Assembly (NCBI GenBank): GCA_903825945.1
Contig: CAIKCJ010000011.1
Span: 1-64,000 of the forward strand
Origin: an uncultured Actinomycetes bacterium
GTDB taxonomy: Bacteria; Actinomycetota; Actinomycetes; Nanopelagicales; Nanopelagicaceae
Length of the DNA stretch: 64,000 nucleotides
Direction: 5' to 3'
The position numbers and the translations under genes are program-made. The notes under the pieces were generated by a model. That model did not search any database and was not told the DNA's origin. It was given only the letters and a program-made list of their open reading frames with translations. Of this stretch, positions 1 through 64,000 are shown piece by piece (the stretch's first letter is position 1; every line of letters begins with the position of its first letter).

Positions 1-772
1 CAATAGCCGAACCAGTGTACGGAGCCAGATATTTGAAGCCTGCTGGATCTGATGCGGGTGAAGCAACGATTGTTGTGTACTCCATTGCGCCAGCTTCTTC
101 CAAAGCTCCCTTAACAGAGGCGATGGTTGAACCTTTCTGGCCAATAGCTACGTAGATGCACTTAACCTGCTTCTTTGGATCGCCACTCTTCCAGTTTTCT
201 TTCTGGTTGATGATGGTATCGATCGCAATGGCGGTCTTACCTGTCTGGCGGTCACCGATGATCAACTGACGCTGTCCGCGACCAATAGCTGTCATAGAGT
301 CGATGGCCTTGATACCTGTCTGCATTGGCTCTTTAACAGGTTGGCGTTGAACTACTGATGGAGCTTGGAGCTCAAGAGCACGCATGCCCTCTGCCTTGAT
401 CTCGCCCTTACCGTCGATTGGACGACCAAGTGGGTCAACAACGCGACCGAGGAAGCCATCGCCGACTGGGACAGAGAGGATCTCGCCAGTACGACGTACT
501 GAGGTTCCTTCTTCAATTCCAGTGAATTCTCCGAGGATAACAACACCGATCTCGCGAACATCGAGGTTCAGCGCCAATCCGAGTGTTCCATTTTCGAACT
601 TAAGAAGTTCGTTGGTCATTGTCGATGGAAGACCTTCCACGCGCGCAATACCATCGCCAGCTTCGATAACTGTTCCGACTTCATCGCGGACAGCAGCGCT
701 TGGCGTGTATGCAGCTACATACTTTGCCAACGCATCGCGAATTTCTTCGGGACGGATCGTAAGTTCGGCCAT
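1..772 (-). CDS. atpA: F1F0 ATP synthase subunit alpha, 5' part (runs off the left edge)
   Basis: Alpha subunit of the catalytic F1 head, which alternates with beta and carries non-catalytic nucleotide sites. About 257 N-terminal residues are present: [11 protein letters not shown] start, beta-barrel domain ([13 protein letters not shown]), the PLGRPIDG segment and the P-loop GDRQTGKT near residue 170, followed by [12 protein letters not shown]. The ATG at 770-772 has a strong ribosome binding site (AGAGGAG about 6 bases upstream). It follows atpH by 66 bases in the same operon. The rest of the gene, and presumably atpG, atpD and atpC, lie beyond position 1. Identification is secure. Confidence 0.97.
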
Positions 773-838
773 CTTTATCTCCTCTAACTAGATACTTCTA
801 GGTAAATCGTGAAATCTAAAAGTGCTCTCTGGGCTGCC

Positions 839-2211
<1,373 letters not shown>

Positions 2212-2244
2212 TTATATTCCGCTCTTTCTCGAGAGAGGTAATCC

Positions 2245-2451
2245 TTACTTGAGAACGAAAGCTAGAACGAGACCGAAAATTGCTAGAGCTTCAGCAAGAG
2301 CGAATCCAAGGAATGCGATTGGCTGCAAGATGCTGCGAGCTTCTGGTTGGCGAGCTACGCCATTGATGTAGGCAGCGAAAATAAGTCCTGTTGCTGTACC
2401 AGGACCGATGGTCGAAAGACCAAAGCCCACGATGCTGAGTGTGCCTTTCAT
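2245..2451 (-). CDS. atpE: F1F0 ATP synthase subunit c
   Basis: Proteolipid of the rotor ring. With the ATG at 2449-2451 it has 68 residues: helix 1, polar loop RQP (34-36), helix 2 with the ion-binding carboxylate Glu54 in [12 protein letters not shown]. The residue after Glu54 is Ala rather than Ser/Thr, which points to proton rather than sodium coupling. The reading frame extends upstream to a TTG at 2466, but the purine-rich AAGGGAAG lies between that TTG and the ATG and serves as its ribosome binding site, so the ATG is chosen. Spacing to neighbours is normal for an atp operon. Confidence 0.95.
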
Positions 2452-2502
2452 GTTACTTCCCTTCAACTATTGACCGAGCCGGTGCTTGGCCAAACCTTTA
2501 TG

Positions 2503-2518
2503 CCTCTCGAGTGAGAGG
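2503..2518 (-). other. Hairpin in the atpB-atpE spacer
   Basis: A 6-bp perfect inverted repeat with a 4-base loop (CCTCTC, loop, GAGAGG) sits in the 83-base spacer between atpB and atpE. There is no T-tract on the minus strand, so it is not an intrinsic terminator. By analogy with other atp operons such a spacer structure may affect atpE mRNA stability or translation, since subunit c is needed in excess; that role is inference. Confidence 0.4.
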
Positions 2519-2534
2519 GTCGTGCTTATCTGGG

Positions 2535-3329
2535 TTAGTGCTCGTCGGCGAGTGCACCGGCGATATACAGAGCCGCAAGGAGCGTAAAGATGTACGCCTG
2601 CAGGGCTTCGATACCCATTTCGAAGAAGCTCAATCCGATTGCTAGACCGAATGAAAGAACAGCGAACGCCTTCACAAATGCTGCGCTCTTAAGCATGTAC
2701 TCGCCACCAAGGGTGAAGAGGAGCAGAAGCAAGTGACCTGCGAACATATTTCCGAAAAGACGCATTGCGAGAGTCAATGGACGAACCGCAAAGTAGGTAA
2801 GAAATTCAACTGGAGCCAAGATGATGTAAATCGGCTTTGGTACACCTGGCATAAAGCACATCTCTTTGAGATAGCGGCCAAGGCCCTTCTTCTTAATCGC
2901 TACCCAGTGATAGACGATGTATACGAAGATGGTGATCGAGACTGGAAAACCAATGTGAGACATTGTTGGGAATTGCATGAATGGCACAACGCCGAACAAG
3001 TTATTGGTCAAAATAAAGGTAAAGATCGCAAAGAGGAATGGGGTGAAGCGCTGGAACTCTTCTCCAATTACATCTTGACCAATTCCGTTGCGAACAAAGC
3101 CATAGACCGCTTCGCCAGCAAATTGGAGGCGAGATGGAACTACTGCTGATTTACGAGCTGAAAGTGTGAAAAAGGCTGTGATGATGATGACCGAGAAGAG
3201 GAGCAACATGACTGGCTTGGTGGCAACAATCGAGCTTCCAAAGGATGGGTTGTAAAAAAAGTCACTGCTGCTAGGAGGCACAAAGCCTGGCTGAGCCATA
3301 CTCAACGTTTGATGTAGCGCGAGCGACAA
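2535..3329 (-). CDS. atpB: F1F0 ATP synthase subunit a
   Basis: Membrane subunit forming the proton half-channels. The 264-residue protein has about five to six hydrophobic helices and the signature LTLAMRLFGNMFAGH, in which Arg190 is the essential arginine facing the c-ring. Two starts are possible. The TTG at 3329 has GGAG seven bases upstream and is preferred; an ATG at 3299 (MAQPGFVPP) would shorten it by ten residues but lacks a clear ribosome binding site. It is the first structural gene of the operon after the small membrane proteins. Confidence 0.95.
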   Translation of the reverse strand: MSLALHQTLSMAQPGFVPPSSSDFFYNPSFGSSIVATKPVMLLLFSVIIITAFFTLSARKSAVVPSRLQFAGEAVYGFVRNGIGQDVIGEEFQRFTPFLFAIFTFILTNNLFGVVPFMQFPTMSHIGFPVSITIFVYIVYHWVAIKKKGLGRYLKEMCFMPGVPKPIYIILAPVEFLTYFAVRPLTLAMRLFGNMFAGHLLLLLFTLGGEYMLKSAAFVKAFAVLSFGLAIGLSFFEMGIEALQAYIFTLLAALYIAGALADEH

Positions 3330-3392
3330 GAGGCAACTCCATTACGTTCATCGGTGGCTCGCGAGGGAACGGGCCGTGAGGGTTGAAGACGC

Positions 3393-3409
3393 CTTACCTT
3401 AAAGGTAAG
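3393..3409. promoter_or_regulatory. 17-bp palindrome upstream of atpB
   Basis: CTTACCTT-A-AAGGTAAG is a perfect 8+1+8 inverted repeat in the 138-base gap between the AtpZ-like gene and atpB, the longest gap in this cluster. On the minus strand a TAGTAAT sequence resembling a -10 element lies just upstream, so the palindrome would sit near the transcription start of an internal atpB promoter, as an operator or a 5' hairpin. The promoter assignment is inference. Confidence 0.4.
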
Positions 3410-3467
3410 AGGGGATTACTAGCAAACTATTTGGGCGAAAAAGCGGGGCAAAAATAGTGACTTTCGC

Positions 3468-3695
3468 CTACTTTTTTAGGCGCGGATCAGGCTTGTTGAG
3501 ATCGTCCCGGATGAAGCGGATCCAGATGAGATAGAAGCCGGTACCCATGCCGAGGAGCAATCCGATAAGCGTCCAATAGCCGGTTTTGAGGAAATGGTCA
3601 GCTGCAAAGCCACAGCCTCCCCAAAATCCCAATCCGGCGATCAGGTACGAGGTGATGGTCCAGAAAGCTCCATCATCGGGAGTGCCGCCAGCCAT
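3468..3695 (-). CDS. AtpZ-like small membrane protein (copy A)
   Basis: A 75-residue protein with two transmembrane helices (ITSYLIAGLGFWGGCGF and LIGLLLGMGTGFYLIWI), matching the AtpZ-type F1F0-associated proteins encoded near atpI. These are thought to help c-ring assembly or divalent cation movement at the ATP synthase; the role here is inferred from position. The ATG at 3693-3695 (MAGGTPDDGAFW) follows the AtpI stop by seven bases. A longer frame upstream would overlap atpI and reads as low-complexity sequence, so it was not used. It is a paralogue of the gene at 4149-4346. Confidence 0.8.
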   Translation of the reverse strand: MAGGTPDDGAFWTITSYLIAGLGFWGGCGFAADHFLKTGYWTLIGLLLGMGTGFYLIWIRFIRDDLNKPDPRLKK

Positions 3696-3702
3696 CTGCG
3701 CG

Positions 3703-4146
3703 TCAGTTCTTTTTCTCGGGGGTTTTTGCGGGAAGCGGCATCTGCATGCGCAACTTAAAGAAGGCGCGGACTTCCCCACTGAGCCACGCAACGATGACCG
3801 CAATGGCAACAGCACCAAAGCAGGTGCGATTAAGGGTTGTAGCGCTCACATTAATAAGTACCAATAAGAATATGGCTCCAAGAAGAACGATCTTCACAAA
3901 GTACGAGAGCATTGCAAGAACCATGACCGTTGTTGGATCCATCGTTCGCGATGCCTTAGAGACCATTAAATGCACAGCGAAGAAAATGATGACTACTACC
4001 TGCGCAAGCAGAGCACCATAAAAGCCCGATAAGCCTTTAGTGATTGAAGATGCGATCAGGCCAACGACTCCAACGACAAGAGCTGGAATAGCAGCACCCT
4101 TACCAAGTTGGGCTTCTGTCGATGTGCCGCCGACTAGATTGCTCAC
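3703..4146 (-). CDS. atpI: AtpI-like ATP synthase assembly protein
   Basis: A 147-residue integral membrane protein with four predicted helices (about 20-36, 42-62, 75-98 and 106-126) and a basic C-terminal tail, consistent with the AtpI family located upstream of atpB in many bacteria and implicated in c-ring assembly. Sequence conservation in the family is low, so the call rests on topology and position. It starts at GTG two bases after the upstream gene and ends seven bases before the next. Confidence 0.75.
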   Translation of the reverse strand: MSNLVGGTSTEAQLGKGAAIPALVVGVVGLIASSITKGLSGFYGALLAQVVVIIFFAVHLMVSKASRTMDPTTVMVLAMLSYFVKIVLLGAIFLLVLINVSATTLNRTCFGAVAIAVIVAWLSGEVRAFFKLRMQMPLPAKTPEKKN

Positions 4147-4148
4147 GA

Positions 4149-4346
4149 TTAGTCACGACCAAATCGGAGCCATGCAAGATAAAGCGATGAGCTAAGTCCA
4201 AGCACTAATCCACCAATGATGAAGTAATGGTGCTTACCAACCCAGTGATCAATTCCGTATCCGATTGCGCCCCAAACAACCAAGCCTGCTACCAGGTAAG
4301 CCAAGATCGACCATAGTGCGCGTTCGTTATTACGTTGCTGCGTCAT
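4149..4346 (-). CDS. AtpZ-like small membrane protein (copy B)
   Basis: A 65-residue, two-helix protein (ILAYLVAGLVVWGAIGY and IIGGLVLGLSSSLYLAWL) of the same type as the protein at 3468-3695. By manual alignment 25 positions are identical, including W, Y, AGL, the WG pair, DH, YL, W, RF and RD. Its ATG overlaps the wecA stop by four bases, so it is coupled to wecA. Together the two copies flank AtpI. Function in ATP synthase assembly is inferred. Confidence 0.8.
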   Translation of the reverse strand: MTQQRNNERALWSILAYLVAGLVVWGAIGYGIDHWVGKHHYFIIGGLVLGLSSSLYLAWLRFGRD

Positions 4347-5452
4347 GAGGTAGAGGATACGCCAAGGAGATGCTCGCGCCTATTCCGACGGGTATTAAAA
4401 ATAAGCAGAAGCGAGAGCGCTCCGATAAATACTGCGAGCAAGAAAGCCACCCATAGTGGTTCAAATGCAGCCACAACCGTGGGCGCCGCAAACATCACAG
4501 TCCACAGATAGAGAATGAAGGTAGCCCGACGCTGTGAATTTCCCATGCGCAAGAGGCGATGATGTAGGTGCTCGCGGTCTGCCGAGAAGGGTGATCTTCC
4601 GGCCCGAAGTCGCCTAACGATCGCCATCCCTAGATCGAGCAACGGGATTCCAAGGATCGTGAATGGCAGTAGCAATGGAACCAGCGTAGATCGCTGACTT
4701 TGATTAGATATCGCGTTGATATCAATCTGGCCTGTCAGAGTAATTGCAGATGCTGCGAGAAGAAGGCCAAGAAGCATTGCCCCCGAATCCCCCATAAAAA
4801 TCTTTGCGGGATAAAAATTATGAACCAAAAATCCTAAACACATTCCGATCACCATCACCGTAATAAGCGATGGCGCACCTGCTCTATTGAATCCGTTGCT
4901 AACAGCTAAAACGTATGAGAAAACAAAGAAGGCACTGGCACAAATTGCAACAATGCCTGTGGCTAAACCATCGAGTCCATCAACAAAATTAACCGCGTTG
5001 ATGACAAGCATGACAAAGACAACAGTGATCAGCTGTCCAATATTTGGCGGCAGGGTATAAATGCCATTGATCGGAAGCCAGAGAATTTGAACTCCATGAA
5101 GCAACAGAATTCCAGCGGCCAAAGCTTGTCCCGCAAACTTTGTCACAGCATCGAGATCGAAGCGATCATCAAGGGCTCCGAGCAACATGACAAAAGTTCC
5201 GGCTTCAAAAATTCCTAGAGTCTCACCTGTCATTCCAGAATTAATAAGTGGGAGATGTCCGACAATCAAAAATGTAATCGCCATCGATAACCACATCGCG
5301 ATTCCACCCCAGCGAGGAGTGATTGCTGTATGAACATCGCGCGAGCGCAATTGAACAAAAGCGCCAGACTTCAGTGCAACGCCTCTGATCAGCGGCGTCA
5401 AGAAGTAACAAATAATTGCAGCAAGGCAACCGGTTACTAAATAATCGCGCAT
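4343..5452 (-). CDS. wecA: Polyprenyl-phosphate N-acetylhexosamine-1-phosphate transferase (WecA/TagO family)
   Basis: Integral membrane enzyme that starts cell-envelope glycan synthesis by moving a sugar-1-phosphate from a UDP-sugar to a polyprenyl phosphate. The 369-residue, polytopic protein has the family motifs: LDDRFD (94-99), NFVDGLDG (155-162), GDSGAM (221-226) and the cytoplasmic histidine motif HLHH (295-298). Actinobacteria normally carry this gene just upstream of the atp cluster. The exact sugar (GlcNAc is usual) cannot be read from sequence. Confidence 0.92.
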   Translation of the reverse strand: MRDYLVTGCLAAIICYFLTPLIRGVALKSGAFVQLRSRDVHTAITPRWGGIAMWLSMAITFLIVGHLPLINSGMTGETLGIFEAGTFVMLLGALDDRFDLDAVTKFAGQALAAGILLLHGVQILWLPINGIYTLPPNIGQLITVVFVMLVINAVNFVDGLDGLATGIVAICASAFFVFSYVLAVSNGFNRAGAPSLITVMVIGMCLGFLVHNFYPAKIFMGDSGAMLLGLLLAASAITLTGQIDINAISNQSQRSTLVPLLLPFTILGIPLLDLGMAIVRRLRAGRSPFSADREHLHHRLLRMGNSQRRATFILYLWTVMFAAPTVVAAFEPLWVAFLLAVFIGALSLLLIFNTRRNRREHLLGVSSTS

Positions 5453-5477
5453 CTATAAATGTGTATTCACGAACGAG

Positions 5478-6743
5478 TTAGCGTGGATAGACAGGGAATT
5501 GCGCAGTAAGCGCACGTACATCAGCTGCAATCGCAGCGGCCTTTGCAGGCTCGCCGCCATCTTTGATGGCTCGAGCAATAAGTGATGCGATCTGCTTCAT
5601 CTCATTTACTCCCATGCCCTGAGTAGTTGTGGCGGCTGAACCTACGCGGATACCGCTTGTTACAGCTGGAGTCTCTGGATCGTAAGGAATAGCGTTCTTA
5701 TTAAGGGTAATTCCAGAGAGTCCGCAACGCTCATCAGCAACCTTGCCGGTGACTCCGGTAGAACGAATATCCATAAGCGCAAGGTGGGTTTGTGTACCGC
5801 CAGAGACAGCGCGCATTCCTTCAGCCTCGAGTCCAGCTGCAAGGGCCTGAGCATTAACGATGACCTGCTTGGCATAATCTTGGTATGCAATCTCCGACGC
5901 TTCTTTAAGTGCAATCGCCTTTCCAGCTACTGCGCTCATGATTGGACCGCCCTGGATTCCAGGGAAGACGGCCTTGTCGATTGCAGCAGCGTGCTCTGCC
6001 TTAGAGAGGATCATGCCGCCACGAGGACCACGAAGAACTTTGTGTGTTGTAAATGAGACAACATCTGCATATGGGACTGGTGAAGGAATTGCCTTACCGG
6101 CGACTAGACCGATGAAGTGTGCTGCATCGACCCACATGATTGCGCCAACTTCGTCACAGATCGCACGGACCTTCTCGAAATCGATCAAGCTTGGGTATGC
6201 AGTAGCGCCAGTGCAGATCATTTTAGGCTTGTTGGCGATTGCAAGATCGCGCAGCTCGTCATAATCGATTAATTCGTTATCGGCGCGCACACCATAGGAA
6301 ACGATGTTGAACCACTTGCCGGAGAAATTGACCTTAGAACCGTGTGTGAGGTGACCACCATGTGGAAGTGACATCGCAAGCACGGTATCGCCAGGCTTAG
6401 TAAAGGCCTGATAGACAGCGATGTTCGCACTTGCACCTGAATGAGGCTGCAAATTTGCGTGCTCTGCGCCAAAGAGCGCCTTTGCGCGCTCGATGCCAAT
6501 GACTTCAACTTTATCTACCTCTTCACAGCCGCCGTAGTAGCGCTTGCCTGGATAGCCTTCGGCATACTTGTTTGAGAGAGTTGATCCGAGCGCAGTCAGA
6601 ACCGCTGGGGAGGTGAAGTTCTCACTGGCGATCAATTGCAAGCCATGGCGCTGGCGCTCTAACTCCGTCAGGAGCAGAGCTGCAATATCTGGGTCTTGCT
6701 CTGTGAGAGCTGTGAAATCAGGGCCGAAGAAAGTATCACTCAT
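5478..6743 (-). CDS. glyA: Serine hydroxymethyltransferase
   Basis: PLP enzyme that interconverts serine and glycine while charging tetrahydrofolate with a one-carbon unit. The 421-residue sequence has IASENFTS (38-45), the YAEGYPGKRYYGG segment (60-72), Asp206 and His209 in DAAHF, and the PLP lysine Lys235 in FTTHKVLRGPRGG. It sits between the TsaC-like gene and wecA, interrupting a pair that is adjacent in many actinobacteria. Its start is preceded by a 13-base leader shared with proS. The product links to ThyX and serine synthesis elsewhere in the window. Confidence 0.97.
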   Translation of the reverse strand: MSDTFFGPDFTALTEQDPDIAALLLTELERQRHGLQLIASENFTSPAVLTALGSTLSNKYAEGYPGKRYYGGCEEVDKVEVIGIERAKALFGAEHANLQPHSGASANIAVYQAFTKPGDTVLAMSLPHGGHLTHGSKVNFSGKWFNIVSYGVRADNELIDYDELRDLAIANKPKMICTGATAYPSLIDFEKVRAICDEVGAIMWVDAAHFIGLVAGKAIPSPVPYADVVSFTTHKVLRGPRGGMILSKAEHAAAIDKAVFPGIQGGPIMSAVAGKAIALKEASEIAYQDYAKQVIVNAQALAAGLEAEGMRAVSGGTQTHLALMDIRSTGVTGKVADERCGLSGITLNKNAIPYDPETPAVTSGIRVGSAATTTQGMGVNEMKQIASLIARAIKDGGEPAKAAAIAADVRALTAQFPVYPR

Positions 6744-6763
6744 GGGCCAACCTTATTATGGCC
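6741..6763 (-). promoter_or_regulatory. glyA leader: 16-nt element shared with proS, inside a small hairpin
   Basis: On the minus strand the glyA start is preceded by ATAAGGTTGGCCC-ATG, identical over 16 bases to the proS start region. GGCCA and TGGCC (6745-6763) can pair around the AAGG that would act as ribosome binding site. CATAAT lies 11 bases before the ATG and could instead be a -10 element giving an almost leaderless mRNA. Which reading is right cannot be settled from sequence. Confidence 0.4.
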
Positions 6764-6806
6764 AGAGCCCGTTTGCTGCACCCGCCGAGTTGGGCAGGTT
6801 GCGCTA

Positions 6807-7466
6807 TTACTGAGCCAGTACCACGCTGGGCAGTACCGCCTGGAGTTGCTCGAGTGAGATCGCCCCGGCACGCACCAGCTCAATGCCGCCTTCGCCGCCA
6901 ATAATCGCTCTGCGAAGCACGGTTGAGACCGCTCCCTCAGGAAGGGTTCCTTCATCAACGCAGACGCCAACTTGGGATAAGAGCGCGGGCACCGAATTGA
7001 GTTCACGCGATGGGCCACTGCCAAGGACTGACGCGCTCGCTGCAGCTAGTGGGCCACTTCTCTTAAGCAGCTCGGCGATGAATTCACGATTTGGAATGCG
7101 AAGCGCAAATTCACCCAAGGTTCGATCATCTCCTAGATTCCAATTCAATCCAGAGTGCGGGGCCAACTGCATGGTCAGCAGACCTGGCCAAAATTTTTCT
7201 GCGAGCAACTGCCATTCGGAATCGAAGTCCCCGGCAACGCCACTTACGGCACTCACGTTACCTACCAACACTTGGGCTGAAGTGCCTGGCTTGTCGCCAC
7301 GGAGTGTGTGGATCCGCTCAACTGCAGTTGGATTAAAGGCATCGCATAGGTACATGTACGCATGTTCGGCGGCAACAACGACAACCTCGCCTTGCAGGAT
7401 TGAAACCAATGTTCGATCAATCGCAGCTGCAAGGACCGCGTTATTGAGATCAATGATTTCGCTCAT
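6807..7466 (-). CDS. Divergent TsaC/Sua5/YrdC-family protein
   Basis: The family member TsaC makes threonylcarbamoyl-AMP for the t6A base of tRNA. This 219-residue protein keeps the YrdC-like layout: N-terminal strand-helix, FWPGLLT (92-98), ALRIPN (121-126), SGPLAAASAS (137-146) and DEGTLPEGAVSTVLR (171-185). However, the usual PTDTVYGL segment reads AEHAYMYL (33-40), the KGRP-type basic motif reads RGDKP (56-60), and the SAN motif reads SAS (144-146). It overlaps hflX by four bases. It may be a non-catalytic or altered paralogue, or a fast-evolving TsaC; the gene symbol is therefore withheld. Confidence 0.75.
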   Translation of the reverse strand: MSEIIDLNNAVLAAAIDRTLVSILQGEVVVVAAEHAYMYLCDAFNPTAVERIHTLRGDKPGTSAQVLVGNVSAVSGVAGDFDSEWQLLAEKFWPGLLTMQLAPHSGLNWNLGDDRTLGEFALRIPNREFIAELLKRSGPLAAASASVLGSGPSRELNSVPALLSQVGVCVDEGTLPEGAVSTVLRRAIIGGEGGIELVRAGAISLEQLQAVLPSVVLAQ

Positions 7467-8947
7467 AGCGCACCCAGTAATTCATCGACCTTCTTCTTAA
7501 CATCGCTGTCCACCATCGCATGAATAATGGTTCCCTCTTCAGAATAATCTTCTGAGAGAATCTCACCACGGTTATGAATGGTTGAGACAAGGTCTCCTCG
7601 ACTAAAAGGAATCGTGACACGAATTTCTACTCGTGGACGCGGCAGCGCACTTTCAATTGCTTTCTGAAGTGTTTCCATTCCAAAGCCAGTGCGCGCTGAG
7701 AATGCATAGGAATTAGATTCCTCGCGAAGTATCTGCATCAGCACTTCTGGTGCAGCAATATCCGCCTTATTGATAGCGATGATCTCGGCAATATCGCCCC
7801 CACCGAGTTCATTGATGACTTGGCGCACTGCCGTAATCTGGCCACGAGGATCAGGATCAGAACCATCGACTACATGAACGATCACATCTGCAGCGGCAAC
7901 TTCTTCAAGCGTAGATTTAAAGGCTTCGACTAATTGATGGGGAAGGTGGCGCACAAAACCGACCGTGTCGGCCAAGGTATAGACGCGCCCATCACTTGCG
8001 GTGACTTTACGAACGGTTGGATCAAGTGTTGCGAAGAGAGCATTCTCCACCAAAACGCCTGCCCCAGTCATGCGATTCATCAGGGAAGACTTTCCTGCAT
8101 TGGTATAGCCGGCGATTGCCACGGCTGGAATATTATTTTTGGTGCGCTCTTGTCGCTTTGTATCGCGCGCGACCTTCATCTCTTTAATCTCTTTGCGTAG
8201 CTTTGCCATCTTGTCATTAATGCGACGGCGATCGGTTTCGATCTTGGTTTCGCCAGGACCTCGCCCACCGATTCCACCGGCCTGGCGAGAAAGTGAATCA
8301 CCCCAACCACGAAGGCGAGGCAACATATAACTCATTTGCGCTAACTCAACTTGCGCTTTACCTTCGCGTGATTTTGCGTGTTGGGCAAAAATATCCAAGA
8401 TGAGCGCGGTGCGATCAATAACTTTAACTTTGAGTTTTGACTCGAGGGATCGCAATTGAGCAGGAGAAAGTTCACCGTCACAGACAACAGTGTCGGCGCC
8501 AGTAGCGATGACAGATTGCTTTACTTCCTCAACTTTTCCAGAACCGATATACGTAGATGGATCAGCGCGATCACGACGCTGGATAAAACCTTCCATCACC
8601 TGCGAGCCTGCAGTTTCGGCAAGAGCTGCTAACTCCTTCATGGAGTTTTCTACTTCTGTTGCGGTTCCTTGGGTCCATACTCCTACCAAAACCACTTTTT
8701 CTAGGCGAAGCTGGCGATATTCCGCATCGTTTACATCTTGAAGTTCAGTTGATAGCCCAGATACTCGGCGCAGGGCCTGACGGTCCTGCAGCTCTTGCTG
8801 ATTGGCCTCATCAAATTCATGTGAACCATTTTCCGCGTCATACTCTGCGGCGGCTATTGCGCTCTCACGCAGGAGTTGATCAATATCTAAATTGAGCGGT
8901 TCTTGCTCGTTATCGCGACCGTTGGGGCTCTGCTCCTGAGGTGTCAC
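7463..8947 (-). CDS. hflX: Ribosome-associated GTPase HflX
   Basis: GTPase of the Obg-HflX superfamily that binds 50S subunits and helps split stalled ribosomes. The 494-residue protein has the N-terminal HflX domain (about 80-220), the glycine-rich linker GGIGGRGPGETKIE (224-237), a coiled segment, then the G domain: GYTNAGKS (280-287), DTVGF (327-331), and NKAD near residue 392. The first 75 residues are acidic and poorly conserved. The start is GTG, overlapping the dapF stop by four bases. Confidence 0.95.
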   Translation of the reverse strand: MTPQEQSPNGRDNEQEPLNLDIDQLLRESAIAAAEYDAENGSHEFDEANQQELQDRQALRRVSGLSTELQDVNDAEYRQLRLEKVVLVGVWTQGTATEVENSMKELAALAETAGSQVMEGFIQRRDRADPSTYIGSGKVEEVKQSVIATGADTVVCDGELSPAQLRSLESKLKVKVIDRTALILDIFAQHAKSREGKAQVELAQMSYMLPRLRGWGDSLSRQAGGIGGRGPGETKIETDRRRINDKMAKLRKEIKEMKVARDTKRQERTKNNIPAVAIAGYTNAGKSSLMNRMTGAGVLVENALFATLDPTVRKVTASDGRVYTLADTVGFVRHLPHQLVEAFKSTLEEVAAADVIVHVVDGSDPDPRGQITAVRQVINELGGGDIAEIIAINKADIAAPEVLMQILREESNSYAFSARTGFGMETLQKAIESALPRPRVEIRVTIPFSRGDLVSTIHNRGEILSEDYSEEGTIIHAMVDSDVKKKVDELLGAL

Positions 8948-9729
8948 AGATATGCATCCAGCTCTACATCATTGAGAATAACTGCAGGTCCAATAAGCGT
9001 TGCGTTGTTGTGGCCATCTGTCTCAACAACTAAGCGTCCACCCGGAGGATTAATCACCCATCGTGATGGAAGTTTGGCGCCTTTTTTGATGGTTGCAGCA
9101 AGTGCTACCGCGCATGTGCCTGTTCCACACGATTGAGTCTCCCCCACGCCACGTTCATAGACGCGCATAGCAAGTTCGCCATTTTCCAAAAATTGTACGA
9201 ATTCCACATTCACGCCATCTGGGTAATCTCCATCTACCTCAGGCGCATTTTTTAAATCACCTACGCTTGCAAGCTCATCGACAAAGACAACTGCATGTGG
9301 ATTGCCCACGCTAATGTGAATCGCCGGCCAACTCTGATCGCCGATAGTCACTGTTACATCATCATAAATTTCTTCGACGTGCCCCATATTCACAGAAATA
9401 TCATCGTGAGCAGGAACAGCTAAGTACTTGATCCCGGCGCGAGTATTAATTGGGAAGATTCCTTCTGGCTGATACCCGCGTTCGATGAGATAACGAGCCA
9501 TGACGCGAATACCGTTGCCGCACATCTCTGCAATAGATCCATCTTGATTGCGGTAATCCATGAACCACTTGTTATCGCGTTTGACGATGCGGATCAAGCC
9601 ATCGGAGCCGATTCCACTCTCGCGATTACAGATGCGCGCAATCTGCTGCGCATTGAGCTCGTGTTCATCTGTCGGGTCATAGAGAATCACAAAATCATTG
9701 TGCGTCCCGTGTCCATAGCTACCGAGCAC
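8944..9729 (-). CDS. dapF: Diaminopimelate epimerase
   Basis: Converts LL- to meso-diaminopimelate for lysine and peptidoglycan, without a cofactor. The 261-residue sequence starts GSYGHGTHNDFV and has both catalytic cysteines: Cys70 in AEMCGNGIR and Cys201 in ETQSCGTGT. The start is a GTG placed directly after the miaA stop (TAAGTG), so translation is coupled. DapA and DapB are also in this window but in separate clusters. Confidence 0.95.
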   Translation of the reverse strand: MLGSYGHGTHNDFVILYDPTDEHELNAQQIARICNRESGIGSDGLIRIVKRDNKWFMDYRNQDGSIAEMCGNGIRVMARYLIERGYQPEGIFPINTRAGIKYLAVPAHDDISVNMGHVEEIYDDVTVTIGDQSWPAIHISVGNPHAVVFVDELASVGDLKNAPEVDGDYPDGVNVEFVQFLENGELAMRVYERGVGETQSCGTGTCAVALAATIKKGAKLPSRWVINPPGGRLVVETDGHNNATLIGPAVILNDVELDAYL

Positions 9730-10656
9730 TTATTGGGCATCCTTCATAGTTTTGAGGATAGCGCGTTCTACCAACTCAAGGCGAGCCGAGTGATCAAGAT
9801 CGGGAGAAATCCAGGTAATTCGTGGATCGCGGGTAAACCAGGTCTCTTGGCGACGCGCATACTGGCGCGTTCCAAGCTTGGTGAGATCTTTAGCCTGGCT
9901 CTCAGTGATGTTCCCCTGAGCCATTGCAATAATCTGTGAATATCCCAGGGCTGCACGTGCAGTTTTACCTTCCAGCAAACCTGCCTTCACTAGTTCAGCG
10001 ACTTCTCTGACAAATCCTTTTTCCCACATCAACTCGACACGGCGATCGATGCGTTCATCCAGCCGCGAGCGATCAAGAGCTAATCCAAATTGTTGCGCTT
10101 GGGGATAGCGTGTTGAATCTTCACGTGGCAAGTTGGCAGTGAAAGGTTTCCCGGTGATCTCAATGACCTCTAGCGCGCGCACAACTCGACGAATATTTTC
10201 TTTTGGAATTGCAACCGCAGCAGCGGGATCGAGAGATGCCAGGCGTTGATGCATGGCATCTCCCCCAATGTGCTCAGCCTCTTGGGTCAAGCGATCTCTC
10301 ACTTCTGGATCAGTCTCCGGAAAATTGAGATCATCTAAAAGTGCTTTGATGTAAAAACCTGTTCCACCCACAACAATTGCAGGGATATTTGCTGCAAGGA
10401 GTTCGTCCACCTTTGCTCGCGCCAACTCTTGATACCACGCGACAGTCACATCCGTAGAGACATCAACAACATCCAAGAGATGGTGTGCTATGCCACCACG
10501 TTCAGCCTGAGATAGTTTGGCAGTTCCGATATCCATGCCTCTGTAAAGTTGCATGGAATCAGCGTTGACTATCTCGCCGCCGATTTTTTGAGCAAGACTT
10601 ACTGCCAGATCACTTTTGCCAGTTGCTGTTGCACCAGCGATGACAATAAGTGTCAT
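9730..10656 (-). CDS. miaA: tRNA dimethylallyltransferase
   Basis: Adds a dimethylallyl group to N6 of A37 in tRNAs reading UNN codons. The 308-residue protein begins with the P-loop GATATGKS (8-15), then [25 protein letters not shown] and the C-terminal [15 protein letters not shown] segment. It overlaps miaB by four bases, pairing it with the enzyme that modifies its product. Confidence 0.96.
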
Positions 10657-12095
10657 GAGCCGCTCAGAATTTTTAGTGCTGCCAGTGTCGGCATTCCGAG
10701 CATCAAAGGTTGTGGACCGCTCTCTTTTACTCGAGCGTCATATGCATCTCCGCCTCGAGTTGGCCGAATAGATTGCAGTGATCCGACCATGAAATTCGGT
10801 GAAGCGCTATCGATGACCACGGTTGCAATATCTCCAGGGCGAATGTTCTCGGCCTCGAAATGAACTAAGCGGAAATCCGGGGTGCGACCATTAAGTCTGG
10901 CGCGGGATTGATCATGACGACCATCATGATCGCTCGCCAAAACCTCATATGAGTTACCGACGCTAGCTTCGTTGATAGATCCAGAGATCTCTTGCTGGAG
11001 TTTATGCAGCTCTTGATAACGCGCGGCAACAACATCGGCAGCGACCTGATCAGGCATTGTTGCAGCAGGTGTTCCGGGACGCTTTGAGTACTGGAATGTG
11101 TAGGCAGCTGTAAATCGCGCTCTTTTGACTACATCGAGAGTTCCCTGGAAATCCTCATCGCTCTCCCCGGGGAAGCCAACGATGATGTCGGTTGTAATTC
11201 CAGCGTCGGGTATGGCGCTTCGAACTTTTTCAATAATGCCCAAATAGCGGTCGGTTCGGTAGGAACGACGCATAGCTTGCAAAACTTTATCGGAACCAGA
11301 TTGAAGCGGCATATGAAGGTGTGGCATAACTTTAGGTGAGCTAGCCATTGCCTCGATAACATCATCAGTAAAATCTCGTGGGTGTGGTGACATGAATCGG
11401 ATTCGCTCGAGTCCATCAACCTTTGCACATTCGCGTAGCAGCGTTGCGAATGCCCCGCGGTCTCCAAAGCCGACTCCATACGCGTTAACGTTTTGGCCAA
11501 GGAGAGTTACTTCGACAACACCCTGCTCTGCTACTGCGCGAACTTCGCGTAGCACTTCTTCCATCGGGCGGTCTTTTTCAATTCCGCGAAGCGAGGGAAC
11601 AATGCAGAAGGTGCAGGTGTTGTTGCAACCGACCGAGACTGAGACCCAAGCACTGAAAGCAGAATGACGCTTTACGGGAAGGGTTGAGGGAAAATGTTCG
11701 AGCGATTCCTTTATTTCGACTTGAGATTCTTCTTCAATTCGAGCTCGTTCAAGCAAAGCTGGAAGTGAGCCGACGTTGTGGGTTCCGAAAACCACATCTA
11801 CATATGGCGCGCGCTTGATAATGGCATCTTGATCTTTCTGGGCCATGCAACCACCGACAGCAATTTGAAAGCCCGGGTTAGCTTTCTTCAGTGGTGCCAG
11901 GAAGCTGAGATTTCCGTAGAGCTTGTTATCCGCATTTTCGCGAACTGCGCAGGTATTAAATACAACGAGGTCTGGCTGAGAATCAGCTAACGCTGGTAGA
12001 TATCCGGCTTCAAGCAATAATCCCGAGATACGTTCGGAGTCATGCACGTTCATCTGGCAGCCGTATGTTTCGACTACAAAGGTGCGTGCGCTCAT
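10653..12095 (-). CDS. miaB: tRNA-2-methylthio-N6-dimethylallyladenosine synthase
   Basis: Radical-SAM methylthiotransferase acting on i6A37 of tRNA. The 480-residue protein has an N-terminal UPF0004 domain with cluster cysteines Cys13, Cys49 and Cys83, the radical-SAM motif CNNTCTFC (Cys157, 161, 164), and a C-terminal TRAM domain. Its neighbours miaA (downstream, four-base overlap) and recX (upstream, 18-base gap) match the usual actinobacterial order. Confidence 0.96.
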
Positions 12096-12113
12096 CCCCT
12101 AATCTTAGGAGGT

Positions 12114-12614
12114 TTAGGAAGCGAGAAGTTCCTTCATAATTCGTTGGGTGAGGCCATGGCCAAAGCCCTTGCGCGCGAGCACCGAATGAACTCGGCGGTA
12201 GACCACCTCTTCATCGAGGTGAGCGCATGATCGATATTTACGTTCAGCCAACTCGTAGGCCATCTGGTATTCGGCATCCTCGTCGATCTCTTCGATGACT
12301 TCATCGATGAACTCTTGTGGAACACCCTTGGCCCGCAACTCTTGGGCAATCGAGCGCTTACTTAACTTTTTCTGGCGCTGACGAGATTCCGACCAGATAC
12401 GTGCGAATTCAAGATCGTTGAGCAGCCCTTGCAGCTCCAGGTTATCTAAGACGGAGGCAGCGACCTCTGGGTCGCTGCCTCGCTTAAGTAGGTGTGCCTC
12501 TAACTCTGCGCGACTCTTAGCGCGTGGAGCAAGCGCATAGAGCGCTATATCCATGCAATCGCCATATGAGAGAACTTTAGGTTCACTAATGTCGAGAGAG
12601 TCGGCATTTCTCAT
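12114..12614 (-). CDS. recX: RecA regulatory protein RecX
   Basis: Small helical-repeat protein that binds RecA filaments and modulates recombinase activity. The 166-residue sequence shows the RecX pattern of three tandem three-helix repeats with YGDCMDIALYALAPRAKSRAE near the N terminus, GLLNDLEFARIW and RSIAQELRAKGVP in the middle. It begins three bases after recA, so it should be co-transcribed and share the SOS control of recA. Confidence 0.92.
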   Translation of the reverse strand: MRNADSLDISEPKVLSYGDCMDIALYALAPRAKSRAELEAHLLKRGSDPEVAASVLDNLELQGLLNDLEFARIWSESRQRQKKLSKRSIAQELRAKGVPQEFIDEVIEEIDEDAEYQMAYELAERKYRSCAHLDEEVVYRRVHSVLARKGFGHGLTQRIMKELLAS

Positions 12615-12617
12615 CTC

Positions 12618-13703
12618 TTAGAAATCAACCTCTGCAGCAGCTGCGTCAATTGCGGCAACGAGTTCAGGGTCAACCTGTTCATTGATTGCAACTGGTGTGA
12701 AGTGTTCGCGGATCTTCTGCTCGATCTCATTTGCGAGATCTGGGTTGTCGATCAAGAAGTTACGAGAGTTCTCTTTACCTTGGCCCAGTTGATCGCCCTC
12801 GTAGGTATACCAAGCACCTGATTTCTTCACAGCGCCGACATCAACACCCATGTCGATGAGTGAGCCTTCGCGTGAGATTCCCGTGCCATAAATAATGTCG
12901 AACTCTGCTTGCTTGAATGGTGGAGCCATCTTGTTCTTCACAACTTTGACGCGAGTACGGTTACCGACCGCATCTTGGCCATCCTTCAGTGTTTCGATAC
13001 GACGAACATCCATGCGGACCGATGCGTAGAACTTGAGCGCCTTACCACCGGTTGTTGTTTCAGGAGTTCCGAAGAAGACACCGATCTTTTCACGCAGCTG
13101 GTTGATAAAGATTGCTGTTGTATTTGACTGATGAAGTGCGCCAGTCATTTTGCGAAGCGCTTGAGACATTAAACGAGCCTGAAGACCCATATGAGAATCG
13201 CCCATCTCGCCTTCAATTTCGGCACGAGGAACGAGGGCAGCAACTGAGTCAACGACGATGATGTCGAGTGCGCCAGAACGAACCAACATATCCATGATCT
13301 CAAGAGCTTGCTCACCTGTATCTGGTTGAGAAACAAGGAGTGCATCAATATCTACGCCAAGCTTCTTCGCATACTCTGGATCGAGTGCATGCTCAGCATC
13401 GATGAAGGCTGCAATGCCGCCAGCGCGTTGTGCGTTAGCAATCGCGTGGAGTGCAACTGTGGTCTTACCTGAAGATTCAGGTCCATAAATTTCTACGATA
13501 CGGCCTCGTGGCAATCCGCCGATTCCGAGTGCGATATCCAATGCGATCGAACCAGTAGGGATAACTTCCTGAACTACTGCCCCGCGATCGCTCATCTTCA
13601 TAACTGAGCCCTTACCGAACTGACGCTCAATCTGGGCTAATGCGGTATCAAGGGCTTTGGAACGATCAAGTGACTGCTTCTCAGCAGCTTTATCTGTTGC
13701 CAT
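12618..13703 (-). CDS. recA: Recombinase A
   Basis: ATP-dependent strand-exchange protein and co-protease of LexA. The 361-residue sequence has the Walker A motif GPESSGKT (74-81), [19 protein letters not shown], loop L2 and [12 protein letters not shown], and an acidic C terminus ([11 protein letters not shown]). The ATG has AAAGG about nine bases upstream. It has a roughly 300-base upstream region holding a LexA-type operator and two hairpins, the best-supported regulated promoter among the DNA repair genes here. Confidence 0.98.
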
Positions 13704-13728
13704 TTTTATTACCTTTCTTTCTTTAACT

Positions 13729-13795
13729 CAGATGAGTTCATCTGTACGGTCCAGAAGGTACGGAAGACCACTGACGGCGACAGGCTTGCTGTCGC
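13729..13795 (-). other. Structured recA 5' leader (two hairpins)
   Basis: Between the putative promoter and the recA start the minus strand can form two perfect hairpins: GCGACAG / CTGTCGC with a 5-base loop (13777-13795), and CAGATG / CATCTG with a 4-base loop (13729-13744), the latter 10 to 20 bases before the ribosome binding site. Neither has a T-tract, so they look like mRNA-level structures rather than terminators. Function is unknown. Confidence 0.45.
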
Positions 13796-13835
13796 GGAAA
13801 TGTGGAACCGCTCTGGTTGGGTATAAGTAGTTTAC

Positions 13836-13849
13836 CGAACATCTGTTCG
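13836..13849. promoter_or_regulatory. LexA (SOS) box upstream of recA
   Basis: CGAACATCTGTTCG is a perfect inverted repeat of CGAAC with a 4-base spacer, matching the Gram-positive/actinobacterial LexA operator pattern GAAC-N4-GTTC. It lies about 133 bases upstream of the recA ATG. On the minus strand TTATACC follows about 15 bases downstream and could be the -10 region. SOS induction of recA-recX is inferred from this. Confidence 0.8.
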
Positions 13850-13922
13850 AATGGCGATTGCAGTTAGAGCGACACGCCGAGGAGTTCACGGTGCCGGGCG
13901 CCGGCGGCCTCGATCTAGGTGG

Positions 13923-14000
13923 GTCACCCGCTGCTCCCCCGACCTTGTTGCGAGAAGCGCCGGGTCGTACCCGAATTTCGAGCAGGAGTGAACTGCTCAT
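13923..14000 (-). pseudogene. Remnant of a DUF167 (YggU-like) gene
   Basis: A reading frame starting at ATG 14000, eleven bases after the DUF3046 stop, encodes 26 residues that closely resemble the N terminus of DUF167 proteins (LLEIRVRPGASRNKVGG). The frame then loses all similarity: the expected APPVDGKAN region is replaced by Pro/Arg/Ser-rich sequence, and the open frame continues through the LexA box and recA leader to 13728, which is unlikely to be coding. No frameshift that would restore the family pattern is evident. I read it as a truncated or decayed gene. The stretch 13704-14011 otherwise holds only the recA control region. Confidence 0.5.
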
Positions 14001-14011
14001 GAGCGAAATTT

Positions 14012-14203
14012 TTAACGGTACCTAGCGGGCATCTCGGGATTGTGAGCAACGATCGCCCTCCAAATATCGCCAATCTCCATATCGCTGGCGAGCGCCTCAT
14101 TGACCGTGCGTCCGCCAAGTTCGGCATGGACAATATCGCGTGAGTAGGTATCTGGGTCGCTAAAGTAATCATTGATGCGCGAGCGCAATTCTGTGATTCG
14201 CAT
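14012..14203 (-). CDS. DUF3046 protein
   Basis: A 63-residue protein (MRITELRSRINDYF..., ELGGRTVNEALASDMEIGDIWRAIV) matching DUF3046, a small actinobacterial family of unknown function almost always encoded just upstream of recA. The ELGGRTVxEAL core is the family hallmark. It is divergent from the MMPL gene (44-base gap, which must hold both starts). No catalytic motif or signal is visible. Confidence 0.85.
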   Translation of the reverse strand: MRITELRSRINDYFSDPDTYSRDIVHAELGGRTVNEALASDMEIGDIWRAIVAHNPEMPARYR

Positions 14204-14247
14204 AATGGTTGCACTTTAACCTACGCCGGACTCAACGGGAGATTGTT

Positions 14248-16350
14248 ATGTTTGAACGACTCGGTCACTTTATATTTCGCAATCGCAAGCGCGTTTTGGC
14301 GCTCTCAATTCTCACCGTAATTCTCGCGGGCGGCGTTGGCTCCCTCGTCTTTCCGAAACTGAGCAGTGGCGGGTACTCCGATCCAAAGAGTGACTCTGCG
14401 CGAGCTGATTCTTTCGTGACAAATACATTCCACATTAAAGATCCAGCCCTCTCACTGGTGATCGATACACATAGTCGACTACTCAACGATCCTGGGGTGA
14501 TCAGCGATGAAGCATCGCTTGAAAAGAGCATCGCTGGAATGGCCACGGTGACAAAAACTCTTTCATACTGGAGCGCTGGCGATGCACCATCTCTAGCAAG
14601 TCGCGATGCCCACGCTGGCTATCTCTTGGTCTACACCTCGGCCGCAGACCCAACGACATCTACCGATTTAGCCTCGAGCATCCAGAAGCAATACGACGGA
14701 ACCTATAAATCACTGCGCGTGTATGTCGGTGGTGGGTCCACTATTTACAACGCAATCAGCACGAAAATTAAAAAGGATCTAGGGGTGGCTGAAGCGATCT
14801 CGATTCCCCTTACATTTCTATTTCTACTCTTTATCTTCGGTGGTTTGATCTCATCGGCCATGCCGCTTGTCGTAGGTGTGAGCGCGATCTTGGGCACCTT
14901 CTTTATTCTTTACTTGATCAGCCTCTTTACTGGCGTCAGCATTTTTGCTCTCAATCTCACGACAGGCATGGGTCTGGGGCTTGGTATCGATTATTCGCTT
15001 CTCATTGTCAATAGATTTCGTGAGGAGCTACATGCGGGAAATTCGGTGGAAGAGTCCATCGTTCAGACGGTTGCAACAGCTGGACGCACGGTTTTCTTCT
15101 CTGGCATCACAGTGCTTGTGACGCTCGCATCTCTACTTTTCTTCCCTCTGATGTTCCTAAGATCCTTTGGGTATGCAGGTGTGGCAGTTGTCGCAATGGC
15201 TGTACTGGGAGCGCTTATTCCATTGCCAGCTGTGCTCGCGATATTAGGGACTCGAATTGATTCGATGGTTGTTCGCAAAAGCGCAATCACGCCAAAGTCA
15301 GATGGTCGATGGTCGACAACCGCTCGCTTTGTGATGAAGCGTCCAGTCGCAATAGTTCTTGGCTGCTTAATAATTCTCGGGGTCTTTGCGGCGCCACTTA
15401 AAGATATCGCCTTCTCGCAAGTAGATAGTCGAGCACTTCCAGCAAGCAATATTGCTGCGATTGCAGATGCCCAAAGCCTTGCTCGCTTTTCTAGTCAGGA
15501 ATCGACTCCTATCCATCTCATCATTCCTCACACAACATCCAACGCAACATCTATCCCTGCATATCTGGCAGCAGTGGCGAAGGTTCCAAACGTTGTTGGT
15601 ATCGGTCAACAGAGCATCAGCAATGGATACGTCAGTGTTGATGTCTACGACAAAGTTGGTGCCCGCACCAATGCAGCCCAGAAAATGATCACAGCGATAC
15701 GTACGCTGCCCGCTCCAGCGGGAACTCTTGTAGGTGGCGCTGCCGCCGATTACACGGACACGCAAGCTGGGATCGCAAAGACGCTACCGCTTGCATTTGG
15801 TTGGATTGCGCTGAGCGTTTTGATTCTTCTCTTCCTCTTCACCGGCTCGATTATCTTGCCCATTAAGGCAGTACTTCTCAATATTGTTTCGCTCTCTGCC
15901 AGCTTGGGACTTGTTACATGGATCTTTATTGATGGTCACATGACATGGCTCGTAGGTAAGTTCACTAACGTCGGCTCACTCGATACCGGAATGGTGATCT
16001 TGACGGCGTTGGTTACCTTTGCGCTCTCTATGGACTATGAACTCTTTCTGCTTTCGCGCATTAAAGAAGAGCACGAAGCTGGCCACAGCAATGTGGAATC
16101 GGTTGCTACCGGACTCCAGCGATCTGCGCGCATTATTACCGCAGCCGCGCTTTTGCTAGCGGTGGTATTCGCGGCCTTTATTACCAGTGGCGTCACAAGC
16201 ATCAAGGTTCTTGGTTTGGGTGTTGCGTTCGCAGTGCTAGTCGATGCGACCGTCGTGCGAGCACTTTTGGTTCCAGCACTTATGCGTCTTTTTGGGGATC
16301 TGAATTGGTGGGCACCGAAAGCACTGAAGCGATTCTCAGTCAAGCATTAA
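14248..16350 (+). CDS. MMPL-family RND-type transporter
   Basis: Large membrane exporter, 700 residues, with the two-fold MMPL layout: one N-terminal helix, a first extracytoplasmic domain (about 35-175), five helices, a second domain (about 395-530) and five more helices. Signature segments are GLGLGIDYSLLIVNRFREE (242-260) and ALSMDYELFLLSRIKEE (592-608), whose aspartates are likely proton-relay residues. The ATG at 14248 has GGGAGA seven bases upstream and fits the MFERLGHFIFRNR start; the frame opens earlier but without such a site. Substrate is unknown; lipids or hydrophobic compounds are typical. It is one of only three plus-strand genes. Confidence 0.9.
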   Translation: MFERLGHFIFRNRKRVLALSILTVILAGGVGSLVFPKLSSGGYSDPKSDSARADSFVTNTFHIKDPALSLVIDTHSRLLNDPGVISDEASLEKSIAGMATVTKTLSYWSAGDAPSLASRDAHAGYLLVYTSAADPTTSTDLASSIQKQYDGTYKSLRVYVGGGSTIYNAISTKIKKDLGVAEAISIPLTFLFLLFIFGGLISSAMPLVVGVSAILGTFFILYLISLFTGVSIFALNLTTGMGLGLGIDYSLLIVNRFREELHAGNSVEESIVQTVATAGRTVFFSGITVLVTLASLLFFPLMFLRSFGYAGVAVVAMAVLGALIPLPAVLAILGTRIDSMVVRKSAITPKSDGRWSTTARFVMKRPVAIVLGCLIILGVFAAPLKDIAFSQVDSRALPASNIAAIADAQSLARFSSQESTPIHLIIPHTTSNATSIPAYLAAVAKVPNVVGIGQQSISNGYVSVDVYDKVGARTNAAQKMITAIRTLPAPAGTLVGGAAADYTDTQAGIAKTLPLAFGWIALSVLILLFLFTGSIILPIKAVLLNIVSLSASLGLVTWIFIDGHMTWLVGKFTNVGSLDTGMVILTALVTFALSMDYELFLLSRIKEEHEAGHSNVESVATGLQRSARIITAAALLLAVVFAAFITSGVTSIKVLGLGVAFAVLVDATVVRALLVPALMRLFGDLNWWAPKALKRFSVKH

Positions 16351-16364
16351 TACTTGTGAGCTAG

Positions 16365-16850
16365 TTATAGCGCGAATACCAATTGGTGAGCCTGGGCCTT
16401 ACTCTCTTCATCTGTGAGCGGTGAAGCAATCTGCCCAAGGAGCCAATGCAGAATGATTGCCCAGTTAGCGCCAAAAATGTGTTGCAAGGATTGTTTCGTT
16501 AAAGTCCAGAGCGCATGGTCGTTCATGCTGATGAGTTTGACAATATCTGCCGGATCACTGGTGCTCATTTGGCGAAGCGCCTTGTCGCTGGAGATAGCTC
16601 GCGAGAGTAGATAAAGCGCATCAGCCGGAGTTAGCGCGCTTTGCGCCAAATCGGCGAGTCGATGAATCTCTACTTCAATGAGCTCTTGGAACATCTCTGC
16701 TTTGTCGCTGAAATGGTTGTAAACAGTGGCACGAGAGACTTGCGCGCGCGCAGCAATATCGATCATATTTGCTTGATAGCTGCCAACTTCTGCAATGACC
16801 ACCTTTGCGCCAGCAAGAATCGCTGCGCGTGATTTATGGTTTGTTGCCAT
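16365..16850 (-). CDS. TetR-family transcriptional regulator
   Basis: A 161-residue regulator with an N-terminal helix-turn-helix (IDIAARAQVSRATVYNHFSDKAEMF, about 30-54) and a short, poorly conserved ligand-binding domain. It is shorter than typical TetR proteins (about 190). It lies convergent to the MMPL gene (14 bases apart) and 17 bases after the ClgR-like gene on the same strand. Control of the neighbouring transporter is plausible by association only. Confidence 0.85.
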   Translation of the reverse strand: MATNHKSRAAILAGAKVVIAEVGSYQANMIDIAARAQVSRATVYNHFSDKAEMFQELIEVEIHRLADLAQSALTPADALYLLSRAISSDKALRQMSTSDPADIVKLISMNDHALWTLTKQSLQHIFGANWAIILHWLLGQIASPLTDEESKAQAHQLVFAL

Positions 16851-16867
16851 GAATGGTGATGCGCGAA

Positions 16868-17137
16868 TTAAGCGGCGTCTTCAACCACCGTGAGATGTGG
16901 AGTTTCAAGTGCGGCTACCTGCGAAGCAACTTCTGCAAGAACATGACCAAGTGAAATTTCTAGGGCTAGACAGATTGCATTGAGCAGCTCCGAGGAGGCT
17001 TCTTTCTGCCCACGTTCTACTTCTGATAGGTAGCCCAATGAGACGCGTGCGCTCTTGGCGACATCACGAAGTGTGCGCCCCTGTGCGACGCGAGTCGCGC
17101 GCAAGGAGTAGCCGATATGGGTACGTAGCAAAGTCAC
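16868..17137 (-). CDS. ClgR-like XRE-family regulator
   Basis: An 89-residue protein that is essentially one XRE helix-turn-helix ([45 protein letters not shown]). The [20 protein letters not shown] segment is typical of ClgR, the actinobacterial activator of Clp protease and envelope-stress genes, and a position beside cinA/pncC is characteristic. It starts at GTG overlapping the pncC stop by four bases. Targets in this organism cannot be read from the window. Confidence 0.8.
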
Positions 17138-17610
17138 ATGCTAAGGATACGCTCAAAACTGGCGATTGCACTCTCAATAGTTGCGTGGCGAATTTCGCTG
17201 CGCGTGCCTTTCAATTCGAGCGCAATAGCGATCGTCTCTCGCTTGGAGGCAATGGCAATCCAGACAGTTCCTGCTTTTTGGCCATAGGCCTTGCCTGGTC
17301 CAGCTACGCCAGTTGTCGAGATTGCAAAATCTGAGCCAAAATTTGCTCGCGCCGCTTGCGCCATCTGGCGTGCCACAACCTCTGAGACCGCGCTCTCCTT
17401 AGTGAGGGTGCGTTTAGGAATGGCCAAGAATTTTGTCTTGCTGGCATCACTATAAGTAATGACTCCGCCGAGAAATGCTGATGATGCTCCCGGGACGTCA
17501 GTGATCACTTGGGCCAATCCCCCACCCGTGATGGATTCTGCTACACAGAGAGTCAAACCATTGCGCTTAAGTTTGCGCACAAGCGCTGTGGCATCTATTG
17601 CCCTGCTCAT
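17134..17610 (-). CDS. pncC: Nicotinamide-nucleotide amidase (CinA C-terminal domain)
   Basis: Deamidates nicotinamide mononucleotide to nicotinate mononucleotide for NAD recycling. The 158-residue protein is the stand-alone CinA C-terminal domain with [23 protein letters not shown] (the AESxTGG motif), [10 protein letters not shown] and STTGVAGPG. It lacks the N-terminal CinA domain. It overlaps pgsA by four bases and the ClgR-like gene by four bases, a conserved actinobacterial arrangement. Confidence 0.9.
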
Positions 17611-18131
17611 TTGGTGAGCGCCTTCTTAAAATAGTCGAAACCGGTCGAGAGTGTGATGCCAATCGTGAAGGCCATAAAGATATCTCGGGGCAGGTGTGCC
17701 CAGGCAGGCAGCGGCAGAATGTAAAAACCAATTCCGAACCCTTGGCACATAGTTTTGAGTTTTCCACCCTTGCTCGCCGGGATAACCCCGCCTCTGATGA
17801 CCGCAAAGCGCAGAACTGTGACTGCTACTTCGCGGAACAGAATAACAATCGTTACCCACCACCAGAGCTTGCCCTGAATTGAGAGGCCGATCATCGCTGT
17901 TCCGATCGCAGCTTTATCTGCAATGGGATCTAGCAGAGTTCCAAAACTTGTCACTTGATTGCGTGACCGTGCAATTCGTCCATCGAAGAGATCTGTTAAT
18001 TCGACGAGGAAAAAACCACACCAAGCAATTATTCGCCAGGCAGAGTCATCTCCACCATTTTTGAAAAGTGCATATGCGCAAAACGGCAGGGCGAGTACGC
18101 GAAGTACCGTCAGTGAGTTAGGAAGATTTAT
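17607..18131 (-). CDS. pgsA: CDP-diacylglycerol-glycerol-3-phosphate 3-phosphatidyltransferase, apparent ATA start
   Basis: Membrane enzyme making phosphatidylglycerophosphate from CDP-diacylglycerol. Translation from 18131 gives 174 residues starting INLPNSLTVLRVLALPF and including the full CDP-alcohol phosphotransferase motif DLFDGRIAR...G...D...D (about 46-68), followed by four hydrophobic helices. The frame has no ATG, GTG or TTG between its upstream stop and that motif. The first standard codon is GTG 17954, which would remove the first catalytic aspartates. An ATA at 18129-18131 overlaps the rodZ stop as ATAA and has GGAG seven bases upstream, so ATA is the likely start; a sequence error (ATG to ATA) is the main alternative. 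Confidence 0.85.
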   Translation of the reverse strand: MNLPNSLTVLRVLALPFCAYALFKNGGDDSAWRIIAWCGFFLVELTDLFDGRIARSRNQVTSFGTLLDPIADKAAIGTAMIGLSIQGKLWWWVTIVILFREVAVTVLRFAVIRGGVIPASKGGKLKTMCQGFGIGFYILPLPAWAHLPRDIFMAFTIGITLSTGFDYFKKALTK

Positions 18132-18934
18132 GACTTGACTCCGGGTCCGTATTGAATGTGCACGACTTGGCCAATTGTGCCTGATACACCGTCATCCTTG
18201 CCATTTATCGTGACATCAACAGCCCCGGCGTTGCCGATTGTGACGTCTATGGGCGCAGTAACGTTAAAAGATTCCGTCGCCCCTTTATATAAAGTGCCAT
18301 GCCATAGAACAGTTCCGTTTGAATCGGTGACCGAGAACCAACTGTTCGCATTCACAGCTTTGAACGAGACCGTGGAAGCGGGAATTGTCGATACGCTCGT
18401 AGTTGGCGTTGTGGCAGGAGAAGTTGCCGGACTGCTTGAAGGAGTAGCACTCGCAACTGGTGCCGCGGGAGTGGACGCCGGAGTCGGTGCTGTTATCGCA
18501 TGAGCAGAAGCTGACGGTTTAGGAGTTGGCTTACTCATTTTTGGTGTGCCGTGGAAGAAAGAGCTCACGGCCGGAATAATGATCAGAAGTGCTATCAAAA
18601 CTATTGCAGCAATCGAAAGTTTCTTGTAAGAAATTTTCGACGAGTCCAAATGACGCGCAGTCGCACTGTTATCAGCCAAGAGATCACTCATAGATCGTGA
18701 ACCCAAATCGGCTTCCTGATTAAACTGCGCAACCAGGACTTCGGGATCAGCGTTGAGTACTTTGGCAATGCTACGAATGTGTCCACGCGCATAAGCGATT
18801 CCGCCAGATGACTCTAAGTTTCCAGCCTCTAGATCCAGAATAACTCGTGGGCGAATACGAGTGCGCGCTGCGACCTCATCGACAGACAAGCCCGCAGATT
18901 CGCGTGCTTGTCTGAGGAGAAGTCCGACAGTCAT
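18128..18934 (-). CDS. RodZ-like helix-turn-helix membrane protein (DUF4115)
   Basis: A 268-residue protein with a cytoplasmic XRE-type helix-turn-helix (about 1-70, LLLRQARESAGLSVDEVAART), one transmembrane helix (about 107-125), a long Pro/Ser/Thr/Ala linker (about 130-190) and a C-terminal DUF4115 beta domain (VNANSWFSVTDSNGTVLWHGTLYKG). This is the RodZ layout, linked to cell shape in rods; actinobacterial copies sit between ftsK and pgsA as here. Its stop overlaps the proposed pgsA start. Confidence 0.85.
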   Translation of the reverse strand: MTVGLLLRQARESAGLSVDEVAARTRIRPRVILDLEAGNLESSGGIAYARGHIRSIAKVLNADPEVLVAQFNQEADLGSRSMSDLLADNSATARHLDSSKISYKKLSIAAIVLIALLIIIPAVSSFFHGTPKMSKPTPKPSASAHAITAPTPASTPAAPVASATPSSSPATSPATTPTTSVSTIPASTVSFKAVNANSWFSVTDSNGTVLWHGTLYKGATESFNVTAPIDVTIGNAGAVDVTINGKDDGVSGTIGQVVHIQYGPGVKS

Positions 18935-19019
18935 GTTCTAAGGGTACGCGCCGCTGTCAAAACTGACTACACAGGTCTAGGCGCTGGGCGTGATCTCACC
19001 CAAAAGTTCACCCTGAGTG

Positions 19020-21401
19020 CTAGTTGAACCCTTGAATTTCCTCGAGGACATCGGGCATCTGCTCTGCGGTTATCAACACGGTCCTGGCCTTGGATCCTTC
19101 AGAAGGCCCAACGATGCCACGGCTCTCCATCAGATCCATAAGGCGTCCGGCCTTTGCAAAGCCAACGCGCAATTTGCGCTGCAACATTGAAGTCGAACCA
19201 AATTGAGTTCCCACAACAAGCTGAATGGCTTGAAGCAAAAGATCCATGTCATCGCCAATATCATTCTCGATCTGCTTGCTCACAGCCGGAGCATTAATAT
19301 CAATGCGATAAACAGGTTGTAGCTGTGATTTCACAAGATTAACAATGCCTTCAATCTCTCGATCAGAGACATATGCACCTTGAATACGCACTGCCTTACT
19401 TGCACCCATCGGCAAGAAGAGTCCATCACCTTGGCCAACAAGTTTTTCGGCTCCTGGGGTATCAAGAATAACTCGCGAGTCCGCAAGGCTTGAGGTTGCA
19501 AATGAGAGACGAGATGGAACGTTCGCTTTGATAAGTCCGGTGACAACATCAACGCTTGGGCGCTGTGTTGCAATAACTAGATGGATACCAGCTGCGCGAG
19601 CTAGCTGAGTAATGCGCACGATGCTCTCTTCAACTTCGCGAGCAGCTACCATCATCAGATCTGCCAACTCATCGATAATGACGAGTAGATATGGATACGG
19701 CTCGAGAATGCGCTCACTGCCTTCAGGAGTTTTGAGCTTTCCAGCCCGTACCGCCTTATTGAAATCATCAATATGCCTAAATCCAAAGTGCGAAAGATCG
19801 TCATATCGTTGATCCATTTCACGAACAACCCAGGCAAGAACGTCTGCGGCCTTCTTAGGGTTGGTGATGATTGGCGCAATCAGATGTGGGATGCCTTCAT
19901 AGCTGGTGAGTTCAACGCGCTTAGGGTCAATCATGACTAAGCGAACTTCATCTGGCGTTGCGCGCATCAGAATGGAAACAATGAGTGAGTTGATCATCGA
20001 AGACTTACCTGCGCCAGTTGCACCAGCAACAAGCAGGTGCGGCATCTTGGCCAAGTTAGCACAAATGAAATTACCTTCGACATCCTTACCCAGTGCAATA
20101 ACCATTGGATGAGGCTCACTTGTCGCTACCGATGAGCGCAAAACATCACCAACCGTAACGATTTCGCGGTCAACATTCGGAATCTCGATACCCACTGCAG
20201 ATTTGCCCGGAATCGGAGAGAGGATGCGAACATCACTACTTGCGACGGCATAAGAAATATTCTTTGTCAGAGCGGTAATTGCCTCGACTTTAACTCCACC
20301 AGCAAGTTCTACTTCGTAGCGAGTAACCGTTGGGCCACGCATAAATCCAGTGACTTTTGCATCAACATTGAATTGTTCAAAAACTTGAGCAAGTGCTGCT
20401 ACAACAGTGTCATTGACCTTTGATTTTGCTTTAGCTGCTGGACCGGCTTTGAGTAAATCCATTGAAGGAAGTGTGTAGGCAGTATCCGAGGCAAGGATCA
20501 TCTGCTTTGCCGGCGCGCTCTGAACACTCTTAGGTTCGAACTTTGGCTCCGTGATGACAGTTGCATGCGGGACCGAAGTTGGCTGCTCTACAAAATCCTC
20601 TTCAAATTCTTGCGGCTCATCATCGATCTCATCGTCGTTCTCATCGTCATTCAATGCTGAGAGATCTTGAATGATCGGAGATTCAAATGGCGGAGTGTCG
20701 GTAATTTCGAACTCTTCATCCTGCTCGTCTGGACGCATCGACTCAACGCGATTCTTACCCCAATGCAAAGCACGCTTGATGTACGTGATGACCTGTGAAA
20801 CTGGAGTTGCAGTGACGATCAAAATTCCAAAGAAGAAAATAATAAGCAATATAGGTACAGCAAGAATTGACGTGACTAGCTTTACTAGCGGAGTAGCAAT
20901 TGCATATCCAAGCCAGCCACCACCATGTTGCATTGACCACTTGCCAGTGTCTCCAACCGAGCCATTCCAAATATGAGTAAGTCCAGTACTGGTTAAGAGG
21001 AGAAGAATTGCGCCGATTGTGATGCGACCATTGGTACGGCCTTCATGTGGAGCGCGAAATAGTCGATAAGCAAAATAAATAAATAACAGCGGTGAGAGAA
21101 CGGCCAAGCGACCAAAAGTGCCGAGCAGTACCGAAGCAAGCGCGCGACCTACGATGCCATGAAGATTGAACCAACTTCCGCCAGCTGCCAGTAAGGCGAG
21201 GATCAAAACAAGGAATGCAAAACCATCGCGTTGGTGCGCGGCATCAAGCTCTCGAGCTTCTTTGAATACGAAGCGAATAGAGCTACCGATTGCCTTGGCT
21301 ATCCCCCGCCAGAGCACTCCTAGCCCACGCGCGAGTGCGCTGGGGATTGAGCCCTTAGCTTGGGTAGTCGACCTTTTACGTGCAGTTTTGCGTTTTGCCA
21401 T
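19020..21401 (-). CDS. ftsK: DNA translocase FtsK/SpoIIIE
   Basis: Septal DNA pump that clears chromosomes during division. The 793-residue protein has a basic N terminus, four membrane helices (about 60-200), an acidic Asp/Glu-rich linker (about 225-275), the motor with Walker A GATGAGKS (460-467) and Walker B LLVIIDELADL, and a C-terminal gamma winged-helix domain (about 725-790, GSTSMLQRKLRVGFAKAGRLMDLME) that reads orienting sequences. It is transcribed 58 bases downstream of rnj's neighbour gap, with an 85-base gap to rodZ. Confidence 0.96.
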   Translation of the reverse strand: MAKRKTARKRSTTQAKGSIPSALARGLGVLWRGIAKAIGSSIRFVFKEARELDAAHQRDGFAFLVLILALLAAGGSWFNLHGIVGRALASVLLGTFGRLAVLSPLLFIYFAYRLFRAPHEGRTNGRITIGAILLLLTSTGLTHIWNGSVGDTGKWSMQHGGGWLGYAIATPLVKLVTSILAVPILLIIFFFGILIVTATPVSQVITYIKRALHWGKNRVESMRPDEQDEEFEITDTPPFESPIIQDLSALNDDENDDEIDDEPQEFEEDFVEQPTSVPHATVITEPKFEPKSVQSAPAKQMILASDTAYTLPSMDLLKAGPAAKAKSKVNDTVVAALAQVFEQFNVDAKVTGFMRGPTVTRYEVELAGGVKVEAITALTKNISYAVASSDVRILSPIPGKSAVGIEIPNVDREIVTVGDVLRSSVATSEPHPMVIALGKDVEGNFICANLAKMPHLLVAGATGAGKSSMINSLIVSILMRATPDEVRLVMIDPKRVELTSYEGIPHLIAPIITNPKKAADVLAWVVREMDQRYDDLSHFGFRHIDDFNKAVRAGKLKTPEGSERILEPYPYLLVIIDELADLMMVAAREVEESIVRITQLARAAGIHLVIATQRPSVDVVTGLIKANVPSRLSFATSSLADSRVILDTPGAEKLVGQGDGLFLPMGASKAVRIQGAYVSDREIEGIVNLVKSQLQPVYRIDINAPAVSKQIENDIGDDMDLLLQAIQLVVGTQFGSTSMLQRKLRVGFAKAGRLMDLMESRGIVGPSEGSKARTVLITAEQMPDVLEEIQGFN

Positions 21402-21435
21402 AATGAGGTAAGCCTAAGGAAAAGGTACAAATGGT

Positions 21436-21447
21436 GCGCCTAGGCGC
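21436..21447. terminator. GC-rich palindrome between rnj and ftsK, possible weak terminator
   Basis: The 58-base spacer before ftsK holds the perfect 12-base palindrome GCGCCTAGGCGC within a longer GC-rich stretch (GGCGCGCCTAGGCGCACC on the minus strand). It is followed by ATTTGTACCTTTT, a poor T-tract. It may be a weak terminator or a processing site after rnj. Support is limited to the inverted repeat. Confidence 0.3.
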
Positions 21448-21459
21448 GCCGCGCTCCGG

Positions 21460-23142
21460 TCAGACTTCGATCACAACTGGAACGATCATCGGCTTACGAC
21501 GATGCTCTTCTCCAACCCAGCTTCCGACTGTTCTGCGCAAAACTTGTTGTAGTTGGTGGGTACCGTTGATGCCGCTTGCCACAGATTTAGCAAGAGCCTT
21601 CTCGATCATGACCTTTACCTCGTCAAAGAGCGCCTTATCTTCGGTGAAGCCACGAGCGTGAATATCTGGACCTGCAACAACTTTGCCAGTCTGAGAATCA
21701 ATAACGACAACAACCGAAATAAATCCTTCTTCGCCGAGGATGCGTCGATCCTTCAAAGAATCTTCAGTGATCTCGCCAATACTGTGGCCATCAACATAAA
21801 CGAAGCCAACCGGCACTGCACCAGCAACGTCTGCATAACCATCGTGAACATCCACGGCGATTCCGTTATCAACAACAATCGTGTTAGTGCGGGCAAGGCC
21901 AGTTTTGATGGCTAGCTCTGCGTTGGCACGCATATGGCGCCATTCACCATGGATTGGCATCACATTTTTAGGCTTCACAATGTTGTAGCAATACAACAGC
22001 TCCCCTGCTGCTGCATGGCCCGAAACGTGCACAAGAGCATTGCCCTTATGAATTACTTCTGCGCCAAAGCGTGTGAGTTCGTTAATGACCCGGTAGACCG
22101 AGTTTTCATTTCCCGGGATCAATGAAGAGGCAAGAATGACCGTGTCACCTTTGCCCACTTTGATCTGGTGATCGCCATTTGCCATACGTGAGAGCGCTGC
22201 AAGAGGCTCGCCTTGTGAGCCTGTGCAGATAAGAACAATCTTGTCGCCATAATCATCGATGTTCTTAGCATCAACAATGAGGCCGCTTGGAACATCGAGG
22301 TAACCAAGATCTTCGGCAAGCTTCATATTGCGCACCATGCTGCGACCAACAAAGGCGACCTTGCGATCATGGGCGATTGCGATATTAAGAATTTGTTGAA
22401 TGCGGTGCACGTGAGAAGCAAATGATGCAACGATCACGCGGCGCGAAGTGGCATGGAAGGTTCGATCTAGCGCAGGGATGATGTCGCGCTCAGATGTAGT
22501 AAATCCTGGAACATCTGCATTCGTCGAATCAGTCATGAAGAGGTCAACGCCTTCTTCACCCAAGCGAGCAAATGCACGAAGATCGGTCACGCGACCATCG
22601 AGCGGAAGCTGATCCATCTTGAAATCACCGGTAGCAAGAATCAATCCAGCATCGGTGCGAATAGCTATCGCTAGGGCATCTGGAATGGAGTGATTGACTG
22701 CAATAAATTCGAGTTCAAATGGGCCGAACTTCTGCTTCATTCCAGCTTTTACTTCAACGAGCGGAGCTGTAATTCGACGCTCTTTAAGCTTTGCTTCAGT
22801 AAATGCCAAAGTGAGTTTTGAGCCAATAACAGGAATATCTGCTCGTTCTTTGAGGAGATATGGGACCGCACCAATGTGGTCTTCGTGACCGTGGGTAAGT
22901 GCTAACCCAACAACATCATGGAGTCGCTCACGAATATATGAGAAATCAGGAAGGATTAAATCAATGCCTGGTTGGTTCTCTTCGGGGAAAAGCACGCCGC
23001 AATCGACGATCAATAATTTTCCATCGTATTCAAAGACGGTCATATTACGACCGATTTCGCCCAATCCTCCAAGCGCGACAACGCGCATGGTTTTAGGAGC
23101 GAGCTTTGGTGGATATGGTAAATCTGGGTGAGGATGATTCAT
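21460..23142 (-). CDS. rnj: Ribonuclease J
   Basis: Metallo-beta-lactamase/beta-CASP ribonuclease with 5' exonuclease and endonuclease activity, central to mRNA decay and rRNA maturation in actinobacteria. The 560-residue sequence has GGLGEIGRN near the N terminus, the zinc motif THGHEDHIG (83-91), the beta-CASP core, the PxxxIHGEWRHM segment and a C-terminal dimerisation domain. Its ATG overlaps the dapA stop by one base (TAATG). With PNPase also here, the window holds two main RNA-decay enzymes. Confidence 0.96.
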   Translation of the reverse strand: MNHPHPDLPYPPKLAPKTMRVVALGGLGEIGRNMTVFEYDGKLLIVDCGVLFPEENQPGIDLILPDFSYIRERLHDVVGLALTHGHEDHIGAVPYLLKERADIPVIGSKLTLAFTEAKLKERRITAPLVEVKAGMKQKFGPFELEFIAVNHSIPDALAIAIRTDAGLILATGDFKMDQLPLDGRVTDLRAFARLGEEGVDLFMTDSTNADVPGFTTSERDIIPALDRTFHATSRRVIVASFASHVHRIQQILNIAIAHDRKVAFVGRSMVRNMKLAEDLGYLDVPSGLIVDAKNIDDYGDKIVLICTGSQGEPLAALSRMANGDHQIKVGKGDTVILASSLIPGNENSVYRVINELTRFGAEVIHKGNALVHVSGHAAAGELLYCYNIVKPKNVMPIHGEWRHMRANAELAIKTGLARTNTIVVDNGIAVDVHDGYADVAGAVPVGFVYVDGHSIGEITEDSLKDRRILGEEGFISVVVVIDSQTGKVVAGPDIHARGFTEDKALFDEVKVMIEKALAKSVASGINGTHQLQQVLRRTVGSWVGEEHRRKPMIVPVVIEV

Positions 23143-24056
23143 TAGTTAAGTGTTACTCCGCCTTGTTGAAGGTCCTCCCGCAATTGCGCAATCTGCGCTT
23201 CGGTGGCATCGACAAGTGGCAAACGAGTAGATCCACCAGGTAGGCCCATCATCGTGAGTGCGGCCTTAGTCAATATCGCACCTTGAGTGCGGAAGGTTCC
23301 GGTGAATACCGGTAATAATTTTTGATGTATTTCAAGCGCTCGTACAGCATTGCCTGCGAACCAAGCATCGAGCATCTCACGCAAGTCGTTACCGACTACG
23401 TGGCCACAGACCGATACAAATCCAACTGCGCCAACTGAAAGTAACGGAAGATTGAGAATGTCATCGCCTGAATACACTGGCAATCCAGTGCGCTTAATAA
23501 CCCATGAGGTAGAACCAGGATTACCTTTTGCATCCTTAAGGGCGACAATATTTTTGACTTCAGCCAGACGACAGATTGTGTCCTCTTCGATCGCTACACC
23601 AGTGCGACCTGGAATGTCGTACATCATGATTGGAAGATCTGTTGCATCTGCTACGGCACGAAAGTGAGCTTCGATTCCGGCTTGTGGTGGCTTGTTGTAA
23701 TAAGGGGTAACGATAAGCAAGCCATCAGCACCGGCTTCAGCGCAGCGCTTGGATTGCTCGACCGTGTAAGAAGTTTCGTTATCGCCCGCACCTGAGAGAA
23801 CCTTTACGCGATCCCCCACTGTGCTTTTTACGACGCGAATGATCTCAAGCTTCTCGGAAGACTTCGTTGTTGGGGCTTCACCCGTAGTGCCATTGACGGC
23901 AATTGCATCATGGCCAGTATTCGCCAGATGCTCGGCCAACTTGGCTACGCCATCCCAATCGATCGATCCATCCTTGGAGAAAGGGGTCACCATCGCAGTG
24001 ATAAGGCGACCAAAAGGAGGCTGGATCTGAGTCGTGGGTCTATGCGAGCTGGACAT
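23142..24056 (-). CDS. dapA: 4-Hydroxy-tetrahydrodipicolinate synthase
   Basis: Condenses pyruvate with aspartate semialdehyde, the first step of lysine/DAP synthesis. The 304-residue TIM barrel has GTTGEAPT (56-63), Tyr146 in MMYDIPGRTG and the Schiff-base lysine Lys174 in IVALKDAKGN. It lies between thyX (upstream, 40-base gap) and rnj (one-base overlap), the usual actinobacterial order, although dapB is separated from it here by the azlCD and mycoredoxin genes. Confidence 0.96.
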   Translation of the reverse strand: MSSSHRPTTQIQPPFGRLITAMVTPFSKDGSIDWDGVAKLAEHLANTGHDAIAVNGTTGEAPTTKSSEKLEIIRVVKSTVGDRVKVLSGAGDNETSYTVEQSKRCAEAGADGLLIVTPYYNKPPQAGIEAHFRAVADATDLPIMMYDIPGRTGVAIEEDTICRLAEVKNIVALKDAKGNPGSTSWVIKRTGLPVYSGDDILNLPLLSVGAVGFVSVCGHVVGNDLREMLDAWFAGNAVRALEIHQKLLPVFTGTFRTQGAILTKAALTMMGLPGGSTRLPLVDATEAQIAQLREDLQQGGVTLN

Positions 24057-24096
24057 AGCCCTACTCTATCGTGCCAACTGGGCAACTCCTAGAAAA

Positions 24097-24843
24097 CTAA
24101 GGCGCAATACGCCCAGACTTCTGGAATGCCCCATACGTAATCGGCATTAACTTTGCAAAATGAGCTTCCATTTGCTCAGCAACCATCTCGATTTCGCGCT
24201 GTGGATAGCTTGGAAAATGCGAACCTTCATGCGATGTGCGAAGAGAGAGAAAGTTCATCAAAGCGCGAGCATTCATGGTCACATACATGGATGAATAGAG
24301 AGTGACGGGCAATACTGCGCGAGCTACTTCGCGAGCCACACCCGCATCAAGCATCTTCGTGTAGTTGGCGTAGGCGACTTCACAACTTTCCTTGATCGCG
24401 TTAACGGTTAGCTCGTACTGCTCGGGAGTTCCCTCAACAAATGTATACGCGCCGGCCTTGCCAATTTGTACCAGCTTGCGCTCTTTACTTGGAATATAAA
24501 ATGTGGGACGAAGTTCGCGATAGCGACCGCTCTCTTCATTGTATGAAGCAATTCTATGACGCATGAATTCGCGGAAGACAAAGATTGGCGCAGATACAAA
24601 GAAGGTCATTGATGTGTGCTCGAATGGTGAACCGTGACGCTCGCGAGCAAGGTAATTGATCAAACCTTCAGCTCGTGTTGCATCGCTATCAACATCAGCG
24701 AGTGACTTATCTCCGGCAGTTGATACACGCGCAGCCCAGATGACATCTGAGTCGCTCGCGCTAGCTTTCACCAGCTCAACCGTCATATCTTCGCGAAAGA
24801 CGATTGGAAAGTGCTCCTGCGCAGCGTGGTTCACTGTTGTCAT
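24097..24843 (-). CDS. thyX: FAD-dependent thymidylate synthase
   Basis: Makes dTMP from dUMP using methylene-tetrahydrofolate and FAD, with no need for a separate dihydrofolate reductase step. The 248-residue protein carries the ThyX motif RHRIASYNEESGRY (95-108; consensus RHRxxSxNExSxR). The ATG at 24843 (MTTVNHAAQ) has AGGTGA five to six bases upstream; an in-frame upstream extension of nine residues lacks a comparable site. It is divergent from azlC. Confidence 0.95.
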   Translation of the reverse strand: MTTVNHAAQEHFPIVFREDMTVELVKASASDSDVIWAARVSTAGDKSLADVDSDATRAEGLINYLARERHGSPFEHTSMTFFVSAPIFVFREFMRHRIASYNEESGRYRELRPTFYIPSKERKLVQIGKAGAYTFVEGTPEQYELTVNAIKESCEVAYANYTKMLDAGVAREVARAVLPVTLYSSMYVTMNARALMNFLSLRTSHEGSHFPSYPQREIEMVAEQMEAHFAKLMPITYGAFQKSGRIAP

Positions 24844-24900
24844 GGTCGTCACCTTATCTTTTAGGCACACAAGATCTGGGGATTACGGCAGAATATCGGC

Positions 24901-25539
24901 GTGTCAATCAAACGCGACTCCATCTCCGTAGGCCTAGCCGTCGGGGCTGCGGGCGCCGCCTTCGGTGCGGTGGCGGTCGCCAGCCACTTTTCGGTTCTTC
25001 AGGCGTGCGTACTCTCGCTCTTTTTATTTTCTGGGGCATCTCAGTTTGCGCTGGTAGCAATTATCGGAGGCGGCGGAAGTCCATGGAGCGCGCTTGCGAC
25101 TGGAGCTTTTCTCGGAACTCGAAATGGCCTCTATGGAATTCGAATGGCCGGCTTGCTTCAAAATCGTGGCTGGCAACGTGTCGTATCTGCTCACATAACA
25201 ATTGATGAATCAACCGGTATGGCTATTGCTCAAGATAATGTGGAGCAGGCACGAACAGCATTTTGGTACACCGGCTTTGGAGTATTTTTCTTCTGGAATC
25301 TCTTCACCTTATTGGGGGCAGTTGGAGCCAAAGAGATTGGTAGCTCAGCAGCATGGGGGTTGGATGTTGCCTCGCCATCCATATTTGTCGCAGTTTTGTG
25401 GCCACGGCTTAAAGAACTTCGTCCCAAAATCACCGCGCTTGTGGCTGTTGCTTGGGCGCTAGCAATTACGCATTTCGTCCCAGTAGGCGTTCCGATCTTA
25501 ACCACCGTGATCATCGCAGTGTTTGCGGGGTGGAATTAA
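24901..25539 (+). CDS. azlC: AzlC-family branched-chain amino acid exporter subunit
   Basis: Large subunit of a two-component branched-chain amino acid exporter. The 212-residue protein has about five to seven hydrophobic helices and AzlC features (GAAGAAFGAVAVA, LFLFSGASQFALVAIIGGGGSP, GTRNGLYGIRM). It starts at GTG; CAGAATAT about 8 bases before it could be a -10 element for a leaderless mRNA. It is divergent from thyX across 57 bases and immediately followed by azlD. Export would complement the large branched-chain synthesis block in this window. Confidence 0.9.
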   Translation: MSIKRDSISVGLAVGAAGAAFGAVAVASHFSVLQACVLSLFLFSGASQFALVAIIGGGGSPWSALATGAFLGTRNGLYGIRMAGLLQNRGWQRVVSAHITIDESTGMAIAQDNVEQARTAFWYTGFGVFFFWNLFTLLGAVGAKEIGSSAAWGLDVASPSIFVAVLWPRLKELRPKITALVAVAWALAITHFVPVGVPILTTVIIAVFAGWN

Positions 25540-25851
25540 TTGAGTTCAACCTGGATTGTCGTCATTGCTACAAGTTTCGCTGCTTTTTCTCTGAAATTTA
25601 TCGGCCATCTTATTCCCGAGAGCTGGCTTGAAAAACCGCGAGTTGAAAGAATTACTAACTACATTCCCGTAGTACTTCTCAGCGGCCTGATAGCTATGCA
25701 GACTTTGACCGAAAAGACCAAGATCGTGATTGATCACCGCTTGGCCGGACTGACTGTCGCAATCATTGCCGTAATAGCAAAGTTGCCATTCCCCGTAATT
25801 ATTCTCGGGGCAATGGCAACGTCAGCAATTTTTTACAGGTACCGCATTTAA
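25540..25851 (+). CDS. azlD: AzlD-family branched-chain amino acid exporter subunit
   Basis: Small partner of AzlC, 103 residues with three to four hydrophobic helices and the AzlD-type RITNYIPVVLLSGLIAMQ and AVIAKLPFPVIILGAMATSA segments. The start is TTG immediately after the azlC stop (TAATTG), with a GGGGTGGA site upstream, so the pair is translationally coupled. It converges on the mycoredoxin gene with seven bases between the stops and no clear terminator. Confidence 0.88.
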   Translation: MSSTWIVVIATSFAAFSLKFIGHLIPESWLEKPRVERITNYIPVVLLSGLIAMQTLTEKTKIVIDHRLAGLTVAIIAVIAKLPFPVIILGAMATSAIFYRYRI

Positions 25852-25858
25852 AAAAGAT

Positions 25859-26116
25859 TTAGAGAATCGAAAGTTCCTCTAGCTTGCTTTCAAGTGCGAT
25901 ATCAGAAGGCTCTGTTAGGTGTGTTCCATCGTCAAAGACGATTACTGGAATTGATTTAGCTCCCCCATTAATTTCGACAACTTTGTCAGCTGCGCTGAGG
26001 TCAGCCTCCACATCGATATAGGTATAAGCGACGTTGTGTTCATCGAGATAGCGCTTAGAGCGGCGGCAATCTCCACACCAATCAGCTCCATACATAGTGA
26101 TACGTGATTCGCTCAT
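25859..26116 (-). CDS. Mycoredoxin-type glutaredoxin
   Basis: An 85-residue thioredoxin-fold oxidoreductase with the active site WCGDC (13-17), the cis-proline segment SIPVIVFDDG and C-terminal LTEPS. This matches mycoredoxin-1, which uses mycothiol to reduce mixed disulfides in actinobacteria; the CGDC variant is seen in that family. Ribosome binding site GGGAG lies five bases before the ATG. It stands alone between azlD and dapB. Confidence 0.85.
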   Translation of the reverse strand: MSESRITMYGADWCGDCRRSKRYLDEHNVAYTYIDVEADLSAADKVVEINGGAKSIPVIVFDDGTHLTEPSDIALESKLEELSIL

Positions 26117-26151
26117 GTTTACTCCCTTTACGATAATTGGATACGTTAAAA

Positions 26152-28169
<2,018 letters not shown>

Positions 28170-28176
28170 TAATTAT

Positions 28177-30405
28177 TTATTCAGCTGCAGATACTGAAGT
28201 AGCTGGGGCATCTGAAGGAGTTGTTCCATCAGCAAGAACTGGGACCAAAGAGAACTTACCCTTTGGATCAATCTCGTTGATCTCAACTTCGATCTTATCT
28301 CCAACCTTCATAACCTCTTCAAGGTTTTCAATGCGCTTGCCACCATGCATCTTGCGAATCTGCGAGATGTGGAGCAAACCATCTTTACCTGGAACCAAAG
28401 AGATAAATGCACCGAAGGTAGCAAGCTTCACGACGCTGCCGTTGTAACGCTCTCCGACCTTAGGCACTACAGGGTTAGCGATAGCTTCGATCATTGCCTT
28501 CGCAGCTTCTGCTTGAGATCCTTCAAGAGCACCGATGTAGATAGTTCCATCATCTTCGATGGTGATATCTGCGCCTGTGTCATCTTGAATCTGGTTGATC
28601 ATCTTGCCCTTAGGTCCGATGATTGCACCGATCAGATCTGTAGGAACCTTGATCGAGATGATGCGTGGAGCCAAGAGGCTCATCTCATCTGGAGCATCGA
28701 TTGCCTGGATCATGAGATCGAGGATGAATAAGCGAGCTTCCTTAGCTTGAAGAAGAGCTGCAGAAAGTACTGATGCAGGAATGCCATCGAGCTTGGTATC
28801 TAGTTGGAGAGCTGTAACGAAATCTTTAGTTCCAGCAACCTTGAAGTCCATATCTCCGAAAGCATCTTCTGCTCCCAAAATATCGGTCAGCGCGACATAT
28901 TCTGTCTTGCCATCAACGAGATCAGAGATCAGACCCATTGCGATACCAGCTACTGGAGCCTTGAGTGGCACACCGGCATTAAGAAGTGACATAGTTGATG
29001 CACAAACAGATCCCATTGATGTTGATCCATTTGAGCCCAGGGCTTCTGAAACCTGACGGATTGCATACGGGAATTCTTCGCGTGTAGGAAGAACTGGTAG
29101 CAATGCGCGCTCTGCAAGTGCACCGTGGCCGATTTCGCGACGCTTTGGTGAACCAACACGACCTGTCTCGCCTACTGAGTAAGGAGGGAAGTTGTAGTTG
29201 TGCATGTAACGCTTGGTTGTCTCTGGGTTCAACGTGTCGAGCATTTGCTCCATCTTGAGCATATTGAGAGTGGTCACGCCAAGAATCTGTGTCTCTCCAC
29301 GCTCGAAGATTGCAGAACCGTGAACACGAGGCATCACTTCAACTTCTGCAGTGATTGGGCGGATATCGCGAACTCCACGTCCATCGATACGAACCTTCTC
29401 GCGCAACACGCGTTGGCGAACAGAAGACTTTGTTACTGAGCGAAGCGCTGCAGAAACTTCTTTCTCACGACCTTCGAATGTAACGGCGAAATGCTCCTTG
29501 ATTAACGCATTGATCTCATCAAGCTTTGTCTCACGATCCTGCTTTCCAGGAATTGTGAGAGCAGCAGCGATATCACTTGCGGCAGCCTTCTCGACAGCAG
29601 CATAAACATCATCCTGATAATCCAAGTAGACAGGGAACTCACCAGTTGGCTTTGCAGCAACCTTTGCGAGTGCTAGTTGTGCTTCGCAGAGAGCGCGAAT
29701 AAATGGCTTTGCAGCCTCAAGTCCTTGTCCAACAATCTCTTCGGTTGGAGCCTGAGCGCCACCCTTGATGAGATTGATTGTTGAGGTTGTCGCTTCAGCT
29801 TCAACCATGATGATTGCAATGTCATCGCCAGCGATTGAGCCAGCAACAACCATGTCAAAGACTGCCTTATCCAAATCAGAGTGATTTGGGAACGCAACCC
29901 ATTGGCCTTCAATCAAAGCGACGCGAACGCCACCGATTGGACCTGAGAATGGAAGTCCTGCAAGTTGGGTAGACATCGACGCTGCGTTGATAGCAAGCAC
30001 GTCGTACATGTGGTCAGGGTTAAGCGCCATAACTGTGACGACAACCTGGACTTCATGGCGAAGACCCTTAACGAATGCTGGGCGAAGAGGGCGATCAATC
30101 AGACGGCAGGTAAGAATTGCGTCTTCTGAAGGGCGACCTTCGCGACGGAAGAATGATCCTGGGATCTTTCCTGCTGCATACATACGCTCTTCGACATCAA
30201 CTGTCAGTGGGAAGAAATCAAATTGGTCTTTTGGATTCTTCGATGCTGTTGTTGCTGAGAGCAACATCGAGTCATCATCGAGATAAACGAGTGCTGTACC
30301 CGCTGCTTGCTTTGCGAGGCGTCCTGTTTCAAAACGAATCTCGCGCTTTCCGTACTTGCCGTTATCAATTGTTGCAACGGCGACTTTCACATCTGGACCC
30401 TCCAT
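28177..30405 (-). CDS. pnp: Polyribonucleotide nucleotidyltransferase (PNPase)
   Basis: Phosphorolytic 3'-5' exoribonuclease. The 742-residue protein has two RNase PH domains (about 15-230 and 325-560), the all-alpha linker, a KH domain ([18 protein letters not shown], about 595) and an S1 domain ([18 protein letters not shown]). Two starts are possible: ATG 30405 with GGAG seven bases upstream, and an in-frame GTG five codons later preceded by GGAGGG; the first is used. A 200-base structured leader separates it from rpsO. Confidence 0.96.
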
Positions 30406-30427
30406 GGGTCATCTCCATTTCTTAAGG

Positions 30428-30584
30428 TCTCTCGCGCTCGCCCATCTATATGGTTCTATGTGGTGAGATTGAAATGGATCTTCGATCGAAGTCCACGGCG
30501 AGCGCGCATCAATGATGAAAAAGACACTGCGTCCGTAAACCACTACCGAGGACCAATTTCGATCCGCGTGGCAGGCGCGAGAGA
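30428..30584 (-). promoter_or_regulatory. Structured rpsO-pnp spacer with alternative stems
   Basis: The segment at 30428-30442, just before the pnp start, is complementary to two upstream segments: TCTCTCGCGC (30428-30437) pairs perfectly over 10 bases with 30575-30584, and GCGCTCGCC (30434-30442) pairs over 9 bases with 30497-30505. The two pairings share 30434-30437, so they exclude each other. A 12-base palindrome CTTCGATCGAAG (30480-30491) sits between. In other bacteria the pnp leader is the site of PNPase autoregulation; that role here is inference. Confidence 0.5.
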
Positions 30585-30605
30585 GTTGTACTTAACTTTT
30601 CTTAA

Positions 30606-30875
30606 TTAGCGACGAATTCCGAGCTTTTCGATAATCGCGCGGTAGCGAGTGACATCTGTCTTTGCAAGGTATTGCAACAAACGACGGCGCTTACCAACCA
30701 ACAGCAAGAGGCCACGACGGTTGTGGTGGTCATTCTTGTTGGTCTTCAAGTGTTCTGTAATCTCTTCGATACGACGAGACAACAATGCGATCTGCGCTTC
30801 TGGGCTTCCTGTGTCAGTGGCGGAAGCGCCATATTTTGCGATGATCTCTTTTTTCTCTGCAGGCTGTAAAGCCAT
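30606..30875 (-). CDS. rpsO: 30S ribosomal protein S15
   Basis: Primary 16S-rRNA-binding protein of the small-subunit platform. From ATG 30875 it has 89 residues, the standard length, starting [16 protein letters not shown] and including [16 protein letters not shown] and [24 protein letters not shown] lies seven bases upstream of this ATG. The frame opens 18 codons earlier but without family similarity. It is followed by the pnp leader. Confidence 0.97.
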
Positions 30876-30928
30876 GTTGGCACTCCTTGTGCTGTCACGA
30901 GGGCCTCGGTGTGAATCACGAAGGCGCA

Positions 30929-30957
30929 ATTACTCGCTTTAGATTTTGCACTCCCAA
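30929..30957 (-). promoter_or_regulatory. Candidate rpsO promoter
   Basis: On the minus strand TTGGGA (30952-30957) and AGTAAT (30929-30934) are separated by 17 bases, giving a start near 30922 and a leader of about 46 bases. It lies in the 147-base gap after ribF, which otherwise shows no gene. The hexamers match consensus only partly. Confidence 0.35.
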
Positions 30958-31022
30958 GGCTACCAGCGCGTGTTTGGGGGGCGAAATCGAGGCTGTGGGA
31001 GGCTACTTGCCTCTAAAAAACT

Positions 31023-31886
31023 CTAAAAGGAGGTGAGCTGCTTAGCCAGCAGGCAATCCTGCTTCATTTGCGCCAAAAGCTCGTCCAAACCATCAAATTT
31101 CAGGGTATCTCGAAGGCGGAATCCAAATTCCAGCTTTGCCTCTTTATCGTAGAGATCAAGGCCCTTCTGATCGATCGCATATGCCTCAACCTGGCGACCG
31201 CGAATTCCTGGGAATGTCGGGTTCGTGCCGATTGAGATCGCAGCCTGCCAACGCTGACCATTGACACTCAGCCAGCCGGCGTAAACACCATCAGCTGGGA
31301 TGGTCACATTGTCTGCAAGACCAATATTGGCGGTTGGGTAGCCGATCTCGCGACCGCGCTTCTCGCCATGAATAACGGGGCCGCGGAGATAGAAGTTACG
31401 GGTCAAAAGTTCGTTCGCTCGCTCCACATCGCCATCAACCACCAAAGTGCGGATACGAGAGGAAGAAATCGCGCTGCCACGATTTTCAGAGAGCTTTACT
31501 GCACTTACTTCAAGGCCCGAGTGCTCCTTGAGATATGCGGCGTTGCCAGCAGCCTTATGGCCGAATGTGAAATTCTCACCAACCGTGACATGGGTTGCGT
31601 GGAGCTGGTCCTTGAGAACCTCTTGAATGAATTCGTCGGGGCTCTTGGAAGCAAACTCTTTTGTGAATGGGAGGACGGCTACATCTTGTGCTCCACAGGA
31701 TTTGAGCAGCGCAATCCGATCTTCTAATGAAACTAAGAAGGATGGGGTTCGCTCCGGCGCAAAAACAGATGTGGGATGTGGATCAAAAGTCAGGACCGTG
31801 ACTGAGCCATATTTCGCGGCTTCACTAAGAATTTCTTGATGACCCGCATGAACTCCATCGAAGATTCCAATTGCTACCGAAGTCAT
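31023..31886 (-). CDS. ribF: Bifunctional riboflavin kinase/FAD synthetase
   Basis: Makes FMN and then FAD from riboflavin. The 287-residue protein has the N-terminal nucleotidyltransferase fold (IGIFDGVHAGHQ, 6-17; VLTFDPHPTSVF; SSSRIR near 150) and the C-terminal kinase domain (GEKRGREIGYPTANIGL). The start gives a slightly short N terminus compared with many homologues. It lies four bases after truB in the usual truB-ribF order. FAD supply serves ThyX and IlvB, also encoded here. Confidence 0.94.
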   Translation of the reverse strand: MTSVAIGIFDGVHAGHQEILSEAAKYGSVTVLTFDPHPTSVFAPERTPSFLVSLEDRIALLKSCGAQDVAVLPFTKEFASKSPDEFIQEVLKDQLHATHVTVGENFTFGHKAAGNAAYLKEHSGLEVSAVKLSENRGSAISSSRIRTLVVDGDVERANELLTRNFYLRGPVIHGEKRGREIGYPTANIGLADNVTIPADGVYAGWLSVNGQRWQAAISIGTNPTFPGIRGRQVEAYAIDQKGLDLYDKEAKLEFGFRLRDTLKFDGLDELLAQMKQDCLLAKQLTSF

Positions 31887-31890
31887 GGAT

Positions 31891-32766
31891 TTATCCTTTC
31901 AGAGCTACAAGCGTTGGTGTGGCAAATTTCTTCTTCCCTAGCTCACGATTTTCTAGGAGTGCGGCGAAATCTCCCGCTGCGTTGAGCGCCGCGGTCACCT
32001 CTTCGGTGGAATTGGCATCAATTGCTCTGCCAAATGAAATTTCATTGAGTTCTTCGACATCCAATGTGCGCGTGGGGAGAATTCTTGAAATTCCGGCTGC
32101 CGTAGAGAGCAACTCTGCATCTTCCCAAGATTTACATTCATCGATAGCAAAAGGAGAAACGAGTGTGCGCCGCAATGCTGTCAGGTGGCCACCAACATCT
32201 AAGGCTTCACCTAAATCACGGGCGATCGCTCGAATATAGGTACCGGCAGAGCAGCGAACGCTCACTGAAATGGAGATGTCAGTTTCGGTACGCGTAATCG
32301 TGTGAATATCTATTGCCTCAATCGTGACTTCGCGGGCGGGAAGATCGACCACTTCCCCATCACGAACACGTTGGTGTGCACTCTTTCCATTAACTTTAAT
32401 CGCGCTCACAGAGCTTGGGCGCTGCGCAATTACTCCCACCTGTGTTGCTAGAAAAGATCGGATCTCGTCATCGCTCACGTTCTTAAGATGCTCGAGATCG
32501 GCCGTGAAAACCAACTCGCCTTCGACATCATCTGTGACTGTGGCTTTGCCTACAGTGATTGTTGCATCGTAAGCCTTCACTCCATCAACGACATATTGGA
32601 GCAGACGCGTTGCATTTCCGACACCAAGTACCAGTACGCCAGTCGCCATGGGATCCAAGGTGCCTGCGTGGCCAACTTTTTTCGTTCCCAACCTGCGACG
32701 AATCTTTGCCACCACATCATGGCTAGTCATTCCACCCGCTTTATCGACGAGTAAAAAACCATCCAT
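31891..32766 (-). CDS. truB: tRNA pseudouridine-55 synthase
   Basis: Makes the pseudouridine in the T-loop of tRNAs. The 291-residue protein has the family start DGFLLVDKAGGMTSHDVV and the catalytic aspartate in HAGTLDPMATGVL (33-45), the RxxSAIKVNGKSAHQR segment and a C-terminal PUA-like region. It lies between rbfA (15-base gap) and ribF. Confidence 0.95.
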   Translation of the reverse strand: MDGFLLVDKAGGMTSHDVVAKIRRRLGTKKVGHAGTLDPMATGVLVLGVGNATRLLQYVVDGVKAYDATITVGKATVTDDVEGELVFTADLEHLKNVSDDEIRSFLATQVGVIAQRPSSVSAIKVNGKSAHQRVRDGEVVDLPAREVTIEAIDIHTITRTETDISISVSVRCSAGTYIRAIARDLGEALDVGGHLTALRRTLVSPFAIDECKSWEDAELLSTAAGISRILPTRTLDVEELNEISFGRAIDANSTEEVTAALNAAGDFAALLENRELGKKKFATPTLVALKG

Positions 32767-32781
32767 TAGGCGCTCTACCGA

Positions 32782-33198
32782 TTATTCGTGTGTCTTGTAA
32801 GGATCGGCATCGCCAACTGGCTTGGCGCTCTCGCGGAGCTTAGCGAGGTCTGCATCCGCAGCTTTCACTGAAGACATCAGATCGTTCATCGCACTTGCAG
32901 ACTCGGCGAGGCCATCCTCAAAGAATTCGATTGTCGGAGTGATGCGAAGTCCTAAAGCAGATCCAACTTCACGACGAATCATTCCTCGAGATGAGGCAAG
33001 TGCTGCAGCCGTACCAGCACGAGCATCCTCATCACCAAGTACTGTGTAGAAGATCGAAGCTTGTTGAAGGTCGCCGGTAACTCGCACATCAGTGATCGTG
33101 ACAAAACCCAAACGCGGATCCTTGACCCGTGTTTCAAGCGTTGTCGCGATCACTTCTTTAATGCGATCTGCGACTTTAAGCGCGCGATTAGAGGCCAT
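32782..33198 (-). CDS. rbfA: Ribosome-binding factor A
   Basis: Late 30S-assembly factor with a KH-like fold, acting near 16S helix 1. The 138-residue protein shows RVADRIKEVIATTLETRVKDPRLGFVTITDV-type N-terminal sequence (ADRIKEVIATTLE, VKDPRLGFVTITDV) and LRITPTIEFFEDGLAES. It begins directly after the infB stop (TAAATG), as usual. Confidence 0.94.
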   Translation of the reverse strand: MASNRALKVADRIKEVIATTLETRVKDPRLGFVTITDVRVTGDLQQASIFYTVLGDEDARAGTAAALASSRGMIRREVGSALGLRITPTIEFFEDGLAESASAMNDLMSSVKAADADLAKLRESAKPVGDADPYKTHE

Positions 33199-35964
33199 TT
33201 ATGCGCGCTTCTTCTCACGCATTTCGTATGTCTGAATGACATCTCCAACTTCGAGCTCTTTGTATGAACCGAGTCCGATACCGCACTCGAATCCATCCTT
33301 GACCTCTGTGGCATCATCCTTGAATCGACGAAGTGAATCGATGGTTAGGCCATCTGTAACAAGCACTCCGTTACGCAAGGTACGTGCCTTGGCATTACGA
33401 CGAATAACTCCATCTTGAACCAAGCAACCTGCGATATTTCCAACCTTGGAAGATTTGAAGATGTCGCGTACTTCGGCATTTCCGAGAATGACTTCCTCGT
33501 ACTCTGGCTTCAAGAGACCCTTGAGAGATGCTTCGATCTCCTCGATGGCGTTGTAGATGACGGTGTAGAAGCGAACTTCTACGCCCTCTTGATCAGCGAA
33601 GATTGCAGTCTGAGGTTCTGGCTTCACGTTGAAGCCGATGATTACGGCTGTTGAAGCAGATGCAAGGGTCACATCGTTCTTTGTGATTGCACCTACGCCA
33701 CGGTGGATAACGCGTAGATCAACTTCGCTACCAACATCGAGTTGGAGAAGAGCATCTTCGAGAGCTTCAACAGATCCTGATACGTCACCCTTGAGGATGA
33801 GGTTAAGAGTGCTGACCTTGGATTGCTCCATGAAGTCTTCAAGTGAGACCTTCTTACGAGTCTTGGCAAGCAGAGCATTACGCATCGCAAGTTGACGCTT
33901 TTCAGCAATCTGACGAGCAGTGCGGTCATCTTCTGCGACGATAAATGAATCGCCAGCGCCTGGGACCGATGTGAAACCAAGTACCTGTACTGGACGTGAT
34001 GGACCAGCTTCGGTGACGTTCTCACCATTCTCATCCAACATCGCACGAACGCGGCCATACGCTCCGCCAGCGACGATTGCATCGCCTACCTGAAGAGTTC
34101 CGCGTTGAACGAGAACTGTGGCAACTGGGCCACGACCCTTATCCAAATTGGCTTCAATAGCTACGCCGCGAGCTGCATCATCGGCAACTGCACGTAGATC
34201 AAGAGCTGCATCCGCCGTAAGAAGGATACTGTCGATCAATTCATCGATGCCTTCACCAGATTTGGCAGAGACGTTTACGAAGATTGTTGTGCCGCCATAC
34301 TCTTCAGCGATCAAGTTGTACTCGGTCAATTGTTGGCGGACCTTATCTGGGTTTGCGCCTTCCTTATCGACCTTGTTCACTGCTACAACAATCGGCACAT
34401 CGGCTGCTTGTGCGTGGTTGAGCGCTTCGATTGTCTGAGGCATCACGCCATCATCTGCAGCAACTACGAGCACAGCAATATCTGTGACCTTGGCACCACG
34501 AGCACGCATCGCTGTAAACGCTTCGTGACCCGGTGTGTCAATGAAGGTAATTGCTCTATTAACGCCCTCATGATCATGGTGAATTTGGTAAGCACCAATG
34601 TGCTGCGTAATTCCACCAGCTTCAGACTTGATTACTTCGGTCTGACGGATGGCATCAAGCAAACGAGTCTTACCGTGATCTACGTGACCCATGACGGTCA
34701 CAATTGGCGAGCGCACAACGAGATCAGCGTCATCAATATCTTCGAGCTCTTGCTCGAGATTGATATCAAACTCTTCGAGAAGTTCGCGATCTTCATCTTC
34801 TGGGCTAACAACTTCGATAACGAAGCGAAGCTCGCCGCCTAGAATTTTGAATGTATCTTCGTCTACAGATTGCGTAGCAGTGACCATTTCACCTAGGTGG
34901 AATAGCGCTGACACAAGCGCTGCTGGATCTGCGTTAATTTTTTCCGCAAGGTCCATCAAGGATGCGCCGCGACGCAAACGAATAACTGTCTTGCCATCAC
35001 CATGAGGAATTACCGCTCCACCAAGTGATGGTGCTGCCATATTGTCGAATTCTTCACGCAACGCTTTCTTGCTCTTACGTGACTTACCCTTTTTGCCGCC
35101 AGACTTTCCGAAAGCTCCAGCTGTACTTCCGCGTGGACCTCCGCCGCGACCCTTGCCACCAAAGTTCGATGGACCAGTTGATGGCGCTGCCGAAGGAGAG
35201 CGATATGGCGAACCGCCAGCTCCTGGAGCACCTGCGCCACCAGGACGTGGAGCAAAACCTGGACGTGAACCTGGAGCACCTGCGCCACCAGGACGTGCTG
35301 CAAAACCAGGACGCACTGCACCTGGGCGATTGCCTGCCATTGGCGGGCGTTCTCCCGGACGTAGTGGACGTTGTGCTGGTGGACGAGGAATTGCTCCACC
35401 GATCTGCGCGCTAAATGGATTGTTTCCGGCACGTGGCGGACGTGGCATGCCTGGAACTCCACCAGCCGCTGGGGCTGCAGGTGGACGAGGAGTTGCAAAT
35501 GCTGCTGGTGATGGCACACCGGGATTTGTTGGTGCCGTTGGTGATGCTGGTGTTGGTGCTGCTGCCGAAGTGAGATCTGCCTGTGTTGATTCCGGTGCGG
35601 CAGGCGCAGCAGGTACTGCTGGCTTCGGCGCTGATGGAACTGGACCAGTTGATCCCGCTGCAATACCTAGTTGATTGCGGGTGCTCTCATCGAGTTGCGC
35701 AATAGCTGCATCGATCTCTGCCTGTGTTGGCTCAGCCTTTTTAGCTGCCGCTTTCTTAGCAGCTGGCTTCTTGGGAGCAGCAGGTGCAGCTTCCGCTGCA
35801 GTCTTCATCTCTGGAAACTTCTCCATCAACTTGCGCACTACTGGCGCTTCAATTGTTGAGGATGCAGAACGTACGAACTCGCCAACTTCTTGTAACTTTG
35901 CGAGGAGTTCTTTGCTCTCTAAACCTAAATCTTTTGCTAATTCGTAAACGCGGACCTTAGCCAC
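33199..35964 (-). CDS. infB: Translation initiation factor IF-2
   Basis: GTPase that brings initiator tRNA to the 30S subunit. The 921-residue protein has an N-terminal IF2_N domain (1-50), an Ala/Pro/Gly-rich linker (about 55-300) with tandem PGGAGAPG repeats and a basic [10 protein letters not shown] cluster, a second IF2_N domain, the G domain (GHVDHGKT, 426-433; [21 protein letters not shown]), and the C-terminal domains that bind fMet-tRNA. Start is GTG with AAAGG upstream. A 109-base leader with a hairpin and tiny frames separates it from ylxR. Confidence 0.97.
35222..35317 (-). repeat. 48-bp tandem repeat inside infB linker
   Basis: Two adjacent 48-base units start at 35222 and 35270; their first 28 bases are identical. 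They encode the repeated linker segment [14 protein letters not shown] of IF-2. It looks like a recent in-frame duplication in a disordered, compositionally biased region and is expected to vary between strains. Confidence 0.7.
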
Positions 35965-36006
35965 AGTTGCCTTTCTGTTACTGGCCCCTGCGTCGTTCGC
36001 CGAAGC

Positions 36007-36064
36007 CTAAATAAATGCCTTACTCATGAGCGCTTGGTGCTCATGATTGTGTATGTGCCTTCAT
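36007..36064 (-). other. infB leader: hairpin with three chained micro-frames
   Basis: After the ylxR stop, AAGGAG is placed five bases before an ATG (36064) that opens a 7-residue frame (MKAHTQS). Its TGA overlaps the ATG of a second frame (MSTKRS, 36024-36044), whose TGA overlaps a third (MSKAFI, 36007-36027). The two ATGA junctions are also the arms of a perfect 8-bp hairpin (TCATGAGC / GCTCATGA, 36024-36046, 7-base loop). Translation of these frames is unproven; the second and third could be a by-product of the hairpin. Confidence 0.35.
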
Positions 36065-36073
36065 GTGTGCTCC

Positions 36074-36346
36074 TTATGAGGAACGTTCAGGATGAACGTT
36101 GCGAACAACTTTACGTAGATATTCTTCAAGCTCGTGAAGAGAGAGATCGCCATCGGACTTAAAAGCCCTAGTAAACGATCTGCGGTTTTTAGCTACCTCG
36201 AAACATTTCGGGTGTAGCCAAGCTCCGCGCCCGCCTAGCATGTGCGTTGGATCCGGGATGACCCGACCATCGCGTTGAACTAGGTGAAGCAACTCTTTCC
36301 AATTTTCCTGGCTCCGGCACGCGATACAGCTGCGAATCGGCTCCAT
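36074..36346 (-). CDS. YlxR-family RNA-binding protein
   Basis: Small nucleic-acid-binding protein (DUF448) encoded between nusA and infB in most Gram-positive bacteria; linked to RNA binding and, in some species, nucleoid-associated regulation. From ATG 36346 it has 90 residues with IRSCIACRSQENWKELLHLVQ at the N terminus and the GGRGAWLHPKCFEVA motif (about 37-51). An in-frame TTG three codons upstream is an alternative start. It follows nusA by 11 bases. Confidence 0.9.
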   Translation of the reverse strand: MEPIRSCIACRSQENWKELLHLVQRDGRVIPDPTHMLGGRGAWLHPKCFEVAKNRRSFTRAFKSDGDLSLHELEEYLRKVVRNVHPERSS

Positions 36347-36357
36347 TGAGGGCAAGT

Positions 36358-37491
36358 CTACTCGCTAGTGGGGGATGGTTGCTCCGCTGGAGAAGACGCA
36401 TTGAGCTCAGCCAATATGCGGGCGGTCACTTCAGCGGCAGCTACTGCAGCCTCTTCGGCTAGACGAGCCTTCTCGGCATCACGAGCTTCTTTGGCGGCAA
36501 TTTCACTTGGCTTGAGCAGGCGCTCGACTGGGTTATCTGGATGAATATCGATGCGCCAGCCTGTGAGGCGAGCAGCCAGCCTGGCGTTCTGTCCATCTTT
36601 GCCGATCGCCAGAGAGAGTTGGAAATCGGGAACGATGACCTTGGCGGACTTTGCCTCAAGATCCACAATCTCAACACTGGCAACCCTGGCTGGGGCGAGG
36701 GCGTTAGCCACATAGACCGCTGGATCTTCTGAATAATCGACGATATCGATCTTCTCGCCATGGAGCTCATTGATTACGGCTTGCGAGCGTGCGCCACCAG
36801 GGCCGATGAGTGCTCCTTTAGGACTTACGCCAGAACGATTAGCGCGCACCGAAACTTTAGAGCGCTGACCAGGTTCGCGCGAGACACCAATAATTTCAAC
36901 GACGCCATCTTTAATTTCTGGAACTTCAAGGGCGAACAGACTCTTGACGAAGAGTGGATGGGTGCGAGAGAGCGTGATCTCGGGACCTTTCTCGCCTTGA
37001 ATAACATTGACGACGAAAGCCTTGATTCGATCACCATGCTTATAGCTCTCAGTTGGGACAGCTTCGTTAGCGGGAATTTTTCCCTCTGCTCCCCCAAGAT
37101 CAACATAAATAACGCTGGTGTCACGACCTTGCAAAACAACGCCAGAGATTATGTCTCCAACATTTCCAGAAAATTGATTGACGACATCGGCATCTTTAAG
37201 AGCGCGCATCTTCTCCTTGAGAGCCTTGCGCACGACCTGTTTAATGGTCGCATCAAAACCTTCTGGCATATGAGTGATGGTCTCGGTATAAATACCTTCT
37301 TCGTTGAACACGGGCACATGAATCAATATTTCACCTGTGAGGCGATCAAGAACTGAGCGGCCTTTTGGCATCGCATCAGGCAGCGCCAAATAAGCCTCGG
37401 TAACAAAGTTTTCGATGGTGTTGATAAGTTTTTCGAGAGGAATATTCTTCTCAACGGTGAGGGCTAGGAGGGCATCTACATCTACGCTCAT
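36358..37491 (-). CDS. nusA: Transcription termination/antitermination factor NusA
   Basis: RNA-polymerase-associated factor for pausing, termination and rRNA antitermination. The 377-residue protein has the N-terminal RNAP-binding domain (1-125), S1 domain ([18 protein letters not shown]), and two KH domains ([22 protein letters not shown]-type core near 230, and [21 protein letters not shown] near 300), with an Ala/Glu-rich tail. It starts two bases after rimP, in the conserved rimP-nusA order. Confidence 0.96.
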
Positions 37492-37493
37492 GC

Positions 37494-37940
37494 TTATTCA
37501 CCTACCTTTTTAAATTCGATTTCAACCATCGCGCGTTTGATATTCGCAAAATCGATTGAGGAATCACCCACTGCGACTCCAATTTCTGAGACCTCGCCAA
37601 CGCGTCCGAGAACCTTTGAACCATCGGTGAGATCCACGCTTACGAGGCGTCCATGATTTTTCTTCCAGTGGCGGGGCAAAGTCAGCGGGCGATCTAGCCC
37701 AGGTGTGGTGACTTCGAGTGTAAATGGACTCTCACCCAACACCGCTAGGTTATCGAGTAGATCAGAGATGGCTTTGGTAACAACCGTTACCTGATCAAGA
37801 TTTAAGTGGTTTTCATTATCAACAATGACGGTCAGGAGTTTGCTCGAACCATCTGGGGTGAGTGTGACCTCTTCTAGGACGTTACCTGTGGCTTCAATTG
37901 CCGGGCTTATAGCGGCGAATATTTCTTCAGTATTTGTCAT
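37494..37940 (-). CDS. rimP: Ribosome maturation factor RimP
   Basis: 30S assembly factor acting before S12 joins the subunit. The 148-residue protein has the RimP signature LEVTTPGLDRPLTLPRHWKKNHGRLV-type core (EVTTPGLDRPL, about 88-98) and a C-terminal Sm-like domain. It opens the nusA-infB cluster; a TSUP transporter gene separates that cluster from proS, across 40 bases. Confidence 0.93.
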   Translation of the reverse strand: MTNTEEIFAAISPAIEATGNVLEEVTLTPDGSSKLLTVIVDNENHLNLDQVTVVTKAISDLLDNLAVLGESPFTLEVTTPGLDRPLTLPRHWKKNHGRLVSVDLTDGSKVLGRVGEVSEIGVAVGDSSIDFANIKRAMVEIEFKKVGE

Positions 37941-37980
37941 CAGGCCTTCTCCTATTTAGTTGATATTCAGTTGTGCAGTA

Positions 37981-38748
37981 CTAATTATATATCCAATCAT
38001 AACTTAATTTTGTAATCAAAATTGCAACCACGATCAGGAAGACCTTACGCACCAGCGGTGATCCGCCGCGAAGTGCCAGACGTGAACCGATGATCGCGCC
38101 ACTTACATTGGCAATAGCCAGGGCTAGTCCGAGTTTCCACCAGATATGGCCTGTGATTTGGAAAGTCAGAATTGCACCAAAGTTGGTCGCAATATTTACC
38201 AACTTTGCGGTGGCGGATGCTTTGAGGAACTCGTACCCGATAACCATCACGAGTAAGAAGACCAGGATTGTTCCAGTGCCCGGTCCAAATAAGCCATCAT
38301 AGAAACCAATGAGAAGCCCGCAGAGCGCAACGACATAATGCCTGGTGCGATGCGTGAAACGTAAGTTCTCGTGCATTCCTAGCTGAGGTTTGCGCCAGGT
38401 GTAAATTCCGACCAAGACGAGCAAGGTCAGAATGAGTGGATGAAAAACCGCAGTTGGAAAATGTGATGCCAAGTGCGCACCTAATACCGAACCCACAAAG
38501 GCAGGTATCGCCATCATGGAAGTAAGGCGAAGATCTGGCTTAACTTTCTTGAAATAAGAGAATGCGGCCGATGAGGTGCCGAATATCGATGGAATCTTAT
38601 TAGTGCCAAGAATCAGTGGAATTGGTTTATTCGCGACTCCAAGTAGGAGCGCGGGCAACTGCACGAGCCCCCCGCCTCCTGCTACTGAATCAACAAATCC
38701 TGCAAAGCCAGCGGCTAGGAAGAGAAATAAGAAACTACCGATTGACAC
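37981..38748 (-). CDS. TauE/SafE (TSUP) family membrane transporter
   Basis: A 255-residue polytopic protein with the TSUP hallmarks: GFVDSVAGGGGLVQLPAL near the N terminus (about 17-34), LGTNKIPSIFGTSSAAFSYFKK, a repeated half (GFYDGLFGPGTGTILVFLLV) and about seven to eight helices. The family exports or imports sulfur-containing or organic anions; substrate is not deducible here. It lies three bases after proS and co-directional, inserted between proS and rimP. Confidence 0.85.
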   Translation of the reverse strand: MSIGSFLFLFLAAGFAGFVDSVAGGGGLVQLPALLLGVANKPIPLILGTNKIPSIFGTSSAAFSYFKKVKPDLRLTSMMAIPAFVGSVLGAHLASHFPTAVFHPLILTLLVLVGIYTWRKPQLGMHENLRFTHRTRHYVVALCGLLIGFYDGLFGPGTGTILVFLLVMVIGYEFLKASATAKLVNIATNFGAILTFQITGHIWWKLGLALAIANVSGAIIGSRLALRGGSPLVRKVFLIVVAILITKLSYDWIYN

Positions 38749-38751
38749 GAA

Positions 38752-40479
38752 TTAGCCTGCGATCGCTGCGACTATTGTCGCAACAGCACTGCCACTTGGA
38801 ATCTGTGATTTCTCACCGCTCTTGCGTTCTCGAAATTCAATCTCACCATCTTGCAGAGATTTTCCAACAACAACGATGTACGGAATACCAATGAGTTCGG
38901 CATCCTTGAATTTCACACCTGGGCTCGCATCTCGGCGATCATCAAAGAGAACTCGCATTCCGGCGCTCTCTAAATCTGTTGCGAGGGTATTGGCGAATTC
39001 GAAGATCGATTCATCCTTACCGGCTGCAACTAAATGAATATCCGCTGGAGCAATCTCACGTGGCCAGTTGAGGCCAATCTCATCGTGTGTCTGCTCTGCG
39101 ATAGCAGCAACCGCACGAGAAACACCGATTCCATATGAACCCATGGTTACTACTTGGGATTTGCCGTTCTGATCTAGGACGGTGAGGCCAAGTGCCTGCG
39201 CATATTTGCGACCGAGTTGGAAGATGTGTCCAATTTCGATGGCGCGATCAATAACAACCGGGGTCGCGCATGCTGGGCAGAGGTCGCCAGCCTTGACTTC
39301 AGCCGCCTCAACAAAAGCCTCGACGGTGAAGTCGCGGCCATGTGTGACAAAGCGTGCGTGCTTATCCTTAGCATTTGCTCCGGTAATCCAATGCGATCCA
39401 ATAACGATGCGAGGATCTGCATAGACCTTGATGCCTTGAGCTGCAGCATCTTGAGGTCCGATATATCCCTTAACTAGGCCAGGGAATTTGGCGAAATCTT
39501 CTTCTTCAAAGATTCGAATATCTTGTGCGCCAGGGAGATTTGCACCCAATCGCTTGAGATCTACTTCGCGATCACCTGGCACCAAGATTGAGGTTGCAAC
39601 GCCATCAACCATGACAAGAACGTTTTTGAGTGTGTTAGCACCAGTGATTGGCTCGCTAAACAACCCGTTGTAAAGCTCGACCAGTGAGTCAATAGTCGGG
39701 GTGTTCGGAGAATCAAAGACTTCGATAGCTGGTGGTGTTTGACCAGCATAAGCGTCAACTTTGGTGATCATGGCTTCTACGTTGGCGGCGAAACCACACT
39801 TTTCGCAGAGCACATATGTATCTTCACCCGTAGGGCAAGGAGCGAGAAATTCTTCGGATTTGGATCCACCCATAGCGCCTGACATTGCAGAGACAATATT
39901 GAAATCAAGCCCAAGGCGCTTAAAAGTCTTTACATAGGCGTCGCGGTGCTTTTGATAAGAAATTTCTAGTCCAGCATCATCGATATCAAACGAGTACGAA
40001 TCCTTCATTACAAATTCTCGGCCACGGATAATTCCACTACGTGGACGAGGCTCGTCGCGATACTTCGTTTGAATCTGATAAATCGAGAGTGGAAGATCTT
40101 TATACGATGAATACTCACCCTTAACCATCAGAGTGAACATCTCCTCGTGGGTTGGGCCAAGCAAGAAATCATTGCCTTTGCGATCTTTTAGACGAAAAAG
40201 ATCTGGACCATATTCGCTCCAGCGGTTGGTCTGCTCGTATGGATCGCGAGGAAGTAGCGCTGGGAAGTGAACTTCCTGGAAACCTGCTGCGTCCATCTCT
40301 TCGCGTACTACTCGCTCAATATTGCGATATGTGAGATAGCCCAATGGCAGCCAGGAGTAGATACCAGCTGAGATTCGGCGAACATATCCGGCACGCACCA
40401 AGAGGCGATGGCTCGCTACTTCAGCATCAGCCGGGTCGTCGCGAAGGGTGCGCAAAAGCAAGGTAGACATTCTTAGCAT
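38752..40479 (-). CDS. proS: Prolyl-tRNA synthetase
   Basis: Class II synthetase charging tRNA-Pro. The 575-residue bacterial-type enzyme has motif 1 and 2 regions ([41 protein letters not shown]), the editing insertion (about 225-390), motif 3 ([17 protein letters not shown]) and the anticodon-binding domain ([11 protein letters not shown]). Start ATG 40479 is in the 16-base leader shared with glyA; a second ATG three codons in is possible. The hairpin in front is listed separately. Confidence 0.96.
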
Positions 40480-40505
40480 GGGCCAACCTTATCTAATGAA
40501 GGTTG
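40477..40505 (-). promoter_or_regulatory. proS leader: 16-nt element shared with glyA, SD in a hairpin
   Basis: The ispG-proS spacer of 28 bases ends in ATAAGGTTGGCCC-ATG, the same 16 bases found before glyA. CAACCTT and AAGGTTG (40484-40505) form a perfect 7-bp stem with an 8-base loop, burying the AAGG ribosome binding site. TTAGAT lies at the same distance from the ATG as CATAAT does in glyA and could be a -10 element. Confidence 0.45.
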
Positions 40506-40507
40506 AA

Positions 40508-41659
40508 TTACTTAATAGTGACGGTTGGTTCTCCAGAAGCAACGCCTGCGGCAACCATCTCATCAGCCAAACGATTGGCTTCTTCAATCAAGGTAGCCAC
40601 GATCTCTGATTCCGGAACCGTCTTAATGACCTCACCCTTCACAAAAATCTGACCCTTTCCGTTGCCAGATGCAACGCCAAGATCTGCTTCACGAGCTTCG
40701 CCTGGGCCATTCACAACGCAACCCATAACAGCCACACGAAGAGGGACCGTCATTCCTTGAAGCCCAGCTTGAACGCTTTCAGCCAACGTATAGACATCAA
40801 CTTGTGCGCGACCGCACGAAGGACAAGAAACAATTTCGAGTTTACGCTGACGCAAGTTGAGTGATTCCAAAATTGAGATTCCAACTTTTACTTCTTCGAC
40901 AGGTGGAGCAGAGAGTGAGACACGAATAGTGTCTCCAATTCCTTCAGCGAGAAGAATTCCAAAAGCTGTCGCGGACTTGATGGTCCCTTGGAAGATAGGG
41001 CCAGCTTCAGTAACACCGAGATGCAGTGGGTAATCACATTTGGAAGCAAGGATGCGATAGGCATTAACCATAGTCACTGGATCGTGATGTTTGACTGAAA
41101 TTTTAATATCTGAGAATCCGTGCTCTTCAAAGAGCGATGCTTCCCAGAGTGCAGATTCTGCAAGTGCTTCAGGCGTTGCTTTTCCATACTTGGCCAGAAG
41201 ACGAGGATCCAGAGAGCCCGCATTTACACCAATGCGAATTGGAATACCGGCATCGCCTGCTGCCTTAGCAACTTCCTTTACCTTGTCATCAAATTGCTTG
41301 ATATTTCCAGGATTGACTCGAACAGCAGCGCAACCAGCGTCAATTGCAGCAAAGATATATTTTGGTTGGAAATGAATGTCGGCAATGACCGGGATCTGAG
41401 ATTTCTTTGCAATTGCAGCTAGCGCATCTGCATCATCTTGGCTCGGCACCGCAACGCGGACAATCTGGCAACCAGCGGCAGTGAGAGCAGCGATCTGTTG
41501 TAGCGTGGCATTCACATCTGAAGTAAGAGTTGTGCACATAGATTGCACACTTACAGGTGCGTCTGCGCCAACAAGAACGTTACCAACTTTGAGTTGTCGG
41601 CTCTTTCGGCGAGGCGCAAGGACAGTTAGTGGGGCAGCTGGAATTCCAAGATCAACCAT
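40508..41659 (-). CDS. ispG: 4-Hydroxy-3-methylbut-2-en-1-yl diphosphate synthase
   Basis: Iron-sulfur enzyme of the MEP isoprenoid pathway. The 383-residue protein has an N-terminal TIM-barrel ([33 protein letters not shown]-type segments) and C-terminal 4Fe-4S domain with [11 protein letters not shown] and [12 protein letters not shown]. With dxr two genes upstream it supplies polyprenyl phosphates for WecA and peptidoglycan. Confidence 0.96.
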
Positions 41660-41678
41660 GGCTTTATTCTGCCCTAAA

Positions 41679-42869
41679 TTAAAGATTGAAGTGAACTGGA
41701 TTGAAGATGTCAGCTGCCAGCAGCATCAAAGAGAGCGCAGCGAGAAGGCCAAAAACCACAATTGTGATGGGGGTGAGTACTTCGAGATTGATGGGAGCAG
41801 GCTTGGCTTTTCCACGCTTTCGCGCCCACCAGAATCGGATGCCATCGGCTATCGCCACCGCCATGTGCCCGCCATCGAGTGGAAGAAGAGGCAGGAGATT
41901 AAAAATTCCAACGAAAATGTTGAGGCTCGCAATAATGAGCAAGAAGGTCTGGGCTTTCTCTCCAAAGCTCATGGTGTGATCACTTGCTGTGGCTGCAGAA
42001 GCTTGCGCAACACCAACCACTCCGACTAGCCCATTTGGATCTCTTTTAGCGCCAAGGAATGTTTGGCGGAAGAGAGCAGGGATTTTGGTTGGAAGGGAGA
42101 TAAGCGAAGTAAAGCTCGTCTTAAAGAGGTTAGCCCCCAGATGATAGGTATCTGATGTTGCTAGACCGATCGGCTCGCGAACTAGCCCAATTTTGCTAGT
42201 GAATCCAAGCATTCCGATGCTTTTTCCATCTTCGACAATGGTGGCTGGGGTCGCATTCAGGGTAAGAAGCTCTCCATGGCGCTTAACGACAAGAGTCACG
42301 CTCTTGCCAGCAGAGGCGCGAATGGCGAGAACATCACTAGCCCAATTCTTTACCTTTTTGCCATTAATCGAGGTCACTTGATCGCCAGGTTGGAGCCCAG
42401 CTACTTTTGCTGGCGATGGGGCTGCATCAGCAGCACATACTGTGTTTGTTGTGTTGATGCACGGAAGTACGGTGTCGATTGTCGGGATGATCGATGAAGT
42501 ACCAATCCCGAAGAAGATGACAAATATCAAAACTACGCCGAGAACGAAGTGTGTGAATGACCCGGCGCCCAACACCACAAGCCGCTTTGGAATCGATGCG
42601 GCGATAAAAGCTCGTGGCTCCTCCTCTGGTGTCAGCTCCTCATTGACCGACATTCCAATGATTCTGCAGTAGCCACCAGCTGGAATTGTCTTGATGCCAA
42701 ACTCAGTCTCACCGCGCGTGAACGACCAGATCTTTGTTCCGAATCCTAAAAAGAATTCAGTGACCTTCATTCCAAAGCGTTTGGCTGTGAGGAAATGTCC
42801 AAATTCGTGGAGCATGACGGAAATCAACATAGCGACAACGAATGCCAGCACTCCAATAATCTGAGACAT
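41679..42869 (-). CDS. Site-2 (RIP1/RseP) intramembrane zinc metalloprotease
   Basis: Membrane protease that cleaves anti-sigma factors and other membrane substrates. From ATG 42869 it has 396 residues: HEFGH zinc motif (21-25) in the first helix, a PDZ domain (about 145-215, [21 protein letters not shown]), and the [12 protein letters not shown] segment near 340 with the third zinc ligand. The chosen ATG has GGGGAG nine bases upstream and starts at the hydrophobic helix; a longer frame would overlap dxr. Position between dxr and ispG is standard for actinobacteria. Confidence 0.93.
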
Positions 42870-42888
42870 CTTCTGTGACTCCCCTAAC

Positions 42889-44070
42889 CTAAAGCGCCTG
42901 AACGAATTCGCTAGCGACCTGGCGAGCATCATCTTCTACCGCACTGACATCGCTGAGATCCCGAGGCGTATTGCCACCGATATGCGCTAACTTGTCCACG
43001 CTCTGACTGACAATTTTGACTATATCGATAAAGGCAATCTTCTCGCCAATAAATGCAGCAACTGCTACCTCATTTGCAGCATTGAAAACTGCAGGGAGAG
43101 CGCCACCTATGGTTCCGCAGTGGCGAGCAAGATCTATAGCTGGGAACTTAACGGGATCGATAGGCGCGAAATTCCACGTATGAGCCGTACTCCAATCGAT
43201 CGGATTACTTGCTCTATTCACTCGATCTGTTGTGCCATCTTGGTGCGCACCAAGCGCATAAGCGATCGGCCCCTTCATATTTGGTGGGCTGGCGTGAGCA
43301 ATCGTTGCACCATCGTTGAATTCGACCATAGAGTGCACGACAGATTGCGGATGGATTACGGCTTCAATCTGCGAGTAATCAAGATCGAAAAGGTAATGAG
43401 CTTCGATGATCTCTAGGCCTTTATTAACAAGAGTTGCTGAATTGATAGTGACTACAGGGCCCATTGACCATGTTGGGTGTGCGAGCGCTTCTTGCAAGCT
43501 CACTCCCGCAAGATCACTTCTGTCGCGGAATGCGCCGCCACTCGCGGTTAATATCGCACGCTTGACTTCGCTCCTCTTGCCAGCGAGGAAACATTGATAT
43601 AGAGCGCTGTGTTCCGAATCGACAGGCAATAGTCGATGCGCCCCACCCTTTCGGGCAGCGTCAACAACAAGATCTCCACCCGCGACCAGCGACTCTTTAT
43701 TTGCGAGTGCAACCCGATTGCCAGCTCCTAGCGCCGCCAAGGTCGGAGCAAGTCCAACAGATCCAGTGATTCCATTAAGTACGATGTCACACGGAATCGC
43801 AGAAAGTTCGGCTGATGCCGAGGGGCCATCGATAACAACAATCTCGCCAGCAATCGAGCGCGCATAATCTCCGTTTGAGTTTACGGCGACAACAGGAACC
43901 GAGAATTTCTTTGCCTGAGAGATCAAGAGATCAATATTGGAACCACCAGCGCTTAAGCCAATGACGCGAAAACGATCTGGATTAGCTGCAATAACTTCGA
44001 GTGCCTGCACGCCAATCGAACCTGTTGAGCCAAGAATGATGATCTCTTGGGTGGCGAAACTGTTATTCAT
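42889..44070 (-). CDS. dxr: 1-Deoxy-D-xylulose 5-phosphate reductoisomerase
   Basis: Second enzyme of the MEP pathway, making MEP from DXP with NADPH. The 393-residue protein has the Rossmann motif ILGSTGSIGVQALEV (12-26), ANKESLVAGGDLV, LLPVDSEHSALYQC and the SGGAFRD metal-binding region. It lies 13 bases after rlmN and 19 before the RIP protease. Confidence 0.96.
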   Translation of the reverse strand: MNNSFATQEIIILGSTGSIGVQALEVIAANPDRFRVIGLSAGGSNIDLLISQAKKFSVPVVAVNSNGDYARSIAGEIVVIDGPSASAELSAIPCDIVLNGITGSVGLAPTLAALGAGNRVALANKESLVAGGDLVVDAARKGGAHRLLPVDSEHSALYQCFLAGKRSEVKRAILTASGGAFRDRSDLAGVSLQEALAHPTWSMGPVVTINSATLVNKGLEIIEAHYLFDLDYSQIEAVIHPQSVVHSMVEFNDGATIAHASPPNMKGPIAYALGAHQDGTTDRVNRASNPIDWSTAHTWNFAPIDPVKFPAIDLARHCGTIGGALPAVFNAANEVAVAAFIGEKIAFIDIVKIVSQSVDKLAHIGGNTPRDLSDVSAVEDDARQVASEFVQAL

Positions 44071-44083
44071 CGTCTTGGCTGTC

Positions 44084-45235
44084 TTACTTAATTAACTCTG
44101 CAGCTGCCAACTGACCACAAGCGCCATCGATCTCGCGTCCACGAGTATCGCGAACAGTGACTGGCACTCCGTAGCTTTCAAGGGTTGATACAAATGTTGC
44201 CTCATCGCTTGGTCGAGATGCTGTCCATTTAGAGCCAGGCGTTGGATTGAGGGGAATCAAATTAACGTGAGCATTGCGATTCTTGAGCAGTCGCCCCAAT
44301 AAATCGGCACGCCAGGCTTGATCATTGATATCGCGAATAAGCGCATATTCAATGGAGTAGCGACGTCCGGTCTTCTGTGCGTAATTATCCGCAGCAGTCA
44401 GGACTTCCTTTACCTTCCAACGAGAGTTGATAGGTACGAGCGAATCTCGGAGCTCATCGTCTGGCGTATGAAGTGAAACAGCCAAAGTCACTGGAATATC
44501 TTCTTGCATCAATTTTTCAATTCCATTGACTAGCCCTACTGTCGAAACAGTGACTGAGCGCGCACCAATTCCTAGGCCATCTGGTTGTGGCGCCGTGATG
44601 TTACGTACCGTACGGATCACCGCGTTGTAATTGGCCAGCGGTTCGCCCATGCCCATGAAAACCACATTAGAAAGCCGAGTCGGTCCACCAGGTAGCGCGC
44701 CTGAATCGCAGATACGTGCAGCGGCAACAACTTGCGCCGTGATCTCACCAGCAGTGAGGTTTCGAGTAAGTCCGCCTTGGCCTGTTGCGCAGAACGGACA
44801 ATTCATTCCGCAGCCAGCTTGGGAAGAGATGCAGACGGTTGTGCGATCGCTGTACCGCATGAGCACGCTCTCAACGAGTACGCCATCATGCAAGCGCCAA
44901 AGATCCTTGCGAGTTGTTCCACCATCACATTCAATGGTGCGAACTAGCGTGATGAGCTTTGGTGTGAACTTCTCCGCCATAAGCGCGCGCATATCCTTTG
45001 GAATATCGCTCCAGCTCTCAGTGTCATCGTTGTGATGAGTAAAGAAGTGAGTCGCTACTTGATTGGCACGGAATGCAGGAATGCCTAACTCCAACGCGAG
45101 CTCCTTGCGCCCTGCTGGATCAAGATCAGCAAAATGCTTAGGCGGCTTTACCTTCTGCTTTGGCTCATCAAAAATGAGTTTGAGCTCAGATGGTGTTAAT
45201 GCATCAGAGTTTTTAGGTTCGTTAGTTTCGCTCAT
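44084..45235 (-). CDS. rlmN: 23S rRNA (A2503)/tRNA (A37) C2-methyltransferase
   Basis: Radical-SAM methyltransferase. The 383-residue protein has the cluster motif CGMNCPFC (Cys142, 146, 149), GMGEPLANY, and a C-terminal [15 protein letters not shown] segment with the methyl-carrying cysteine. An N-terminal Lys/Pro-rich extension of about 40 residues precedes the domain. It lies between cdsA and dxr. Confidence 0.95.
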
Positions 45236-45245
45236 GACAGCTCTC

Positions 45246-46094
45246 TTATAACTTGAAGTGTTGAATGAGTTCGAAGACGAACCATACGGACGGTGCAGTA
45301 AATAAAAGTGAATCTACTCGATCAAGGACTCCGCCATGACCCGGAAGAAGTGTTCCCATATCTTTTATTCGAAGATCGCGCTTAAGTGCCGACTCTATGA
45401 GGTCGCCACAGGTAGCAGTAATAACGCCAAGTATCCCAATGAGCGCACCAAGCCACCAGTGATCATGCAGCGCGAAATGAAAGACGAGTGCAGCGCCGAG
45501 CGTTGTTGCCACGATGGCACCGATGAGCCCTTCCCAGGTCTTTTTAGGTGAGATATGCGGGGCAAGCGGATGTTTTCCGAAGAGAACGCCCGAAAAATAA
45601 GCAAAAGTATCGTTGCAACTTACTACAACTACGAGCGTAAAGATCTTCCCGATTGGGTTGCCATCATGAGCAAGAAGCAGGATAAAGCCAGCTAGAAATG
45701 GGATATAGAAGATTGCAAAGACCGCGGCGGTAGATCGCTTCACAAAATCAACGGGTGATTTGAGTAGTAGATAAACCATCACATTGGGTATAGCGATCGC
45801 CAAAGCAACTGCTAGACCTGAGATCTTTCCGTACCAGGTTGCCCCGAGTAAGCCTGCCGCAGCCACATAGAGAGGAAGCTCTGGAAGATGAATTCCTCCA
45901 CCCTCATAAGCACGCACAATTTCGTTGATGCCTAGCAGCATTGCAGCACCTATGAGGAGATCAAAAATTACGGGACTAACTTTGAGCGAACCAAAGACGA
46001 GTGCCAGTATCAATAACGAAACAAGGATAGAAGGCAGCAACTTTCGCCCAGCCTTCTGGTTAATCGCTTCGTTGATTGAATGCAGGTCATCCAT
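45246..46094 (-). CDS. cdsA: Phosphatidate cytidylyltransferase
   Basis: Makes CDP-diacylglycerol, the substrate of PgsA also encoded in this window. The 282-residue membrane protein has about eight helices and the signature [21 protein letters not shown] followed by VLDRVDSLL (about 232-262; consensus SxxKRxxKDxxxxxPGHGGxxDRxD). It is 23 bases after frr. Confidence 0.94.
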
Positions 46095-46117
46095 GATTGG
46101 CTACTTCTTCGGGAGGA

Positions 46118-46681
46118 TTAAACCTCGAGAAGCTCGGCCTCTTTATGCTTTAGGAGATCATCAATTTTGGCCACGTGATCAGATGTGTGTTTCTCGAGTT
46201 CTTTCTCTGCGCGAGCAACATCATCTTTTCCAGCATCGCCATCTTTTTCAAGCTTTGCCATGGCATCCATTGCAGCACGTCGAATATTGCGAATCGCAAT
46301 ACGGGAATCTTCGGCTTTTGTGCGAGCTACTTTGATGAAGTCCTTACGACGCTCTTCAGTAAGCTGAGGGAAGTTCACGCGGATGACGCCACCATCGTTA
46401 GCTGGGTTGACGCCAAGGTCTGACTCCCGGATTGCTTTTTCGATAGATGCAATCGCACCTTTATCGAATGGAGAGACCAGGGCCATACGAGCTTCTGGGA
46501 CCGCAAATGTAGCGAGTTGGCCTAGCGGCGTATACGTGCCGTAGTAGTCGACCATAATTTTCTGGAACATTGCTGGGTGTGCACGTCCTGTACGGATTGC
46601 GGCGAAATCATCTTTAGCTACCTCAACGGCTTTGCTCATTTTTTCGTTGGCATCAGCCAGGGTGCTATTTAAATCAGACAT
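46118..46681 (-). CDS. frr: Ribosome recycling factor
   Basis: Splits post-termination ribosomes with EF-G. From ATG 46681 it has 187 residues with MSKAVEVAKDDFAAIRTGRAHPAMF, YYGTYTPLGQLATFAVPEAR, and VNFPQLTEERRKDFIKVARTKAEDSR-type core, standard length. The frame opens six codons earlier at TTG, but GGAG fits the ATG. It follows pyrH by 38 bases. Confidence 0.96.
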   Translation of the reverse strand: MSDLNSTLADANEKMSKAVEVAKDDFAAIRTGRAHPAMFQKIMVDYYGTYTPLGQLATFAVPEARMALVSPFDKGAIASIEKAIRESDLGVNPANDGGVIRVNFPQLTEERRKDFIKVARTKAEDSRIAIRNIRRAAMDAMAKLEKDGDAGKDDVARAEKELEKHTSDHVAKIDDLLKHKEAELLEV

Positions 46682-46719
46682 TCGCTCTACTCTCCACAAT
46701 CGTTTACTCGTTCAAGGAT

Positions 46720-47439
46720 CTAAGAGACAAGCGTACCAATTGCTTCACCGCGCACAGCGCGAGCAATATTCCCCTTATTTTTGAGGTCAAAAACGACGAT
46801 TGGGAGCTTATTTTCACGGCAGATGCTAAATGCTGCTGCATCGGCTACCGCCAAGGATTTAGCAAGGACTTCATCAAAACTGATGGTCTGGTACTTCGTT
46901 GCGTTTGGATCCTTCTTTGGATCAGCAGAGTAGACGCCATCGACTCCACTCTTGGCAAGAAGCAGGGCTTGCGCACCAACTTCAAGAGCGCGCTGAGCTG
47001 CGACGGTATCGGTGGTGAAGTAAGGCATTCCGGCTCCGGCACCAAATATGACGACGCGACCCTTCTCAAGGTGGCGGATTGCGCGTAGCGGGATGTAAGG
47101 CTCAGCGACTTGCCCCATGGTGATCGCAGTCTGAACGCGGGTTGGGATTCCCTCTTTTTCTAAGAAATCTTGAAGCGCGAGGCAGTTCATCACAGTTCCG
47201 AGCATGCCCATGTAGTCGGCGCGAGAGCGATCCATGCCGCGCTGTTGAAGCTCTGAGCCACGGAAGTAGTTACCGCCACCGACAACAATGGCGATCTGGG
47301 TTCCACCGCGTGCAACTTCTGCAATCTGTACTGCAATATCGTGTACAACATCTGGGTCTACGCCGATGCCTTTAGCACCACCGAATACTTCACCAGAAAG
47401 TTTAAGGAGCACTCGTGTGTAACCTTTGTGGTCGCTCAT
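46720..47439 (-). CDS. pyrH: Uridylate kinase
   Basis: Hexameric bacterial UMP kinase of the amino-acid-kinase fold. The 239-residue protein has [12 protein letters not shown] (10-21), [27 protein letters not shown], and [18 protein letters not shown]. Position between tsf and frr is the conserved order; it ends with [10 protein letters not shown]-type tail. Confidence 0.96.
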
Positions 47440-47483
47440 GAGTGCTCCTTATCTAGAACTTTAATTACTGGGATACGAGAAGA

Positions 47484-48314
47484 TTACTGTCCAACGCGGA
47501 AACGATGGAACTTAGACACGGTGGTCTTTGCTTCATCAAGAATCTGCTTAACGGTCTTCTTGGCATCCTTAGCAAAAGCCTGCTCAAGAAGGCTAACTTC
47601 CTTCACGAAACCAGTAACGCGGCCTTCAACGATCTTTGAGATCGAAGCTTCTGGCTTTCCTTCGTTACGAGCTGTGTCTTCTGCAATACGACGCTCAGCT
47701 TCGATTGCTTCTGCAGGAACTGCATCGCGATCAACATATTGAGGTGCAAATGCTGCGATGTGCTGTGCAACATCCTTACCTGCTTCTGGAGCATCCGCTG
47801 TGAGTTCAACCAAGACACCGACCTGAGGTGGTAGATCTGGGCTGGTGCGGTGCAAGTAGAGAGCCACAGGTGAACCTTCGAGAACTGCAATGCGGCGAAG
47901 TTCGATCTTCTCACCGAGTGTTGCGTTGCCCTCATCGATACGTGCCTGAACTGTCTGACCTGAAGGAAGTGTTGATGCAAGGAAATCTTCAAGTGAAGCG
48001 CTCTTTGCCACTGCAAGGTGGTCGATAAGTTCGTTAGCAAGCTCTACGAAACGCTCGCCCTTAGCTACGAAGTCTGTCTCGCAGTTGAGTTCAAGCATGA
48101 CACCGAGATTGTTCTCGGTCTTAGCAAGAACAACACCATTAGATGTTGTGCGACCTTCGCGCTTTGTAACTCCCTTAAGCCCCTTAACACGGATGATGTC
48201 GACTGCCTTTTGGAAATCGCCATCTGCTTCGTCAAGTGCCTTCTTGCAATCAAGCATGCCCGCAGCAGTTGCCTCGCGCAGCTTCTTTACATCTTCAGCT
48301 GTGTAGTTAGCCAT
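47484..48314 (-). CDS. tsf: Translation elongation factor Ts
   Basis: Nucleotide exchange factor for EF-Tu. The 276-residue protein begins ANYTAEDVKKLREATAAGM and has LDCKKALDEADGDFQKAVDIIR (22-43), NCETDFVAKGERF, a core and dimerisation region and the C-terminal GRVTGFVKEVSLLEQAFAKD. It follows rpsB by 45 bases. Confidence 0.97.
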   Translation of the reverse strand: MANYTAEDVKKLREATAAGMLDCKKALDEADGDFQKAVDIIRVKGLKGVTKREGRTTSNGVVLAKTENNLGVMLELNCETDFVAKGERFVELANELIDHLAVAKSASLEDFLASTLPSGQTVQARIDEGNATLGEKIELRRIAVLEGSPVALYLHRTSPDLPPQVGVLVELTADAPEAGKDVAQHIAAFAPQYVDRDAVPAEAIEAERRIAEDTARNEGKPEASISKIVEGRVTGFVKEVSLLEQAFAKDAKKTVKQILDEAKTTVSKFHRFRVGQ

Positions 48315-48359
48315 TAAATATATTCTCCTATTACGTATGAAATCGAAAAGTGATGAGTA

Positions 48360-49199
48360 CTAGTTAGCTGAAACTTCGGTTGCAACCTCAGCAGCAGCGG
48401 CAGCATCTACAGCTGGAGCAGGAGTTGCCGCATCGCCAAGAAGTTCCTTCTCGACATCAGCAACTGCAGCTGCTGATGCGCTAGCAGCCTTATCTGCAAC
48501 TGCGGCAGCGGCAGCTGAACGAGCAGCTAGACCAGCAACAGCGGCATCAGCGATAACGCGAGTCAATAGTCCAATAGAGCGGATTGCATCGTCGTTACCA
48601 GGAATCTTGTAGTCAACTTCATCTGGATCACAGTTGGTATCCAAGATAGCGACAACTGGAATACCGAGCTTGTGTGCTTCTTGCACTGCAAGGTGTTCCT
48701 TCTTTGTATCTACAACCCAGATTGCGCTTGGCAACTTGGTCATGTTGCGAATACCTTCGAGGTTCTTTGTGAGCTTCTCGCGCTCGCGGCGAAGCACAAG
48801 AAGTTCCTTCTTGGTCAAAACTTGATCGTTCTTCTGCTCGAGAAGCTCGAGCTCCTTCAAACGCTGAATACGCTTGTACACAGTTGGGAAGTTGGTGAGC
48901 ATGCCGCCGAGCCAACGCTCAGTGACATAAGGCATTCCAACGCGAGCAGCTTGCTCGATGATTGGCTGATGTGCCTGCTTCTTTGTACCAACGAAAAGGA
49001 TATGTCCGCCCTTGGCGACAGTGTCCTTGATGAAGTCATAAGCCTGGTCGATAAGACCAAGTGACTGTTGAATGTCGATGATGTAGATGCCATTGCGCTC
49101 AGCAAAAATAAAGCGCTTCATCTTTGGGTTCCAACGACGGGTCTGATGTCCGAAGTGGACGCCGCTATCGAGGAGTTCTCGCATTGTTACAACTGCCAT
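48360..49199 (-). CDS. rpsB: 30S ribosomal protein S2
   Basis: From ATG 49199 it has 279 residues starting [27 protein letters not shown], with [27 protein letters not shown] and [30 protein letters not shown]. The C-terminal Ala-rich tail (about 225-279) is typical of actinobacteria. AAGGAG lies nine bases before this ATG; an in-frame upstream extension of 13 residues is not family-like. Its leader has two hairpins. Confidence 0.97.
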
Positions 49200-49218
49200 G
49201 ATGGCAATCTCCTTTATT

Positions 49219-49274
49219 GCATGCGCAATCGCATGCACTCGGTTGTCGAACTAACGATTTGCTAGTTCCCTAGC
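49219..49274 (-). promoter_or_regulatory. rpsB leader hairpins
   Basis: Two inverted repeats precede rpsB: GCATGCG / CGCATGC with a 4-base loop (49219-49236), a few bases upstream of the ribosome binding site, and GCTAG / CTAGC with a 4-base loop (49261-49274). Neither has a T-tract. S2 operons are commonly autoregulated through leader RNA in other phyla; whether this is such an element is unknown. No other gene is visible in 49200-49446. Confidence 0.4.
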
Positions 49275-49420
49275 ATCCGAACACCGACTCATGACGACTC
49301 TTTCGAGATTTCACAAGACCGAATTGGTTACTCCCCCAGCCATGCCGAGCGAGTCAGATGCGTGAAGTCAGGGCCCAATTTCTTGGTTCCTGCTGGGGAT
49401 AATCTTACGGGAGTTTCTGA

Positions 49421-49445
49421 GGTGGAAAATCCACGCTTCCCGTGG
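49421..49445 (-). terminator. Possible terminator after xerC
   Basis: Just after the xerC stop, CCACG and CGTGG form a 5-bp stem with a 5-base loop (49431-49445) followed on the minus strand by ATTTTCC. The stem is short and a second hairpin (GTGG / CCAC) overlaps it, so it is weak; it would insulate rpsB from xerC transcription. Confidence 0.35.
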
Positions 49446-49446
49446 T

Positions 49447-50346
49447 TCAGGCTCGTGGGTGGGCGTCTTTATAGGCCCGCTGGAGCCGTTCGGGCGAAAC
49501 ATGGGTATAAATCTGAGTTGTCGCCAGAGATGAATGGCCCAAAATCTCCTGAACAGTGCGCAGATCAGCTCCGCCTTCGAGCAGATGAGTGGCCGCGGTA
49601 TGGCGCAATCCATGGGGACCCATAGTGGAGCCGACCGCTTGCATCGCCTCGTAGACCACTTCACGGACAGTTCGTTGATCAATTCGCTTGCCACGGGAGC
49701 CCAAGAAAATTGCCGAGCCCGATGCTTCATTGACCAGCGCCGAGCGAGCTTGGGTCAAATATCTTTGTAAAGCCTTAACTGCGGGGATGCCCATAGGGAC
49801 GACTCGCTCTTTACTGCCCTTACCTAAAACGTGAAGAGTGTTTCGAGTTTCATCGAAGGAGCGAAAATCTAATCCGCAGAGTTCTGAGACACGAATGCCT
49901 GTTGCATACAAGATTTCAATCATTGCTAGATCTCGCACCGTCAGTGGGCTCGGATCTTCATCTGCGCGGGTTTGCATACTTGAAATAACGATATCGGTAT
50001 CGGCGATGTCGAGGACTTCCGGCAGAGTGCGATGAGGTTTTGGAATCGCCAGCTCTGCTCCAAGATCGCTCTTGATCCACCCTTGGCTAGCCGCCCAATA
50101 TGTAAAAGCACGTATAGAAACAATTCTTCGAGCCATTGTTGATCGCGCTGCACCTGTTGACTGAAGATAGGCAAGCCACGAACGAATGTGAGTGAGTTCT
50201 AACTGTGAAAACTCTTCGATCTTTAATTTATCTAAGTGCGCCAAGAAGGATTCAAGATCGCTGACATAGCCCCTGATTGAGTTGTCGGCAAGATTGCGCA
50301 CCAAAACGAGATGCTCCTCGTATTGCGCGATCAACTCTTTACTCAC
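49447..50346 (-). CDS. xerC: Tyrosine recombinase XerC-type
   Basis: Site-specific recombinase that resolves chromosome dimers at dif, with FtsK as partner. The 299-residue protein has an N-terminal SAM-like domain (about 1-95) and catalytic domain with Arg152 (ATGIRVSEL), His245 and Arg248 (HGLRHTAATHLL), His271 (LGHSS) and nucleophile Tyr280 (TTQIYTHV). It could be XerC or the only Xer protein of this genome. It lies 21 bases after cimA on the same strand. Confidence 0.88.
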   Translation of the reverse strand: MSKELIAQYEEHLVLVRNLADNSIRGYVSDLESFLAHLDKLKIEEFSQLELTHIRSWLAYLQSTGAARSTMARRIVSIRAFTYWAASQGWIKSDLGAELAIPKPHRTLPEVLDIADTDIVISSMQTRADEDPSPLTVRDLAMIEILYATGIRVSELCGLDFRSFDETRNTLHVLGKGSKERVVPMGIPAVKALQRYLTQARSALVNEASGSAIFLGSRGKRIDQRTVREVVYEAMQAVGSTMGPHGLRHTAATHLLEGGADLRTVQEILGHSSLATTQIYTHVSPERLQRAYKDAHPRA

Positions 50347-50367
50347 AATCGAGAGCGTACTACGGGT

Positions 50368-51969
50368 TTAAGCAGTTAGTCCTTGACGCAAGAGTCCAAA
50401 TGTCACGGCATCTTCCAGAGCCATCGCAGAGGCGGCTATAACATTTTCGTGAACACCAAGTGTGGTCCACGAGCCATCGCCGTCACTTGTTTCCACAAGT
50501 ACACGCGTCACAGCTCCAGTACCCAGGCGGCCTTCGAGAATTCTCACCTTGTAATCGGTCAGCTCTAGCTTGCTTAGTTGTGGATAGAACTTAGTGAGGC
50601 CTGAGCGAAGGGCGGTATCGATCGCATTAACCGGGCCGTTTCCGGAGCCTGTTGCCACAATAGTTTCGCCATGAGAAACAATGGTGATAGTCGCGGTTGA
50701 GGTAACTCCACCCGCAGAATCCCCATCAACAGTTGTTTTCCACTCCTTAATTGCAAAGAAATCTGCTTTTTTGCCAGCTATTTCCTCGCGAAGAAGTAGC
50801 TCAAATGACGCATCTGCAGCTTCGAAGGTGAAACCTCGAGATTCCATCTCCTTCACGCGGTCGATAACACGAGTGATTAATTCTTTGTCACCGTTGAGAT
50901 TGATTCCCAATTCTTTTGACTTGAGTTCAATGGATGCACGGCCGGCCATCTCTGATACCAACATACGCATATCGTTACCGACGCTTGCAGGATCTTCATG
51001 CTGATACATCATGGGATCAACCTTGATTGCCGATGCATGCAAGCCTGCTTTGTGAGCGAAGGCCGATACACCAACATATGGTTGACGTGCAGATGGAGCA
51101 ACATTAGTTACTTCTGCAACTGCATGAGAAATTCGGAATGATTCACGAAGCGCGCCAGCTGGAAGTACTGGCTTTTTCATTTTTAATTCGAGATCAGCAA
51201 TGATTGTTACGAGATCAGCATTGCCGGTGCGCTCTCCATATCCATTGAGAGTTCCCTGGACATGCGTGACGCCCGCAGAGACTGCGGCCAATGAGTTTGC
51301 TACTGCGCAACCCGTGTCATTGTGGCAATGGATACCGAGTCGAGCTGATGAAGAACCCAAGACATCTGTGATGATGTCAGTAAGTTCGGTCGGGAGCATT
51401 CCGCCATTGGTATCGCAAAGTGCGATGACATCGGCCCCAGCTTCTGCAGCAGTGCGAACTACCTCAAGTGCGTATGCGCGATTAGAGCGATAGCCATCGA
51501 AGAAATGTTCGGCATCAAGAAATACTCGCTGCCCGCCTTCACGCAAGAACTTAATGGAGCTACGAATCATTTCGAGATTTTCGTCAAGCGAAGTCTTAAG
51601 TGCTAAATCGACGTGGCGATCATGGCTCTTTGCAACAAGCGTTACGGCTGTTGCGCGAGAATCTTGTAGTGCTCGAAGTAGAACATCATCAGCCGCTTGT
51701 ACGCCTGGTCGGCGAGTCGCGCCAAAGGCCACAAAAGTCGCATTTTTGAGCTTGAGTTCTGTCTGTGCTCGCTTAAAAAATTCAGTGTCTTTTGGATTAG
51801 CTCCTGGCCATCCACCCTCAATAAAACCAACTCCAAGTTCATCCAAGTAGCGCGCAATTGCCAACTTGTCATGAACGGAGAGATTGAGACCCTCCTGCTG
51901 CGCACCATCCCGAAGAGTGGTGTCGTAGATATGGAAGGAGTCGTTAACCGACACGAACGTTCCAGCCAT
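50368..51969 (-). CDS. cimA: (R)-Citramalate synthase
   Basis: Joins pyruvate and acetyl-CoA to citramalate, opening the threonine-independent route to isoleucine. From ATG 51969 it has 533 residues: HMGL barrel start FHIYDTTLRDGAQQEGLNLS, GGWPGANPKD (characteristic of this family), IHCHNDTGCAVANS metal ligands, and a C-terminal allosteric domain. Its length and start motif match TIGR00977-type citramalate synthases rather than LeuA or HMG lyases. GAGGA lies six bases upstream. The start overlaps the ilvE end by 26 bases. A longer upstream frame is ignored. Confidence 0.9.
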   Translation of the reverse strand: MAGTFVSVNDSFHIYDTTLRDGAQQEGLNLSVHDKLAIARYLDELGVGFIEGGWPGANPKDTEFFKRAQTELKLKNATFVAFGATRRPGVQAADDVLLRALQDSRATAVTLVAKSHDRHVDLALKTSLDENLEMIRSSIKFLREGGQRVFLDAEHFFDGYRSNRAYALEVVRTAAEAGADVIALCDTNGGMLPTELTDIITDVLGSSSARLGIHCHNDTGCAVANSLAAVSAGVTHVQGTLNGYGERTGNADLVTIIADLELKMKKPVLPAGALRESFRISHAVAEVTNVAPSARQPYVGVSAFAHKAGLHASAIKVDPMMYQHEDPASVGNDMRMLVSEMAGRASIELKSKELGINLNGDKELITRVIDRVKEMESRGFTFEAADASFELLLREEIAGKKADFFAIKEWKTTVDGDSAGGVTSTATITIVSHGETIVATGSGNGPVNAIDTALRSGLTKFYPQLSKLELTDYKVRILEGRLGTGAVTRVLVETSDGDGSWTTLGVHENVIAASAMALEDAVTFGLLRQGLTA

Positions 51970-53029
51970 GTATATCCTCGATAGTTCCATGTTGGATACC
52001 CAGAAGTGTTTCGCGAATCTTGTGAGTGATTGGGCCAGGCTCGCCATTGCCAGTAACCCATGTGCCAGCTGCAGATTTAGCAGCACCAATTGGAGAAACT
52101 ACAGCAGCTGTTCCACATGCAAATATTTCGGTGATCTCACCGGATGCAACGCCATCGCGCCAATCATCGACCGAGATCATTCCTTCTTCAACTGTGTATC
52201 CAAGGTCTGCAGCTACAGAGAGAATTGAATCGCGTGTGATTCCTGGAAGCAGTGTTCCAGTGAGTTTAGGTGTGAAGATAGTTGCGCTATCTCCTGAACC
52301 CTTCACGAAGTAAAGATTCATTCCGCCCATCTCTTCAACCCAACGACGCTCCTTCGCATCAAGCCAAACAACCTGATCGCAACCTTCTGCCGCTGCCTGC
52401 TTTTGAGCCAAGAGTGAACCTGCGTAATTTCCACCTGTCTTAGCTGCGCCTGTGCCACCTGGAGCTGCGCGCACATATTCAGTGGAAATCCACACTGTTA
52501 CTGCCTTATTTGGATTGAAGTAGGCAGATGCAGGTGTGGTGATAATCAAAAATGTTGCATGGTTGGAAGGTCGGACACCAAGACCGACTTCTGTTGCGAT
52601 CATAAATGGGCGAATGTATAGCGATTCACCAATGTTCTTAGGAACCCATGCGCGATCTTGCTCAACTAGTGCTTCGACAGCTGCGACAAAGTCTTTGACT
52701 GGAATCTCAGGCAGAGCCATGCGCACGGCGCTGCTATTGAAGCGCTGGGCATTAGCTTCAGGACGGAAAAGGCTAATTCCGCCATCAGGCTGGCTATACG
52801 CCTTCATGCCTTCAAAAATCTCTTGCCCGTAGTGAAGTACAGATGTGGCTGGGTCGAGTGAGAGTGGGCCGTACGCCTTGAGCTCTGCATCTGCCCAACC
52901 AGTGGCCTCGCTCCACTCCGCAATCACCATGTTATCTGTGTAGTACTTACCGAAACCGCCGGCAGCAATTTTTGCCTCGCGATCAGCGTCAGATACTGGG
53001 GTTGGGTTTGGATTGAGGTTGATCTTCAT
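51944..53029 (-). CDS. ilvE: Branched-chain amino acid aminotransferase
   Basis: Class IV PLP aminotransferase for the last step of Val, Leu and Ile synthesis. The 361-residue protein has GQEIFEGMKAY (about 68-78), RPEANAQRFN, the PLP lysine in AAKTGGNYAGSLLAQ, and EEMGGMNLYFV. It starts directly after leuB (adjacent stop and start) and overlaps cimA by 26 bases. Confidence 0.95.
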   Translation of the reverse strand: MKINLNPNPTPVSDADREAKIAAGGFGKYYTDNMVIAEWSEATGWADAELKAYGPLSLDPATSVLHYGQEIFEGMKAYSQPDGGISLFRPEANAQRFNSSAVRMALPEIPVKDFVAAVEALVEQDRAWVPKNIGESLYIRPFMIATEVGLGVRPSNHATFLIITTPASAYFNPNKAVTVWISTEYVRAAPGGTGAAKTGGNYAGSLLAQKQAAAEGCDQVVWLDAKERRWVEEMGGMNLYFVKGSGDSATIFTPKLTGTLLPGITRDSILSVAADLGYTVEEGMISVDDWRDGVASGEITEIFACGTAAVVSPIGAAKSAAGTWVTGNGEPGPITHKIRETLLGIQHGTIEDIHGWNVRVG

Positions 53030-54067
53030 TTAGATAGCTCCTGCCAATGCGTTTCCGATTTCGACTGTGCTTCGCTTTGAATCTCCGCGTGCAACGAGGT
53101 CTGCCGCAACAGCTGCCTCGACATCGTTCGCAGCTTGGTGCTCACCAAGATGAGACAGAAGCATTGCGATAGACATAACTGTCGCAGTTGGATCTGCCAA
53201 TGACTTTCCAGCGATATCTGGAGCCGATCCATGTACTGGCTCAAACATCGATGGGAATTTTCCAGTTGGATTGATATTTCCTGAAGCAGCGAGTCCGATA
53301 CCTCCGCAGATTGCCGCGGCAATATCGGTGATGATGTCGCCAAAGAGGTTATCTGTGACAACTACGTCAAAGCGTTCTGGATTAGTAACAAAGAACATGG
53401 ACGCAGCATCAACATGGAGATAATCTGTTGTGACATCTGGGAACTCTTTAGCAACTTCATTAAATGTTCGTGTCCAAAGACCACCTGCATGTGTGAGCAC
53501 ATTGTTTTTGTGAACAAGAGTTAATTTCTTGCGTGGACGAGCTGAAGCGCGCGCAAAGGCATCGCGAATTACACGCTCTGCGCCGCGGCGGGTGTTGAGA
53601 GATTCCTCTGTTGCAATTTCGGCTTCGGTACCCAATGCCAAGTTTCCGCCCGCACCCACGTATGGTCCTTCGGTTCCTTCGCGAACGACCACAAAATCGA
53701 TTGGCGCAGTTGTTGCGAGCGGTGATTTCACGCCAGCATGAAGCTTGGCTGGACGCAGATTCACATACTGATCGAACGCAAAACGGAGCTTGAGAAGTAG
53801 TCCGCGCTCAAGTACTCCACTCGGAACAGTTGGATCTCCAACAGCCCCAAGCAAAATGACATCGCTCTTTGCGATCTCGGCCATGGTTTCATCACTAAGT
53901 ACTTCACCGGTCTTATGCCAATGAGCTGCACCGAGGTTGTAGTGGACTTTGTTGAATGTGAGCGAGTATTTGGCTGCAACTTTATCGAGAACCTTGAGGC
54001 CTTCGGCTACAACTTCTGGACCGATTCCATCGCCCGCGATCACTGCTACGTTAAAAGTTTTAGACAT
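53030..54067 (-). CDS. leuB: 3-Isopropylmalate dehydrogenase
   Basis: NAD-dependent oxidative decarboxylase of leucine synthesis; it can also serve methylmalate in the citramalate route, which fits cimA nearby. The 345-residue protein has [14 protein letters not shown] (8-21), [47 protein letters not shown] and [13 protein letters not shown]. leuA, leuC and leuD are not in the window. It lies three bases after serA. Confidence 0.95.
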
Positions 54068-54070
54068 AAA

Positions 54071-56741
<2,671 letters not shown>

Positions 56742-57257
56742 TTAGTGCGATGTTTCGTGGGAGGTCATGCCTGGTTTCAATCCGCGCTCCATTGCGACAA
56801 GACCTGATTGAACCAATTCTTTGATGCCATAAGGCTCGAGAACACGCAGGAGCGCCTGAATCTTCTCACTATTTCCGGTTGCCTCGATCGTGACGGCATC
56901 TTGAGCGACATCTACGACTTTGGCGCGGAATAGCTGAACAGTTTCAAGGACCTGAGAGCGAGTCTGCGGCGAGGTGGTTACTTTGACCAGCAGCAGCTCA
57001 CGTTGAACCGAGGCAACTGGATCTAGTTCGGTGATGCTCAAAACGTTAATCAATTTATCCAGTTGCTGGATAACCTGCTCTAACGCATGTCCATCGACCT
57101 TGATCACAATGGTCATACGTGAGATATGTGGATTCTCTGTTGGGCCTACAGCTAGTGAATCGATGTTGTATGCGCGTCGTGAAAATAGTGATGCAACTCG
57201 AGCAAGAACGCCAGGGCTATTTTCGACAAGAACCGAGAGAGTATGGGTAGTAGTCAT
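56742..57257 (-). CDS. ilvN: Acetolactate synthase small (regulatory) subunit
   Basis: Valine-sensing subunit that activates IlvB. The 171-residue protein has an N-terminal ACT domain (TLSVLVENSPGVLARVASLFSRR, 6-28) and the typical ALS_ss_C half (LLVKVTTSPQTRSQVLETVQLFRAKVVDV). It overlaps the ilvB stop by one base. Confidence 0.95.
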   Translation of the reverse strand: MTTTHTLSVLVENSPGVLARVASLFSRRAYNIDSLAVGPTENPHISRMTIVIKVDGHALEQVIQQLDKLINVLSITELDPVASVQRELLLVKVTTSPQTRSQVLETVQLFRAKVVDVAQDAVTIEATGNSEKIQALLRVLEPYGIKELVQSGLVAMERGLKPGMTSHETSH

Positions 57258-58996
57258 TACAACTCCTGTGAATCCCAGATAGGGGCCATTGATTTTGCAA
57301 CAAGAATGTCATCATTTGATGTTCCGGCTGCAACCATTGGCCAGACCATTGCATCGCGATGAACACTGAAGTCAACGATTACTGGGCGATCATTGATAGC
57401 CATTGCTTCGGCGATCACGCGATCAACATCTTCCTTTGACTCGCAACGAAGTCCGACACAACCCATTGCATCTGCAAGTTTTACGAAATCTGGAACTCGA
57501 TGAGAGTGAAGATCGGTATTTGAATAACGTTGGTTATAGAAAAGCGTCTGCCACTGGCGAACCATGCCGAGCGACTCATTGTTGATGATCGCAACTTTGA
57601 TTGGAATGTTGTTGAGTGCGCAGGTAACTAGCTCTTGGTTTGTCATTTGGAAACAACCATCGCCATCAATTGCCCATACGACAGTATCGGGTGCACCAAC
57701 TTTTGCGCCCATCGCTGCAGGAACTGCATAACCCATTGTTCCTAGACCACCAGAGTTGAGCCAAGTGCGCGGCTTCTCGTACTTAACAAATTGAGATGCC
57801 CACATTTGATGTTGACCAACGCCTGCAACATAAATTGCATCAGGTCCGGCTGCTGCGCCGATACGCTCAATAACGTATTGCGGTGAAACAGTTCCATCTT
57901 CAGGCTCGTCGTAACCTAATGGGAAACGCTCGCGCCAGCTATTGCACTGCTGCCACCAGGCAGCCAAGTCCGGGCGATCGTTCTTAAAAGCACTCTTTAA
58001 TACTGGCAATAGCGCCTTGATCGTATGTGCAAGATCTCCAACAAGAGCGACATCGGCAATGCGATTTTTGCCGATTTCGGCAGGGTCGATATCCGCATGG
58101 ATTACCTTGGCATTTGGAGCAAATGTTGAAAGTTTTCCTGTGACGCGATCATCAAAGCGGGCACCCAGAGTGATCAAGAGATCTGATTGCTGAAGCGCTG
58201 TTACTGCAGCAACAGTTCCGTGCATCCCAGGCATGCCAAGATGTTGTGGATGACTATCAGGGAAAGAACCAAGCGCCATAAGAGTTGTAACCACTGGTGC
58301 GCCGACCAGCTCTGCGATTTCCATCAGTTCTTTTGAAGCATTGGCCTTGATTACGCCACCTCCAACATAGAACACCGGCTTCTTCGCTTGAGCGATAAGT
58401 GCAACCGCGTCAGTTACTGATTGCGCTTGTGGGTCCATGATTGGCTTATAGCCAGGGAGTGAAACTTCTGCCGGCCACTTAAAGGTGGTCATTGATTGCA
58501 GCGCATCTTTAGCGATATCGACAAGTACTGCGCCAGGGCGACCGGTGCCTGCGATATGGAATGCATCGGCAATAGCGCGTGGGATGTCATCTGCGTTTGT
58601 GATCAAGAAATTGTGTTTAGTAACAGGCATTGTGATGCCGCGAATATCGGCTTCCTGGAAAGCATCTGTGCCAATCGAGCCAGAAGCAACTTGACCAGTG
58701 ATCGCAACGATCGGAACTGAATCCATCTGTGCATCGGCGATTGGGGTAACAAGGTTGGTAGCGCCAGGACCTGATGTCGCAATACACACTCCAACACGTC
58801 CTGTGGCTTGGGCGTAACCGGTTGCGGCATGGCCTGCACCTTGTTCGTGACGAACCAAGATGTGACGGATCGATGAATCATAAATTGGATCGTAAGCAGG
58901 AAGGATTGCGCCGCCTGGAAGACCGAACATCACATCTACGCCAACGTGCTCTAGTGCTTTCACAAGCGCCTGGGCTCCGGTGATCTGCTCTGACAT
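57257..58996 (-). CDS. ilvB: Acetolactate synthase large subunit
   Basis: ThDP/FAD enzyme making acetolactate or acetohydroxybutyrate. From ATG 58996 it has 579 residues with [27 protein letters not shown] (catalytic Glu), [12 protein letters not shown], and the ThDP motif [25 protein letters not shown] lies six bases before this ATG; an ATG two codons earlier sits directly on that site and is less likely. It is preceded by an attenuator-type leader. Confidence 0.95.
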
Positions 58997-59044
58997 GTTC
59001 ATCTCCTTCCGACTATTCCTTCGTATGTGGACCATTCACTGGCG

Positions 59045-59077
59045 AAATGAGAAACCCCTCAGTTTCCACTGAGGGGT
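59045..59077 (-). terminator. ilvB leader attenuator (intrinsic terminator)
   Basis: A perfect 10-bp stem (ACCCCTCAGT / ACTGAGGGGT on the plus strand, 59054-59063 with 59068-59077) closed by a 4-base loop is followed on the minus strand by TTTCTCATTT. It lies 20 bases after the leader-peptide stop and 58 bases before ilvB, the usual place for a transcription attenuator. Confidence 0.8.
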
Positions 59078-59078
59078 A

Positions 59079-59110
59079 GCGCACCATCTAGATTTCTCTA
59101 GATCGCGCGC
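59079..59110 (-). promoter_or_regulatory. Leader hairpin overlapping the leader-peptide stop
   Basis: ATCTAGA / TCTAGAT form a perfect 7-bp stem with a 4-base loop (GAAA on the RNA; 59086-59103), extendable through GCGC pairing on both sides. Its 5' arm includes the last codons and stop of the leader peptide, so a ribosome stalled or released there would change its folding relative to the terminator. Confidence 0.55.
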
Positions 59111-59136
59111 TCTCGAATCACCACTGATGATGTCAT
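59098..59136 (-). CDS. ilvB leader peptide (12 residues)
   Basis: A short frame, MTSSVVIRERAI, with two adjacent valines followed by isoleucine and a terminal isoleucine codon, placed before the two leader hairpins. This is the layout of branched-chain attenuation peptides known upstream of ilvB in other actinobacteria. There is no ribosome binding site; the putative -10 (GACAAT) ends six bases before the ATG, implying a leaderless transcript. Translation is inferred from arrangement. Confidence 0.65.
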   Translation of the reverse strand: MTSSVVIRERAI

Positions 59137-59142
59137 ATCTTA

Positions 59143-59173
59143 ATTGTCCACCGCGAAGGTTGACCCGTCAACC
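59143..59173 (-). promoter_or_regulatory. ilvB promoter with 16-bp palindrome over the -35
   Basis: TTGACG (59166-59171) and GACAAT (59143-59148) are spaced by 17 bases, predicting a start at about 59136, the A of the leader-peptide ATG. The -35 is embedded in a perfect inverted repeat GGTTGAC-CC-GTCAACC (59158-59173), which could be an operator for an unknown repressor. Confidence 0.55.
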
Positions 59174-59185
59174 CTTATAGATGTG

Positions 59186-59217
59186 ATCTCAAAATGTGGA
59201 CGATCTATCTCAAAATG
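59186..59217. repeat. Two 11-bp direct repeats upstream of the ilvB promoter
   Basis: ATCTCAAAATG occurs at 59186-59196 and 59207-59217, exactly 21 bases apart (two helical turns), just upstream of the ilvB -35 and just after the ilvD stop. Spacing and place suggest binding sites for an activator or an A-rich upstream element; no factor is assigned. Confidence 0.5.
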
Positions 59218-59238
59218 GCAAGGGCGAGCCCACTCTGA

Positions 59239-60933
59239 TTATGAGCAGACAGCGCCTTGCGAAGCCGATCCCACGACCTTCGCATACTTAGCTAAGACGC
59301 CTCGACGGTACTTATGTGGGATGGGAGTCCAGCCATCTCGGCGAGCATGGAGAACACTCTCATCAACAAGGAGATCAAGCTTCTGATTCTTGATATCAAT
59401 TCTGACAAGATCGCCGTCCTTGATGAACGCGATCGGTCCACCATCGACAGCTTCCGGTGCAACGTGGCCCACACAAAGTCCCGTGCTACCACCAGAGAAG
59501 CGACCATCAGTAAGAAGCAGTGTGCTCTTGCCCAGGCCGGCGCCCTTAATTGCACCCGTGATCATCAACATCTCGCGCATTCCTGGTCCGCCTTTAGGAC
59601 CTTCATAGCGAATGACGACTACATCGCCAGCTTTAATCGTTCCATTTTCAAGAGCTTGCATCGCAGACTGCTCGCGTTCAAAAACTCGAGCTGGACCTTC
59701 GAAGAAATCAACGCCGACTCCAGCGGTCTTACAGACTGCGCCTTCAGGAGCGAGTGAGCCATGAAGAATTGTTATTCCACCACCTGCTGACAGTGGATCC
59801 TTGATGGAGTGAAGGACATCGCCATCTGCATCGAGTGGGGCGAGTTCTGCCAAATTCTCTGCCATCGTCTTGCCTGTTACGGTCAAGCAATCTCCATGTA
59901 AGAAGCCTGCATCAAGAAGTGCGCGAAGTACAACAGGAATGCCGCCAACACGATCAATGTCAGTCATAACGTACTTGCCAAATGGCTTGAGGTCGCCAAG
60001 AAGTGGCGTGCGCTCGCTAATGCGTTGGAAATCTGCAAGCGTGAGATCCACCTCAGCCTCATTTGCGATTGCAAGCAAGTGAAGTACTGCGTTGGTTGAT
60101 CCACCAAGTGCCATAACAACTGTAATTGCGTTTTCGAATGCTTTCTTAGTCAAGATGTCACGAGTAGTGATCCCCTGGCGAATCAGCTCAACAACAGCAG
60201 CGCCAGCTTGGACTGCATAATCATCGCGACGACGATCAACCGCAGCTGGTGAAGCAGAGCCAGGAAGTGATAGGCCGATCGCTTCCCCAACAGCAGCCAT
60301 GGTGTTCGCGGTATACATGCCACCGCATGCACCTTCACCTGGGCAGATTGCGCGCTCAATCTGGTCGACTCGCTCTTTAGTAATTAATCCACGTGCACAT
60401 GCACCAACAGCTTCAAATGCATCGATGATCGTGACATCTTTGCCATCAACTTGGCCTGCGAGAGTTGAGCCTGCGTAAACAAATACGCTCGCGACATCGA
60501 TACGCGCAGCAGCCATCATCATGCCAGGCAGCGATTTGTCGCAACCGGCAAATGTCACCATGCCATCAAGACGTTCTGCTTGCATTACGGTCTCAACAGA
60601 GTCTGCAATTACTTCGCGAGAGACGAGCGAGTAGTGCATACCCTCGTGTCCCATAGAAATTCCATCAGATACCGAGATGGTTCCAAATTGCATTGGGAAA
60701 CCACCGGCATCAATCACACCTTTGCGAGATGCTTTGGCCAGGCGATCGAGTGAGAGATTGCACGGAGTAATTTCATTCCACGACGATGCTATACCGATCT
60801 GTGGCTTCGTAAAATCTTCATCCTGCATTCCAACAGCGCGTAACATGCCGCGAGCTGGAGCACGCTCTAATCCATCTGTTACCAAGCCAGAGCGAGGCTT
60901 CATCTTGTTCACTGGATTTTTCTCATCACTCAT
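59239..60933 (-). CDS. ilvD: Dihydroxy-acid dehydratase
   Basis: Iron-sulfur dehydratase of Val/Leu/Ile synthesis. The 564-residue protein has the motifs [26 protein letters not shown] (cluster Cys), [16 protein letters not shown], and [13 protein letters not shown], plus [16 protein letters not shown]. It is co-directional with gatB (22-base gap) and its stop is only about 20 bases from the ilvB upstream repeats, so ilvB has its own promoter. Confidence 0.95.
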
Positions 60934-60955
60934 GGCTATCGTCCTTTTCCTAGAT

Positions 60956-62455
60956 TTAACCTTGACCCAGATGCTTCAACAGAAGCTCACGTACCTTTGC
61001 GGCATCAGCTTGGCCGCCAGTTGCCTTCATAACTGCTCCAATAAGTGCGCCAGCTGCGGGCAGATTGCCACCGCGAACGCGCTCTGCTGTATCTGGTTGC
61101 GCGAGAATAGCTGCTTCGATTGCAACCATGAGTGCGCCATCATCAGAGACAACTTTAAGTCCTCGCTTATCGATAACTTCGCGCGGAGTGCCTTCGCCAC
61201 CAACGACACCTTCAACAACTTGGCGCGCCAACTTATCGGTCAACTCACCAGATTCGATGAGTGCGATAACTTCGGCCACCTGAGCTGGCGTGATCAGAAA
61301 GGTAGGCCCAACTTCACGCTCATTAGCTAGGCGAGATACTTCACCGAGCCACCATGATCGAGCACGAGTCGGTTCTGATCCCAAACCGATTGTCTCTTCA
61401 ACGACATCAAGGAGTTCGGCATTAACCATGGCTTCCATCTCTTTGGCTGGAACGTTCCATAGTTCTTGCAGACGCTTGCGACGAGTAGATGGTTTTTCGG
61501 GAAGGCTCGCGCGCAACTCTTCAATCCATTGGGCAGCTGGTGCCACTGGAACGAGATCTGGCTCTGGGAAGTAGCGGTAATCCTCAGCTTGCTCCTTTGA
61601 GCGACCTGAACGTGTCTGACCACTCTCTTCTTGGAAGTGACGAGTTTCTTGGACGATGCGCTCCCCGGCCTCGAGTCGATTGGATTGGCGAATTACTTCT
61701 CCAATCACGGCTCGCTCGACCGAGCGCAACGAGTTAACGTTCTTAGTTTCAGAACGTGTTCCTAATTCGTTGCTGCCGACGGGCGCGAGCGAAAGATTGA
61801 CGTCACAACGCATCGAGCCTTGTTCCATCTTCACATCTGAGACTCCGAGTGAGCGGAGAATCTCCCGAAGTTCTGTGACATAAGCACGCGCAACTTGTGG
61901 CGCATACTTGCCGGTTCCGCCAACGATCTTGGTCACGATCTCTACCAGCGGGATGCCAGCTCGGTTGTAATCAAGGAGTGAGTAGTCAGCGCCATGAATA
62001 CGACCAGTAGCTCCACCAACATGAAGTGACTTGCCGGTGTCTTCCTCCATGTGCACGCGTTCGATTTCAACACGAAATTGTTTTGGACCCTCATCGGTTT
62101 CGATCTCTACATCGAGATAACCGTTTACGCAGATTGGCTCGTCGTATTGCGAGGTCTGGAAATTCTTAGGCATATCTGGATAGAAGTAGTTCTTACGAGC
62201 AAATCGACTAAATGGCGCAATAGAACAATTGAGAGCCAGGCCGATCAGAATTGAACTCTCGATCGCCTTCGCGTTGACAACAGGAAGCGCGCCAGGCAGA
62301 CCCAGACAGATTGGACAGGTCTGAGTGTTAGGTGAAGCGCCGAACTCGGTTGCACATCCGCAGAACATCTTCGATTTAGTGTTGAGCTCTACGTGTACTT
62401 CAAGGCCCAAAGTTGGCTCGTATTTAGCTACTGCTTGATCGTAATTAAGCGCCAT
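60956..62455 (-). CDS. gatB: Asp/Glu-tRNA amidotransferase subunit B
   Basis: tRNA-binding and kinase subunit of GatCAB, which turns Asp-tRNA-Asn or Glu-tRNA-Gln into the amidated form. The 499-residue protein starts [23 protein letters not shown] and has [15 protein letters not shown] (zinc-type cysteines), [35 protein letters not shown] and the C-terminal YqeY-like tail. It begins one base after the gatA stop. Confidence 0.96.
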
Positions 62456-62456
62456 A

Positions 62457-63962
62457 TCAGTTACCTGCCAATGCTGGAGCTTGTGAGAGCAATGTGTGGC
62501 CCCACTTTGAGACGAGCGCCGCTTCCAAGGTACCGCCGACTTGATACATTAAATCATCGCGCATTCCTGGAGACATAATTTGAAAACCAACAGGAAGTCC
62601 ATCTTCAGGAGCAAGCCCACATGGAAGCGACATTCCACCGATACCAGCTAGGTTGACCGGAATTGTGGCGATATCGTTGAGATACATGGCAAGAGGGTCA
62701 TCCGTATTCTCCCCCAACTTGAATGCAGTGGTTGGGCAGGTAGGAGAAACGAGAACATCAACGTTTGCGAAAGCGGCATCAAAATCACGCTTTACGAGCG
62801 TGCGAACTTTCTGAGCCGAACCGTAATATGCATCGTAATATCCAGATGAGAGCGCATAAGTACCAAGAATGATTCGGCGCTTAACTTCAGCACCAAAACC
62901 TTCATGTCGAGTAAGGCTCATGACCTCTGCGGCGCTACGCGTTCCATCATCACCAATACGAATTCCATAGCGCATGGAATCAAAGCGAGCCAAGTTTGAT
63001 GAGGCTTCACTTGGTGCGATGAGGTAGTACGCAGCTAGACCGTAGTCAAAGTTAGGACAAGACACTTCGACGATCTGCGCTCCGGCCTTTACCAATTCTT
63101 CAAGAGCTTCTTCAAAGCGCTGACGAACACCTGCTTGGAAACCTTCGCCGAGAAGTTCTTTAACGACGCCAATCTTGAGTCCTTTAATATCAAGCTTCTT
63201 TGCGGCAGCAACCACTTGTGGCACTGGAGCATTGATTGATGTTGAATCCATCTGATCGTAACCTGCGATCGCTTCGTGTAAGAGAGCAGTATCAAGAACT
63301 GTGCGGGCGCAAGGGCCGGCTTGATCCAAACTTGAAGAGAAAGCAATCAGACCATAACGAGAGACCCCGCCGTAGGTTGGCTTCACTCCTACAGTTCCGG
63401 TGACAGCTGCAGGCTGACGGATAGATCCGCCAGTATCTGTACCAATAGCGAGCGGTGCTTGGAAAGCAGCGAGCGCAGCAGCAGACCCGCCGCCGGATCC
63501 GCCAGGAATACGAGTGAGATCCCATGGGTTGTGAGTGTTTCCGTATGCAGAATTTTCGGTAGATGAACCCATCGCAAACTCATCCATATTGGTCTTACCC
63601 AAGATAACAACGCCAGCATCTTTGAGCTTCTTAACAACTGTTGCGTCATACGGTGGACGCCAACCTTCGAGCATCTTGGAACCTGCAGTTGTAGGAACGC
63701 CTTGCTGCGCCAGCACATCTTTAAGTGCAAGTGGCACTCCGGCAAGTGGAGCGAGTTTCTCGCCGCGAGCGCGCTTGGCATCAACTTCAGCTGCTTGGGA
63801 TAGAGCGCCATCCTTATCAAGGTGCAAGAAAGCATGTACCGCTGGCTCGACAGCTTCGATCTGTGCAAAATGCGCGTTGGTGAGAGCAACAGAAGTTGTG
63901 CTGCCAGCAATAAGCGCCTCTGACATCTGCGCGGCAGTTGAGTGAATAGTTACATCTGACAT
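62457..63962 (-). CDS. gatA: Asp/Glu-tRNA amidotransferase subunit A
   Basis: Amidase subunit that releases ammonia from glutamine. The 501-residue protein has the amidase signature with catalytic Lys ([11 protein letters not shown], about 80), [20 protein letters not shown], and [14 protein letters not shown]...[13 protein letters not shown] carrying the Ser-cisSer-Lys triad. It lies three bases after gatC. Confidence 0.96.
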
Positions 63963-63965
63963 TTC

Positions 63966-64000
63966 TTATTCCTCACCCAAAATTTGTGGAACTTTAAAGC
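63966..64000 (-). CDS. gatC: Asp/Glu-tRNA amidotransferase subunit C, 3' end (runs off the right edge)
   Basis: The last eleven codons of a frame entering from the right read FKVPQILGEE before TAA at 63966-63968, matching the conserved GatC C terminus (typically VPxIL-E-E). It precedes gatA by three bases in the expected gatC-gatA-gatB order. The rest lies outside the window. Confidence 0.85.
   Translation of the reverse strand, partial: FKVPQILGEE

Follow-up and report, generated by a model that had tools for sequence, protein, structure and literature searches.

Probable initiation of pgsA at an AUA codon overlapping the rodZ stop in a clade of Nanopelagicaceae

The rodZ-pgsA junction

The window, by which we mean the whole stretch of 64,000 nucleotides analysed here, comes from an uncultured member of the Nanopelagicaceae and carries on its minus strand rodZ (18128..18934; Pfam matches to HTH_25 and RodZ_C), followed by pgsA, encoding the membrane-lipid enzyme CDP-diacylglycerol-glycerol-3-phosphate 3-phosphatidyltransferase, and by cinA (17134..17610; Pfam), which forms an ATGA overlap with the pgsA stop. 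The first standard in-frame start codon of pgsA is a GTG at 17952..17954 (minus strand), which opens an ORF of 115 amino acids. Read from the proposed start codon, an ATA at 18129..18131 on the same strand, the coding sequence spans 17607..18131 and comprises 174 codons plus TGA. This ATA overlaps the rodZ stop TAA (18128..18130) as ATAA, and a Shine-Dalgarno-like GGAG (18139..18142) precedes it with a 7-nt spacer; both the position of the overlap and the seven-base spacing agree with a previous, sequence-only reading of the locus.

The 3' end of rodZ reads GGA GTC AAG TCA TAA, and the pgsA frame, which is the -1 frame of rodZ and overlaps it, runs TGA(18194-18192) CGG TGT ATC AGG CAC AAT TGG CCA AGT CGT GCA CAT TCA ATA CGG ACC CGG AGT CAA GTC ATA(18131-18129) AAT CTT CCT AAC TCA CTG ACG GTA CTT CGC. 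No ATG, GTG or TTG occurs in this frame of the window between TGA 18194 and GTG 17954; the earlier claim that none is found from the preceding stop in this frame up to the conserved motif thus stands, and it extends to the two nearest relatives described below. Counted from ATA, DLFDGRIAR occupies codons 45-53 and the GTG is codon 58, so that both aspartates of DxxDG and the NLPN..TVLR start lie upstream of GTG 17954, in line with the proposal that the conserved N terminus and DxxDG..AR are encoded there in frame. The expected truncation by standard ORF calling is likewise real, the 115-aa ORF from codon 58 losing both aspartates. We rejected the GTG as the pgsA start, because it leaves out the active site and is not conserved, being ATC in one of the two relatives.

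Read from ATA, the protein matches Pfam CDP-OH_P_transf (PF01066) with E=4e-44, and its best match by far among NCBIfam models is pgsA (TIGR00560), with 108.7 bits, 0.4 bits under the cut-off of 109.1; from the GTG at codon 58 the same model gives 60.7 bits. The CDP-alcohol phosphotransferase signature DxxDG..AR...G...D...D is present as DLFDGRIARSRNQVTSFGTLLDPIAD. The best match among solved structures is Staphylococcus aureus PgsA (7drj), and Ile-1, encoded by the ATA codon, aligns with the initiator Met-1 of that protein (MNIPNQITVFRVV). The window genome has a second PgsA-like match, at 31% identity, of which the relatives also carry counterparts; no other close PgsA copy was found in this genome.

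The ATGA and GTGA overlaps to which the ATAA had been likened do exist in the window close to pgsA, at pgsA/cinA (17610-17607) and cinA/HTH (17137-17134). Mechanical counting of 4-nt junctions over 680 kb of the window genome returned ATAA 17 times, GTAA 22, CTAA 21, GTGA 16 and ATGA, the commonest overlap type, 62 times. Since ATAA junctions are not rare, we dropped the ATAA geometry as evidence by itself, and it is the related genomes that carry the case for the ATA start. The duplex of GGAG with the anti-Shine-Dalgarno sequence, computed with an assumed canonical 16S tail, has an energy of -6.1 kcal/mol, which comes close to the best quartile; across the 499 window-genome genes whose NTG start is shared with the comparison genome G011, the median is -4.2.

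The ATA codon in related genomes and its origin

Sixty relatives were searched for pgsA and a further genome collection was scanned as well; a scan of viral contigs found no relatives. The nearest genomes, each a separate species-level genome, are G006 (CAIWXY010000201.1; locus L003), with 97% PgsA identity, and G023 (CAIZGZ010000208.1; L004), with 88%. Their junctions read CGG AGC TAA GTC ATA AAT CTT CCT and CGG AGC TAA GCC ATA AAT CTT CCA, respectively. Thus, the ATA, its overlap with the rodZ TAA and the GGAG are present in three of three genomes, which are separate assemblies, and in none of them does ATG take the place of ATA. In both relatives an in-frame TAA lies two codons before the ATA, and only GTC or GCC, ATA, AAT and CTT precede the motif, ATA being the sole codon one base away from ATG. 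The upstream ATC and the second ATA of the window frame, possible as starts in the window alone, are excluded by this TAA. The outcome that might have overturned the ATA proposal, an ATG at this position or an upstream start restored by an indel, was looked for in relatives: the two nearest show neither, and ATG, GTG or TTG, whether at this site or a number of codons before it, is confined to more distant lineages with a different gene junction. Relatives outside the ATA clade use NTG starts for pgsA.

The pgsA codons upstream of the GTG are under purifying selection, with synonymous sites saturated. Between the window genome and G023, pS is 0.81 and pN 0.058 over the segment that runs from ATA through codon 57, and the three genomes differ in codons 0-12 by 7 synonymous substitutions and 2 conservative ones. 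Only 27 of 81 four-fold sites of pgsA are identical, so recent divergence does not explain why the protein is conserved. In a draft of 51 contigs, one might suspect that the unusual start reflects faulty sequencing or assembly, or a pseudogene in decay; G006 and G023 are drafts as well, and two of the three records are named as MAGs. However, this explanation has almost no likelihood in our view, given that ATA and the ATAA overlap agree in three genomes, that strong purifying selection extends along the whole upstream segment and that the genome holds no other close copy of PgsA. The same substitution pattern bears on initiation at an internal near-cognate codon, for instance codon 13 (CTG), which is common to all three genomes and would give a short PgsA devoid of the NLPNxLTxLR segment. 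Codons 0-12 evolve as coding sequence, though, and the N-terminal segment that they specify is highly conserved and shared with S. aureus PgsA, making an internal start very unlikely.

The -1 relation and the overlap of the two frames would also accommodate programmed -1 frameshifting where rodZ ends, yielding a RodZ-PgsA fusion for which no separate start is needed. Yet there is no slippery heptamer at the rodZ end (GCT AAG TCA TAA or GCT AAG CCA TAA), where a slipped tRNA-Lys would face UAA and a slipped tRNA-Ser GUC. In addition, the C-terminal domain of RodZ is extracytoplasmic in known homologues and the N terminus of PgsA is cytoplasmic, so such a fusion would be topologically wrong, and we regard frameshifting as extremely improbable. 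The ATA start, by comparison, is credible because the upstream frame is coding and conserved, and ATA is the sole near-cognate codon after the TAA in G006 and G023. We consider it very likely, from these comparisons, that AUA is where translation of PgsA begins in this clade.

In a tree of FtsK, the three ATA genomes form one clade with 100/100 support, the sister of which is a clade with ATG starts that lacks rimO. The PgsA tree, built on a shorter alignment, fails to unite the three and is weak for clade membership; hence, the FtsK tree was used instead. As a side observation from the pgsA tree, L068 (CAMCPZ010000012.1), titled Bifidobacterium breve, groups with Nanopelagicales-like sequences, and its title looks misnamed.

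In most relatives, rimO directly precedes pgsA, overlapping or abutting its ATG, GTG or TTG start, and this pgsA-adjacent locus scores 385-397 bits against TIGR01125. By the same scoring, no rimO was found between rodZ and pgsA in the window genome, the ATA clade or the sister clade; these genomes have only a lower-scoring paralogue of about 300 bits, probably MiaB. In the window genome, this paralogue is the sole TIGR01125-like gene found (10800..12074, minus strand; 300 bits versus the RimO cut-off of 356.95). With rimO lost in both clades, ribosomal protein S12 would not be methylthiolated by RimO. In the readable members of the sister clade, rodZ ends about 70 nt before NLPN and the pgsA ATG lies 8-12 codons upstream; in the ATA clade, the spacer, the old rodZ stop and the spacer ATG are all gone. 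The ATA site itself corresponds to an internal Leu, Val or Ile codon in many relatives, one of which (G004) also has ATA there and ATG four codons earlier. The best reading of these junctions is a single origin of the ATA start, by deletion. Presumably, rimO first disappeared from its place between the two genes, a second deletion then took out the spacer with the rodZ stop and the pgsA ATG, and the formerly internal codon just before NLPN became the start of pgsA.

Initiation at AUA

In the mechanism that we propose, ribosomes finishing rodZ would halt at UAA and be held at the junction by pairing of GGAG with the anti-Shine-Dalgarno sequence. Re-initiation, or direct 30S initiation, would then place fMet-tRNA on AUA, yielding a PgsA that begins fMet-Asn-Leu-Pro-Asn, with an efficiency below that of AUG. 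The stop-start overlap fits termination-reinitiation coupling of rodZ and pgsA, as would be expected of the ATGA and GTGA overlaps, with which the junction shares a 4-nt stop-start overlap within a same-strand pair and from which it differs in that the start is AUA. Short overlaps of -4 nt are described as common and coupled (PMC10666635).

AUA starts have precedents. In S. aureus, infC, ccpN and citZ start at AUA, as mapped by ribosome profiling, and AUA output is ~10-30% of that of AUG for ccpN and citZ, the value of up to 30% being that of ccpN (PMC13009471). Like pgsA here, these genes have an AUA start, with infC and ccpN behind an extended Shine-Dalgarno sequence, and their expression is low relative to AUG. 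Unlike them, pgsA is a downstream member of a gene cluster on one strand, with an AUA that overlaps the stop of the preceding gene and that presumably originated within a single small actinobacterial clade when the old start was lost.

A less favourable precedent comes from Escherichia coli, in which changing AUGA to AUAA at the coat-lacZ junction of a coupled reporter without a Shine-Dalgarno sequence abolished the downstream product (PMC9955659). In the same species, re-initiation rises more than threefold when a Shine-Dalgarno sequence is present, and an excess of IF3 represses non-canonical starts as well as re-initiation that lacks such a sequence (PMC2268962). The inactivity of AUAA without a Shine-Dalgarno sequence in E. 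coli implies that this element is probably essential for the pgsA AUA, which would be credible as a start only with it or with a more permissive initiation apparatus. By analogy, GGAG probably makes the AUA usable, and translation of PgsA is predicted to be sensitive to IF3. With regard to the initiation apparatus, no initiator tRNA gene was found in the sampled 680 kb of the window genome. The E. coli gene infC starts at AUU and is autoregulated by IF3. It resembles pgsA here in being an essential gene with a near-cognate AUN start, pgsA sharing the IF3 sensitivity as a prediction, whereas an autoregulatory loop is not expected for PgsA.

Non-NTG starts in the genus and the persistence of ATA

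A census of starts compared 680 kb of the window genome (1.26 Mb) with 1.44 Mb of G011, covering 579 gene pairs, and returned three convincing genes without NTG at the conserved start, namely, pgsA and two genes that we take to be nadD and a dapC-like aminotransferase, the latter names resting on sequence motifs. Other flags, e.g., L188 18706-19234 and L178 6552-7239, were set aside as tRNA or shadow-ORF artefacts by their look, or because a downstream NTG is shared with the relative. The nadD-like gene (L237; G000:C5:40953-41528, plus strand; L188 937-1531) has no ATG, GTG or TTG before GGTFDPIH. All 27 genus genomes carry ATC at the same position, and an in-frame stop lies at most 10 codons before the GGTFDP motif with no NTG between. 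The dapC-like gene (L267; G000:C15:26961-28040, minus strand) starts at ATT in the window genome; across the 27 genomes the start is ATT in 5, ATC in 10, CTG in 7, GTG in 3, ACG in 2 and ATG in 0, and it is CTG in two other genera. A further case is infC (L100; G000:C14:10818-11315, minus strand), with an ATC start behind AGAGGAAGAG; it begins at ATC in the genus genomes checked, and in G012 and G017 an in-frame stop lies five codons upstream with no NTG. That non-NTG starts are enriched over other bacteria is an impression drawn from a census of this lineage alone, and no paper joining Nanopelagicales with start codons was found in the literature searched.

Why the ATA persists is a separate matter from whether it is used. 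It is plausible that ATA tunes the level of PgsA. We give about even odds to the view that the codon, though used, is neutral and merely left over from the deletion, the Shine-Dalgarno sequence and coupling making up for it, rather than a tuned weak start; this view concerns persistence and is compatible with initiation at AUA. From the four-fold and two-fold sites of ftsK, the probability of keeping the two free bases of ATA by chance between the window genome and G023 is 0.35 x 0.68 = ~0.24, and the T is not free to vary, since the rodZ stop shares it; both points accord with neutral persistence. On the other hand, a single A-to-G change turning the rodZ stop from TAA to TGA would give ATG and leave RodZ unchanged, and 0 of 3 genomes have it. 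The ATGA overlap, despite its 62 junctions in the window genome, has not been adopted, and other members of the genus have kept nadD and dapC on non-AUG starts over a far longer time. A more speculative and rather unlikely extension is that in this freshwater actinobacterial lineage several essential genes (infC at AUC, nadD at AUC, dapC at AUU, AUC, CUG or ACG, and pgsA at AUA) are kept by selection on weak, IF3-sensitive starts, the level of IF3 co-ordinating their output, with pgsA as a recent recruit captured on the AUAA overlap after the deletion.

AUA starts as such are already known; what is new is the AUAA overlap, its presumed origin by deletion and the accompanying non-NTG starts. 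Pipelines limited to ATG, GTG and TTG would truncate or mis-start pgsA, nadD, dapC and infC of this genus or call them pseudogenes, a systematic annotation error. Finally, the junction offers a natural case of AUA apparently working in a stop-start overlap, an arrangement inactive in E. coli without a Shine-Dalgarno sequence, and pgsA would thereby provide an example of an essential gene surviving the loss of its start codon.
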